Below are positions 1 through 64,000 of a stretch of DNA of 64,000 bases, piece after piece. The notes below the pieces were generated by a model. The model made no database searches. It worked only from the letters and a program-made list of their open reading frames with translations, and had not been told where the DNA came from. The position numbers and the translations under genes are program-made. Origin of the DNA: Patellaria atrata CBS 101060 (Eukaryota > Ascomycota > Dothideomycetes > Patellariales > Patellariaceae); the NCBI GenBank assembly GCA_010093705.1, contig MU006090.1:1639817-1703816 (forward strand). The letters are read 5' to 3'. Positions within the stretch are counted from its first letter, which is position 1. Each line of letters begins with the position of its first letter.

Positions 1-41
1 GCATTAGCTGAGTGGTGGTAATTTTCCTTTGTCATATTTCC

Positions 42-285
42 TTCAGTCAATTTTCTATCAGTCAATTTTCTATCAGTCAATTTTCTATCAGTCAATTTTC
101 TATCAGTCAANNNNNNNNNNNNNNNNNNNNNNNNNNNNNNNNNNNNNNNNNNNNNNNNNNNNNNNNNNNNNNNNNNNNNNNNNNNNNNNNNNNNNNNNNN
201 NNNNNNNNNNTCAGTCAATTTTCTATCAGTCAATTTTCTATCAGTCAATTTTCTATCAGTCAATTTTCTATCAGTCAACTTTCTA
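42..285. repeat. 15-bp minisatellite interrupted by an N gap
   Basis: Near-perfect head-to-tail copies of the 15-base unit TTTTCTATCAGTCAA run from about 42 to 110 and resume at 211 to about 285. Positions 111-210 are N, an assembly gap of nominal 100 bases, so the true array length is unknown. Because 15 is a multiple of three and the unit has no stop in some frames, the array stays open in two forward frames, but there is no sign of a real protein. Confidence 0.95.
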
Positions 286-360
286 AGCCCTTAATTCGAG
301 CCCTGGGTCCACCAAAATATAAGGTTAAATGCGTTTGCCGGGTTAACTTTCCCTCCAAGG

Positions 361-475
361 GGGTTTTCTTTTGTTTTTTTTTTTTCCCTTTTTTCTATTT
401 TTTTTTCCTATTTTATTTTTCCTATTTTTTTCTTCCTATTGTTTTTTTCCTATTTTTTTTTCCTAATTTTTAAAG
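361..475. repeat. T-rich tract with an irregular 12-13 base period
   Basis: This is a run of T interrupted by CCTA about every 12-13 bases (core TTTTTCCTATTT). It looks like a degenerate short tandem repeat. The stretch from 476 to 989 shows no convincing gene. A 93-codon open frame at 689-970 has no recognisable features and probably belongs to the leader or promoter of the HMG-box gene that starts at 990. Confidence 0.7.
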
Positions 476-989
476 GTTCTATTAGGAGTGAGAGGAGATA
501 TATTTTATTTTTATCATGATATGGAGATTCACCCATACTCGTATATATATCTCCTCAAGATAACTAACTGGGAAATGAGATGCTATAGTAACTTAACATC
601 AACGGACAGAATATCATCATATTTCAGGAGCCAGACTAGGTGATTCACAGCGTACAGAATCTAACGATACTTTCGTCCAGATGCTATATTGATATCCCGT
701 CAGAAGGGTATGTCAGTGAGGGATGATAGAGGTGGCTGGAAGCTTAAGCTCAATACGAATTCTGTTGATATGATTGGTCAGCAAGCCGGAACAGCAAGTT
801 TATCCGGCCATGATCTAACCTCCCCCCTAAAGCTTGCAAGCTGTTGCGCTGAAACCACCACGCGACTGGGGGTAGAATCTGCCCAACCTGCCGCCCACGA
901 CCGTCATCGCGACCTGCATTCGTTCATTCAAGCTTCAACTCCATTATTATCTTCTCAACTTCCCTTTTGATCCAAAAATTGTCCTTGCA

Positions 990-2125
990 ATGCTCGGTCG
1001 CGGCCTCATCAGCCGTTTCTCGGCCGATGTACCCAAAACATCAACACTGGATGTCACGCAGCTCTCGCGATGTCTACAACGACTTGTGCGAGCACATAAG
1101 ACTAGCTCATTACTCAGATCAGGATACTCTTCGCAGCTACCATTCCGTCCAATTGGTCGACATTACGCTACCGCCGGAGCTAAGAAAACGGGAACCCCGA
1201 CTACGAAGGTGAAGAAAGATGTTAAAAAGTCCACACACACATCCACAAGGGTCAGGACGCCCGCGAAGAAGACCGGTACAAAGAAAGCTGCTACGAAGAA
1301 AGCTGCACCAAAGAAGAGCAAGGTAGCGAAGAAGGCTGCACCGAAGAAACCGAGGAAGAGAGTGTTGACAGAGAAGGCGAAAGAGAGACGCGCCGTCCAA
1401 GCGACCAGGGACAGGATCAAGGAGCTCAAAGCCAAAGCATTGAAGGTGCCCAAGGGCGCCAGTCAACGAGGGCTCAGTGCGTACAATGTCTTTACCCAGG
1501 AGAAGCTGAAGGACAAAACTCCCCTCCAAGAAGCCTCGAAGATGTGGAAGGACCTCAGCGCCGCTGACATTGAGGTACCTCCCTCCCTCTCACCTTTCCT
1601 CACAATCAGCAACCCACTAACCTCATCCACAGCACTATAATCATCTCGCCAGGGAAAAGTCCACCGTCGCCCAAGCGGCTTACAAAGCCTGGGTCGAATC
1701 CCATTCCCCGGATGAAATCCGCATCGCCAACAACGCACGCAACTTATTAGGTCGCCGTCTCGACAAGACCAAGGCCGGCCGGAAGCGGCACGATTGCAAC
1801 TTCGCGACCATCCACGACGAGCGCGCACTAAAGACACCCCCGAACCCGTATGCTCGCTTCGCGAGCTCGCGCTGGGACTCAGGGGACATGCGACATATCC
1901 CGGTAACGCAGGCGTCGAAGTTGATCGCGCAGGAGTGGAAGGCGTTGAGTGAGAGCGAGAAGAACGTATGTTTCCCGTTTATGCGAGAAGTGATTTGGAA
2001 TCGTGCTGACTGTGTGATAGGTCTTTAGAGACGCTTATAAGGCGGAGAAGGAGAGCTATGATAGGGAGTTTGTAAGGTTGTATGGACATAAGCCTGGTGT
2101 TAGTGTTGCGAAGGCGACCGCATAG
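990..2125 (+). CDS. Mitochondrial HMG-box DNA-packaging protein (Abf2/TFAM type)
   Basis: Three exons, 990-1574, 1633-1965 and 2021-2125, give 340 residues. Both introns are phase 0, with GT-AG ends and a GCTGAC branch-like site in the second. The N-terminus lacks acidic residues at its start and is rich in Arg and Ser, as expected of a mitochondrial presequence. A Lys/Ala/Pro-rich linker (about 70-130) resembles histone H1 tails. Two HMG-box-like segments follow: one around residues 148-215 (with AYNVFTQEKL and KMWKDLSAAD), and one around 265-325 (with NPYARFASS and AQEWKALSESEKNVF). Two boxes after a presequence are the known layout of proteins that compact mitochondrial DNA. DNA packaging in mitochondria is inferred from that layout. 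The second-intron acceptor at 2020 was chosen because the next AG (2028) runs into a stop. Confidence 0.8.
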
Positions 2126-2545
2126 ATGATTGCACTCGCATCGTTCACGGATGAATTCGCTATATCTAGATTTGTCTCTAGGGTCCCTTTGCTGCGAGAC
2201 GTATTGCCCTGATTCTGTTGCTTTGATTAGAGGTGATGGATAGGGCGGCTTGTACCGTGTCTAATATCTGGCGCTTGAGATTTGTCGATAGGGTTACTCT
2301 GCACTCTCGTACTCATATATTGGTCTTACTCACGTAGTTTCTTTATGTGCAAGTAGGATAAGACTTTAGTTGAATACCGCGATAATGGGAATTTTGTACG
2401 TCTTCGTCTATCGGTAATGAATTATCTTTGGCGTGTGAGAGTGGGTGAGATGTGCTGTAGGAAGTATCAAGAGGGTTTGATACTCCTGTACTGGACTAGA
2501 GACTGGTATAATGGTATATACTACTTTATTTTATTATGATTCGGC
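2126..2545. other. Intergenic, 3' flank of the HMG-box gene
   Basis: This is unique-looking AT-rich sequence with no supported gene. It carries the 3' untranslated region of the HMG-box gene. Confidence 0.6.
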
Positions 2546-2555
2546 TTCTACTATT

Positions 2556-2735
2556 CATTTCCTACCTGTATATTTCCTACCTGTATATTTCCTACCTGTA
2601 TATTTCCTACCTGTATATTTCCTACCTGTATATTTCCTACCTGTATATTTCCTACTCGCTGTATATTTGCTGCCTGTATATTTCCTACCTGTATATTTCC
2701 TACTCGCTGTATATTTGCTGCCTGTACATTTCCCA
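2556..2735. repeat. 15-bp minisatellite, second array
   Basis: Six or more perfect copies of TATATTTCCTACCTG are followed by variants in which the unit becomes TTCCTACTCGCTGTATATTTGCTGCCTG. The array is open on both strands in several frames (for example YISYL or GNIQV repeats). That follows from a 15-base period and is not evidence of coding. Confidence 0.95.
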
Positions 2736-2885
2736 ATCACACACTCGTCTCTAAGCGATACACTTCGTATCGTATACTCGTCTTAGAGAGTATACTTATT
2801 CCGTATAGAATGCTCCTCTTCGTAAGGTACTCTCTACTCACTCCGTACTCTACATTTAATATGTACGACACGATTATCCGTACTT

Positions 2886-2939
2886 TACACTCATCTTGTA
2901 CTCTACACTCATCTTGTACTCTACATTCATCTCGTACTA
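2886..2939. repeat. 18-bp tandem repeat, three copies
   Basis: Three tandem copies of TACACTCATCTTGTACTC, the last one diverged. They sit in a pyrimidine-rich stretch reaching about 3070. Confidence 0.8.
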
Positions 2940-3985
2940 CACCTATCTCATGCTCCCCATTCATCTCCTACTCCCCACTCAATTCTCATCTAATACAGTC
3001 ACACCGCCACATCCCCACAACCACTCCTCTCACCTCCATTCCCCTCCCACCCTTCAACCATCCCCCGAACCACACCCAGATTCATGAGTACTATATCTCC
3101 TCTAACGATCCATTATCCATGCTGACTACCGCCCACCCCCTACACATTATCCGTCTATACTGAAAAGAAATTACTCTGTGCGTACGTTTTCTTTCCCGGT
3201 AGGTTGTTCCCTCGGAGTGGTTTCCCCCCTTAAGCTGCACGTTTGCCCTAAAAGGCTACAAACCATTTTTCCCACATAAGATCGTGTTCCCCGAACTGCG
3301 GCAGTATCCCGTATCCGCATGCCCGATGTCCCTCCTCACCCGACAGTTGACAGTTCACAGGATCGAGAGACCGGGCGAGACCGGAAATTGGCTCCGGGAA
3401 CCCACGGCACGACGGTAAACCACCCGCCCCCATCGGTCAGTCGAGATACGGATTACCCTAGCACACCAGGAGGTTACTTGCTCAATCCCGACCACAGTTC
3501 TCAGTCACAATCTCACTCAGTCACAAAAAGGGGCCAAGTAAAGTGAGTTAAGTATTCCCCTAAACTATTCCACCTAACCTGAACAAAACCGTTTCATCCC
3601 TCTACCCCCATCAGCAGCGAGGGCGGATATAAAAGCCATATTAGCACTAAGCATTACACGCTCACACTTCTGCATCCAAAAAAAAAAAACCGCCGTTTGA
3701 ACCTTCGCACCGTACAAAGCCATCTCCAACGAAGAAAACAAAGAAGAAAACAAAGAAGAAAGCGGGGGTATGTAACAAGACGCAAAAGCCATCTCTCTTC
3801 TCTCAACAAGAGAAGAAAAAAAACGCCATGATCATAACGGGGCATAGCCTTACGGTAAGGAGGGTATTCGGGTCAGTCAAAGTATAAATTCATAAATAAG
3901 ATAGTCTCAACCCCCCCCAAAAAAAAAGCATTTAAGCGGGGCGGAATGTGTCATAAGATAAACAAGGTAAGTTTTTTCTTTACTT
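2940..3985. other. Intergenic: C/T-rich then A-rich low-complexity sequence
   Basis: Positions 2940-3070 are C/T-rich. Positions 3670-3830 hold purine-rich runs with repeated AAGAAGAAAACA. No open frame here has recognisable content. The right end contains the 3' region of the SH3 protein gene. Confidence 0.6.
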
Positions 3986-5303
3986 CTAAGGCATCGGCTG
4001 CGCCGCAAGTTCGCCCTCGATTGTTTTCCGCCAATGTTGCGGTAGGCAGACGCATACGAGCTATGAGACGTATTAGTCTAATCATCCCTCTCGAAATCTT
4101 GCGGGATTGATCATAACTCACCGGAAACGCCTTAATCTCTCCATCCACCTCAACCTGACTCGACCCCGGTCTCTTACTGCCATTGCTCATCCCACTATCT
4201 CTCTGCCCATCATGCGCCTCCTCGCCCCAATGCTCCGCTCTGTCCCTGATCTTTGTGCCCGTGGCCCAGCCGTCATCCCAGATCCCGACGACCTTCAGCA
4301 TATCACCCCGTTCTAGCTCCCACTCGTCGTTCGCTCTGGGTTGGTATGCCCAAAGCGTGGCAACGACGTTATTGGGGTGGATCTCATCTTGCGAGTAATA
4401 GTCCTTGAACGACTGCAGCTGTTCCGACTGTCCGCTGTGCACTCCCTCCGGCGACGAAAATTGGTCACGGCCACTACCTGATAGAGGCGAGCTGGGGTCT
4501 TCTCCTAACGCCAATGCAGAACCAGACGATAGGGATCCAGTCCGCTTTGGTGCTCCCGATTTGAGAGTCCCGGTGTGTTGAGATTCAGGGCTATCATCGA
4601 AGCGGTCCGATTCGGAGTGTCGGTATCCGAGCACGCCACCATTTCGTGGACTGGCTGCTGATGATACTGAGCTGCTTTCCAATGCGGTCATACGAGCTAC
4701 ACGTCCACCAGGTACCATTTCAGGTTGTCGGTTCGCACCATCCGTGAAAGTCATTTGGGGAGCGTAGGTAGGTGAACGACGGGCAGGCGACGGTTGGTTG
4801 AATATACTACCTGCTTGAGATTGTCTCCGGCGACGTGCAAGGATACACAAGAAGATAACAAGACCAAGGATAAGAAGTGCACCGAGGATGGACCCAATGA
4901 CGATTCCAGCAATTGCACCACCTGATAAGCCATCATCCGAGCTAGGATCAGCCGCGGCAGTATCGGCTGGTACGGCTGACGAGGTCGCGTTTGGGAACAG
5001 AGGAGCCATCGGAGTGGTTACCGGGAGGTGAACATTCTGGCAACGGCTCTCTACTTGAGAATTGACGCAGCAGGAATCGGTTGAATTTGGTGAACTGGAA
5101 GCGCAAAACGAGCAAAGGCCTCCGAGATTGGACTGGTAACCGCAATCAAACGGTTCGTTCTCTACACCTCGAACGCATTCTCCAGTAGTTATTGAATTTG
5201 CTGGTAATGCACATTCTATGAAATCGGCGCGTAACTGGGTCATGGCGTTATCCCCGGAGGTACCACATAGCTCTGGAGTGGACACTATTCTCTGCTCACT
5301 CAT
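3986..5303 (-). CDS. Single-pass membrane protein with cytoplasmic SH3 domain
   Basis: Exons 5303-4122 and 4060-3986 give 418 residues. The intron has GTGAGT and CATAG ends and a GACTAATAC branch site. Splicing yields the C-terminus AFPLVCVCLPQHWRKT, whereas reading through gives unrelated sequence. Residues 1-125 form a Cys- and Ser/Thr-rich extracellular part. A Gly/Ile/Leu-rich transmembrane helix lies near 127-154, followed by Arg-Arg-Arg-Arg. A long Ser/Pro-rich linker leads to an SH3 domain from about 310 (VVATLWAYQPRANDEWELERGD, split here by function not by gap: ALYDY-like start, then the WDDGWATG motif). The N-terminus is probably incomplete. No signal peptide is visible, and an in-frame acceptor-like ATAG lies just upstream near 5316, so a signal-peptide exon is likely but was not located. 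A role as a surface or septum-associated adaptor is inference. Confidence 0.75.
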
Positions 5304-5315
5304 CGCATATTGGAC

Positions 5316-8141
5316 CTATGAATCATCAGTTTTTGAGGGAAGGGAATACTATAGGTGCCACGTACACAGGTATCAGCACATAGAGGCCGTGTTTGATCCT
5401 GTGAAATGGAACAAGACTCTACAGAGTTTTGTATTATCGCGTTACAGAGAACGCTGGTGGTGTATCGGGCGTAGATATCTGTAGTGTCTGTGAGGTTTAA
5501 GCTTGAACATCCTATTTGCTGTTCGTATCTATGGAGCCGTTAGGTCGATCAATGGACATTATTTTAGGTTGAAGCGTACCTCAGCGCTGAAAAGGCAGTT
5601 GAAATATATCGTCGTAAACCATCATCAAAAGACTGTACATCTGATACGAAAGAAAGAAAAGGACTGGAAGAGTAGATTAGCGACTGTCAATGTATTCCTC
5701 AGCGTCAGTGAAGCTCACAATAGTCTGGACACGGAAGCATCGGTGGAGATGGAAGACTGATTGAACGCGGGACACGTCGTGGACCCTTCTAGTCGGATAC
5801 AATTCTGAGCCATCGCAGACCGTATCGTCGCGGCCAGCGTCAAGAAGGCTGCGGCTTTCATGCTGGATGATCGACCGGAAGAAAATCTGAAGGAATTATC
5901 GTTCGATCGGGTCGACGTGCTCTACGGTCGCGAGCCTTCCGTAGAGTTATTGAGTTTCCGCGACACCAGTCGGGTTGTTGTATATCCAGCTTTTTGACAA
6001 GACAAATGTGTATTTCATCCGTATCTCTCTTCAATATTATGCTTTGCAGATAGCCGCCTTCACCTCTTGCTCGATCAACGATTAGCCTATGGAGCAGGGC
6101 ATGGGTAAGGTATTATCGCGGTAACTGTAAGGGGAAATTAAAGTGAAGCCGTAAGAGAAAGTTAAAGAAGTGAAAAGACCGTAGGGTAAAGTGAACGAGT
6201 GACTGGGTGAGATCCGAGGTCGTTTGCACCTGCAGATTCTACCAAGAAAGAAATCAATTGGGAAGTAGCGACTCTCTCGTTGCTTATCGGATGGAGAGAG
6301 AGAAGAGAGAGGTGAGGAAAGCAGGAGCCAGGACGGGAGGAACGGGCCAATTCTTTTTCGTATGGAAGCCGGTAAAGCTGCGACACGGTGACTGAGCGTC
6401 TTGACTGTCTCAAGAGATTGGCGTTGAAAGATGAGAGGAGAGAGGATCTCAGCAAGAACCTTGCGCCGTTGGTTTGGGCATTGAATTTGTCCATTGAGTG
6501 TGCGGGTTTCCAGGCAATATGGCGTCTTGCCTAATTCGACAGTGCACCTAACCTTCTAACAGCCATTGTCCAATTGAACTTCGCCGACGAACTGACACGC
6601 GAAATTACGCGGAGCTCCATATCCACTAGAATCTGCCAAAATAGAATAACAAGATCCAAGAAGGAATCTCTGAACGGAACGATGCTTCTCTCATTCTCCC
6701 CCATTATTATTTATCGAATGTACAGTATAATAATCAATCAATTCTATCTTTTTCATTTGATATATTTTCGTCTACCTTTTCACTATCCGTAACGTGGTAC
6801 AGTCGTAAGCTCCAAAACCGCAGAGATTAGCCATGTGGGAGGCACGTTACCGAACCCTTATTAGTCCCCTTGTGCCTTGCATCGCGACGCTTATGACAGT
6901 TCATGTAACTTCTAGTAGTCCTCCCACATGCCAGTTGTATCAAGAAATCAGAATCATTATCTACTAGTTCAACGGCTGACAATTCCCACTGATCGAATTG
7001 ATGTGCATAACCCGAAATCCCCTTCTTCACGACTCGAAACACTTCAACACGCGGCTCTGCGTTTCCGAAACCTCACAGCCTATCGCGATGAAAGAGAACG
7101 AGGCTGGCATGGACCATTACCTTACCCACCAGAAACGATATCAAAGCCGTTATGAAGCCCCCGTCGCAATGCGAGAATTGTATGAGCAGATATCTCTCCA
7201 ACAACCGTAGAACCCTTATTGTATCATTTGCACCGAGTACAGTACATAAGCTACTTCCCATCGATAGCGCTAAGTTTAATGTTTGAGTCCTGATCAACAC
7301 GCGTCTTCTTAGCGAATAATATTCCGAGTCCCGACCGAAGACACTTGCACCGCAAACACCGAGAAGATCCGTTCTGCTGGTCGGGATCGGCACCCAAATG
7401 CCCTGCCGTGTCACCATGTGCACCGCCACATATTGTGGCTCAATTGTGGCTTGTAACTTCGTCACTGAGGTGTAAAAGGGGTAAGGCTGATCATTTTTGC
7501 TGAGTGCATATAGGGTGTCGGAGGCCGCGATAGGATTTTCGTTGCATCCAGACAGTCGACGAATGGTTTTTTCACCTGAGGACTACCGCGTATGCAATGT
7601 ATATTCTAAGAGGGAGGCGGTGTGAACGTGGTGAGATCTAGGCGTGGTGGAGCTGAAGAGTAGAGGTTGTGGATGAAACACTGGGTCCAAATGGGTTTGG
7701 ATATGGGCCGAGACCGTGATCTTCGGATAAATCTACAAGCAAGAAAGTGTACGTTCTCGATGAATTCGCGCTGAACTTCACGGTCCTAGAACCCTGCTGT
7801 GAGAAAACCAAGTCTAAAAAAGTTCCTAACATATCTGCATGAATAAAGTTGAAGGTAGAAATGAAGTTTATATAAAAACAAACCTGAAGACTTGTTTCTA
7901 TAGAAATGAAAGGGTTGCCTAAGTCTTGTTGTTTCGAATGATCATCATTATATCCAAGTGAACTAAATGAAAAAGTGCCAGCACTGTGGAAATAGAAAAA
8001 CGCTATGGTAACACTAAAGGACTTGTAGCGAATGTCATAGGAAATAAAAGGATAAGCAAAAGAGGAAGAAAGAAAGAAACAAGATTCAAGGATAAGAAGG
8101 TCGAGTGTCACGTCGTCGGAAAAACTCTCAGTCGAATTCTT
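5316..8141. other. Gene-poor intergenic stretch
   Basis: No supported gene. Open frames at 5503-5760 (+), 6162-6494 (-), 7073-7465 (-) and 7638-8111 (-) have no signal peptide, domain or splice context that I recognise. The 157-codon frame at 7638-8111 is Phe/Ser-rich and lies just downstream of the F-box gene on the same strand. The missing first exon of the SH3 gene may lie near the left end. Confidence 0.5.
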
Positions 8142-9378
8142 CTAACCACGCAGACGCCTCAGCAACACGTCCAACCGAACACCGGCAGAAGCAGCATCCC
8201 TTGCTAGGCTATGATTCAACCACGAGACGGGGTGATGTGACCCAAGTTCTTCGATCAAGATGGTCCGTAACATCGGGAAACTGACAAGTTTGTACCGCAC
8301 GATTTCCGTGAGCCATTTATACCAGTCTTCGTCGACCTCATCGTCATCATCCCAAAATGATTCCTCGTCTTCTTCTGTAAGATAGAATAACCCAGTGTCA
8401 TTGGTGAAGTATATCTGTTACATGATATTAGTATCGACTTGAAATGTCCCAGTAAGGGGGAATACTGACTCGTAGATACTCAAGTGATGCGGGAAGGTGC
8501 TGATGCAAGAAGTTCCGAGATCTGTCCCGTACCTTCGCTCTAAACACACAACTACTTGGTACGTCCAGTACTCTCAACTTCCCATACTCCTTGAGATCCA
8601 TTCTACTACCATCATGAACTCCATCACGGAACACTTGCTGGTGTCCGCGAATGACCAGTTCCTCGAGAGTGTCTTTGGCAGCGTCAAGTGCTTGCGTGAT
8701 CTCCTTTGGAGAAAAAACGTATGTATTGCTGGCGAGCTCAAAGGTGAGTTTTCTGATATTGGGTCTATACTGAAGAAGACGTTGAATTATAGCCGGTGCA
8801 AAGAAACACTCTTTTAAATCCAGTGATTCTAGAAGGGCATAGACCGTCCTCGTCGGTCGACCGAGGAATCGTTCTGGTAGGCTTGCCAAACTGTTTGCCC
8901 CTATTGTTTGGATTTGTGGATGAAGTAGTGCCTTGCAAAGCGTGGAGACAGATCCACGAACAACGCAGAAGTGACGAAGCATCGGCATGGCGTTTTCCAA
9001 GTCAAATGTAAGCTCGAAGGGCACTGTGCCAGCATGTTGCTTGAGTGTCAGAGATGAGAGACCTGGTAGATTTGACAAGAGTCCATTGACTCTAGCACTA
9101 AGGATAGTATTATCCACATTCCAAAAAAGCTCCAAGGTCTGGATCTGTCTTTTAAGCTCAGGCCTTCGTTGTATGGCGGAAAGGAAAAGCTCAAACCGTT
9201 CCGCGGAAGGTGTACGGGGATGGTCGAGCCTAAATGAGACATGTCTTACTAGATAGACTTGGACTAGTTCGTTGAAACGACGAGATATTGTTGCAAATTC
9301 ACGAAGCTTGTTTGGCTCGTACTCGAAGTAAGAGAGAATTTGGTGGAGGCAGTCTTCGTTGAGGTCGTTTAAACTCAT
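8142..9378 (-). CDS. F-box protein
   Basis: Two exons, 9378-8470 and 8414-8142, give 393 residues. The intron begins GTCAGT and ends TAACAG, with a GATACTAATA branch-like site. The N-terminal 45 residues form a fungal F-box (LNEDCLHQILSYFEYEP, then ISRRFNELV). This motif binds Skp1 in SCF ubiquitin ligases. The remainder has leucine-rich spacing but no clear substrate domain. The second exon encodes an acidic segment (ESFWDDDDEVDEDW) followed by a helical C-terminus. The substrate cannot be inferred. Confidence 0.8.
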
Positions 9379-12300
9379 ATTGAATATTTCACGGGAAGAA
9401 GATGATTGTCGATATTGAAGTCTGAGACAGACTAGTTCAGCTTAAGTATTCTTGCTTCGGCATGTTCAATGATAAGATGGCACGCGGTGTTGTACAAGAG
9501 TACTATTATAAAGTGAAAGATGCCTGATCAAACCTCAGCATGAATTTTTTTTATTTGTCGGTTGGGAGAATCCCGAGATCGATCAACAATGAGATGTGCG
9601 ATATCGAAAGCAGCATGTGAAGAAGAGAAAGCATAAGTCCGAGATAATGACATAAATTTTGAACAACTCTAGCCAATTAGCAGAAATGAAAAAGGTCGGA
9701 TGGTTCAATACCTGACTGAGTTGCTGAAGCTGATTTGCTGCAAGACTGTAGATACCTAGTTAATCTGCAGAGGTCGGACTGGAACTTGATATTCCCCGTA
9801 AGGGGGTAGATAGTTTGTGATACATTATCTGTAGATTTGTTTGGATGTAGTATAAAAAAACCGTTGGTACAAATCTTAAGCTCTTTGATTTGTTTAGGCG
9901 TGAAGTAATGGAGCAATAAGCATATGCTGGAATCATCACTGCGCCTTGTGCAGAATGGAATTGCGAGTTCTGGAAACAGGCCTCGACAGGGGTTTCGGCA
10001 AGTAGTTTGGTTGTTCGAATGGTGATCTTGTAAAATCCGCCGCATTACGCAGCGCCCCTTGATTAAGAAAGGGTTAGTTCTGACGGAGAAATAACCTCAA
10101 TTCGAAACGTCCAAGCACTCTCGTATCGGTATAGAGTCAGTTGACGCGAGAACAGACACATGATCATAGAAGAAAAGTCGTGCATTCAATAGGAAGTATG
10201 TGTACTGGAATTGTCGGGGGAACAACCCCTTGAAGGCTGCGCCGCGTATGTACAAATTCGATGCCTGGCTGAGAATCTGGAAGGTCTATGAGAAGAGGGA
10301 TATAGATTTTCTACTGAAGTTCTGATCAATTGGAGGTTTCGGAGCATAATGCAAGGCTTCCATGGGATAACGGACTATTTCTGGCCCCCGTAATGCTGAC
10401 CAGCCAGTTAGCACTGTTGGTTCGGGCGGTAAGGTAGTACACGATCGCCGCAAATCTAATAATGAGCGAACCGGACAGGGGATGTATGATAGGTGAACGA
10501 GATGCGTTGAGCTGAAATATCCATAAGGCTGATTTTTCTATACTTCTTGTCTCCTAGCCACGTGTGACTACCCCTAGAAGTACATTAGCTCTAGATCAGC
10601 TATGATGTTAATTGATGCCCGATAACCTTAATACACTACGAGCATATTTACACTTTGTTCTCACAAAATATGTAAATGGTAAATGATACTCTGCTTGCTC
10701 GCCCCTTTTCGGAAAGAAGACTGACAAGGGGTAAGATCTTCCTCACCAAGGACTAGATCGGAAAAAGATCCATTGACCGTCCTCGCAGGCGATCAACTTG
10801 TCAATTTTTTGCTTGAACGACGTATGAATGTGGGAAATAATTTTATGTGTCTAAAGTGCATTTTGGTGGTTGTTCTGATCTCGTTCTTCGGAGTAGCCGT
10901 CTAGAATTAAGCGACCAGGTAAAGAACCCTGACCTTTCAAATTGAATGTTGTACAACATCTGGCCTTACAGGAACACAGGAACAAAGGGTGCATTGCATG
11001 GAATATTAACCGCGAGAAAATCAGTCCGCGCTGCTGGGTTCGTCTGCGCGCTTAGTACGTCAAAGTGAGGCGCGGAAAGCTACTCCAGCAGAGTTGCATG
11101 ACCTTGTGTAAGGTAATATGCCTCTGCAGCTTCATCTGTAATATAAAAAGTTCGGTATTTTTACATTCGGCCTTTCCGACCTTTTAGACGCGTGTCGCGT
11201 GCTGCGGTTTTGTCAAACGATATCTTCACGCTGCGCTCCTCTCCTGAATATCCTTCCGGTGGGAAATGTCAATGAACTTTGATGTAACCACTCAATAATA
11301 TCTAGAGTTGTAAACATCGCTTCGTGTCGCTACTGTGTCCCGCTCTAGCCGAGATGGTGTGGGTAGGGACAGATTCCCAGTTATCGCAGGAAGTTGGTTA
11401 GAAGTAATTATTAGCATAGCATCATTGAACCCCACGTTCATACATGTCTGCCTCATGTCCACTATCTTTGGTGGACTAACACGGCCGAGTGATTGTAACA
11501 GTAATCTTGTTTCATCGGCAATAAATATAGCATTCTTCGCCACGAGTACAGGTTAGGCTGCAATGAGGGAAACCTTAACTCATCCCAGCCAACAGTATTT
11601 TTGGTTAGGAACCGGGTACGTCAATTGGTAGCCGAGAAAGATTTGGTCTCGAAACAGGTCCAACACAAGAGCCGAAAAGCCCACAGATTAGGGCTTTGGG
11701 GGTATGTGACAACGGAAAGCGATCACATGCTCCCAAAATCGAAGGGATCATATTCAAGGAATATATCCTACAATTGGTGAGCTTTCGGGTGAACATAGAC
11801 AAGATGTCCGAGAGATTAACGCCATTAGAAGATGCCTTGGGGATTCGAAACGATCGAGAGAACTGTGCTCAACTATCCGAGAACATATGGACGGCTTGTT
11901 TGGGCTTGAGCGTAAGAGGCCTCCTGCTCAAGCGTGAGGATATAGATAATAATAGGTCTCGAGTAGAGTGCTATAACCGTCGAAATGGGGGTGGATCGCC
12001 CCCTCCCGAATTAGCATCGAACACAGAAGCATTACAGATGTCTTACTCTGCACGAAAGACATAATAGCGATTGTTTGTACATAGGAGAATATTATATGGT
12101 GGTATATAAAAGACACATAAAATAACGTCGGTGTAAACGGAGTAGGTGCAAGGTAATATGGTTACTGTAGCTTTTCCTTAGGATGATAGCGCTTGGATTC
12201 CGGTTCGACCTCATTATTTTACAATGAAATCCTGCCAACGCCGTTTCATGACGAAGGTGGTATCCATGCTCTTCTCAATCCAACCTAACATAGAAACACT

Positions 12301-12407
12301 ACCATAGAAACCATCTTTGGAGATGGCCCTCATACGAGCTCCAGTAGTGACAATAGTAGCTTGTTCTGGCCTCATCGTTTAATCTAGGTATAACACTAAT
12401 CTGCAGC
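9379..12407. other. Gene-poor intergenic stretch
   Basis: About 3 kb with no supported gene. Frames at 9677-10045 (-), 11292-11543 (-) and 11696-12064 (+) were examined and show no domain, signal peptide or plausible exon partners. No tandem repeat was noticed. Confidence 0.5.
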
Positions 12408-12575
12408 TCAGCTCTTCACTTTTTGACCCGCAGGAATAGCATCAGCTTTTCGCTCTTTTGATAATTCGACCCCGTCTTTAGCGTTGACTTCGAGGAAATG
12501 GTACAGCACGATCATCAACATAGCCGCGCTTCCCAGGAATATCGCAAGAGTGTAGAGGGTATTATCGGATATCAT
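12408..12575 (-). CDS. OST4: Oligosaccharyltransferase subunit Ost4
   Basis: A single exon encodes 55 residues. The start MISDNTLYTLAIFLGSAAM and the continuing VLYHFLEVNA closely match the highly conserved Ost4 mini-protein. Ost4 is a one-helix endoplasmic reticulum subunit that stabilises the Stt3-Ost3/6 part of oligosaccharyltransferase for N-glycosylation. The membrane helix covers about residues 8-28. Family members are usually 30-60 residues. The tail after residue 32 is hydrophilic and Lys-rich, longer than in yeast. It is transcribed divergently from TMA46. Confidence 0.9.
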   Translation of the reverse strand: MISDNTLYTLAIFLGSAAMLMIVLYHFLEVNAKDGVELSKERKADAIPAGQKVKS

Positions 12576-13099
12576 GATGGAGGCTTATTACTGCGAAGTA
12601 CCTTTTGACTTGAGAGGACTATTCTAAGTTATTAGAGGCTGTGCAGTCACTTTGAGTTGGGGGTTACCGCTGACCTTGCAGAACAACAAATAAGAGCTTG
12701 CGGGGACGAGCGGAGAGTTGTTCTGTAGGATGCTATGATGGGTTTGTTTTAAGTCTAGATTTATCGTGACAGTATGTTGGTAAACTCTGCAATGGCTCAC
12801 GTCGTGTTTATAGCAGTTTCAAGGCGACGTGGAGCATTGGAGAGCATCTCTCGCTTGAACATCGGGAATCTCTTTACTGTACCTCGAACTTCATCCCACC
12901 GCACGGATGCCTTCGTCATTCTTCAATATCGCCTTCAGCCTCAGGTCACTGAATAGGAACAAGCACCCTACTGGTGACTCACCAACTTTATCGACATTCC
13001 TTCCTGTCATTTAGTTCTGCCCCAGCACTTATAGGCTCGAAATAATTCCTAAAACGGAACCTACACTCCAGGGAACGGCTACAGTATAATATACCCATC
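12576..13099. promoter_or_regulatory. Divergent promoter region between OST4 and TMA46
   Basis: 524 bp separate the two divergent start codons. No individual binding site can be named with confidence. A 60-codon frame at 12774-12956 is unlikely to be a gene. Confidence 0.4.
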
Positions 13100-14307
13100 A
13101 TGCCTCCAAAGAAAGATCAGGGCAAAGCCAAGGCGGATAAGGTCGCCCAGGATAAGACATTTGGGATGAAAAATAAGAAAGGCGGTGCCGCACAGAAACA
13201 GATTAAACAAATACAACAAGCCGCCGCTTCTTCGAAAACACCCGAACAGAAGAAGAAGGAAGCAGAGAAGTTACAAAGAGAAAAGGAGAAGAAGGCTGCG
13301 GAAGATGCCCGAAAGGAGACTGCAGAGTTATTTAAGCCTGTTCAAGTTCAGAAAGTCCCGTTCGGCGTAGATCCCAAAACCGTCTTGTGCCAATTCTTCA
13401 AGAAAGGCTCATGCGAAAAGGGTAAACCTTCAAATTCCTATTATATGTTGTTATCTAGGGGACGATTTACTGATTCTATCTGTTGACTATTCCAGGGAAG
13501 AAATGCAAGTTTTCTCACGATCCTGCTGTAGAACGAAAACAGGAGAAGAGGTCTTTATACACAGACACACGAGAGGGAGAAGAGGAGAAGAAAAAGGATG
13601 ACATGGCCGACTGGGACGAAGAGAAGCTGCGTAGCGTTGTACTCTCAAAGCATGGTAATCCCAAGACGACAACCGACAAGGTCTGCAAATACTTCATCGA
13701 GGCGGTAGAAAACCAGAAGTACGGTTGGTTCTGGGCTTGTCCAAACGGTGGCGACAAGTGCATGTATAAACACTCATTACCACCTGGGTATGTTAACCAC
13801 AACCATTTACACAAACCCTACCCACATACACCCCGTAGCGCAATTGTCATTACCAGATGTACTAAGAAATGTCGCAGTTTCGTCCTAAAGACCAAGGAAC
13901 AGCGGGCCGCGGAAAAAGCACTGATGGACAAATCACCCTTGAATACACTAACGCTCGAAGACTTCCTCGAGTCCGAACGACACAAACTCACCGGCAGCCT
14001 GACACCAGTAACTCCTGAGACATTCACCAAATGGAAGAAAGAACGATTAGACAAGAAGGCTGCAGAAGAGGAAGCCAAGGCCTTGAAAGAGGCAACTGGC
14101 AGAGCCATGTTCGAAAAGGGTGACTGGCAGGCCAGCAGCGGCGAAGAAGATGACGAAGACGACGATGATGGTGCCGACGACGTATGGAACCTCGAGGCAC
14201 TAAGACAGGAGACTGAAGCAGCCCGGCAAAGGAAAGAAGAGGAGCGACTAGCTGGTCTGAACGGGGATGGTGAACCTGTTACTAACGGCAACGGAGAGGT
14301 GTCGTGA
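13100..14307 (+). CDS. TMA46: CCCH zinc-finger protein Tma46 (ZC3H15/DFRP1 family)
   Basis: Exons 13100-13421, 13496-13787 and 13878-14307 give 347 residues, close to yeast Tma46 (345). Splicing joins CEKG to KKCKFSHD and LPPG to FVLKTKEQR, both continuous in the family. The N-terminus is Lys-rich with a coiled-coil character (to about 90). A first CCCH finger (CQFFKKGSC, then CKFSHD) lies near 100-120. A second Cys/His cluster (CKYFIEAVE to [12 protein letters not shown]) follows. The C-terminal half contains the DFRP region, which in known members binds the ribosome-associated GTPase Rbg1/DRG1, and an acidic run ([13 protein letters not shown]). Role: ribosome-associated translation factor, from family knowledge. 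Confidence 0.92.
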
Positions 14308-14636
14308 ATAGCGGCAAATTCTGGTGAATATGGAAGACGCAGATGATGAGATTGATGAGCATTTCATGACGTGGTGTTCTGAGCGTGGGTTTGGCGCATT
14401 TACAGGCTGCATCTGGACACAAACAGGGTAGACACCCATTTGGACAGGCACGGAGAGGGAGGTCGTTATGCGCTTCCCATCTATAGGCCCTTTATACATA
14501 TTTTCCGACGCATCACTGTCTTCTCGTCCAATCTAGATCTCACATGCGACCCTTTCCCATCCATCCATCCAACCATCTCTTATCATAACTCTTCCACCCT
14601 TCTATCAACTCTACTCCCTCGATCACCTTCACCCTC
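14308..14636. other. Convergent 3' region, TMA46 and APS kinase
   Basis: 329 bp between two convergent stop codons. It is C/T-rich toward the right end, and no gene is visible. Confidence 0.6.
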
Positions 14637-15465
14637 TCACTCCTCCAAAGACAACAACCCCCTCTCCTGCAAATACCCCACAATCAGCACCACCGCCTCC
14701 TCCACACTCGTCTCCGCACTCTTAATCCTGATCTCCGGGTCTTCCGGCTCCTCATATGGCGCACTAACCCCCGTAAACTCCCTAATCTCCCCCTTCCTCG
14801 CTTTCTTATACAACTCCTTCGGATCCCTCTGCTCCGCCACCTCAAGGGGCACATCCACCCACACCTCCACAAAAGGCAGCGGCGGATTATCCCCCTGGCT
14901 CCCACTTTCACTCCCCGCAACCGGGGCCGCGTGGAGCTCCCTAGCCACGGCCCTGTCGCGGCGGTACGGGCTGATGAAGCTCGTGATGGCGATGGTGCTG
15001 CTGTCCGCGAACAGCTTGGCCACCTCAGCGATGCGCCGGATGTTCTCCGTCCTGTCGCTTTCGCTGAAACCGAGGTCTTTGTTCAGCCCGAAGCGCACGT
15101 TGTCGCCGTCGAGACGGTAGGCCGCGAGGCCGAGGTGCAGGAGGTGCTGCTCCAGCGCCGTTGCGATGGTGGATTTGCCGGACGCGCTGAGGCCTGTGAA
15201 CCAGATTGTGAGGCCGCGTTGTTTGCGGTTGGCGTTGCGCTCGCGCCGGGAGAGCGAGGCGTGCCATGTTATGTTTCTTTTTTGAGAGAGAGAGGGACGG
15301 TTAGTGGATGTTTAAGAAGGATGGAGGGGACTGAGGATGTTTATGGGCAAGTAAGGTAGGGTAAGGTGTTGTTTGGGGGGCTCCTCGTGGAGGATTAGAT
15401 GCGTTGATAGTATGAATGGAGGAGGGGTAGTGGGGTAAAAGTGCAGGAGTGACTTACGTCGCCAT
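14637..15465 (-). CDS. MET14: Adenylylsulfate (APS) kinase
   Basis: Exon 1 is only 8 nt (15465-15458, ATG GCG AC, then GTAAGT). Exon 2 is 15276-14637. Together they give 215 residues starting [17 protein letters not shown], the conserved family start. The enzyme phosphorylates adenylylsulfate to PAPS with ATP in sulfate assimilation, in the cytosol. The P-loop GLSASGKST is at 31-39. [17 protein letters not shown] (about 62-78) carries the APS-binding DGDN and the RFGLN motif. FISPYRRDR and [11 protein letters not shown] follow, as in functional kinases. Length is usual for the family. No ATP-sulfurylase domain is fused. Confidence 0.93.
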
Positions 15466-15980
15466 TGTGAACTGTGTTCTATCGAAAATCAATTGGAGGA
15501 TAGTGAGGTAGGGACTAACTGTAAAATAATCCTTTCGACAAAGGTTTTGTCCGCAAAGGGACACCTTCGTGCTTTATCCATTTTTAAACCTACAGGGTAG
15601 AGATTACGTCCCAGCAAAATATTCTTTAGCGTGATGACGTGCTGCGGTAGCCGAATTACTCTATTCGGTAGTCCTTCTTCTCCTAAGAGCCAAGTATACG
15701 TCTTTTAACTCAATTTCTAACATTATATGCTTAAGATACTATCACTATGAAATGCCGAATAAAAAAGACCCTAGTGTTCATCTCAAGCATAGCAGGGGAC
15801 TGTTCGATGAACCTGGTATTGTGAGCTGCTGAGACAAAAGGAAGAGACAAAGTCCGAACCCCCTCGGAATGTATAATATAAATTATGTATTTTGACACCT
15901 AGATACCTTTCATGTGACTAGTCCTATCATCCATAGATAATAGGTACTTGGACTGTACAAGTACGTTGATAAGATCGAAC
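15466..15980. other. Intergenic, APS kinase promoter side
   Basis: 515 bp without a supported gene. It holds the APS kinase upstream region and the sequence following the MFS pseudogene. Confidence 0.6.
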
Positions 15981-17901
15981 CTAGAAATCCTCACGGGCAC
16001 GCTTACTCCTCTTCCTGATTGAAGCGCCATAATACCATAGCACGAACGGAATCGGGATAAAGGCAATCCCAAGGAACGCCAGAAGACTACTTGCCCAGTC
16101 CACACCAAGGCGACGGTACATGGCAATAGCGAGTAGGGGAAATCCCGCACCGAACGATGAACGGAAAAGCTCATTCCCAGCGAGCACAGAAGCAGCATAC
16201 TCCGAGAATGCGTCCTGAAGATAGTGGAGGACGCCGTTGGAAAGCAGAAAAGCACCGACGGTAAAGAACCTGGAGCCGACTATAGGCATGAGCCAGTGGA
16301 TTTCCGGTCTGGCGCTCCAACTAAACCAGAAGAGACATATGGGGATGAAGAAACCACCTACGCAAGCTGGGGGAAGAACGTTTCTCAGGCTGAATTTCGC
16401 CGCGGTCGTTGATCTTGGGTTCTTGTACCTTGTATAGATAGAGAAAGAACGGAGGGATTTGTTACAAGGGCTCCAATAAGTATACCTAGAATGCTGGCCC
16501 TTGCAGCCCCAAATCGAAATGATATATCTGAATGAAGACGATGAGGAAGGACTCGAACCAGATATATAACAACCCATAAATGAGAGCAATATACAAGTTC
16601 AGTAAAAATACCACAGGCTCGGTAGGGTTCAGGGTGAATGGCCGGACGAGGGTCATAAGGGTGGTGTCTCTTCGTGTCATTTGCTCGGCCATAATTTTAG
16701 GTTCACACTTTAGTTCTCCGTTACATTTAAGCTTTCGAAGTCGGCGTGTGCGGCGATAGAGAATATTTTGTGCACTGGTTTCAGGAAGAAAGAAGAAAAT
16801 GATAACAAGACAAAAACCAGAAAGGCTTCAAACGTGTCAGCAAAATATTTCAAACGAATATGAATACACTTACCACATAGTTTCCCATATCGTCCATGTC
16901 TAGCCTTTTGCTTGTGCTGTGAAACCACCCCCTAGCGGACCCAAAACTGGCCCACATATGGCGAATAAGCCCCAGATTGATATTTCGTACGCACGCTTTG
17001 CGGGTCTGTACATATCCCTAAGTGATGTTCTACCGGTTGCGAGCACTGGGGAGCCAAAGAACCCGGTCAAGAAACGGAATGCTAAAAACATACCGAAGTT
17101 GGTGGCTAAAGCAGTTGGGACCTGAAAGACAACGAATACAACTAGCGTCCTAAAATAAATCGGGTTGCGGCCAATGTAGGGAACTTCTGATATCGGTGAC
17201 CAGAGCATCTATACATTCGTCAATTTTCATTTCCATCATTTGTGGTAGTAAAAAAAAAAATACTGACGGGTCCCACACCGTAACCAGCGACAAAAGTTGT
17301 GAGCCCTGAGAGAGCAGCCACCTCACCGACGCCGAAGACTCGCATCACATCCAGTACTCCCGCGCTGTAAATCGCAGAGCGTATGTAAACGCTTACAGTC
17401 AAGAGGCAAATTTGGAAAGTGACAAAAGACTTCTTGAATAGCGACCAATTCATAGGATTCTACGAGTGACTTCTCAGTAACAGATGATCAACAGTATCAG
17501 CATATTTCACCGAGCACCTCTGGGTCGTCTGGACCGGACCAGTAGATAATATGCACATCTTTTCCCCTTTCCAGGTCCAATCTGACAGCGCTTGTCTAAT
17601 TGTATATTGTATCACAATCGTGGGCGTAAGTCGCGGATGAAGCCACAGTATGACCTCTCGGGTCTTACCATTGAGAATCTCCATCTCGGTCACCGTTACT
17701 CTGTTTTGCAGGCTGTTCCTTTGCGTCGGAAGCCCCTTGCTGTGGTCCCACGCGGCCGTGATGCGCGACGTTGGCTAACTTCTCTGTGGACAAGCTTTCC
17801 CATATTGTCGGATCTCTTTCCTCTGCGTAATGCAGATACCTTTCACCCGTAATGAAACGAATACAATGTCCGAAGATGCTGTCTCGAATGAGTTCAGTTA
17901 T
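15981..17901 (-). pseudogene. Decayed MFS multidrug transporter (DHA1 type)
   Basis: Pieces in order on the minus strand match a fungal DHA1 drug:proton antiporter. The N-terminal part starts near 17901 (ELIRDSIFGHCIRFITGERY), then YWSGPDDPE and NPMNWSLFKKSF (exon 17453-17268). Exon 17208-16874 holds the GPxLWSPxSE signature and GRxxLRDMY. Exon 16825 onward holds FFFLPETSAQNILYRR. The last part ends at 15981 with REDF. Several defects are visible. A TAG at 16902-16900 replaces the Trp of KG-W-TWTIWE. Two compensating one-base shifts lie near 16490-16455, and a further one-base shift lies near 16385. The expected start codon reads ATA at 17901-17899. The intervening introns and most membrane segments are still readable, so decay looks recent. 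An assembly-error explanation is less likely because neighbouring genes are clean. Confidence 0.8.
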
Positions 17902-20246
17902 CTCGAGATTCTTCTGGCGAACTGAAGGACCAAATGAAAAGGCTTTCACCTTCACATCGGGTGATGTGGGATAAGAAGCAAAGAAAACGCGAGAATGAGC
18001 AACGAGAAGGTGCAAACTTACCTGCTGGGGTTATAACTCGTACCTACTGTAAAGAGGTTTCTGGATGCTGTCGTGATAATCTTGAAATTACACAGACCTT
18101 GGCGTGCCGCTACTTTGAAGGGAGATGGACTTGAAACGAGTTCTCAACATTAGGGTATCGATATTGAGACGTAAAGTTGATTGTTGAAATTTTGAAAGCC
18201 GTGGCCGGAAAGCATTGATAACGCCATCTCTCTACTATTTGTAGCGGTAGACACCTTACTTGATCGTCAGGCATCAAATATAGCGATGAAATCTATTCGG
18301 CCATTAATTTACTGAAGAACCATGTATCAGGAATAGCTCTCGCCTATTCCCATCCGCAGTTGTAACGTCACTTCCTTTGATATAACCTCGTTCGCACGCG
18401 TTGATAGAGATAACTCCTTTATCGGTATCAACTCGATACGTATCCACCATCTTTTTTTGGACAGGAAAACATACCATGATCCCGAGTAGCTCATGGTAAT
18501 CTTCCATAAATTTTAGCTTTTACGAATATGTTCCAGTTAGTCACTTTTTTCCTGGCAAACTTCTGCTTGTTTGTATAAATGATATTCATGTTCCCCCTTT
18601 TTCTTCAAAACTTCAGTCATGATAACTGGACAACCTAATCAATGTAAATCTTTCTTGTGGTCTAGCAAACCGGAAAGTATTTGATACGGTGGCAGAGCGA
18701 GACGGATGGATGATAATCTCGTCTACCTGTGCGTGATGATTCCCTCCTTGAAGGCCTAGGTCTTGTAGTATGGTACGAGGTCCGCATCGGCTTTGTCATT
18801 CAGAAGGGTGTTTGCAGTGTACAAGAGCGGAGTATTACGACGTAATACAGCTGTAGTCTTCCTTGGAATACTCCGAGGATATACTGATGCATGTCACTCA
18901 TCGCTGAGATTAAAGGGCGAACATCCTACGATAACCTTGAATATCATTAGTACCTTTAAGTTAGCAGTGCAGACATGTTCGGCTACCAGGTCCGATGTAA
19001 CACAGTGAAGAGATTGAGGGGAGATGTGATCCCAAGGATGTTCGAGTTTCGAGTTCCGAGTCGGAGCTAGAGAGCAACTTCTCTTCTGTATCAGCAGGAT
19101 TGTGCTCGATGTTATGCCAGAATCTCTGTAAATGCTGTCCAAACATGTATCTATTTTATACGTCCCTACTTTTAATTGAATGATAGCTATCAGGGGTTAC
19201 TGGGGTCAGCCGATAACAAGTTGGAAAGGATATACTGTGCCAACACTCGACTCCTCTTAGGTCTAATGGTTTGTTGGCTAGGTCTTGCATGATCTAAAAG
19301 TTGGACGTAGATCTAGTGCATAGGTGGAAATGGAGTAGATCCCCGCTGTTTGGTCTGCTCGAGAGAAGAGAGTGAGGGTGCTGTCCGTAAGGTAGTGTTC
19401 CGTTGCACTTTAGCGTATAAGGGATGACCGGAGCGAGCTCCGTTTCCGCAACAAGGAGGGTGGATAAAGAAGGAGAACAGAGCCAGTCATTGTTCAAATG
19501 TAGCGGCCCTGACTCCGAAGACGTTCGACGATATTTCTCTGTTTTTCCAGATTGGGAACAAAGAATGACAGGAAAAATTTGATCAGTGGTTGAGGCAATT
19601 GGTACAGAAGTGTGTCGGCCAGAGAACTAGGAGTTCAGGACGGGACTGACTCCAAGAGGGTGGGCCCCTGAGCTGGCACTACGGGTGCACCCGAACCACA
19701 AAGTAGCGCACAAAAGTGGACAACCCTGATCCCCATATCAAACTTTCCCGTGTTGATTATCGTATTTCTTTTCAGGTTCTGCTTGTGTACTGTTAAACGG
19801 CAGTCAGCCCACACAACTGTCCCACGACTTCACTGTGCCCTGGTGCCATTCATGATATCCCAACCTAACAAGCCCTACCTCCATAGACAAGTCTCGATCG
19901 CGGAGAAAACCTTTGGCCGAATATCCCATGAGTCCCAGAATGGATCTTTGCATACAGTGAAGGGAGCTCAGTCCTGTTGACCCGACTCGACGGGAGTGAC
20001 CTTATCGACTGGTGAACCCTGGTATTTCCGCCCAATAATCGAGCTACGGTGGAAGTTCGTCTTCTCAGTTTCCGGATCCAGGGCCGTCCGTCTTGGAGGA
20101 TTATGTAGAATATAATAACGCAAGGACCGAGGTTCGAAATAAAGGAGTGCAGCTGTCGGAGCGACGTAAGAGGTTCCGGTCAAAACTGGTACAAGAAGAG
20201 AGTCCACAACGAGTTTTACCATTCTTTAGGTATTTCAGTTACAGAG

Positions 20247-20298
20247 CAGTTCTCTGCCGCAGTTCTCTGCCGCAGTTCTCTGCCGCAGTTCTCTGCCG
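20247..20298. repeat. 13-bp tandem repeat, four perfect copies
   Basis: Four uninterrupted copies of CAGTTCTCTGCCG. Confidence 0.95.
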
Positions 20299-21575
20299 CA
20301 GGATTCCGCCTGTTCTCATTGAAGATGGTCGATGGTGCCAGTTCCCCTTGTATTCCCTTATTGAATCTCGATTGATCAAGCGATGAAGGAACGTAGAGTT
20401 ACTCGTCATAGAACTAAAGTACTCAACATGATATCGTCAAACCACCATGGAGAGGTGGTTGTTACTTCGGCTGACTCCAATCGGCCGAGTCATCGTCTGA
20501 TACTAAAGTATGGTACTTCACCATGAGCCCCCCCAAGCCGTAGCCGTTCCCTATGCTATGTATAAGCTATGCCTTAGGTGCCTGGGTGTTGGCTGGCATA
20601 CATCCCTTTATACATCTCATGTGCATTCAGTTACGCAGGCTTGATTGCATTTTCTGAGTCTGTAGCATGAGAACTAATACTCTATACTGAGCGTGAAGAA
20701 GCTCTAAATCCTGTCATCATGGATGAGAATGGTATATCGCAGCTCCAATAACATTGGGAAGCGCAAGGACATAACCTTTGACAGCGATATAGCCAAGGAT
20801 AGTCCACAAACTCCAGTTAGTCTCTACAAGCAAATAAAAGTAGGGAAATACGAAAATCTGTTAGACAATAGTGGACCTACCTGATAGGGGCTTTCTTCAT
20901 GTTATGTTAATGTAGTCCGTCAATAATGACAGACTAATATTGCAGAAAGTGAGCCCAAAAGCTCTGTACTCATTGCTTATTCACACTAAGGAGCAAATAG
21001 ACTCGGCAAGATACCTTACCGACAGTCAAAATGAGACAATATCTAGGTCCATTCGATGATTGACCAAAAAGGACCACGAGCATATATTGTATTTACCAGA
21101 AGACCAATCATTAATCCTGGTGTAAAGGCCACCGATCAGGTATTCACCGTACGTATTTTCTAGCTGTGTAGACCGTATACGATAGCTTAATCATAGATTG
21201 TGCGTTCTTCTTTTAAGCGAGACCTCCGCAACGTCGAACAGACATGATCAAAAAGAAGGAAAGAAGCGCTCCTTATGATACATTACGATCGATTCTTGCG
21301 GGTAGAAGGACGAGCATTCCAAACTTAAAGGCTAAGTTTCTGACTAAGCGAGGGACTGCATAAGAATATCTTGAAGGACGGTCCGATCCTGCAGGTGAAT
21401 CATCAATGATTCTTCAGTTAGGGTGCTAAGTACCCGGACGACATGAGTAAGCTTGGTAAGGCATGTATGCGATCCACGTTGTTGAGGCTTGAGCGAAGTT
21501 ACTCGTAAGGTAGTTCTGAAGGTCTTCTCTCTTCGATGCTCAGAAATAAGAAAACTTCACATCGGGGACTGTCCC

Positions 21576-21920
21576 TGCTCTGACAAGACGTTCGACGATA
21601 TTAATTCCATCTACCCCTTTCGGTAAGTGAATGCTGGACATGATTGGTGATCTCGTCGTCAAGGGACGTTAGCATGACATCGATTCCGTCAGGGTCTTCA
21701 AGATATCTTGTCGGAGAGGAGTCCTGCTCCGACAAGACGTTCGACGATTTTTACAATTAATTTCTTCTTTGGTAAATGACTACCTCTGTACGGAGTACTA
21801 CTGTACAGTATTCGACGTTACGAGGTAGCCTAGGTAGCATAGATCTCGATCTCTTGATACTGATGGTCATGGCTTCCGTCGGGGAGGAGTCCTGCTCTGT
21901 CATGACGTTCGACAATATTT
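21576..21920. repeat. Degenerate repeat cluster, about 150-170 bp period, with hairpins
   Basis: Three copies of a core close to CTCTGACAAGACGTTCGACG occur with ACGTTCGAC at 21588, 21737 and 21905. Spacing is therefore 149 and 168 bases. The sequence after each core is also similar (GATATT, then a pyrimidine run, then GGTAARTGA-like). Before the middle core is a perfect 10-bp inverted repeat, CTTGTCGGAG (21707-21716) and CTCCGACAAG (21727-21736), enclosing AGGAGTCCTG. The third unit has AGGAGTCCTG too, with a weaker stem. A fourth core lies 2 kb away at 19508-19536. Confidence 0.75.
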
Positions 21921-22701
21921 CGAACAAATAACTGTTTTTGAAAGTAACTGCTAGATCTAGCGATCAGGTAGTGTTTAGTTCGATTGAGCCACAGTAAGGG
22001 TCCACGGGTTCCTGCCCTTGGGTGCAGAAGCAAGATTGATTCGGATGGATGGCACGTCACCTAAAGATACCTTGGAAGAGGTTTGACACCTCGGTCGACA
22101 CCTCGGATAACCCTAAAGGGGCTTTCTTTCGTCCTCTTTTTGAATGTCCAGTTCCCCGCCACATGGTCAATGACGATCGAAGCTGGTCGTGAAACTTAGA
22201 CGTTAAGGGATGCTCCCAATTTTTCAGTTTTGAGTTTCCATACTCTCAATTAAGGCAAGCAGCTTCCCCCGTTGTTCAAATATCAGACACCAACTTAGGA
22301 TCATGAACCATCTAGGTCTTACTGCCATCAATGAAGCCGTATTACAGTATTGAAGCCCTACATTACGAACTCAAATTTAATAAATATGGTCTTTGGATAT
22401 TGGTTCCTCCCGTCGTGTTCGCAGATCGAAGTGGCGACAATTTACCCTCTACTGTCGATCCCAGATACAGCCATCTTAGGTCCATTTGAAAAAGCCGTTG
22501 TTTTACGAGCGGAGGGAAGGTTAGACGGAGTATACAAATAGGAATCAAGGCTGGTTATGAAATTATTCTGAATCATCACAAAGTTGTTCGTATAACTTCG
22601 CTGAGCAGGATCAGACATTGAGAAAACTTACCATGTGGCGGTGATTCTGGCATTTGTCTTCCCACCATACCAACCACTCAGAGGCCGCGGAATATCACTA
22701 G

Positions 22702-22763
22702 CGTGTGATTTTGGTGGTTGGGTTACCGGCCATTGGCGAATTTTGGCGGCAAAATCACGAGCA
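22702..22763. repeat. Imperfect inverted repeat (hairpin)
   Basis: GTGATTTTG (22706-22714) pairs with CAAAATCAC (22751-22759), and imperfect pairing extends on the outside. The 36-base loop is G/C-rich. It could be a relic of a small inverted-repeat transposon, but no target-site duplication was identified. Confidence 0.5.
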
Positions 22764-23097
22764 CTTGAGGCCCAAAAGGGCTAGCGGTATGGCGTAAACA
22801 AGCCCCTTAAGGCTGGGCAACCTGCCATCTCAGCTGTCACCTCAGTGACGCGGCTGGAACACAACACGTTAAACATAAAAGAGTGTATTCATTGCATTCA
22901 TCGTGACAACATACAATCGCAAGACATCACAATCACATCTAATCCATGAGTCTCTGATCACATCTGATTCAAACAATTAGATACCGAGTCATATTACTCT
23001 CAACTCGCGCCATCTACCAAATTCCAAATTTTTTCTAAAACAGCCCCTGAGCTCAATCCAAACAATCAACCACGGTACCATCTTATCAACCATCACA

Positions 23098-23682
23098 ATG
23101 CGCGCTTCAATCTGCATCACCGCTCTCTTCGCGTCCGCCGCCCTCTCTCAAACCTTAGTTGAACCCTCAACCGGTGCGCCTACTGACGCGCCCACCGACG
23201 CGATCCCGACACCGTCTTCAATCCCTTACACAAACCCCAACACACATTTCCTCACGATGACCGACTCGAGGGGCGTCATCACCGGGCAACCTACCCTACC
23301 CACTCTGCCCACTCTCCCCACTGCTGTAACCACGCAGCCCGTGCTAGAGACCTTCCAACCGTCGGTCATAACCTCGCAGCCGGAGGTCGCCACCATCCCG
23401 GCGGGTTTGCCGACTGGCGTTAGGACCATCCAGCTCCCGTCGAGCAGCTTTTTCGTCATCAGTGTGGGTCGCAGCTCTACTGTAGTATTCACGCCTTCGA
23501 CCTCCACATCCTCTGCTGAGGAGACTGGGACTGCTGGTGACTCCACGGCTACCGATTCCGAGGAACCAACTGGCACTGAGACCAGTGAGGGTGCTGCAAC
23601 TAGCACCGGTGCGGCTGCTGTCCTCAAGGGGGCCTCTGGTGCTGTTCTTGGTGCGGGTGCGTTTGTTGCCATGTTCTTGTAA
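23098..23682 (+). CDS. Ser/Thr/Pro-rich GPI-type cell-wall protein
   Basis: A single exon encodes 194 residues. The N-terminal signal peptide MRASICITALFASAALS is followed by a Thr/Pro/Ser-rich body with short TLPT repeats (about 65-75), a pattern typical of heavily O-mannosylated fungal surface proteins. The C-terminus has Gly/Ala small residues and then a hydrophobic tail (GAVLGAGAFVAMFL) with no charged residues, as in GPI-attachment signals. No catalytic domain is visible. The specific role is unknown; a wall or surface mannoprotein is the inference. Confidence 0.8.
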   Translation: MRASICITALFASAALSQTLVEPSTGAPTDAPTDAIPTPSSIPYTNPNTHFLTMTDSRGVITGQPTLPTLPTLPTAVTTQPVLETFQPSVITSQPEVATIPAGLPTGVRTIQLPSSSFFVISVGRSSTVVFTPSTSTSSAEETGTAGDSTATDSEEPTGTETSEGAATSTGAAAVLKGASGAVLGAGAFVAMFL

Positions 23683-23982
23683 GGAGGATGTAAAAGTTTC
23701 GCATATCTCGGCTTGTATTTTGTATTTGTATTATACCCCTTGATGGATGAGTGGAGGGCTGAGCATTTGGCGTTCGCGACTCGTGGACATTCAAGATTTG
23801 GTCGGTATTTAACTAGCCGTGTGGGCATCTCGGATGTGTTTGTCCATAGTGTAAAGACCTCTTAATAATAAAACATATCTTCAGTGTAAGAATTCATCCG
23901 AATATTCCTTTAGTGTGACTCCTTTCGTGTCTTACGCCTCCGTGATAGTGTACGAGGAAGGTAAATCTAAAGATTCAAGCGC
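23683..23982. other. Convergent 3' region
   Basis: 300 bp between the stop codons of the GPI-type protein and PSF1. No gene was seen. Confidence 0.6.
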
Positions 23983-24743
23983 TCAACTTAGTCTTTGCAG
24001 ATAACCCTGTGCAATAAGTCGTTCCACATCCGCCTGCCGAACATAGAACTGACTATTCTTCGTCAAAGTAATAGCTCTATTCCACCGCGTTAGCCAAACT
24101 CCCACATCAAGAGGCACACCCGTAAAATCAAACTGATCAACTCACCCATACTCCGTCTGAATCTCCCCCGCATCCTTCAACACCCTAACATCGATAAACA
24201 GATCTCTCGGCGGCTCCAACGGGCCCGTCAAATCAATATCCGTCCACTGTCCCTTATACGCGGCAAGCAGATCTCCATACCGCCTCGCGTACTCCTCCTC
24301 CTCGGGGCTCAGCGAACTGCCCTCTGCGTCGCTAGCACCTTCTTGCCTCTGCGCCGCCGACCGCTCCAGCACGTCGACGCCGCTCCAACACATCTCCTCC
24401 AGCCGATCGGCGCGCACCCGGTGGTATGCTAATAGGCACCGCTTGTTGCGCCGCATGCAGAGGTAGTTCACGAGCACTTGGCAGGCGGTCGCGGGGTCGG
24501 AGGACGGGTCGATGGACCCGCCTAGAGAGGTTAGTGTGGAGGTTACGGAGCGGTCTAGCTCGCGCACTTCGCGGATCATGGAGCGGATTATTTCGGCGGC
24601 GTAGGGGGGGAGGTGGGGGAGTGTGAGGGTGCGTTTGGCGTGTTGGACCTAGGTGGGGGGTGGGGAGTTAGTGGGTGTGGTGTGGTTGGGCAGGGAGAGG
24701 AAGGGGAGGACAATACCAGTTTGTTTCCGAGTTCGCCGTACAT
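23983..24743 (-). CDS. PSF1: GINS complex subunit Psf1
   Basis: Exons 24743-24717, 24648-24146 and 24076-23983 give 207 residues, matching the family's roughly 200-210. The spliced start MYGELGNKL joined to VQHAKRTLTLPHLPPY is diagnostic of Psf1. The conserved central block (NYLCMRRNKRCLLAYH) is present. The C-terminal B domain carries DLFIDVRVLKDAGEI, then TKNSQFYVRQADVERLI. GINS binds Cdc45 and Mcm2-7 in the replicative CMG helicase in the nucleus. An acidic Ser/Glu insertion (GSSLSPEEEEYARRYG) sits before the B domain. Confidence 0.93.
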
Positions 24744-25313
24744 TGCGTCCCGCTGGTATGAGGAAGCTCAGGAGAGTACTGTTGTAGGTTGAAGTGAGAG
24801 TCGACGGGAACGCCAGGGCAGTGGGATCAATATGTTCGGGCGAACTAGCCGTATCGGGCCCTTTTCACGATTTTTGTTGAACGTCTTGTGAATAACGTTA
24901 CTTTGACCCCTGGTAAGTAATGACTCTAAGAGTTAAAGCATCACTGTCACGGCAAACGTTTCCAAGATTTTGAATGAATGTCTCATGTAAGGGGGCGGGT
25001 GGAATAGAAGTATTGATGAGCGTTTTCAATTGCCCACAGGTACTCGAGATTTGTAGTTTAATTCTTAGTAAGGGAGATGAGAATGAGAAGCAATGTATGT
25101 GACCAAATCAGGTAATACTCCTAAAAATATAGTCGAACGCCGTGAAAGCTTGGCCAGTGTCAGAGCTTATTCCAAACCATTTCTGACGTCGTTCAACAAC
25201 CCCCCATACTCCACCAATAAGCACCTTAACCCCACTCTTTCAAATTCCTTATCAGTCATGCATAGTAAAAAGTTATAAGCTATACTTACCGGCAAGGCCC
25301 GATAATCAACACT
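24744..25313. other. Intergenic between PSF1 and the tRNA gene
   Basis: 570 bp containing the PSF1 upstream region. No supported gene. Confidence 0.55.
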
Positions 25314-25478
25314 GGGAAGGTGGCCGAGTGGTTATGGCGTTACGGTTTGTACTAACTTCCCTCCCCCCTACCTTTGAATTACGTATGCTAATAAGTTGTG
25401 CAGTTTAGGTTAAAGCGTTCCAGCTTAACGAACTTTCCGTAATTCGAAAGAGCGTGGGTTCGATCCCCACCCTTCTCA
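25314..25478 (+). tRNA. Intron-containing type II (Leu/Ser-like) tRNA, anticodon unresolved
   Basis: Acceptor GGGAAGG (25314-25320) pairs with CCTTCTC (25471-25477), with discriminator A. The A box TGGCCGAGTGGTTATGG is of Leu/Ser type. The B box GTGGGTTCGATCCCCAC (25454-25470) forms a perfect T arm. TTACG (25340-25344) pairs with CGTAA (25438-25442) as the anticodon stem. A short variable arm follows (TTCGAAAGAGC, GAAA loop). The mature parts account for about 80 nt, so roughly 85 nt is an intron, long for a fungal tRNA. Strict counting places TTG at the anticodon with G at position 32, which does not suit a Leu or Ser tRNA. Either the intron borders differ or the gene is defective. Confidence 0.75.
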
Positions 25479-25484
25479 TTATTC

Positions 25485-25491
25485 TTTTTTT
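25485..25491 (+). terminator. RNA polymerase III T-run terminator
   Basis: A run of seven T begins a few bases after the tRNA discriminator base. Confidence 0.8.
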
Positions 25492-25754
25492 GAGTTTTTA
25501 TCTTTTCCCTATTTGGTGGTGTTGTTGTTGTGATGGAGAGTTGAATTTTTGGTTGTGGAGACGAGCGTGAGGATAAGTGAGTTGGAGATATTGCAAGGAT
25601 AAGGGAGTATTATCATTTATATTTAGATTTCGAAGATTATGGTAGACAGAAGCAGCTTGTTAAGTTCTTGATCATTTTGTGGTCTGTTCTCTGAACATCT
25701 ATGGAAATACATAATTGCCGCGTACTTTTCACAATCCATACGCACAGTGCTGCT

Positions 25755-27364
25755 CTACGTACTCCCAGGACCACCCAGTAATGCGAATCTTCTCACGATG
25801 CTCGGACCAATCTCATCATATTCTGCCTTTGTGTGGCAGTAACTTCTAAATTCAGGCGTTTGGCCCAGAAGACTGCCTCCGAACCAAGGGCCGTGTCTTT
25901 GTCGTTTGTGAGTAATGACTTGCACCTCAAGACCTCCACTCTTTGCCCCACCACTGCGTGCTTCTGAGGCTCTGATCCTATCGTCTACGAGGTGACGGAT
26001 ATCTCGCTGTAATCTGCGCCCGAAGTCCTTGTATAATGTCGAACCTCCGGACAGAACAATGTTTTTGTAGAGACCGCGCCGCACGTCAATAGGGGAGGTT
26101 TGAATAACAGTATCGACAATATTCGGTAATGGGGTTAGAAAATCAGAGGAGTAAATCTCCGGGTTAAAGAAAATTTCGGGGGCCAAGAATCGTTCATATC
26201 CTACGTCAACGACGACTGACTTCCCGTTCGGGTACTTTACTGTGTGCTTGCCGAACCTTTCCGGTTCCCGGTCAAATCTCGAGAATTCCTTTACGATATC
26301 AGGACATACGTAGCAGAACTCCTCTTTGATACGTTCTGCAGTCTTCAAACTGCTATCTGGCTCTCCTCGATCTCGCAGAAGCGATTGAACGAAATAGGTG
26401 ATATCTCGACCTGCAATAGGAATACTCTTGATGGAAGAACCGATGACATAACCTTCTGCTACTGGAATAACGTGGGTCACACCTTCACCAGAATCGATGA
26501 CTGTTCCTGTTAGGGATCGGTCCTGGACCTTTGAGGAAGTCCAAGATGCGGCGAGAGCAAGGACTGCTTGCACGGCGATATATAAACCGGCGCAATTAAA
26601 AGATTCAAACATGATCTCGGCGGTATTCTCTCGGTTTTCTGGAGGATTCAGGGGCTAAATGATAGTCAGTACAAGTAAACGGAATCAAGAGACGTAACCC
26701 ATACTGGTTCTGTGAGTAGAAAGTAATGGTCTTCCGGTTCTACTCTGAGATATTTGAAGATGGAATTCGACCAGAACCGCTCCATATGATCCTAATTGCA
26801 TTGTTAGTATCCATGTGTCTTTTTCAAGAGTGCTCCTTTACCCAATTCTCTATTTGTCCGTGCCGTATAGGATAGTGAATGCCATAACCTGACCATATCA
26901 ACGTCTATTCCACGTCCATGCATTTTGCCCTATATAAACATACCGGGTCCAGCTGACGCTGCCAGAGCTTCATCCCCAATGAAGAAGTCTAGATCTTCCG
27001 TTCCGCGCTTCCCTGAAAGATGCCCGCTCGGTCCGGCTCCACCGGTAAGGAAAGAAGGTTTATTTGCGACTGCCGGCCTCCCCGACCCTGAACCTCCAGC
27101 ACCACCACCTGCGCCTTTAGTTGCAATTGCGGTAGGAAACACGAAGGAGGGAGAATCATTTCCAGCAAATCCTGTCGCGGGACATCAGCTCAGTACGTAA
27201 TTGAAGGTATTTGATATTGCCAACCTAGTTTAGAATACCCCGTGCCGCTGTAATGATATCTTGTTAGCTCTCTTCAATCACAATGTACGGGAAGCGAACT
27301 ATAAGGCCACAGAATAAATGGTCACTTACTTGTCCATGACAACGGCTGGGGTTTGAGAAGCCAT
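25755..27364 (-). CDS. ARP3: Actin-related protein 3 (Arp2/3 complex)
   Basis: Six exons: 27364-27330, 27247-27225, 27171-26944, 26888-26842, 26791-26705 and 26654-25755. All phases agree and give 439 residues, within the family range. The spliced start [20 protein letters not shown] carries the actin-fold phosphate-1 loop. [25 protein letters not shown] and [13 protein letters not shown] are Arp3 hallmarks, and [17 protein letters not shown] is the phosphate-2 loop. [14 protein letters not shown] and the WFGGS region follow. A Gly-rich insertion (about residues 35-60) is typical of fungal Arp3. With Arp2 and ARPC1-5 it nucleates branched actin at endocytic patches. The 23-nt second exon is unusually short. 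Confidence 0.95.
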
Positions 27365-28324
27365 ATTGCCGATAGCTCAACTATCGACAGAGCTACTAAG
27401 CAAACAAAACTTCTTGGGCAATGGTTCCGCCGGCCCCAGTGTTCGTAGGTAGCAAATATTGGTCTGAAAGAAGAGCTGCGTAATGAGGTCTTATCTCGAC
27501 GTGTGGGCGGTGGAATTGGCTGCGGGATCCGCCCCGCCAAAACCTGCCAAGATGTATGCAGCTCGGCTGACAGCTTCCTACAAATAGTGCTCTAGATATA
27601 CCTACATAGGGTAGGTAGCGTCGCGCTTCGAGATAGCTTTTACCTTGACGTATCCAAACGACTTCCCTTTGAGGCGACATAAATGCACTTTTCATCGGAT
27701 TAGTTGAAGAGGTGCGGTATTGCTATATACTTTAGTGTTTGTATACTTTATTACCCAAGGGTGATTCACATCGGGTGTTTGAAAGTTGTGAATGAGTTAA
27801 TCGCGTGGTCCAACATCTTCGTTTTAGGAAGTCACGTCCAACGAACCTAAGATTGAGATCAAAATGGCAATACATAGGCCTTTCTAAAAACAATTTCTTT
27901 CTCATAACCTTTCTCTTATTCCTTACACCTACCTACTCTCACCTCTCAGACTCGCGTCTCTCTACTCAATCATACAGGAGCAATTCTCTTGTACTCATTA
28001 GTGCTATCAACATACATCCCCTTAGGGAATTTTCATTCTTTTGCTTGATTCCGTTAACCTACTATCACGCATCTTAGGAATAGCTTCACCCATTTCTATG
28101 CTCCGCGTTCGAACTCGACAAAACTATCCTTGCGCCCAGGAACCCATAACACACAATTGCAAGTACGAATTCGACGTCTCTATCCAAAACATCAGCACCT
28201 AGTTGTGTTGTGTTGACTGTTTAGACTACTCAACAGCGCTCACTGAGTCATAGGAGGTACACCACTCTCGGATCAACTACCGTTCGGAGGGTGCGTCCTA
28301 ACTGGAATTTACCAAAGCTTCGGC
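27365..28324. other. Intergenic between ARP3 and the taspase-like gene
   Basis: 960 bp between divergent genes. From about 27890 it is pyrimidine-rich, as in many fungal promoters. Frames at 27396-27695 (-) and 27805-28077 (+) look spurious. The true start of the taspase-like gene could lie further upstream than given. Confidence 0.5.
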
Positions 28325-30440
28325 GTGCACCATAACACAGTGGAAGGTCTCGGATTGAAGCGTGTGAGGAAGGGAGAACGACTTCATCATAGATTGAGCG
28401 ACCAAATCCTCCGTCGCCATAACAACGAAGCGTCCAAAGATTCTTCGCCGCATCTAAGCGCTCTACAGAGATCCAGGAGTTATATCACGGGGAACATGTT
28501 TAACCGAAATATCGGCCGTAAAGGCCACGATATCTGCGTAATATTCGTTCATGCTGGAGCTGGATACCACAGTATCCAGAATGAGGAGGTTCATCTTCAA
28601 GCTTGCAATGAGTACGTACATTCAACTAGCGTAAATATTCCATATTTTGTTCAAGAACCAACATTGACATGTCTTAGTGCTGCTAGAGCAGCAATGGCCA
28701 TTCTCAAAGCCGGTGGGTCTGCTGTGGATGCTGTCGAGATAGCGGTAAAAGTCCTTGAAGATCGTGAAATAACGAATGCTGGTTACGGTAGCAACCTTTC
28801 TATGGACGGAGTGGTCGAATGCGATGCATCAATTGTCGACCATCAAGGACGAAGTGGTGGTGTAGGCGCGGTGACTCGTAAGTTAAAGCACTTAGGCCCT
28901 CGTACTGTGCTAACTGTGACTTGCAGAGATAAAGAACCCTATAAGCTTGGCCCGTCTTATTTACAACCTGACCATGACACCACTATCTCTACGGCGCGTA
29001 CCCCCCAACTTACTTGTCGGACAAGGGGCTGTAGACTTTGCTTTTGAACATGGTATGTCAGTCCTACCTTACGACGCCTTAGTTTCCCCTGCAGCTCGTG
29101 AGAGATGGATTAGATGGAGGGAAGATCTCCGATCGGCGGAGCGAAGGGCTCGCAAAGCATCTGCTCAGCCGAGGAGAAAGCAGCGCAACGCTGGGATTAT
29201 CAATCCACTTCAAGAGGACATTGTCCAGAACACCTTGCGGCAAGCACATACAGAAGCTATGCTGTTGGCATCCGGGCACAACTCTGACTCGGTCTATCAA
29301 CGTCCCGTCAATCTCTCCAAGGAAGATAAAACTTCCCCCACTCCGTCCAGTATCTCATCGGCGACTACATTAAGCTCATCTGGAAGGATAAGCTCGGACG
29401 ACGAGAACTTCACTGATCCTCGCGGTCCTCCAGACCCTTTAGATAATCCATCACGTAATTCCTTCATCAACAGCACTCAGCAAGTGCCCACTATTGCTAG
29501 TTTGGAATCTCACAATACTACCCATCATCAACACGCTCGTGATGCTATCATGGAAAACGAAGTTGAGATGAGCGACGTAGATGATATCCGTAAGTACCAA
29601 CGTCGCAGTCAAGATGGAGGCCAAGACGGATTATCTAGCGGAAGTGATGATGGAAGCTCCTCAGACAGTACATTACAACTTCCATCGCTCACACCAAGCC
29701 CAACCCTTCCTCCGGTCGAAGGTCCAATGGAAGGTCTAGTCAACGGTCCATTATCCGTACCGTTACCACCGACACCACCAGAGAAGGCCGAATCACCTAC
29801 CCCGAAGTCTTCTACGCCCCTTGGCCATGTGAATGAAAAACCGGGATTTCCTCCAGAACCTAATGGAGACTATATCACGGACACTGTTGGCGCTCTGGCA
29901 GTTGATTGCTTCGGCAACATCGCCTGTGGAGCATCTTCCGGCGGCATTGGTATGAAATATCGAGGTCGAGTTGGCCCAGCCGCTCTAGTGGGTGTGGGTG
30001 CAGCTGTGATCCCTGTTGAATCAGAAGACAAGGCCAAAACTACTGTTGCTGCTGTCACGAGTGGAACCGGTGAGCATATGGCTACCACTATGGCGGCGAC
30101 TATCTGCTCAGAACGTCTCTATCACGGGGTCAGGAAAACCAAAACTGGCGGATTTAATTCAACTGACGACGACGATGTCATTCGAGGTGTGATCGAGCAT
30201 GAATTCATGGACCATCCGAGCGTCAAGAATAGCATTTCATCCGGCGCAATTGGAGTCTTGTGCCTTAAGAAGACGAAGGATGGGATGTTTCTTTACTATG
30301 GACACAACACAGATTCTTTCGCTATGGCTTCCATGCATTCCGATGAAGCGGTCCCCAAGTGTACGATGAGTAGAAGCCAGGGTAGCGGTAGTATTGCACA
30401 AGGAGGGCGTGCAATCCGCTTTCCGAAGAAGAAGGCTTGA
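28325..30440 (+). CDS. Taspase-like N-terminal nucleophile hydrolase (asparaginase-2 family)
   Basis: Exons 28325-28611, 28678-28877 and 28927-30440 give up to 666 residues. The splice junctions restore ACNDAARAAMAIL and GAVTQIKNPISLARL. The alpha part has FVHAGAGYHS, LKAGGSAVDAVEIAV and NAGYGSNLSMDGVVE. The beta part starts at the predicted catalytic Thr482 (ITD-TVGALAVDCFGNIA), with ASSGGIGMKYRGRVG and TSGTGEHMA. Members self-cleave before that Thr. Human taspase 1 cleaves MLL; fungal substrates are not established. An insertion of about 230 Ser/Pro/Asp-rich residues separates the two parts, longer than in animals. The start is uncertain; Met near 28497 is an alternative. Confidence 0.85.
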
Positions 30441-30862
30441 GGTCAGTGTTTATGCTTGAAGGTTATTAATGATTACTCTTCTTCACCCTCATCCCTTGTC
30501 ATCTTCCCCTTTACAGTCAACTTTCGGCACACTTCTCTGGGTTCTTCTGCAGAACTGTGTCCTCTTTCGACGATAGATTGCTTTGAGAAAAGCAGTGGTG
30601 TATGATATGATTAGACAGTAATGCTGGGACGAGAAATGGTGCGACGAGTCAATGGGTGAAGCAAATTCCTGTAGACTACTCTTCCTTTGGAATAATCCTA
30701 AAAATTGACTTTATCGCTTTTTCTAAACGCTGTACAATTACAAGCCAGTAGTAGTCCCTCCATGCTCATAATTGATTAAACCAAAATACCTCCATATGCG
30801 CCAGATAAGTATGCTTTATGCTATCACAACACATTTTCTCAAGATGAACTGTCGACCAGCCT
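30441..30862. other. Convergent 3' region
   Basis: 422 bp between the taspase-like and TFB4 stop codons, AT-rich, with no gene seen. Confidence 0.6.
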
Positions 30863-32158
30863 TCATGACGGTCCTGGTGTCACCCCCTGCATTGGCGTCG
30901 AAGCGCCGGACGTGCCATCCCCAGCAATCCGCTTCTTCTTTTTCTTTTTGCGCGGAAACAGCGCCGGTGCAGGTGTTATCGCGCCGGCAAGAGATAGGCG
31001 AGAGTTGCAAGTCAAACATACGCCATCACTCAGGGGTTGGCAGAAAACTTTGTCACCCATTAGTTTCCAAGGACTCTCATTAACCAAACAACACACAGGG
31101 GATTGGATAGTGAAGAGAAGTACGTACTGCTCAAACACACCGAACACACGAAGCCAACATCCACAACCTTCCGATGACAGAAGCATGCAGCCCTGAAATC
31201 GACCTCGCCACCCCCTGGCATCACCAAATACCTTCTCGCCGTCGCATCCGGCAGAAACGCCATCATGAGATACTGCAGCAGGCCCTCCGCGACCTCCGGT
31301 TCCACGTACACACCCCCGGTCGCATCGCACGCTTGCTGCAGGAACACGGTATCTCCGGCCAGCTTGAGGATATCGATGGGGATCTTTTGCCGCTGCGCCG
31401 CGAAAATCGCATTCATGACCGAGATGTACTGGTGCGCCAGGTCGCCGGACACGCTCACGACCATGATGCGCGAGGTCAGCGGCGGACCGCGCCGCGAGGC
31501 GGGCGCGCCGTCGTTGTAGTCTGCTGTGGCATCCTGACCGGCCGAGATCGGGTCGGCGAGGGGGGAGAGCAGCACGCTTTGTTTGGCGCTGTAGGCGAGC
31601 GCCGTTGTCAGCGCGCCGGCCATCATGGTCGTCGTTGTGCTTCGGAGGGTCGAGGTCGTGGTGCTGGAGATCAGGGCGCGGAGGTTGGTGAGGATTTCGT
31701 GCTCGATGCGGGCGAAGGGGCGGTATTTGTTGGAGTCTCCCATTGTGCCGTTGATGGTGTCAGTACCGTTCGGGGCGGACCCGTTGGCGGTGGTGTTGGT
31801 GTTGGGAGTCGGCTTGGGGGGAGTAGGGTAGAGGAATACGGCGCGTTTGACGTGGCTGGCGATGAAGGCCACTTGGTTCACGTGGTTGAAAGCTAGGTGG
31901 GCGTTTATGAAGACGAGGAGATTGGCTACGACGTTAGAGAGGGTGAGGCCGGTGGTGGAAGACAGGAGCTCCCAGGCGTGGGGATTTGTATCAAGGACGA
32001 CGGTGAGGAGGGAGGGTGGAGGAGCTGGAAGAAAGCCAGTGTTAGCCGTCTGAATATCTCTGAAGCCCTAGCGATAGTGAGAGATTCGGTGAAAGGCTTT
32101 AATGAGGCCTACCATCTGTAGTTGTGGTAGCTCTGTCAGAGCCATCGATGGCGTTCAT
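30863..32158 (-). CDS. TFB4: TFIIH core subunit Tfb4 (p34)
   Basis: Exons 32158-32113, 32024-31128 and 31047-30863 give 375 residues. Splicing joins MNAIDGSDRATTTTDA to PPPSLLTVVLDTNPHAWELL, the conserved start of the vWA-like domain, and CSVCLS to IFCQPLSDGVC. The vWA-like part contains SRIMVVSVSGDLAHQYI and IDILKLAGDTVFLQQA. The C-terminal zinc module has CFCHRKVVDVGFVCSVCLS and C-x-x-C near the end, then a Lys-rich tail (PRKKKKKKR). Tfb4 pairs with Ssl1 in core TFIIH for transcription and nucleotide excision repair. A Thr/Asn-rich insertion follows the first strand region (about 80-110). It is divergent from the SUZ-domain gene. Confidence 0.93.
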
Positions 32159-32539
32159 TATCGTTCTAAAGTATAATTTTTCTGAGAAACATGCGAGTGG
32201 GAGGAGCGCATGTCATCTTCTTATCCTAAGCCTCCAATTCTGTTTGCTGATAGCCAACACTGAAGATTTGGAAGACTATCCCATGAAACTATACTCAATC
32301 AAGAGCTGTTTGCTGGGGCTCCGTAGTTTCCATCTCCTGTTGAAGCTTTGAGATGAGTTTACAGATCTTGGCAGGACTGTAGGGCTGAATATTGTCTACC
32401 CCGGCTCTCACATCCCTGCGCCCTGAATCTAAAACCAGACCTTTCACACTCACACCACCATAGTGTAGTATGAAAGGTAAAGCTTAGAGATAAAATCGAT
32501 CATTTTACCAAGAAACCGTTGTCTGTGACTTTAAACATC
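32159..32539. promoter_or_regulatory. Divergent promoter region, TFB4 and the SUZ-domain gene
   Basis: 381 bp between divergent start codons. No specific sites are assigned. Confidence 0.45.
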
Positions 32540-33454
32540 ATGACCTCCAAATCTGCAGTTCCCGATGCGTGGGACGACGACTGGACGGCCGTAGCCGACG
32601 TGAGATTTCGACTGAGTCTAAGAAGCTGAGAAAGCTAACAATCAAGTAGAAGCCGGAGACTCAAGTCGCAGATGCTACTCCTGAAGCTCCAAGGAATATC
32701 ACTAGAGCTGAACTTAGAGCCCAGCACGCGGCTGCTAACAAGCAGTTGTGGGAGTCGGCGTGCGTGTTAACTTGACTGAGCTTATTTCTCATATTAATTA
32801 GTCTGCAGTGAAGCGCCTGAAAGCACTCCATATCTAATAGCTAAGAACGATCCTCCTGTAGGAGCCAATTTCAAACCCCAACTTAAGGTTCTTAGCCGAA
32901 AACCTCCTCCGAAAATTGCCAGTTGTGACGGTGTTGCTTCAGGCATAGCTGGACTTTTCATAGAAGATGACAGTGAGGAAGAGGAGCGGAAGAGAAATGC
33001 TGAGGTCTTTGCGGAACGGCAAGCGAAAGCACAGAAGGAGCGGGAAGAGAAGCAGCGAAAGTACCAGGAAGTTCGAGAACGGCTCTTTGGCACGAGCGGT
33101 ACTACATCTGAAGAGAATAAGGGGCGCTCCTCTCCTGCGAGGGACTCGAGTACTGGCAGCAGAGCATCTAGAGGGAAAGGTAGAGGCAGGGTGGACCGCG
33201 AAACTCAGATGTCATCGTCAGCAGATCAATCTCCTGTCCGGCCAAGTAGCCAGAGGAGACAGCTCTACGACCCTGGATATACCCCAAAGCCAAATTCCGT
33301 CTACTTACAAAAGCGAGGATCAGCCGAAGGGCGTTCAAGACCGGAGACCCCAATCGACGATACTATTATTCGAGCTCCAAGGGGTCCTGACGGCAGCGGC
33401 AGAGGAGGATTTGGGTTTGCACCGAGAGGAAATAAATCAGGGCCATCCGTCTAA
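32540..33454 (+). CDS. SUZ-domain RNA-binding protein
   Basis: Exons 32540-32599, 32650-32759 and 32809-33454 give 271 residues. The second acceptor (CTGCAG, ending 32808) keeps frame with WESAEAPESTPYL. The start MTSKSAVPDAWDDDWTAVAD is the usual acidic-aromatic opening of these fungal proteins. A SUZ-type RNA-binding segment lies around 75-150 (FKPQLKVLSRKP, then the Lys/Glu/Arg-rich helix RQAKAQKEREEKQRKYQEVR and ERLFG). The tail is Arg/Gly/Ser-rich and ends with GPDGSGRGGFGFAPRGN, resembling a SUZ-C motif. SUZ domains bind RNA; the specific target is unknown. Confidence 0.85.
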
Positions 33455-34065
33455 ACAGGGGCTCATTCGCCGGGGAATTGCCACGTCGAAATTCTAGATT
33501 GGATACCGAACGGTCGCTCTCGTCTAGAAGTAGACGGTATCGACTTGCAGAACTACGAACGAACTACCATAGGCTGTAAGCTCCCATTAAAAAGGTTACT
33601 GGGTTCTTCTGATACGACAATGGACTGTAAATGTCTTGGCAATAATGGTGACTTCAAGTGTTGAGATTCCGCCCATGGAGGAAAGGAAACCTATAATGTT
33701 GCCTTGCACGTTCACGAGGCTCGGAGGTACCCTTAAAACACCTGTGGTCCAAATTATCTGGACGAACGCTTAACTTGGCAAGCAAGGGTAGATATGACAA
33801 GAAGTTTAATAGCACGTCTCGTGTGTTTACTTTTCCATTTACTGGAATGCTAAATTTGCAGAACGTATACTCCTTACGTACCCCACAAAGCTCACAAGAA
33901 TGCACCTTGTTGCTCCTTCCGAAGCACTTGGCCCGAGATACTCAATATGTGTATTTTTCCCATGTTCGTTGTAAGAATAGCACTCGAAAGTGTGGCGTTC
34001 ATTCGTTCGAACCCTCTTTCAGAACTACTCCGTACTCTCACTCTCATCCGAGTCTTGCCTCAATC
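33455..34065. other. Intergenic
   Basis: 611 bp without a supported gene. It precedes the broken PLP-repeat gene. Confidence 0.55.
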
Positions 34066-36317
34066 ATGGCCAGGCGCAAACATTCAATGCGTCCGAAAGC
34101 ATTTTTGGGCCTTTTGGCTCTGAACTCTCGCTCTCTCGTTCTCTCGTAGCTGGTCTACCTTCAATCCCTTCAACAGTCAGCTTCAGCACTAGCGTGTCAA
34201 CTGTCGCTGCTAACGCCGGTCTGGGTCTAATGTACCACTGCCGACTCCCGCTGGAGTGCTGATTCCAAATTTTGCAGCTCCAACGGTACCCGGTTTAGCT
34301 GTGCCGGCTTGGTGCCAGTTTGGTCTGGTCTACCAGCTCTCAGCTCTGAATCGTTGATTCCGCCCGTTCCTGGGTTGCCAGGTCCCGCGCTTCCTGGTTT
34401 GTCAGTTCCCGCGCTTCCTGGCTTACCAATTCCCCCTATCCCTAGTGTACCTTCTACTCCCGAAGACGCAACTATGAGCATACTTCCTGTGCCTCCCCTT
34501 CCCGGTGACTCTGGCGAGCTTCCTATCCCTGGTCTACCCGACCTACTGGTGCCTGGTCTACCAATTCCTGGCCTACCGATCCCCGATCTACCGATCCTCG
34601 GCCTGCCGATCCCTGGTCTACCAGTCCCTGAATTGCCAGGTCTTGATGGCTCACTTCCTGTTCCTACAGAGCTGAATTCTGATATTCTCACCTCCGTCCT
34701 TGGCCTCGGAGCTAAAATCTTATCGATCGTTTTAGGCATATTCTCCGCAGGCGGGCTCCCGTCCCTCGGGCTTGGTACTGGTGTCGGACCGGTAGGAGGC
34801 TTGACAAGCTCCGCTGGAGCAACTGCAAATCCAAGCCTTATTAACGGCCAGCTCGGTCTCCCAGGCATTCCATTACCCAACGGAGGCCTGGGTCTCAACC
34901 CTGCAGCATTAGGCTCTCTGCCGCTGTTAGGCAATCTTCCCCTTCCCGCTCTGAATATTCCAAAGACAGGACTTCCTTTTCCAGGTCTGGAAGATGGACT
35001 TCCAAATCTACCAATTCCTGGTCTTCCTCTCGCCGACCTAACCCCTGGGGGTGTATCAAGTCTTATTCCAAAATTCCCTCTTCCAAACCTACCCATCATT
35101 GGAGGTCTCCCCCTTCCCCTACAAATCTTCCTCTTCCAGACCTCCCTATCATCGGGAATCCTCTTGGTAGAGGGAGTCCCATTGGAGGTATCTCCTCTCT
35201 CCCAGGGCTTAGCCTGCTTTCTCCGATCACAGGTATTGCGCTCACCGTTGTTGCGTTGTTGGACTCTGGACTCGGCGGTGCTGCCGGCATAGGTTCGCTC
35301 ACCAGCAACTTGGTGCCCGTCCCGGACATACTTTCTCGCCAACTGGGTCTCGGAGCTGGCGCAGGCGCCGCGGGTGGGTTGACTGGAGGTTTGACTGGAA
35401 CCTTGGGTGGAAAACTGCCTCTTCCACTCCCCGGTGCGGGTGGTCTACCATCTCTACAGGCTCTACCACTGCCAGGCCTTGGAGGTGGTTCAGCAGGGCC
35501 GGCACTCCCGTTACCAAATCTTCCGCTACCAAATCTTCCACTTCCTAATCTTCCACTTCCTAATCCTCCTCTCCCTAATCTTCCTCTTCCTAATATTCCT
35601 CTTCCTAATCTTCCTTTTCCTAATCTTCCTCTACCCGACCTTCCTGTTCCCCTTCCGAATCTTCCAGTTCCTCTCCCGGGTAGCTCATCTCCCGGCTCAA
35701 GCAACCCCTCACTCCCCAATCTCCCGGTACCTCTTCCCAATCTCCCAGTACCCCTCCCCAACCTGTCGCTCCCGATCCCTGACATTCCAATTCCCGATCT
35801 ACCAATTCCGGACCTCCGGCTTCCCATCCCCGCGCTCGAGCAACTAGAAGTCGCGACCATCGTCTCCAGCCTTATCAACGCCCTCCCACTTCCAGCGGGC
35901 CTGGGGAACCTCATCCCGATAATCGACTCAGTACTCACGCTCGCGGTCTCCGACATCATCGCCGCCATTTCGGCCGTCTAGGAAGTCGCACTCATCCTCT
36001 CAATGTTCCAGATGCTAGGTGCCATGAACCCAGAGAAGTTCGGCGGCCTATCCGGACTCACCAGCCTCGGTGCCCTCAATTCCGCCGCTTCTGGCCTCTC
36101 GCCTGCGGATTTGACCGCTGTTTCGGGTATCTTGGCGGATACACCAGCGGCACCTGTGGGGAGCTTGATTGAGCAGCTCATTGCGATGGTGAGTATCTTT
36201 GCGAAGATGGCGCCGCTTATGGGTGATATTCCGGGCGCGTTCAGTTTGGCGGCGCTTAACAGGTTGGGCTTGCCGTTGCCTGTTGATTTGCCTTTGCCTT
36301 TACCTGTTAAGGGATAA
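34066..36317 (+). pseudogene. Broken Pro-Leu-Pro-repeat secreted protein gene
   Basis: One long stretch is coherent in composition but shifts frame. A possible signal-type start lies at 34066-34149 (MRPKAFLGLLAL). Then come fragments with AGLPSIPSTVSFS, VPLPTPAGVLIPNFAAP, and a long part in a third frame (34306-35117) full of GLPIPGL and LPDL repeats. The frame changes again near 35113-35120, giving PTNLPLPDLPIIG, and continues to 35978 with LPLPN-type repeats. A TAG at 35979-35981 is followed in the same frame by a well-formed non-repetitive C-terminus (ILSMFQMLGAMNPEKFGG to LPLPVKG, stop 36317). I count about five breaks. Repeat slippage or sequencing error could explain some of them. Function is unknown; a secreted or wall protein is inferred. 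Confidence 0.65.
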
Positions 36318-36712
36318 GGTGTGAGTGATGGAAGGGGATGTTGAAGGAAAGCTCAAAAATTTGGTTGTGCTGTTTTGCTGGTCTAAAAGTTTAGTTGTCG
36401 TCTCTTTTTGAGGATTCATTCTTATTCTCAGTCTCGTCTATGTGCGAGACCAATATTTTATCACGCGTTCCAGGATTTCAGTAGCGTTCAGAAGAGTTTT
36501 TGGCCTGATCCACTTAGCTAGCTAGTATCAATGCAGAAGTTGGACGTCGTAACGAAACAAGGTTGATCGTAAATGCATATATATTTCACATGAATGAGGT
36601 ATATCAATAATAAAGAGAGAAACAATCCGAAGCAGCATCTCTAGCCAATAACTAGCGAGGACTTCTCACTATATCCCTTCACCCTCTACCCTAGAAATTT
36701 CATTCAGATCGT
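36318..36712. other. Convergent 3' region
   Basis: 395 bp between the PLP-repeat gene and the AA9 gene stop codons. AT-rich, no gene. Confidence 0.6.
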
Positions 36713-37794
36713 TTACGGGAGACATTGGCCTGAGAATGAGTCAGTCATACTGTGCACAAGGTTATACGAGAAAAAGGGTGACTTACTGTAGTATTGGCTG
36801 CTAACTTTGCAAGTACCCGAAGCGCAAGTAGTAGGTCCCGTCCAGCCATCACCACCGCACTGAGCATACAGCGCCGCAGTACCTTGAGAAGAACCACCGG
36901 AGGTAGGAGGTTGCGGCTGCTGGGAGCCGGAGTCAGAGCCACCGCTGTTAGCACCGCACTGGAAGAGCGGGGGTCCCGGGATCTGGTACGCCTTGCCGCC
37001 ATTATCGGGCTGGCCGGTGGTACCGTAGATGGAGATCTGGATGCCGGGGTGGTTGGACTGGTACGCGCCCGGGAAACTGACGGTGTTGGAGGGGGTGGAG
37101 GTACCGCTACCCTGCACGTTGATCTGGGCGCACTCCATGTAGAACTGCGCGCCGTTGGCGGAGTAGGCGTTGTGGAGCGCGATCAGCTCGACGCGCATGA
37201 GGTAGTTGCCCGGCGCGATACAAGAGGGCATGGTGAAGTAGTTCCAGCCGTCGTTTGCGATCATGCGGTCGACGGCCCACTTGCCGCCCGAGAGGCCGTC
37301 TTCGGAAATCTTGAACCATTTCAGACCTGTGGTGCCGGTCGTCGCGGCGTTGTCGACTTTGGCGAGGTAGACAATGATGGGACCTTTGTGAGAGGCGGCG
37401 ATGGGATGATCAGGGTCGTTGGCGCCTTGCTTGCCGCCGATAACATGGCCCCACCATGCGCCGACTTTGGCACCGGCGGGGATGTTGATGATGGTGCTGT
37501 CTTTGTGGTTGATGTTCTTGTTGCAGGCGAATGAACCGTCGTTCACGTTCTCGATGGGCTGTATATGGTAAGTCTATGGGCATAAATCATGAGAGGGCGA
37601 AACGTACGTAGTCAGAATCTGGGGCGCGAACGCCTTTGAGCTGGCCTTGGTCTACACCATTCACGGATACTTTCTATTTTCGAGTTATTACAAGACGTCT
37701 ATAAGAGGGACATGGTCCAAAATACCTGGAAGATGGTATGAGCTTGAACTGCTGCAGCAGAGATAGCTAAAGAAGCGAATGTAGAGAACTTCAT
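36713..37794 (-). CDS. AA9 lytic polysaccharide monooxygenase with CBM1
   Basis: Exons 37794-37726, 37673-37608, 37558-36787 and 36729-36713 (17 nt) give 307 residues. The signal peptide is [18 protein letters not shown], with cleavage leaving His19 as the first mature residue (HTIFQ), the N-terminal half of the copper His-brace. The second His is in [12 protein letters not shown], and the axial Tyr is in [27 protein letters not shown] is a family block. A Ser/Gly/Gln-rich linker (about 235-260) leads to a CBM1 ([15 protein letters not shown], then YYSQCLP), whose last residues need the final 17-nt exon. It oxidatively cleaves cellulose or related glucans outside the cell. Confidence 0.95.
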
Positions 37795-39850
37795 TTTGAA
37801 AATGATCGTATAAGAACTAGACGACAAAGACCTGATCGATGTAGAACTGAAAACGAGATACTGCTACCTAAGAAAAGTTGAAAAGACATTGCTGGTAGTT
37901 CTCTATATCTTAAATCTTTCGGTACCTACCGCCCATAGCGGATACGGTGAGTTGTCCTCCGTCGGAACGACCAGGACAATGTAGTAGTTCGCAATAAGAA
38001 TGCTTGGAAACTATGAAACCCAAATGATGGTCAATAGGATCAAGGATTGACTGGGTAGACTTAGAAAACATGGACTGATCACGAGTGGTTGCTATTCGTC
38101 GAAAATATATGAAAGCATAGACCTCCCTACTATATAAAACATTGTATCCGACTTGGCTGTGGTTTCGACTAGTATCTTTCGCCACATCGCGTCCTTTATG
38201 CACCCCACACCAAGCTATTTCTTCGCGTACTGACCCAGGTCATGATCTCCCTACATTTATCGGCCGTTTCTCGATGATACGGTGTTGGGCGCTGAGTGCG
38301 TCGGGAAGGCGCCCAGTTTATTGCACAACGTCATAATGGAACCCAGATCCCTACTTGGAGGAACAAAACCAGAACTCTGAGCTGACAAAATCAATGAGAT
38401 AGACGTCCAGGAAAAGTGATATAGATATAGTTCATCAAAAATCTTCGTTGGACGGCAGTTTTTGGCTTGAGAGGTATCTCTTCGATGTAAGATCACTTTT
38501 CCACTGAGATAACCTCCCATCTTACCCACTAAAAGAAGCTTCAACCTTGAAGAAACAAGACATGCCAGGTGCAGATCCGGTCTCGAGTCCCAGAAGCCGA
38601 AAATAGTCGAGAGTTTAGCATTAACAGAGGGCTTCGGCTCCAATGCAGTAAGGATTCTGTCGATTTTGTCACTTACGGAAGAACCGTGATCAAGACGATG
38701 ATGAGGCCTCCACGGACGCTAAAAACCGTCATATAGAAGACTATCAGATGTAATATTAATGGGCTCTGTGGAAGTTCTTGGAAATGCGTCTATAAGTTGT
38801 AGGATATTAATCAAGGATGTCAGGGGTAGTTTGGAACCGGTAGCCGTGGCGGAAATCAAAGGCTTAGTCAGCCTCAGCGGTTAGTTTTGAGTATCATCCA
38901 CTACCTTACCATCCGACGCTTCTGCGAGTTACCTTAGGGAGTATACGATATTGATTTGATTTTTGTTCGGCTTCATCACATCTCTCATCATCCTGTATAC
39001 TGCGAAGCTTGTAAGCTTCACGAAAATGAGATCTACGAGGAGTGAAACTTTATTACACACTCTGCGGATTGGGATGCTGCATCGAGCATGAGAGATGATA
39101 AGGCGAGCACTAAGAGGTTATGCCAGACTTGCGCCCTTAAGACTATCCTCAAAGTTCCTAGTAACTTTATATAAGATGTACCGTTTAAACTTCAAAGCCT
39201 TAGAACTAAACCTGATCGATCAGTGAACCTAGAAGAAGGCTTCCAGGAACGTCCCGTCAGAGCCCGCCATAGTCGACCATCGAAACCTCTTATCATTATG
39301 CTACCGCTTCTAGCTAATACGTAATCATGGGATGCCATTGGGCAGTCGAGAACTCAAAGAGTCGTACTTTTATATCTATTCCATAGTTCTACTCTTTCAA
39401 ATGTTTCATACAACCCTCGCTGAACGGGTTTTCTGGATTTCATTCGTCATATAGTTACTCGAAGCTCCACTAGGGTATGTTCTAGATGTATACTCAAAAT
39501 ACCGTTCGGCACTGAAAACAAGTTTTAGCCCGTAAGTAATATACGAACCCCCGTGGTACTTTATAGTAACACCATTTGTGTCATGCCGTAGGTTTCATGT
39601 TATCTACTGGAAGGAAGAATATCAAAGCGCTCCATTTAAGCATTGTTCTACTAGACAGCTAGGGTCTGAAGGACAAAGCGAACTTGTTGAGCTGCTGTTT
39701 TGACCCTAAGAGAAAAATATCGCTCTAAGCGTGCCTTTCCCCTTATTTTACTATGTAGACAACTATACCTCGTTAGTCACTAGGTCGACGTATGGCCCAG
39801 AGAGTTATTTTATTTATTGCATTCTTCTCTTCATTCGAATCTTTGAAAGA
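37795..39850. other. Gene-free stretch between AA9 and GH79 genes
   Basis: About 2 kb with no supported gene. The 128-codon minus frame at 38257-38643 has no recognisable domain. No repeats of note were seen. Confidence 0.5.
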
Positions 39851-41524
39851 TCATAGATTGACCAACAACGCCTCTGAAGCTGCAAGAGTAAACGTAACTC
39901 TCCCAGCACTAACCTCAGCAGTCTCCACCTTCGCCGTGCCAGTCGCTAGGCACGAACCGTTCTCAAATGATTGTCCTCCGAACGTCGGTGTCTGCCCTTG
40001 ATCCTGCCTGGACTCGGCACTAGGGGCCGTCAATCTTTTCGCCGACACTGTCTCTCCACTTAAGCCCGTTAAGATAAACTGCTGACTGCTCCTTGACCCG
40101 CTACCAGAGAAGTAATCCGAGTTATGCACGGAAACACGAATAGGCGCTCCCGCAGAATCGTAGACGACATAGCCGCCATAGTTAGAGCTCCCGGTATCCA
40201 GAGGTGCAATCTTTGCGCCCCCAGCCATGACTGCTGTTGCGAAAACTGCGCCGTAGTACGGCGCACCGACATTGTAGCGGCCCCACCAGCAGTACTGGCA
40301 GTTGCCGATGGTGCCGTGATGGAAGTAAGAGCGCGAGATTCCTGCGGTTGCGGCGCGGAGGGATACGTCTGCGACCCAGAGAGCGGCGCCAAATTTGGGG
40401 CTTACGCCTGAGGCTCCTCCTCCCGTGGCTGATGCTCGAATTAGACACTCCATCTCTCAAAGTGCTCAACCCACTCACCGGAATTCATCTCTCCGAAAAC
40501 ATACGGCTTTCCCGCGTTCTTGGCAGCCTGTACGTCGGCGCTAAAGGAGCCGATGTTCCTGATTACATTGCTATGGCTCATCAACGACTGCACGGTACCA
40601 CCTGGGTAGTTGTGGTGGGAGATCGTCTTAATGTGCGACACTGCCGTTGCATTTTGGACATTCAAGAGCTGTATCGCGCCCCATTCTGGAGGATTTTTAA
40701 GAGAGTTCGCAGCCTGGATTAAGGGCGTCGTCCCCACGCCGTTTCCTACAGCAATCTGCCAGTTCCCTTGAGCTTGTGCGTCTGATCTCGCATTCGCATT
40801 TCTCCAGTCTGTCCCTCGAGTTAGTACGGGGTATAGGGTCATCTAGCAGCGGAGTCAATCTACATTCCGGTTCGTTACCAAGCTCAATAGCTAAGAGATT
40901 GGGAATCTTCGCTTTTGCCTCTCTCGCAGCCGCAATCGTATTTGCTTGGTTATTCTTTTCCCTGTTCAAACCTGGCCAAGTTAGTCGGAGTTGATGAACT
41001 TTTCCTTCATGTATTCTTACCTACGACGACACTGCCGGCATACGTCCCAGCAATCGACATAAAAGAGGGACCGAAAGTTAGCGTCATGGGAGCATCTTTC
41101 TCGTTCGCGACCGAGTAGGTGACCGCTGCTGAGGACGCAGCGTCGTATGTCGCCCGGTCTCTACAGGTAGGTCAATAATCAACGACCGGATAGGTATTCC
41201 CCATATGACACCATGCTTACTGGGTAGTCCCGCCAATTCTAATAGGCGGCCATGTACCTGAGAGGTCTCTCATATTTTGCATACATTGTTTCGTAGATGC
41301 AACATCGTTCATGTACGCGGGGAATGTAAAGAACTCGTAACTACGCACATATCAGACCATACATTTCAGGAAGCTATAATAACGCTTTGACTGTCTACTC
41401 ACGATATCCCCACGGGCGCGGGATCCAGAGCAGAAGCAGATGCGGGCGCTGTTGCTGGGACGTTAAAGGTAACAGCCAACGACCTGCTCGCGAGGAACGC
41501 GATAATAATGATGTCTCGCCTCAT
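39851..41524 (-). CDS. GH79-family glycoside hydrolase (beta-glucuronidase-like)
   Basis: Six exons: 41524-41403, 41340-41221, 41160-41021, 40971-40864, 40808-40479 and 40428-39851. They give 465 residues with consistent phases. The signal peptide is MRRDIIIIAFLASRSLA. GTWPPIRIGGTTQDRATYD is a family block. The acid/base Glu161 lies in IELGNEPEYWRN, which needs the fourth intron removed. The nucleophile Glu270 lies in YVFGEMNSATGGG, which needs the fifth. The C-terminal beta domain (about 370-465) includes GGYVVYDSAGAPIRVSV. Fungal GH79 members act on glucuronide side chains of proteoglycans or arabinogalactan. The exact substrate cannot be read from sequence. Confidence 0.88.
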
Positions 41525-42526
41525 ATTACAATGCGCCAGAAGGTATAAAGCTTGAAAACTCGAGGTGGGACAAAGTATCTCTTTTACATCTTCGCCAAGT
41601 TTACTTGAATATATTCGGTCGGGATGTGCACAGCAGTAGATATATTATATTAACAGCCTCCTCACAGAACTGGCCGAATAGAGTGCAAAATCCCATGTAC
41701 AAGCTCGTCCAATTCGTTTTGTAAGAGTCATTAAGGGCACTGTGTCATCTCCCGGATTGGCTAAAGCCACTAGCTTCCACTTAGGGCTGCATCTATGGCC
41801 TCAGTTATGATTCGAGACTCTCTTGTCACTTTTGTAGAAAAGAAGAAAGAAATGTTAATCCACGAATCCGTTCCAAGTCCCTTTCGGGCCGGTCATATAA
41901 GTTTCTGGGGCAAGTCAATATACCGTTAAAACTCACCTGTTGTGGCATAGCGCAGAGCTAGCTAAAGGGGGTGCTAGTCTACTCATATTCCTCCTGGATC
42001 GTAAAATAGTACCTAGAGCGCTAGGACGACTACGAGTAAACTAATACCGCCTTAGGTTAGAACTAGTTTACGCTATGCCACTGGAGACAACAGGTGAGTT
42101 TTTACAGTAAGATAGTAGGGAAATGCTATTGTTAATCTGTCATTAGCGACACATCCATACTACAGTAGAACTAGGCAACAAGGATCCAATTTTGCGTTTA
42201 AAGGTAGTACGGCACCCTTTGTTGCTATTGCTATTGCTACATGATCTTCTGTCTAGTGTACATTCTTATTAGGTAGATGGTTGGCCCCTGGAATTCGTGA
42301 GTCCACGTTGGTTAGAGTAATAAGACGAGGCAAAACCGAGTCCAGAATCCAGATACCGTGCAAGACCCGCGAGAGCAGACCAAGGTTGAATATATCTGTC
42401 CAGATGAGCTAACTCAAATAGAATTGTGTGCATACACCAACCGACCAGATGGTCGAGATAAGAAGCACTAATGATATTTCTACTTGCTGATTAGGTATGG
42501 GGAGTAGCGTCCTTCCACCATATCCC
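41525..42526. other. Intergenic with a MITE
   Basis: About 1 kb between the GH79 start and the PRP43 stop. It holds the 185-bp inverted-repeat element listed separately and otherwise no gene. Confidence 0.6.
41923..42107. mobile_element. MITE-like element with TA target duplication (Tc1/mariner-type)
   Basis: The left end, 41923, reads CCGTTAAAACTCACCTGTTG. The reverse complement of the right end, 42107, reads CTGTAAAAACTCACCTGTTG. The 21-base termini differ at two positions. Homology continues inward (GGCATAGCG on both arms) with CTCCAGT present only in the right arm. TA dinucleotides flank both ends (41921-41922 and 42108-42109), as expected for Tc1/mariner insertion. The 185-bp element has no coding capacity, so it would need a transposase supplied elsewhere. 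Confidence 0.82.
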
Positions 42527-44951
<2,425 letters not shown>

Positions 44952-45348
44952 TATGCTTTGAGATATGAAAAGTCACGGCAGGTATGTAGAATGGGAGCAA
45001 ACGAGCGAGTCGCGCTGTCAGCAAATCGTTTTCCAAAAATGTTGTCGGGCGATTCGAAGTTATACGGCATATCTTCGGTACTTCTACAAGCGTTTGTAGG
45101 AATACCAGACGAGACGCTGCCGTCTCACGTGGCATGACATAGTCAGAATTTCTCATAATACGATTGATTTTAATATTCTCGTCCGCATGATTTTTCTTTC
45201 ACATTATAAGCAATGATTACTATTCCGTCTGTTTGCACAAAGTTCTGTTCGGCTTATGTCGGTTTGATTTTGGACTACATCTTTTCATATTCTCTGAAAT
45301 ACCCCTTCGAAAGAAATTCCTGCATCCCTACTTTTCTTGCCGACTAAA
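44952..45348. promoter_or_regulatory. Divergent promoter region, PRP43 and PRMT5
   Basis: 397 bp between divergent starts. The open frames seen here (44850-45137 +, 44944-45156 -) are promoter-region artefacts. Confidence 0.45.
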
Positions 45349-47971
45349 ATGTACTCACCAACCCCCAGTAGTGCGGAGATTATGCCTATTTTCTATATAG
45401 GTCAACATGAGACTAATCGTTCTCTTCCTGTATCGGACCAACTTCTCCGTCAGGCTCAGGATTTCAACGTAAAGTGATTCCCAGATTGATATTGAAAGGG
45501 AGCTAATTCCCTCTGCAGTATGATATGCTCAGCACCCCTATCACAACTTCTCAGTTTCATTCCAATGTTTTGACGCTCCTTTCGAATTACATGGCGCATA
45601 TTGAGGGGAGCGTACCTGAAGAAGAGATCCCAATGCCTCTTATTCCACCTTTAACCTCCTTAGACACGAATTTGACGCCTAACGAAACCATTTCTCAACT
45701 GATAGCTTTCACAAGTCCTTGGATTGATCTAGCTTCTCCGGATCCTGTCATAGCTAGTCTATCGAAGCAAGTTTTCAATCTGGAAATCGCTTATGCTGCC
45801 TTCTGCGGGATTGGTAATGTAATCATACAAGGACTAGCTCTTAATCATGGCGTTACACCAGGTAGCGGTATATCCCAGTACGCTAGGGTCATACAGGAAG
45901 CCCTAGGTGCTGGGCCATACCTTCACCTTCAAATTCTGATGCAGATGAGAGAGGATTCAATATCATCCAGCGCTGACACCATGGGGAGTTTGTCACAGTT
46001 TGCGAGACAGCAGTATCTCGAAAAGGCTTCACACGCATCTGCAACTGAACGTGAGGCTGATTTGTTCAGCACCTGGGATACCTGGAATGTTATTAGATCT
46101 GTGTGTAAATATTCCTCACGATTATCTATCGGTAAGATTCAAAATACATCTCACCTCTGTTTGGCACCAGGCAATTCTCAACCCTAATCAATGAAGGAAT
46201 TATGCGCCATAGTTTCCCTCTCTTAACCGTCAATTTCTTGGAGAACTGTGATTGCTGACTTGTCTAATATCAGCTTTATTGTTACCAAAGCAGCTTCCGC
46301 CAATGCCACTCCAGTCAAGGTGGTTTTCGGAGCCTTTGAAGGAGTTGATATTTCCCGAAACTTCTTTTCTGAAGAATGCAAAAGGTTATCCCGTACTTTC
46401 GAAGTCTCACCAAGCTTTGATCTCGCGATATATGCGTCTTCGAAATTCTCCCTGGCTGCTGCTCAGTGATGTTGGGCAGATCCCTGGGGTAGATGAGCAA
46501 ACGAAGATTTTCAGTAGCCCCAGAGATAACTCACCAGGACTGAACGCCTCAAGGGGGAGTATGTCCTCGTCTCCTACTCCTGCTGAGGCTGCACAGCAAG
46601 ACGCAGGATCACGAAGAAGAATAAAAGACCCCACTCCTCATCTGAGTTATATGAGACATCTCCAGGCAAATCAGCCGCCGAAGTCTGCAATTGAACGTTT
46701 CGGGGCCGGATATCAGGATTATCTTCAAGCTCCCCTCCAGCCCCTGACGGACAATCTGGAAAGCATAACTTATGAAGTCTTCGAGAAAGATCCTGTGAAA
46801 TATGACTGGTACGAGATGGCAATCTGTAACGCACTAAACGACTGGATGGCGCTAGGTAGATCTACCTCTTCTTCAACTGGAGCTGTAGTCATTGCTGTGG
46901 TGGGCGCTGGCCGTGGACCTTTGGTCACCCGTGCGCTTCGCGCTGCGGAAAAGAGTGGAGTCTTGGTGGATGTATATGCAGTTGAAAAGAACCCAAATGC
47001 TTATGTTCTTCTCCAACGCCATAACCATGAGGATTGGAATATGGCTGTCACGGTGATCAAATCAGACATGAGGTTCTGGAAAGGGCCATTACAGCCTGAC
47101 GGCTCCCATGGACGTGTCGACATTCTTGTATCAGAGCTTCTAGGCTCTTTTGCGGATAACGAACTTTCCCCGGAGTGTCTTGACGGAGTTCAACATGTCT
47201 TAAATCCACTACATGGCATCTCTATACCGTCTTCATACACGGCGCACATGACTCCAATCGCGGCTCCGCGTCTTCATGCTGATTGTCTCGGCCGTAGCTT
47301 TTCCGATCCTACAGTTTTCGAAACACCTTACGTTGTGATGTTACATGCACTCGACTTCCTATCCACTATTCAACCACATTCTGATTCTTCAGCAAAGCAA
47401 GAGTTGATACCGCTTCTACCAGATGTGAAAACCGCTTGGGCTTTTAGCCATCCAATCCCTCCCGGCATCATTCTACAGTCAAATCTTCGCCGTGGTGGAG
47501 GTGTTAATGGTGGAGGGGGAGGAAATATGGGCGGCGACGGCGCGAACGAACATAATGTGAGGTATAGTCGCCTAAATTTCCATTGCCCTAATCGAGGAGT
47601 CTGCCATGGGATTGCAGGATACTTTGAGACTGTGTTATATCGCGGACCTTCAGGAACGGTTGAGTTAAGCACCAACCCGGTGACCATGGAGTCTAAAAGC
47701 AAAGATATGATAAGCTGGTTTCCAATCTTCTTTCCTCTCAAGGTTAGTCTTAGTTCTTACTTATTCAACTTTCTCTAACGAGCGATAAATGCAGACTCCC
47801 GTCTATATTCCTGATAATTCTGAACTAGAGATTAGCATGTGGCGTCAGACTGACGACAGGAAAGTGTGGTATGAATGGCTTGTAGAGGTTTTCATGGTCG
47901 ATGCTCATCGAAGGATACGACTCGGTGTGTCTGATATTCATTCAAGCAAGAAAAACGGCTGCCTTATGTAA
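45349..47971 (+). CDS. Type II protein arginine methyltransferase PRMT5 (Skb1/Hsl7)
   Basis: Exons 45349-45468, 45519-46131, 46274-47742 and 47795-47971 give 792 residues. The first exon (MPIFYIGQHETNRSLPV) joined to YDMLSTPITT is the conserved N-terminal start. A TIM-barrel part runs to about 330. The SAM-binding loop VIAVVGAGRGPLV is near 450, and the double-Glu loop SELLGSFADNELSPECLDG near 530. The beta-barrel and dimerisation part ends with MWRQTDDRKVWYEW. A Ser/Gln-rich insertion lies at about 320-355, and a Gly/Asn-rich loop near 660. The family makes symmetric dimethylarginine on histones and Sm proteins and acts in cell-cycle and polarity control in yeasts. Confidence 0.94.
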
Positions 47972-48240
47972 CCGTACGAATAATTCTGAATGTGAAATGT
48001 GTAGATTGGGATGTAACAGTCAGTTGGATAGAAATTCACGAAGCTAATATTTCACGTTATATCGGCACAACACAACATTGTTAATGGTACTCGCCTTATC
48101 CTACTTTCAACAACCTTTACTTTCCACATTTCCTCCCAAGTTATACTACGCACGCTGAATTTTTTTTCTCGAAGAGTTTACATAAAACACATCCCTTACC
48201 TAATCCCACGGAGTCCAACTTTTGGATCCCCGACACCATC

Positions 48241-50632
48241 ATGGACACGGAACTCATCAGAGGAGACTATAAACAGTACAAAAGCGATACAGAATTTGTT
48301 GCATGGTGGCTCGCAACTACCGCGAAGGAATATGGTTTTAAGTCTGAGAATGCAAGCCTGGATCCATGCTGGCGCTCGAACGTCAAGTTGAACTCCTACC
48401 TCATCGCGATTAGGGACTTTATTCCCTTAGCGCAATATATCAAAGGGCACTACGAAACAAACATTCCCTCAGCATTTCGCAACGCCCTCGATCGAGCTAT
48501 TAGACTACGGAAGCGCTTCCACGTATGGTTTCGTAATAGACCTCGAAAGGACAACAAATCCACCGAAGGTGCTTCGGACAAGAGTCATCGCCATTTCGTC
48601 GAGGTTCTCGAACGGGTGAGAGATATACTCTTGTACCAACCGCCCCAAGAAAGGGTGCAAGGATATTCGACGCTGTCTGAAGAGATCGTACAAAACGGCA
48701 TGGGCAATCTTCCCGCTAATATCTTCGACTTACTCACTCTCGAGGAACCAACTGAGGAATCTGCACGCACAAAAAAGGCCGCAACAATTCAATCTTCTAA
48801 GAGTACAGTATCTATTGAATATTCTTTTGAAGAAGTTCAAGACGATGAAGATGAAATGACACTGGCTCTATTCCTACTATTTTCTGAGACAGACTGTATT
48901 CGGAGTGCGATATGTGGCACCTGGTCCCGCTACCATAAGGGAGAAATTGATGTTATAGCAGCCTCGCTAGCAACCGAAACGGGTATATGGGCAGTACGAG
49001 ACATGGAACAGCAGTTCCCAGAGCTCTATCCCAGGTTCGACGATATCGAATCCTTGATCCTCGGCATATGCAACGTACAGTGCGAAAAAACAGGAGCAGC
49101 TCCCGTTGTAACAGATGTAGGAATCGAGGAAACCTCACCGGTGATATACGAAATCAAAGAAAAGTCCTTCTATTTGCCGTGGAGGGTGCTGAGTTTATCG
49201 TTTCAAAGCGCCGAATATTCTACATTACTGCAAATGGGTAGCTATTTCTTATGCGAATATGATTCATCCAAGGATCTTGAAACACTGTCGATGGTAGAAA
49301 AGCAGGAGGAGGACATACGTATCCTTGACGGGATCTTAAGAGTACTTTATACTGCTTACAGTATGTGCCTTGACGATCCCAAAAATCCTCCTCTAACCGC
49401 TGAGGATGCGCTCGTTCGATTGTTCCGGGATGCATACGGGACGGGAAAGACCACCCTGGCGGTAGTCTTCGCTATGCAAGTCTACCTTGATATACACCAT
49501 GAAATGAGAAACGATGTCTCAAAAGGATACGTCGATCTTCGCAAGACAGCAAATGCTGTGAAGACCACAATAAATCAGACCGCCAATCTTCACGCCACAC
49601 TAGGCGCTCGGGTTTGGATTACACGAGAGAATGAAATGTTCTCCTACCTTATAACGCTCATTGAAACAGTAGCTGGAGCAGAGCTCCCTTCAGAAATTCC
49701 AACAGGACTGGTGAGTTGCGGTGTATCCATTTATACATTATCTTTAGAGAGCCGGAGAGCCAGAAAGTTGGAGAAACCTAACGATTAGTTTAATAGCGCT
49801 CTACTATTATATCTAGTTACTAACCTGCTTTTAGGAGCATGAACCGCTCAGCTGGTTGCTCGAGGTACTCACAAACCACCCGTGGCAATGTGGACTGATA
49901 CGATATTGTCTCCAAATGAACGTGCAGGAAGTTGGTCTGAGGATAGCTTCTACCTGGGGTTCGATCATTTTCAGTGCCCATCTTTACAACGCAGTCCGTC
50001 AAGAACAGATTCTGGAAGAGAGATGGAAAGATATGGACACCCTCATGGTGATACACGGGCAGAACGCATTCTTTCCTGGTGGTGTCCCTAAAACTCCACC
50101 TGATTATGTCAAACGGTGCGGGTTAAAGATGGGCGTGTCTTTGGCCAACTGGGCCCCCAATCGAAGAGATAACGGACTTACTATAACACAATCGCAACTT
50201 AAGGGCCTAGAACAAGTCTCTCCGGTGAGCCGGATCTTTAAAGAACGATACTGTGAGGGGAAACACTGTCCGAATCTGTCCGAGAAAGAAATTGAGACTG
50301 TGTTATCGAAGGGTTCTACAAATGCTGTTTTGAGTTGCTGGCGTAATAAGGAGATGGTTGACGAGCATACTGTCCTAAATTCTCTCTGCGATGCTATCCA
50401 GACTGAGTTGTTTGAGATATATTTTGACTATCTGAGCATGCACCGGACTTGTATGGTCATGTTACGCCAGGTCAGAACATCTTTCTATTCTAACGGTAAT
50501 CAATCCGGTATTTCTACCGGCGCAGGCTCAAGAGTAGACGATAGAGAATTTGCCATTGTAGTTTACGAAATTTTACGAACAGGAAGCCTGCAGAACGGGG
50601 TCGGAACCTGTATACAAGAAATCAAGGCCTAG
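48241..50632 (+). CDS. DUF6604-type protein, probably truncated by an in-frame stop
   Basis: Exons 48241-49710 and 49835-50632 give 755 residues. The N-terminus (YKSDTEFVAWWLATTAKEYG) has the fungal DUF6604 pattern of Tyr-Lys-x-Asp-Thr and a Trp-Leu-Ala-x-Thr-Ala helix. Function is unknown. The reading frame ends at TAG (50630-50632), yet continues openly to a second TAG at 50807-50809. The continuation (FSMEQWLGLERHLESRPLEE, KILGRN, LKAKYGLDVEE) reads like the normal C-terminus of this family. So the stop is probably a recent mutation, a sequencing error, or a read-through site. GTGKTT at about 401-406 resembles a P-loop but lacks the full GxxxxGK[ST] context. It shares a neighbourhood with the gasdermin-like and CHAT-NTPase genes. 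Confidence 0.7.
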
Positions 50633-50978
50633 GGGGGACGACCTTTCAGTATGGAACAGTGGCTTGGATTGGAACGACACCTGGAGTCTCGGCCGCTGGA
50701 AGAATCTAGCAAAATCCTCGGAAGGAATCTTAAGTCTGGATTAGGGGAGCTAGAGGTCAGGGTATTGAAAGCCAAATACGGGCTTGATGTCGAGGAGCGG
50801 CCGAAGTAGTATTGACTGCGTCAGACGGTCGCAGACTGAGCTATATGCTTTTGCTGAATTAATTCTAGTACGATGCTCCAATACGTCTGAAACTAGTTTC
50901 GCATACTGAGCGAATTACTGTTCTTGATAACGTAGTTAGGATAGTATATTATAGACTGATAAACTTAAGTACAGTACA

Positions 50979-51854
50979 TCACACCAGTTCGAAACATCTC
51001 ACATCACTCTGCTGATCCTCGTCGTCTACAATCTGAATGTGAACACCACTTTCTCCCTCGTCGGAACTCACCTCGATCTCCTCATCGCTCTCCCCACTGA
51101 ATGCCCGATGGTACGCTTTTGCTCTCTTCGCTTGACCAACTTTCGCAGTCTTCTTGACGAACCTTGGGGCTGATCTATCAAAGGTGCGGTCTATTTCCAC
51201 AGGACAGTATGCCACTGCAAATATTTCTTCTTCGACAACCTGCATTGTACGCTCATGCTTTATTCCAGTGGTGATAGAAGGGTTGATGCTAGGATCCAAA
51301 AGGCCGGGTAATGGTACAGCAGACAAAACAGATAAAGGCGCCGTGACTGAGAACCCGGTCGTACGAGTTTCATCATTCCTTAGTCTCCATACTGTGCCAG
51401 TCGTTGTAAGAAATCCGATAACAAGATAAGCACGGCCATGATTTTGAAGTATCTTAGTTACGTCTTCGGCATATTGCGTATTGGTCATTAACTTTTCAAA
51501 GTACATTTCGGGATTGTTCAATGTATAACGTTTGACCTGCTGACTCTCCAATCCAGTGTGATTGTCGTGCCCTCGAGCGAAATCGAGTCCGAAGAAAGCT
51601 GTAAGTCCAAATGAGATACCCTTCTCTCTTACAAATTCTAAAATCTCTTTGCGAGTAGTTGATGACGATGGTGCGGGAAGAATATTCGGTATTATGTCGT
51701 CAGTGTGGTGGGAAACGTCCGATGGCGATAATGATTGAAAGGGGGCAAATTTATGAAGAGGAAGATATTTGTCCACTACAACACGGCACATCATATGCTT
51801 AATCTCAGTCGCTGGACATGTTTCATCGAGGAGGAAGAACCTGCGTCGACTCAT
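50979..51854 (-). CDS. Gasdermin-like candidate (fungal pore-forming cell-death protein)
   Basis: A single exon encodes 291 residues. I did not recognise it by a strict signature; the call rests on pattern and position. The start MSRRRFFLLDETCPATE, then CRVVVDKYLPLHKFAPF, resembles the first strands of gasdermin N-domains. VTKILQNHGRAYLVIGFLTT sits where gasdermins have the VYVVTE-like strand. A loop and two strands ending EEEIFAVAYCPVEI complete a domain of about 225 residues. A basic linker (KKTAKVGQAKRAKAYHR) and an acidic tail of about 40 residues follow. In the known fungal gasdermin HET-Q1, protease removal of a short C-terminal tail activates the pore. It is transcribed divergently from a CHAT-protease NLR-like gene. 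An alternative is an unrelated fungal protein of unknown function. Confidence 0.5.
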   Translation of the reverse strand: MSRRRFFLLDETCPATEIKHMMCRVVVDKYLPLHKFAPFQSLSPSDVSHHTDDIIPNILPAPSSSTTRKEILEFVREKGISFGLTAFFGLDFARGHDNHTGLESQQVKRYTLNNPEMYFEKLMTNTQYAEDVTKILQNHGRAYLVIGFLTTTGTVWRLRNDETRTTGFSVTAPLSVLSAVPLPGLLDPSINPSITTGIKHERTMQVVEEEIFAVAYCPVEIDRTFDRSAPRFVKKTAKVGQAKRAKAYHRAFSGESDEEIEVSSDEGESGVHIQIVDDEDQQSDVRCFELV

Positions 51855-52286
51855 TATGATTCGCGGTTCGAAATCCCACGTTTGACGACCGCTTTAATGT
51901 AGGTATGCTCTTTCTGTTAGATACTTGCGCTTGGAAGTACCGTAGAAATCTTTTGTACAGTACAGGAGGCAGGTGAAAGACTTTTTTTTCATATTATATA
52001 GGAATTGTCCCAGCCTTGTTGCCTAAGGGCGTCTTCATCCTCTAGACGGCTATTGCGAATGGTTTTGTGGCTGAGGGCTAGCCCATACTCCTACCTTTAG
52101 CGCGCTACGGCTGAGCGTCTGAGGGTTGATAAATGCGAAGAAGTTCCCCTAGAGGTAGCTGAGATGGAAGAAGTAATTCTCTTTGTATAACAGTCTCATT
52201 TCCAGGTCGATATGTAAAGTGAGGTACAAGTAAGGTATTGTCCATACCGAAAATCTTATCCAAATTCTCCCTAGTGCAGATCTAGA
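51855..52286. promoter_or_regulatory. Divergent promoter region of the gasdermin-like/CHAT pair
   Basis: 432 bp separate the two divergent start codons, so the two genes may share regulatory sites. No specific factor site was identified. Confidence 0.5.
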
Positions 52287-55200
52287 ATGTGCGCGGCACT
52301 CATGACGATCCCAGCGATCCAGCCCTTGCACGTCAGGCTCACTTTGCAAGCTCGGCATCAACCTTCATGGAACGACATCCCTACCAGACGGTGCTGGACG
52401 GTAGATGTTCTCGAAGGGAACGAGAAGGTAACGGAAGACTTGCAGCTTTCGGATCCTTTGAGTAAGGAGGAAGCGGCGACGTGCCGTTGGTATCTGGAAC
52501 AATATGTCCAGAGTTCCCCTTTCTCCATTTCTCAAGCTCGTGCCGCTGAAGCATTATTGAAGGGGTATCCGAAGAACATAATCAACCAACTGAATCTTAG
52601 AGAGATACTACAGTCACGAGCACCCTCTATCAATGGTCAGCCTACAGTTCTTTCACTGCTCATCAAAGAATCGATCAACAGCCCAGATGCCACTGTGCAT
52701 CAGCTTCATTGGGAAGCCCTCGAAGATCCAGAATGTTGGAATAACCCCAACCTTCGAGTCGAGGTCAAACGCGCCGCCCTCAACAAAGAGATACTCCAGA
52801 AGCCCTTAGCAAGGGTCAAAACCCGCCAGGATGAGCAAGGCGCTACCGGGACACTCAATATTCTTCTAGTTGTTGCGCGAGACACTTCTCACAATCCGGC
52901 TATTTATAGCGACGTAAATCCATTTCTTGTCTCCGATATCCTTTCACAGATACGAAAGAATCTCCGACAATCTGAACATGCCGTACGAATGAATGTAGAA
53001 ATTGTACGACCAGGGAGTTTAAAAAGTTTGGAAGAGCATCTTCAACGTGCTGAAGCTATTCACGGAACCAACTATTTCCACATCATCCATTTTGACCTCC
53101 ACGGTAAAGTAGGTCTGAGAAAGAAAGGTCCTACACGTGTCAAAAATGCTTTCCTTTATTTTTGCGATCCGCATTCTAACGCCACTAGAGCTGAAAGTGC
53201 CACCAAAGTTGGTAAGATCCTAAAAAGGCACTCCGTCCCATTGGTAGTTCTCAATGCATGCGAGTCTGCTAGGGCTAATTGTGGGGATGACGCAAACATT
53301 GCAAAGATCTTCGAACAGGAGGGTGTTCAAAAGGTTCTAGCAATGTCATTCAAGATTTCAAGTAGCGCAGCCAATTTATTTCTCTCCAAATTTTATAATG
53401 AGTTTCTCATAACCGGAACTTCATTTTCCAGAGCTGCGGCGGAGGCACGTAGCTTTCTTCGAACCTTCTCTATTAGACAAGCTCGTTTCGGGTTGGAGCT
53501 ACCCCTGAAAGATTGGTTTGTGCCGGTGATATACGGTTCTGACCACGACGTGGTGATACGCCAGGAGAAAACGCCAGGAGAAGATTCAGTGGACAGAGGG
53601 ATTGACAAACCTTTCGTTAGTACGGCTAAGCCCGATCTGTCAACGGATTCTACCCCTGTTGGACGTGAATTCGACATCTTGAGGATCGAGAAGTTGCTAT
53701 GTCAAAATCACACCCTTTATTTGCATGGGCCTCCAGGATCCGGAAAATCAGCCCTCATACGATACCTTGCCTCTGTCTGGAAGGAGACTTCCTTCGTAGA
53801 TGGATACGTCTACGTGGATTTCAAGAATATTAAGATCACTCAAGCAAATGACTTTATCGAAAATATTGCTAGCCAGCTAGTTGCTAGATTCCTGGCTTCC
53901 AACATGAATCTCTGGACGGTGAATACACTATCGGTTCAGTCTTACGACCACGAGTCCTTAAAGGACATTATCAAAAGTATCGTCAAAGAATATCGTGTTG
54001 CCATGATCTTTGATAACATTCAAGTATCCCACTCGAATATAGTCCCGATGTCTCTCGATGATGTATTGCTTACTGAAATCAATAATTTCTTGAGTCCCTT
54101 CTTAGATTCACCAGGTAGCAACCTGTCTGCCAATATAACGACTACCAAACCATTCGTCCTCTTCATAGGCCGCCGTTCGGATGTGCAGTGGATCTCGAAC
54201 ATAATTGGTTATGACTTTTTGAATCAACACTACAAAATCTCTGGACTAGAACTTCCAGATGCCATTGAATTAGCTCAATCAACTCTACGAGACGCAGGGG
54301 AGAACCTAGACGAGTGGCAACATGAAGATTTTAACACGCTTGAACTTGTTCTTGAGCTCCTTCAGAGAATACCTGACGCGATTCTCCAAGTCCTTCCCAT
54401 GGCTAGACGGTTGCGGATTCCGTGGCGTGAATTCCATCACCGCGTTCATACCCAGCTTATCTCATCAACGGAGGCCAGACGGGTGGTTGATGAGAACAAT
54501 GATTTCCACAAGGAATTCCGCAACTATGAAGAAATCTTACCCCATGTGATTTTCCCGTATTTTCTGCTTCTCGGCTTCTTTTGGCGCGAGGGTCCAATTG
54601 CAGCATCGCTAGTCGATGCTGTGATATCAATCGCAGAAAATATTGGTACTGATAGCGCAACCGAAGACCAAGTTAGAGAGGCTATTGAGACTGTCATCCG
54701 AGCCGCCATGCTATTCGCTCGTGACCGGGGGCTACTGGAGTATGACAACTCAGGAAGAATCAATTGGATACATCCATTATTTACCCTATACTCTAAAGGG
54801 CCACGGCTTGCACAATCCGACGAGGAATGTCCAGAAGACCATAAGAGGGATCAGTCTATCGCAGAGAAAGAAGTGGTCGAAGATGATTCCCCAACAAATT
54901 TTCAATCCATGAGCATAGCGTCAATTCTTCCTATTATTAAAACTATCGAAGAAAGGGCATATCTCCAATTCATGGTCAATGTCTACACTGGTAGTGACTA
55001 TAGTCAACTCCGTATTGACTATTCCGCTGCATTCCCGAACCTACTTACATGCATAAAGCATTGCATAGTTGCAGATGATATTATATCATTAAATGACTGG
55101 CCTATGACTCTTTTCACGCTTTTCGCCCCCCACATAAGGCTAGTAGGCACCACCACGGACTGCATACTTTTTGCAGACGCATATGAGCAACTACTGTCAG

Positions 55201-57383
55201 CATTTTTCCGATTAAACAAGGGCTATGCAGTGCCGGAAAAGTATCAAACCTTTGCCTTCAACGTTATCAATTACTTGACAGTTACCCATCGTGCTGAAGT
55301 CAAACTAATATCTGAGGATTCCCTCCGCTTCTCAAATATAGGAATGAGTATGATTGAGCAAACGGAGGCTAAGTACGGCCGGATAGTTGATCAATTTCAA
55401 AAGAGCCTTGTCTATCGCTACCGAACATTTATCTTCCTGGACAAAGGGATGCATTCAGAGGCTAGAGCATGCTGGCACAATATGACCACTATTGATGATG
55501 TGCTATTTGGTTCTGGTAAAGAGCGTCTCATCCCGCCAATGGAAAATCGTGAAGTCCTAAAAGAATCCATGCAAATGATTAACATACTTGCAAAAACTGA
55601 GGAAGAGAAAGCGGCGATGAAATCGCGACTTGATGCTAAACCCGGATATGCCGTTGGAGCAGCTTTCTATAAGAGTCGCAAAAAACTTGGCCACATTATT
55701 GATCTTCTGTGTGCTGGAGAGTCTCTGGAAGTGGATGGGCCCAACGGTTCAACTTATATTAAGTGGCTGAATGATCAGAGCCAAGAGCTCCAGAAAATTC
55801 ATGGTGTTACCGAAGCTGTTGGGATGAGAGGTCTCGAGATGGATGAGCGATGGTGGCCCGAAAATTTTGACATGGTCAAACAGCATACTACGCTCGAGGA
55901 TCCGTCACATCGACTCAGTGCTATAGAGGAAGCAAGAGACACAGGCAACTGGGCAGATGCCGCCGAGCAACATCAAGGTCTCTTACTCCGGGCGCTCCAG
56001 GAGGTTGACTTTGAAGAAGTCCTAGTTCACATCCGTTCTCTTATTGCAATATATCGAAGATCGCCTATCTTTGCTATGAAGATAAAAGAGATAATTGGCT
56101 TGCAGAAGTTCATAGAAGCTCTAGCACCTTTATATGAGAATTTCGTTCAACTACTCGAAAATCGAACTGAGAAAGCTGTAGAGGAGAACCTTCGTCTTAG
56201 TGACCGCCTCGTCCATGTCATTAGAGAGGTCAATCCCTCGGAAGAGAATTTACAAATAACGGACGGCTTTCAAGATTTGTGGAAAAGGTCATTGCAAGGA
56301 CCAGCCTCGATTAGGTTTACCAAAGAATGGCTGCAAGAGACGTTCCGGAAACATCTCAGAAATTTGAGGAAACCTGGGTATCAGAACCGTGTCATTGAAA
56401 TGGCTCTTCGGTTCAAAGATATTTATCGTCGTATGATTGCTGCTGAAGATGCTCACGATTATGAGACTTGCCTTGAAGTACTAGACTACATGGATGAACT
56501 TACTGATGGTGAATTAGAGAGTGACTTTTTCACCAGAGAAGAGGTTGAACGAGATCGAGAAATGTATAAATGGAAACGGGATTACTGGGCTCTATCGGAC
56601 GGACTAGGTGATGCTATTGTGGAAAACGAATTTGATATTGCTCGAGAATGTCTGCGAGGCATGAAAGATCTCCTGTGCGCAAGGGACGTCTCCTTGAGCC
56701 AAGAAAAGGGCCTATACGACCTATACGAACTCATTGAGAGAATGCACTGGAATCATGAGTGGCAGAAGGTCATTTCGGCAACGAAAGAACACAGATGGAG
56801 GGATGCTGTTAGAATCTGTAGTACGCTAGAAATGCTCTCTCAAGACGGCCTCTTCGATCACCTCAAAAACGATCCTTTCAGAACAGCCAAATCTACCCGT
56901 CTTATGGCACTATATCAACAGTCAGATGCCGGAAAAGACTGGGACTCTTGTCTTAAGTATTGCGATGATTGGGTTGAACTCAATGCAGACAAACTTAAGG
57001 ATAACCCCCGAGCCCACGACCTTGTTATCAGCATGCACGAGACCGCTGAGATGGAGAAATACAACACGGTTGCGCTAGTGCTGGATCAACAGTGCGAGTT
57101 TGAGCGTGCTCTTAAGCACTTTGAAATACTAGAGAAGATATTCCAACGCCAACAGCAGACACCAGAAGTCAAGAGGACGTCGGTGATATTGTTGCCTAAA
57201 GTCATAGCAGATATGCGAAGTCAGTTGGAATCGAAGGTCGCTATGATGCAATTGATGGGTCCAACCTTGGGAAAGCAATGGGTGTTGAGTGTAAGGGAAA
57301 AGATAGGGTATACACCTCAGTACAAACCCATGGACGAGTTGAAGAAGAATGCACATGAGAAACTGTTCGGTTCCGGCGTATGA
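52287..57383 (+). CDS. CHAT protease-NTPase (NLR-like STAND) protein
   Basis: A single exon encodes 1,698 residues. Residues 1-185 are a leader, ending in a WEALEDPECWN block typical of CHAT proteins. A CHAT (caspase-related) domain spans about 190-430. His in IIHFDLHGKVGL (about 266) and Cys in VVLNACESAR (about 324) are the expected catalytic pair, both intact. The link DSTPVGREFDILRIEKLL leads to an NB-ARC/AAA-like P-loop, LHGPPGSGKSAL (about 480), and a Walker B strand VAMIFDNI (about 571). After the NTPase and winged-helix-like region (to about 830), 850 residues of helical sequence with TPR-like spacing reach the end. In known fungal NLR-like proteins such repeats sense a trigger and the N-terminal domain acts. 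The divergent neighbour is the likely target. Confidence 0.85.
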   Translation: MCAALMTIPAIQPLHVRLTLQARHQPSWNDIPTRRCWTVDVLEGNEKVTEDLQLSDPLSKEEAATCRWYLEQYVQSSPFSISQARAAEALLKGYPKNIINQLNLREILQSRAPSINGQPTVLSLLIKESINSPDATVHQLHWEALEDPECWNNPNLRVEVKRAALNKEILQKPLARVKTRQDEQGATGTLNILLVVARDTSHNPAIYSDVNPFLVSDILSQIRKNLRQSEHAVRMNVEIVRPGSLKSLEEHLQRAEAIHGTNYFHIIHFDLHGKVGLRKKGPTRVKNAFLYFCDPHSNATRAESATKVGKILKRHSVPLVVLNACESARANCGDDANIAKIFEQEGVQKVLAMSFKISSSAANLFLSKFYNEFLITGTSFSRAAAEARSFLRTFSIRQARFGLELPLKDWFVPVIYGSDHDVVIRQEKTPGEDSVDRGIDKPFVSTAKPDLSTDSTPVGREFDILRIEKLLCQNHTLYLHGPPGSGKSALIRYLASVWKETSFVDGYVYVDFKNIKITQANDFIENIASQLVARFLASNMNLWTVNTLSVQSYDHESLKDIIKSIVKEYRVAMIFDNIQVSHSNIVPMSLDDVLLTEINNFLSPFLDSPGSNLSANITTTKPFVLFIGRRSDVQWISNIIGYDFLNQHYKISGLELPDAIELAQSTLRDAGENLDEWQHEDFNTLELVLELLQRIPDAILQVLPMARRLRIPWREFHHRVHTQLISSTEARRVVDENNDFHKEFRNYEEILPHVIFPYFLLLGFFWREGPIAASLVDAVISIAENIGTDSATEDQVREAIETVIRAAMLFARDRGLLEYDNSGRINWIHPLFTLYSKGPRLAQSDEECPEDHKRDQSIAEKEVVEDDSPTNFQSMSIASILPIIKTIEERAYLQFMVNVYTGSDYSQLRIDYSAAFPNLLTCIKHCIVADDIISLNDWPMTLFTLFAPHIRLVGTTTDCILFADAYEQLLSAFFRLNKGYAVPEKYQTFAFNVINYLTVTHRAEVKLISEDSLRFSNIGMSMIEQTEAKYGRIVDQFQKSLVYRYRTFIFLDKGMHSEARACWHNMTTIDDVLFGSGKERLIPPMENREVLKESMQMINILAKTEEEKAAMKSRLDAKPGYAVGAAFYKSRKKLGHIIDLLCAGESLEVDGPNGSTYIKWLNDQSQELQKIHGVTEAVGMRGLEMDERWWPENFDMVKQHTTLEDPSHRLSAIEEARDTGNWADAAEQHQGLLLRALQEVDFEEVLVHIRSLIAIYRRSPIFAMKIKEIIGLQKFIEALAPLYENFVQLLENRTEKAVEENLRLSDRLVHVIREVNPSEENLQITDGFQDLWKRSLQGPASIRFTKEWLQETFRKHLRNLRKPGYQNRVIEMALRFKDIYRRMIAAEDAHDYETCLEVLDYMDELTDGELESDFFTREEVERDREMYKWKRDYWALSDGLGDAIVENEFDIARECLRGMKDLLCARDVSLSQEKGLYDLYELIERMHWNHEWQKVISATKEHRWRDAVRICSTLEMLSQDGLFDHLKNDPFRTAKSTRLMALYQQSDAGKDWDSCLKYCDDWVELNADKLKDNPRAHDLVISMHETAEMEKYNTVALVLDQQCEFERALKHFEILEKIFQRQQQTPEVKRTSVILLPKVIADMRSQLESKVAMMQLMGPTLGKQWVLSVREKIGYTPQYKPMDELKKNAHEKLFGSGV

Positions 57384-57968
57384 AAACTGTACTCTACGCC
57401 TTCATCCAATTCTCTAGTTGAATACAGTTTTCTTTATTATTCAATGTATCATGATGAACTCCATTTCATCTAAACTAGCAGAGAGACATGTTTCCAGGGA
57501 TATTGGTCTGGAATATGGACTTTCTATGAACGGGCAGAAACCCCCATCGACACCCCCTGTTCTTTCCCGGCTGCGCTTGGTATCCTTCCGTTGATATACA
57601 TTCGTTGTAATATACTGGAGTATTATCAAGTTCCACAAGGGGCGAAGTTTCAGCGGTTCCTACAGTTCAGTCAGAAATCTTCTCAAATTAATTGTACAGG
57701 TTCTACGCGGGCCGACGTAAACTGGAGATCAATCTTAACACTCTAATCAACCTAGGTGGTTACAAAAGGAACTCGTAAGACAAGACATATATGCCGTCCT
57801 TTTCGTACATGATGTAAATCTCAACATACTATAAGGCATTAGATAAACTTTTTCAAAGTACGGTATGCATTCCCTCCTCTTATCAGATATACCCTGTCTT
57901 CAGAGCATACAAAATGCGTTCACCATATCTTTCGCGATCTCGAGTATGACTCCTCCTCTTCCAATCGG
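57384..57968. other. Intergenic
   Basis: 585 bp with the 3' region of the CHAT-NTPase gene. No supported gene. Confidence 0.55.
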
Positions 57969-58261
57969 CTAGTTCCATGAGATTTGCTCTGGGTACTGTC
58001 TCTCCAACCGGTCGAGATTTCTCTTTATCTCCCGTTTCCTTTCGCGCAACTCGTCTTTCCTCACATTTCGCTCTTGCCGTCGCGTATTGTATCTACGCAG
58101 CTTCTCTAGCAGCATCAACGTGGGTGGCTGTTGCCGACCTTCCTCCGTGGTGATCTCTCTTGGGGGAGAGACTGTACATGTTTTAGTAAGATTGAACAAG
58201 AAGCGGGGGTTATACAGGACTTACTGTTTTCCCTTTTACAAGAAGAGAAGCAATTTCCCAT
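57969..58261 (-). CDS. Small, probably N-myristoylated protein
   Basis: Exons 58261-58225 and 58171-57969 give 79 residues. The intron has GTAAGT and TACAG ends. The start MGNCFSSCKREN is a textbook N-myristoylation site (Gly2, Ser6) with adjacent Cys4 and Cys8 for palmitoylation, which predicts attachment to membranes. The rest is a very basic, Arg/Lys/Glu-rich helix (RRQERNVRKDELRERKREIK). No family is recognised. The alternative reading of this region as longer frames on the same strand lacks any such signal. Confidence 0.65.
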
Positions 58262-60062
58262 CGTGACCGTACGGATGCTTGACTTGGTTTTGAGAAACCC
58301 CGCGGTAAAGGAGGACGTGAGAAATGGAGAGGAGAAGAGCACAGCTAGAGACGGAAAGGGGAGTATCTCTGTGTTCCAGGAATGCCTGTGGCGTATGACA
58401 GTATTGTTACTCGATAGTGATAACTGTTTAACTGTACTGCCAGACACTGACTCGATGTCTCTGAGTGAGGACGAAGGATCTGAAGAAGAAATGGAAAGAC
58501 TGAGAGCAAAGAAGCTTTTTTTTTAAGAGCCGACATCTTGGTCAATATTGCAACTCCGGCTTTGACGGTTGAGAGAAGAGGTGAGTGGGGATTTGGTGCT
58601 GGTCAAAGACTCAATTGCAGCAGTGGAATGGTTATACAATTGGATTTCCACGGGATTGTGTATGAGAAGAGAAAAAGAACTTATGTTCAATCAATAATCA
58701 TTTTAAGGGAAAGGGTCCTCGCTATTTCCACATTTCGTTTGGTACGTTTGAAACGCTACCCTGGTACTGAAGAGGGTAGTTAGTGAAATACGAAAGAGCG
58801 TCACGACAAATACAGCTCGTCCAAAGCAAGTGCAAATAAAGTAAAGCAATATCATTCTATAGAAAATGTCAAAAGATTCCCACTGTTACCTATGTATTCT
58901 GCTATCATTTTTCGATCTCAGCTTCTGTTTCTCAATTTCAGAAAGAAAGTGCTCTTTGCTTACCATGAGACCGTATCCCGCCTAATATTCCTACTTTCTT
59001 ATTTATACTCTATCTCATAGGTACTTTCACCAGCCGCTCTTGATCATATCCAGGGCTCACGTCCCCGTCCGTAGCAGAGAAAACCAGATTGTTTGAACGG
59101 AACCTGGGGGTACTCGCGGTCAGACGTTACTACCTGGCTCACATTTTGACCACTTGCATGTTCATTCACAATAAGGTAGTCATCTCATGTTCTAGCAATT
59201 GTAGCCGCAAGAGCAATCGTCATCTCCCAAAGGTGCGTCATACTTCCCTCCTGACGTTAACTTTGAGGTATGTTATCACGTAGACAACCGCAGTACATGA
59301 CTCTCAAGCTACGCTGGACCTTGTAAGGACCCTCACTTTCCTCCTTGTATTTTCAACCTAGTATGGGCTTACTCAAAGGAGACCCCTATCTAGCCTCACA
59401 ACACAAGTGGAATAGTATGTTTACCTAAGAGAAGAAATGACGTTGGTTCTATGTCCGGTAGCGGGTTCGATGAACTTTATCGCAGCAAAATTTTCCTATT
59501 TGTTTACCTCGGGCCACCGCCTTCGGCCCCGTTGTCACAGCAACGCGTCTCCCACCACCACCACCCACAACCTTCCCGCCCTCGCACTTTCACCAGCCAC
59601 TTGGTACCGCCCGGCAACTGCTCAAGCTCGGGCCAAATGCCGTCAAAGCATCACGTCGTTAACCCACAAAATGATGAGTTCCTCATTCGGCTAGTCGGTT
59701 TACTTGCGCAATCTCTGAATATATCTTTCCAACTTCTCACCCAAACCTCCATTCTTCTTTCCTTCCATTCTAACCATCACAGATCTCAAAGTCTCCTGAC
59801 AGCTTCTGATTTTCCTTGGACATGCTGACAGTTGTTCTTCTAGACTCAACTTTTTTAAGTCACTAGGTGCCCTGGGTCGTGGTGGCTCGTGTCATGGTCT
59901 GTCTTCGTAAGTTCTATCCCCACTGCCCATTTCTTCACATGCATGTGCTTATCTGATCATACCTAGCTTCCATAGTAACTAGATTCTCCTTTCTCTCACA
60001 ACCATCTCGCATCATCTCACCTCATCTCACTTCCCACTCCCCCAACCCCAATCCTCACGTCT

Positions 60063-60255
60063 AGTTTGTCTGCCAGTTCGTTTACCAGTTCGCCTTCCAG
60101 TTTGCCTTCCCCCTCCCCAGTCTCCCACCTCTCCAGTCTTCCCCTTTCCCAGTCTTCCCCTTCCCCAGTCTTCCCTCCAGTCTTCGCTCCAGCCTTCTCC
60201 CCAGCCTTCCCCCAGTCTTTCCCCAGTCTTTCCCCCCTAGTCTCCCCTCTCTACA
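60063..60255. repeat. Pyrimidine-rich tract with CCCAGTCTTCC-type repeats
   Basis: Almost pure C/T on the plus strand with irregular repeats of CCCAGTCTTCCC and CCAGTTTGCC. The frames open on both strands are a by-product of the composition. Confidence 0.75.
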
Positions 60256-61019
60256 GTCATCTCTAGATTTTCGTTTCCTTCCTTCGTCAGTCCCAGTCAC
60301 TGTGTGTGCTAACCCTTGATTTCCGCTGGACTGAAGATTGACAGATGAAGCGACACAGTTGGTCATTGGTAAGTCCAACCTCTTTTCTCGATAGTGGCTT
60401 GCCTGCTTAGCTTGAGACTCTGGTGGGTCTTAGATAGCAATTAATAGATCTTGTTCTGCTCAAATACTTCCCCAAGTGACTTTCCTTACGATGACCTTCG
60501 TGCTTACCCCCACCTCATAACCATCTACGATTGTCGCCTTGGTGCTCTACTCGAGGTGTCTTGCGTCTGATGGTCTTTTCGCGGGTTGAGCCCCCGTAAG
60601 GGATTGCTTCTACCCCGACGTGCCACGTACCTGACGCGTCCGTCGCCCATGTTCCATGAAGATTTTTGGTGTTTTGGTGCGCCGCAACGATTAATTCATC
60701 TATCGTGATATATCTTCCCACCAATTATCTTCTTCGTATCTTCCTACGAGTAACAAAGATCTTCAACCCGCTAGCTCACGCAGACATATTTGAACCCCCA
60801 TCGCGCATTGACCTCACACCACCAATGCGTAAACAAGGATGAGCGGCCATAGACGTCAACGTTCATTTTCATTCTAATTCATGAGAGGTAGCTAACGGTC
60901 TATTGTTTGAAGTCTTCTCGATTTCGCTAATAGAGGTAATGACATAAACGCATCCCATCCGACAGACCTGTTCCGACGCCTGATCTAGTATCCAACTGGA
61001 AAACGTTCAGATGCCAAGG

Positions 61020-61230
61020 TCAGAGCGCAAGGCTTATAGTTCGAAGCTCAAAGCTCACAGATCGCAACTCAAAGCCCGAAGCCCACAGCTCCCTTCAGAG
61101 CCCACAGCTCAAAGCTCAAAGGCCACAGTTTATAATTCAAGCTCAACTCCTAAAGTTCTAAAGTCCAAAGCTCACAGCTGAAGCTCAAACCTCACACCTC
61201 CCGCCCACACCTCACAGCCCAACCTCAAAC
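61020..61230. repeat. Short irregular repeat AGCTCAAAGCTCACAG
   Basis: Many imperfect 7-10 base repeats of CAAAGCTCA/CACAGCTCA type, just downstream of the SCY1-like stop codon. Confidence 0.7.
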
Positions 61231-61250
61231 CCTAACCCGATGCCTTCCAC

Positions 61251-64000
61251 CTATAACAAACTCTCATACTTATCCATGCCCTGCTTCTGACTCTGTCCGC
61301 GTCCTCCACCCTGCGCACCGATCCCAGCAGCCCTCCCCATTTCTCCACCCACCAAGCCCGACCCAGAAGGCGGCGGGGCAAGCGCGAACCCCGCATACGG
61401 CGAACTAGTTGGAGGTAGAGGAATCCCAAATGCGCCCGTCGATCGCTGGGGCGCGAGGACGTTGTGTGACATCTGTCCGGCGCTCATAGTGTTCATAGAG
61501 GACGAGGGGGTGGACCATGGGTTCGCTGGGGCTGCGGCGGTGGACCAATCGACGGTGTTTAGATGCTGTGCTGGGAAGGAGGAGGTGGGTTGGAGGGGTT
61601 GGGTATAAGAGTGGTTATGTTGCGTATATGGATTTGGTTGTAGCGGTTGTGTGAAGGAGGAGGGTGTTGGTTGGAGGGGCTGGGAGAAGGTGGAAGGGGG
61701 TGCATGGGATGTTAGGTTTGAGGGAGTGAGGGCGGACATGGAGCTGAGGGCTTGGTCGGGGGTTATGGCGCGGGAAGAGGAGTTAGCGGAGAGCATCCTG
61801 GGTTGCGTAGGCGCTTGTGGTGTCGACCATGAGAATGCGGGAGATTGGGAGCGCTGGGTTTGGGAGTCGAGGCGTTGGGTCGATGGACGAGACGGAAGGG
61901 AGGCAGTGGAGGAAGTACCCCATTCATTCGGACTCGCAAGAGGGTTTGTATTGGAGCTTGTTTTGCCACGGCCAAGGACAAGACTCTCAAAGTTGGCTTC
62001 ATCACCGTTTACAGGGCTATTAAGGCCGTTGCTACTTGGGACGCCGAAGTTCATGAAGTCATCTGAGCGTGTAGCGGTAGCATTGGAGGAGGATAGCTCT
62101 TGGAGCTTGCGGGTTTGTTCTTGTTCAATTTTAGAGGAGAGGGATTTGATGAGCTTCATGTAGGATTGGAATTGTTGAAGGTTCAGGAGGGGACCAAGGC
62201 TGAAGGCCCAGATGATGGGCAGAGCTTCCATTGCTAGGAAGTCAGAGTCTGCCACTTTCCCTACTTGGGTAAAGACATCTAACGCTGCCATCTGTACGTC
62301 CCGTTAATACTATTCCCTCAATTGAAGACTTAGACATTTTCGTACCATTACAGCGGGTTCCTTCGTCTTGATACCTTTCAAGAGAGGTACTACTTTCTCT
62401 TGAACAGTATACTTATCCAAAATAGCACTGCTCGATGGTTTCGGTTTCGGTTTGCCTGCTACTACGCCGTCTAGACCGTCACCTTGAGGTGTCGCAGTCC
62501 CGTTAGTTCCGCCACACAGAACATTAAGCGCTTCCAGTCCTCGAATCTTGATTCCCATGCTACTTGTCTTCGCGAAGACAGTTGCTATGACGGGGAATAG
62601 CTCGTTTTTGATGGTGGAAAAATCAAGGACGGGTAAAACATCCGCCAATGTCTTTAACGCCGCATCAATGAGAGAATGAGTTGGGGACTCGAGCGCTAAA
62701 TTTATCAAGGGCAGTATATCTATCGTAAGTTAGTACCGTCTCAGAGTGTTAGGTCATAGCTACATACCATCCTTGAACTCCTTGCCCGAAGAGTTCTCCG
62801 CAATGACACCCATATTCTCCAGAAGTACCATCAGTCCAGCCTCTTTCAGATTTTCTTTTTCCGCTGTTTTGTCCTTTGCAGATCCAGCGCCAAGGAAGAT
62901 CTCCCGCAGACGTGGAATTACCTTCTCGGAAAAGGCGCGTTTGCTTGATGGTAGGACATTAATAATCTTCAAGACGTTCTGTAGCACTAGAGACAAAAGC
63001 TCCCGATCCTTCATCTCTTCTAATAGAGCAGGGAGGACTTTCTTTTCTAAGACAGACTTGGGGAATTGGTTTAGAATGCGGGGCAGACCGCGCATGAATT
63101 GAGACTTTTCATTCGGCGTCTTCGCTGGCAAGGAGTCGAGAAACCGGATAGAAGACACTAGTATGTTGTCAAAGTAATCCGCCTGCTGGAATTCACGAGC
63201 ATTCATTCTCTGGGCAGGTCTTCTTGTGATTAAGCGAGGTAGCAATCCAGTAACGAGAGCTCTGGGTAACGGTTGAGCTGATAGGAAGTTATTGTGCTGA
63301 CTTGGGACATTTGAAGACGATGAGAAAAGACGTTTATACGTCGATGGGCTCCCATTGGATTCCAAGGGACTCTTATGGGGCGAGTTATAGAGTGCAATTA
63401 TGAGAAGACCAAGGGAGAACATATCGGCAGCAGAACTTATATTGGTATCCATAACGAAATCAGGAGACGTGTAGTCAAGGTTCAGTTGTACACTTCGAGG
63501 CAGTCTCGGATCGTGGTTGAGCACTTCAGATAGGGAAATTGGGATAACAGATGTGGGCGTAGTTGAGTTGTCCGGCGGGCTGGCAAATCCAAGTCCAGAT
63601 ATTTTCCAATCAGACTATCACATCAGTCATCAGCGAAGGCACATTAGGAAAAAAAGGTGAAATAAGCCCTACTTTTGCATTGACAAATATAGCATCAGGA
63701 GTGAGATTCGCATGTACAAGCCCTGCGCTCTCGTGTAGAAACTCAAGTCCTTTCCCTATCTGTAATAAACCCTTCTGTATTTCCAACTCATCAATCTCGA
63801 GCTCTCTTCGTTTTCTATTACCATCTGCTTCTTCTATCACATATCGACTCCGTCGTCCGCCCACTCCCCCCGCCTTCTCCTGGTCATCTTTCTCCTGGAG
63901 CACGACAGCTAGCGATGCTGTCACAGGTTCTGTAGCAAATTGTAGCCCTCCACTTCGCGTTTCCTCGACTGGTTCTACTAACTCAAGTATACTCGGATGG
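61251..64000 (-). CDS. SCY1-family pseudokinase with HEAT repeats (partial, 5' end outside the window)
   Basis: Exons within the window are 64000-63673, 63614-62768, 62719-62346 and 62291-61251. Phases are consistent, and the N-terminus lies beyond 64000. The kinase-fold part has GKGLEFLHESAGLVHANLTPDAIFV, where the catalytic HRD is replaced by HAN, then DWKISGLGFASPP instead of DFG, so it is a pseudokinase. A HEAT-like region follows (about 300 residues; FMRGLPRILNQFPKSVLEKKVLPALLEEM). The C-terminus is Ser/Thr/Pro/Asn-rich. This order fits SCYL2/yeast Scy1/fission yeast Ppk32, linked to clathrin-coat and TOR-related trafficking. No transmembrane segment is visible. Confidence 0.88.

What the first reader, a model, noticed from the sequence alone, without database searches (positions are those of the whole stretch)
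50979..57383. Candidate gasdermin-CHAT/NLR cell-death pair
Seen: a 291-residue protein with a basic linker and acidic tail is divergent, by 432 bp, from a 1,698-residue protein with an intact CHAT His/Cys pair, a P-loop NTPase and a long repeat-like C-terminus. Known: some fungal gasdermins lie next to a protease gene (HET-Q1/HET-Q2), and bacterial gasdermins are cleaved by caspase-like proteases. Inferred: the CHAT protein senses a trigger and cuts the neighbour, causing lytic cell death or heterokaryon incompatibility.
Basis: partly seen in the sequence, partly recalled or inferred. Interest (0 to 1): 0.88.

Follow-up and report, generated by a model that had tools for sequence, protein, structure and literature searches.

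The report
Fungal caspase-like receptor with gasdermin-like neighbour
A fungal chromosome carries a large immune-receptor-like protein with a built-in caspase-like protease next to a small orphan protein that is probably its pore-forming target, which would make it one more example of a known fungal cell-suicide gene pair, although the pore-former half could not be proven here.

Summary
In detail: a 291-codon ORF (50979-51854, minus) and a 1,698-codon ORF (52287-57383, plus) diverge across 432 bp and read as coding. The large protein has a Pfam CHAT domain (7.6e-15) and a STAND NTPase. His272, Cys325, G484, G486, K487 and D576 are identical in 16 of 16 aligned sequences. Foldseek lists plant NLRs, separase and Craspase TPR-CHAT at probability 1.00, with low TM-scores. 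Bacterial relatives share residues 131-760, not 761-1698.

The gasdermin identity of the small protein is neither shown nor excluded. It has no family match, its one-sequence AlphaFold model failed, and tests with a mammalian profile were negative; that profile listed no chain named as a fungal gasdermin either.

Layout and pairing fit published fungal gasdermin-CHAT clusters. Best reading: a new member of that class, 0.65. Side result: cyanobacterial CHAT-NTPase genes have their own recurrent neighbour, a hydrophobic protein of about 140 residues.

The parts
50979..51854 (-). Candidate gasdermin-like executioner gene, one open frame, 291 aa
   Evidence: ORF longer than any in 200 simulated sequences; coding-frame codon use; no family match
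51099..51164 (-). Basic linker, residues 231-252, where a protease cut is proposed; 39 residues remain after Phe252
   Evidence: charge profile, sequence; cut site is inference
51003..51098 (-). Acidic tail, residues 253-284, proposed inhibitory fragment
   Evidence: charge profile; function inferred from HET-Q1
51855..52286 (.). 432-bp divergent intergenic region, presumed shared promoter
   Evidence: shared regulation is inference
52287..57383 (+). CHAT protease-STAND NTPase receptor gene, one open frame, 1,698 aa
52680..53459 (+). CHAT domain, residues 132-391
   Evidence: Pfam PF12770 E 7.6e-15; separase and Craspase TPR-CHAT among fold matches
53100..53102 (+). Catalytic His272
   Evidence: identical in 16 of 16; catalytic role by family
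53259..53261 (+). Catalytic Cys325
   Evidence: identical in 16 of 16; catalytic role by family
53727..53750 (+). Walker A GPPGSGKS, residues 481-488
   Evidence: Pfam NPHP3_N 1.5e-7; G484, G486, K487 identical in 16 of 16
54012..54017 (+). Walker B Asp576-Asn577
   Evidence: identical in 16 of 16; label recalled
54174..54176 (+). Arg630, candidate sensor arginine
   Evidence: identical in 16 of 16; role recalled, not tested
54567..57380 (+). C-terminal region, residues 761-1698, without relatives among the bacterial loci tested; proposed sensor
   Evidence: 0 phmmer hits at E up to 1 for 761-1200 and for 1201-1698; post-hoc motifs in 1201-1698

Best explanation
The two genes form one cell-death unit of the fungal gasdermin-protease type. 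The large protein is an NLR-like receptor. Its C-terminal half senses a trigger, its STAND ATPase switches and oligomerises, and the fused CHAT protease becomes active. It then cuts the small protein in its basic linker and releases the acidic C-terminal fragment of about 40 residues, so that the N-terminal part (about 240-250 residues) inserts into the plasma membrane and kills the cell. Shown: the two genes and their arrangement, the intact CHAT dyad, the NLR-type NTPase. Inferred: that the small protein is a gasdermin, that it is the substrate, where it is cut, the trigger, and any part in allorecognition.
For: CHAT and NTPase domains above their Pfam cut-offs. Dyad and nucleotide-binding residues identical in 16 of 16. 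Fold matches to plant NLR resistosomes, separase and Craspase TPR-CHAT at Foldseek probability 1.00. The small protein's length (291 aa) and its layout of long N-part, basic linker and acidic tail resemble HET-Q1 (278 aa, loses about 40 residues at Phe238). Published surveys: about 80% of fungal gasdermin genes lie near a protease gene, 17-19% of these proteases CHAT or cysteine type, dozens in NLR-like proteins; a TPR-bearing CHAT protease activates the gasdermin of its cluster in Podospora. An Aspergillus fumigatus incompatibility gene encodes a 1,327-residue CHAT protein.
Against: No sequence evidence that the small protein is a gasdermin. hhalign to a two-sequence mammalian profile: probability 0.6, 16 columns in the wrong register, 5 of 200 shuffles as high. 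hmmsearch: 2.0 bits in the wrong register, reached by 112 of 3,148 scored shuffles (5,000 made) and 23 of 1,743 scored ORFs. Semi-global motif test: wrong register, reached by 378 of 2000 shuffles and 66 of 664 protein tiles. Adding the small protein to a 71-column profile brought in no further gasdermin; the same profile without it still listed two bacterial gasdermins and GSDMB at E 1.2-1.8. AlphaFold model unusable. No gasdermin detected in the bacterial CHAT loci. Cyanobacterial relatives pair with an unrelated small hydrophobic protein, so a CHAT-NTPase partner need not be a gasdermin.
Confidence: 0.65

Rival explanations
1. The small protein is a partner of the CHAT receptor but not a gasdermin: another membrane-active effector, a guarded decoy, or a substrate whose cut releases a signal.
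For: Same tight divergent pairing; no detectable similarity to gasdermins or any family. Cyanobacterial CHAT-NTPase genes have a recurrent non-gasdermin neighbour, a hydrophobic protein of about 140 residues. The A. fumigatus hetB idiomorph opposite the CHAT gene is a 149-residue protein without known domains. CHAT proteases elsewhere cut other substrates (recalled).
Against: In fungi the published neighbours of CHAT and S8 protease NLR genes are gasdermins; length and tail layout fit HET-Q1. The cyanobacterial family does not match the small protein (E 0.19).
Confidence: 0.2
2. The two genes are unrelated neighbours; the small gene is a lineage-specific orphan and the CHAT receptor acts elsewhere.
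For: Every gene has some neighbour, and no fungal orthologues could be examined; no gasdermin was detected in the bacterial CHAT loci, by a weak profile.
Against: Divergent pairing with 432 bp between starts is a plausible arrangement for a two-gene cluster; the coding signal of the small ORF is real.
Confidence: 0.15

Closest known systems
Fungal gasdermin-CHAT two-gene clusters, including the Podospora anserina CHAT-TPR/gasdermin pair (Clave et al. 2022; seen only through reviews)
   Same: Large CHAT protease receptor, here with an NLR-like NTPase, next to a protein of gasdermin length with a short C-terminal tail
   Different: Gasdermin identity of the small protein not shown here; long C-terminus without a recognised repeat family
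HET-Q1/HET-Q2 of Podospora anserina
   Same: HET-Q1 is 278 aa with a roughly 40-residue removable tail; the small protein is 291 aa with a basic linker and acidic tail
   Different: HET-Q2 is a subtilisin-like serine protease of 388 aa, and the two genes are idiomorphs at one locus, not a divergent pair
Aspergillus fumigatus hetB (CHAT protein of 1,327 residues)
   Same: Large fungal CHAT protein; shows that a CHAT gene can act in incompatibility
   Different: Gasdermin involvement not established there; no polymorphism data here
Bacterial CHAT-NTPase proteins (e.g. on Tolypothrix, Nostoc and Calothrix plasmids)
   Same: 22-27% identity over the aligned CHAT-NTPase part, same dyad and nucleotide-binding residues
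   Different: No similarity found over residues 761-1698; no gasdermin found in their loci by a weak profile; in cyanobacteria a small hydrophobic protein recurs as neighbour

Membership tests
Gasdermin family (fungal gasdermins) | Sequence similarity to known gasdermins | tested here: inconclusive
   No match in Pfam, PADLOC, NCBIfam, PHROGs or PDB sequences; no support from a mammalian profile. That profile reached bacterial gasdermins 8sl0 and 7n51 (E 0.06-0.08) but no chain named as a fungal gasdermin, so a miss says little.
Gasdermin family (fungal gasdermins) | Gasdermin N-domain fold | tested here: inconclusive
   AlphaFold on one sequence failed, pLDDT 29.8; no fold search was made on that model
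Gasdermin family (fungal gasdermins) | Short removable C-terminal fragment | tested here: inconclusive
   Basic linker and acidic tail are present; cleavage untested
Gasdermin family (fungal gasdermins) | Membrane pore formation and killing | not testable with these tools
   needs expression
CHAT proteases | CHAT domain with His/Cys dyad | tested here: met
   PF12770 7.6e-15, 55.5 bits against a cut-off of 24; His272 and Cys325 in 16 of 16; separase and Craspase TPR-CHAT among fold matches
NLR/STAND receptors | Central STAND NTPase with Walker A and B | tested here: met
   NPHP3_N 32.2 bits against a cut-off of 24.8; G484, G486, K487, D576, N577 in 16 of 16; plant NLR fold matches
NLR/STAND receptors | C-terminal superstructure-forming repeats | tested here: inconclusive
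   No repeat family in Pfam; TPR consensus not supported; post-hoc motifs enriched
Fungal gasdermin-protease two-gene cluster (Q2L) | Protease gene within 10 kb of a gasdermin gene, conserved as a pair | tested here: inconclusive
   Adjacency met (432 bp); gasdermin identity and conservation of the pair not established
Heterokaryon incompatibility (het) locus | Polymorphism under balancing selection and an incompatibility reaction | not testable with these tools
   one genome window only

The most novel reading that the evidence does not exclude
One CHAT-NTPase receptor core is shared across kingdoms and is wired to different membrane killers: in cyanobacteria to an unnamed, hydrophobic protein of about 140 residues encoded nearby, in this fungus to a gasdermin or to a new executioner class, with a new sensor half. 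The caspase-like switch would be old and the executioner exchangeable.
Probability: 0.3. Interest if true: 0.65.

Novelty: new member of a known kind. Interest (0 to 1): 0.4.

Why it matters
If the pair is what it seems, it is a compact pyroptosis-like pathway with sensor, caspase-like protease and executioner in two adjacent genes. What fungal NLRs recognise is listed as an open question in a 2025 review (passage seen), and such a pair is a direct place to ask. The class itself is already published, so the locus adds an example. The link to bacterial CHAT-NTPase genes, and their recurrent small hydrophobic neighbour in cyanobacteria, may be the more testable new lead.

Tried and rejected
Family searches of the small protein, whole or in parts: Pfam, PADLOC, NCBIfam, PHROGs, PDB sequences, plasmids by tblastn, genome and viral contigs (these find close relatives only). 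Best rows, taken as chance: a cysteine hydrolase (E 1.7 and 0.61), a potassium channel (E 1.4), a PAS domain on a fragment (E 0.14). The large protein gave nothing in viral contigs. The window holds no second copy of the small gene (tblastn finds only itself).

AlphaFold on the small protein alone was unusable and was not searched by fold. Its low-confidence helix 116-139 followed by strands is the order I would expect of a gasdermin core (recalled); I give it no weight.

Gasdermin yardstick: a profile from GSDMA3 and GSDMD (A1, 108 columns) reached two bacterial gasdermins in the PDB but no chain named as a fungal gasdermin, so the negative tests with it are weak. By eye I aligned residues 108-174 to the helix-hairpin of GSDMD, and MAFFT gave the same (A4, 19% identity), but shuffles do not support it. 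With A4 the PDB search listed no bacterial gasdermin and caspase-8 chains as chance hits at E 0.07; its control without the small protein (A5, searched on rechecking) listed the bacterial ones at E 1.4 and 1.8. So most of the loss against one search comes from the shorter profile, and adding the small protein did not help.

A search of 388 cyanobacterial-order genomes with A1 for bacterial gasdermins as a bridge gave 58 genomes with matches at E 0.05-1, which I read as noise; 8 genomes of CHAT loci gave none. TPR repeats by consensus were rejected.
Full report
What is there. The window is from a filamentous fungus, to judge from its genes (PRMT5 in two ORFs, AA9 with a fungal cellulose-binding domain, GH79); no genome is held for it. 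The two ORFs of the finding are exact: 291 codons on the minus strand at 50979-51854 and 1,698 codons on the plus strand at 52287-57383, start codons 432 bp apart. In 200 simulated 12-kb sequences the longest ATG ORF was 206 codons. Codon use points to the annotated frame in both (the large gene was in the training set). Both have an in-frame stop closely upstream (14 codons for the small one, at 52272 for the large one), so the starts are plausible.

The large protein. Pfam finds CHAT at residues 132-391 (E 7.6e-15) and NPHP3_N, a STAND-type NTPase (label recalled), at 473-567 (E 1.5e-7), both above their cut-offs. A tblastn of a 250-residue stretch spanning CHAT and P-loop hit 11 of 72,556 plasmid records, 8 of them cyanobacterial, at 26.5-30.1% identity, best E 8e-22. 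In 20 of these 31 an ORF matches the CHAT-NTPase profile at E up to 1e-5; the other 11 (L027-L037) match only around the P-loop and were dropped. From the 20 I aligned 15 with residues 1-760 of the window protein and left out five with short or broken frames. His272, Cys325, G484, G486, K487, D576, N577 and R630 are identical in 16 of 16. One of the two search patterns contains the P-loop, so identity at G484, G486 and K487 is partly by selection; His272, Cys325, D576, N577 and R630 lie outside both patterns.

Fold. AlphaFold with that alignment gave pLDDT 65.7 and pTM 0.71 for residues 1-760. Foldseek against the PDB found 810 matches at E up to 10, 152 at E up to 0.001. Among the 50 rows shown are plant NLR resistosomes or NB-ARC domains (wheat G10 at rank 1, 6j6i, NRC1, NRC3, Sr35), separase (5fby, 5fc3, 5fc2) and Craspase TPR-CHAT (7zoq, 8d9h), all at probability 1.00, mixed with many AAA ATPases such as p97. 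TM-scores by query length are 0.24-0.32 for these rows and rmsd is 6-11 A, so the match is one of domains, not of the whole. I read it as a CHAT protease of the separase type followed by an NLR-type NTPase.

The C-terminal half. Against the 2,647 ORFs of the 37 loci then held, residues 131-420 and 421-760 each match 25 ORFs at E up to 1, residues 1-130 match 4 (best 0.0003), and residues 761-1200 and 1201-1698 match none. A TPR consensus is not supported; two motifs written after inspection are enriched. The simplest reading is a conserved protease-switch core with a replaced or fast-evolving sensor.

The small protein. Nothing credible matches it in Pfam, PADLOC, NCBIfam, PHROGs, PDB sequences, plasmids, or prokaryotic and viral contigs. 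Its structure could not be predicted from one sequence. To test the gasdermin idea I built a small profile from GSDMA3 and GSDMD. Against the PDB it reached two bacterial gasdermins at E 0.06-0.08, next to a chance hit at 0.14, and no chain named as a fungal gasdermin, although fungal RCD-1 structures are reported in the literature. The tests of the small protein with it were negative and in the wrong register, and adding the small protein to a shorter profile brought in no further gasdermin. Since the yardstick showed no known fungal gasdermin either, these results neither support nor exclude membership.

The bacterial relatives' own neighbour. Among 26 loci with a CHAT-NTPase ORF (L001-L026), 10, all cyanobacterial by record title, also hold a family of 135-158 residues. 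It lies about 20 bp to 3.8 kb from the CHAT ORF; in L002, L009 and L011 it is the immediate neighbour (32, 21 and 65 bp). Its C-terminal part is hydrophobic (best 19-residue Kyte-Doolittle mean 1.87-2.20) and two members have no credible Pfam match (best E 0.033). A search of 40 genomes of the order of one CHAT genome found 22 matches in 17 genomes, nine of them strong (above 160 bits). With up to 8 kb on each side, 6 of the 9 strong members have a CHAT-NTPase ORF nearby; one of these six is locus L010 itself, so 5 of 8 are independent. Of the 13 weak matches I fetched 11, and 1 of 11 has a weak CHAT ORF. In 15 control loci with shorter flanks none had one. I find no similarity of this family to the fungal small protein (E 0.19). 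It may be a membrane partner or executioner of these bacterial receptors; that is inference.

Context from the literature. I saw passages of PMC10197012 (and its section 15 in full), PMC12881547, PMC10989679, PMC9815663, PMC8742441, PMC12547243, PMC11138114, and the abstract and passages of PMC11760362; I read none as a whole. They state that about 1,900 fungal gasdermin genes were found in 400 genomes, about 80% near a protease gene, 17-19% CHAT or cysteine proteases, with dozens of NLR-like CHAT proteins; that a TPR-bearing CHAT protease activates a gasdermin in a Podospora cluster; that HET-Q1 (278 aa) loses about 40 residues at Phe238; and that a CHAT gene of 1,327 residues is an incompatibility gene in Aspergillus fumigatus. 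One of them (PMC8742441) holds that fungal RCD-1 proteins are analogues rather than members of the gasdermin family. The primary papers (Clave 2022, Daskalov 2020) are not held.

Judgement. The receptor is real and of a known kind. The neighbour has the length, tail and position expected of its gasdermin. Its tail after Phe252 is 39 residues, close to the 40 of HET-Q1, but a CHAT protease need not cut there. I put 0.65 on a gasdermin-CHAT-NLR cell-death pair, 0.20 on a different executioner or substrate, and 0.15 on unrelated neighbours. Heterokaryon incompatibility is only one possible use and has no evidence here.

Noticed in passing
L002 9594-10115, L009 5173-5634, L011 5126-5578 and seven other cyanobacterial CHAT loci: A family of 135-158 residues with a hydrophobic C-terminal part recurs in 10 of 26 CHAT-NTPase loci; from its own side 6 of 9 strong members (5 of 8 independent) have a CHAT-NTPase ORF within 8 kb.
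   Followed up: partly
window 48241-50809, plus strand: A DUF6604 gene (Pfam E 1.6e-55), apparently three exons with introns near 49711-49834 and 50610-50649 by eye, convergent with the small gene. The term DUF6604 was in no paper of the held library.
   Followed up: partly
L001 5386-9249, L002 5389-9564, L004 5338-9219: Cyanobacterial plasmids carry CHAT-NTPase genes about 0.9-1 kb from a phage-type or site-specific integrase.
   Followed up: no
window 12-473: Tandem SQFSI-type coding repeat around a run of unread bases (100 N in the window) at the left edge.
   Followed up: no
window 36713-37546, minus strand: AA9 lytic polysaccharide monooxygenase with CBM1, suggesting a fungus that degrades plant matter.
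   Followed up: no
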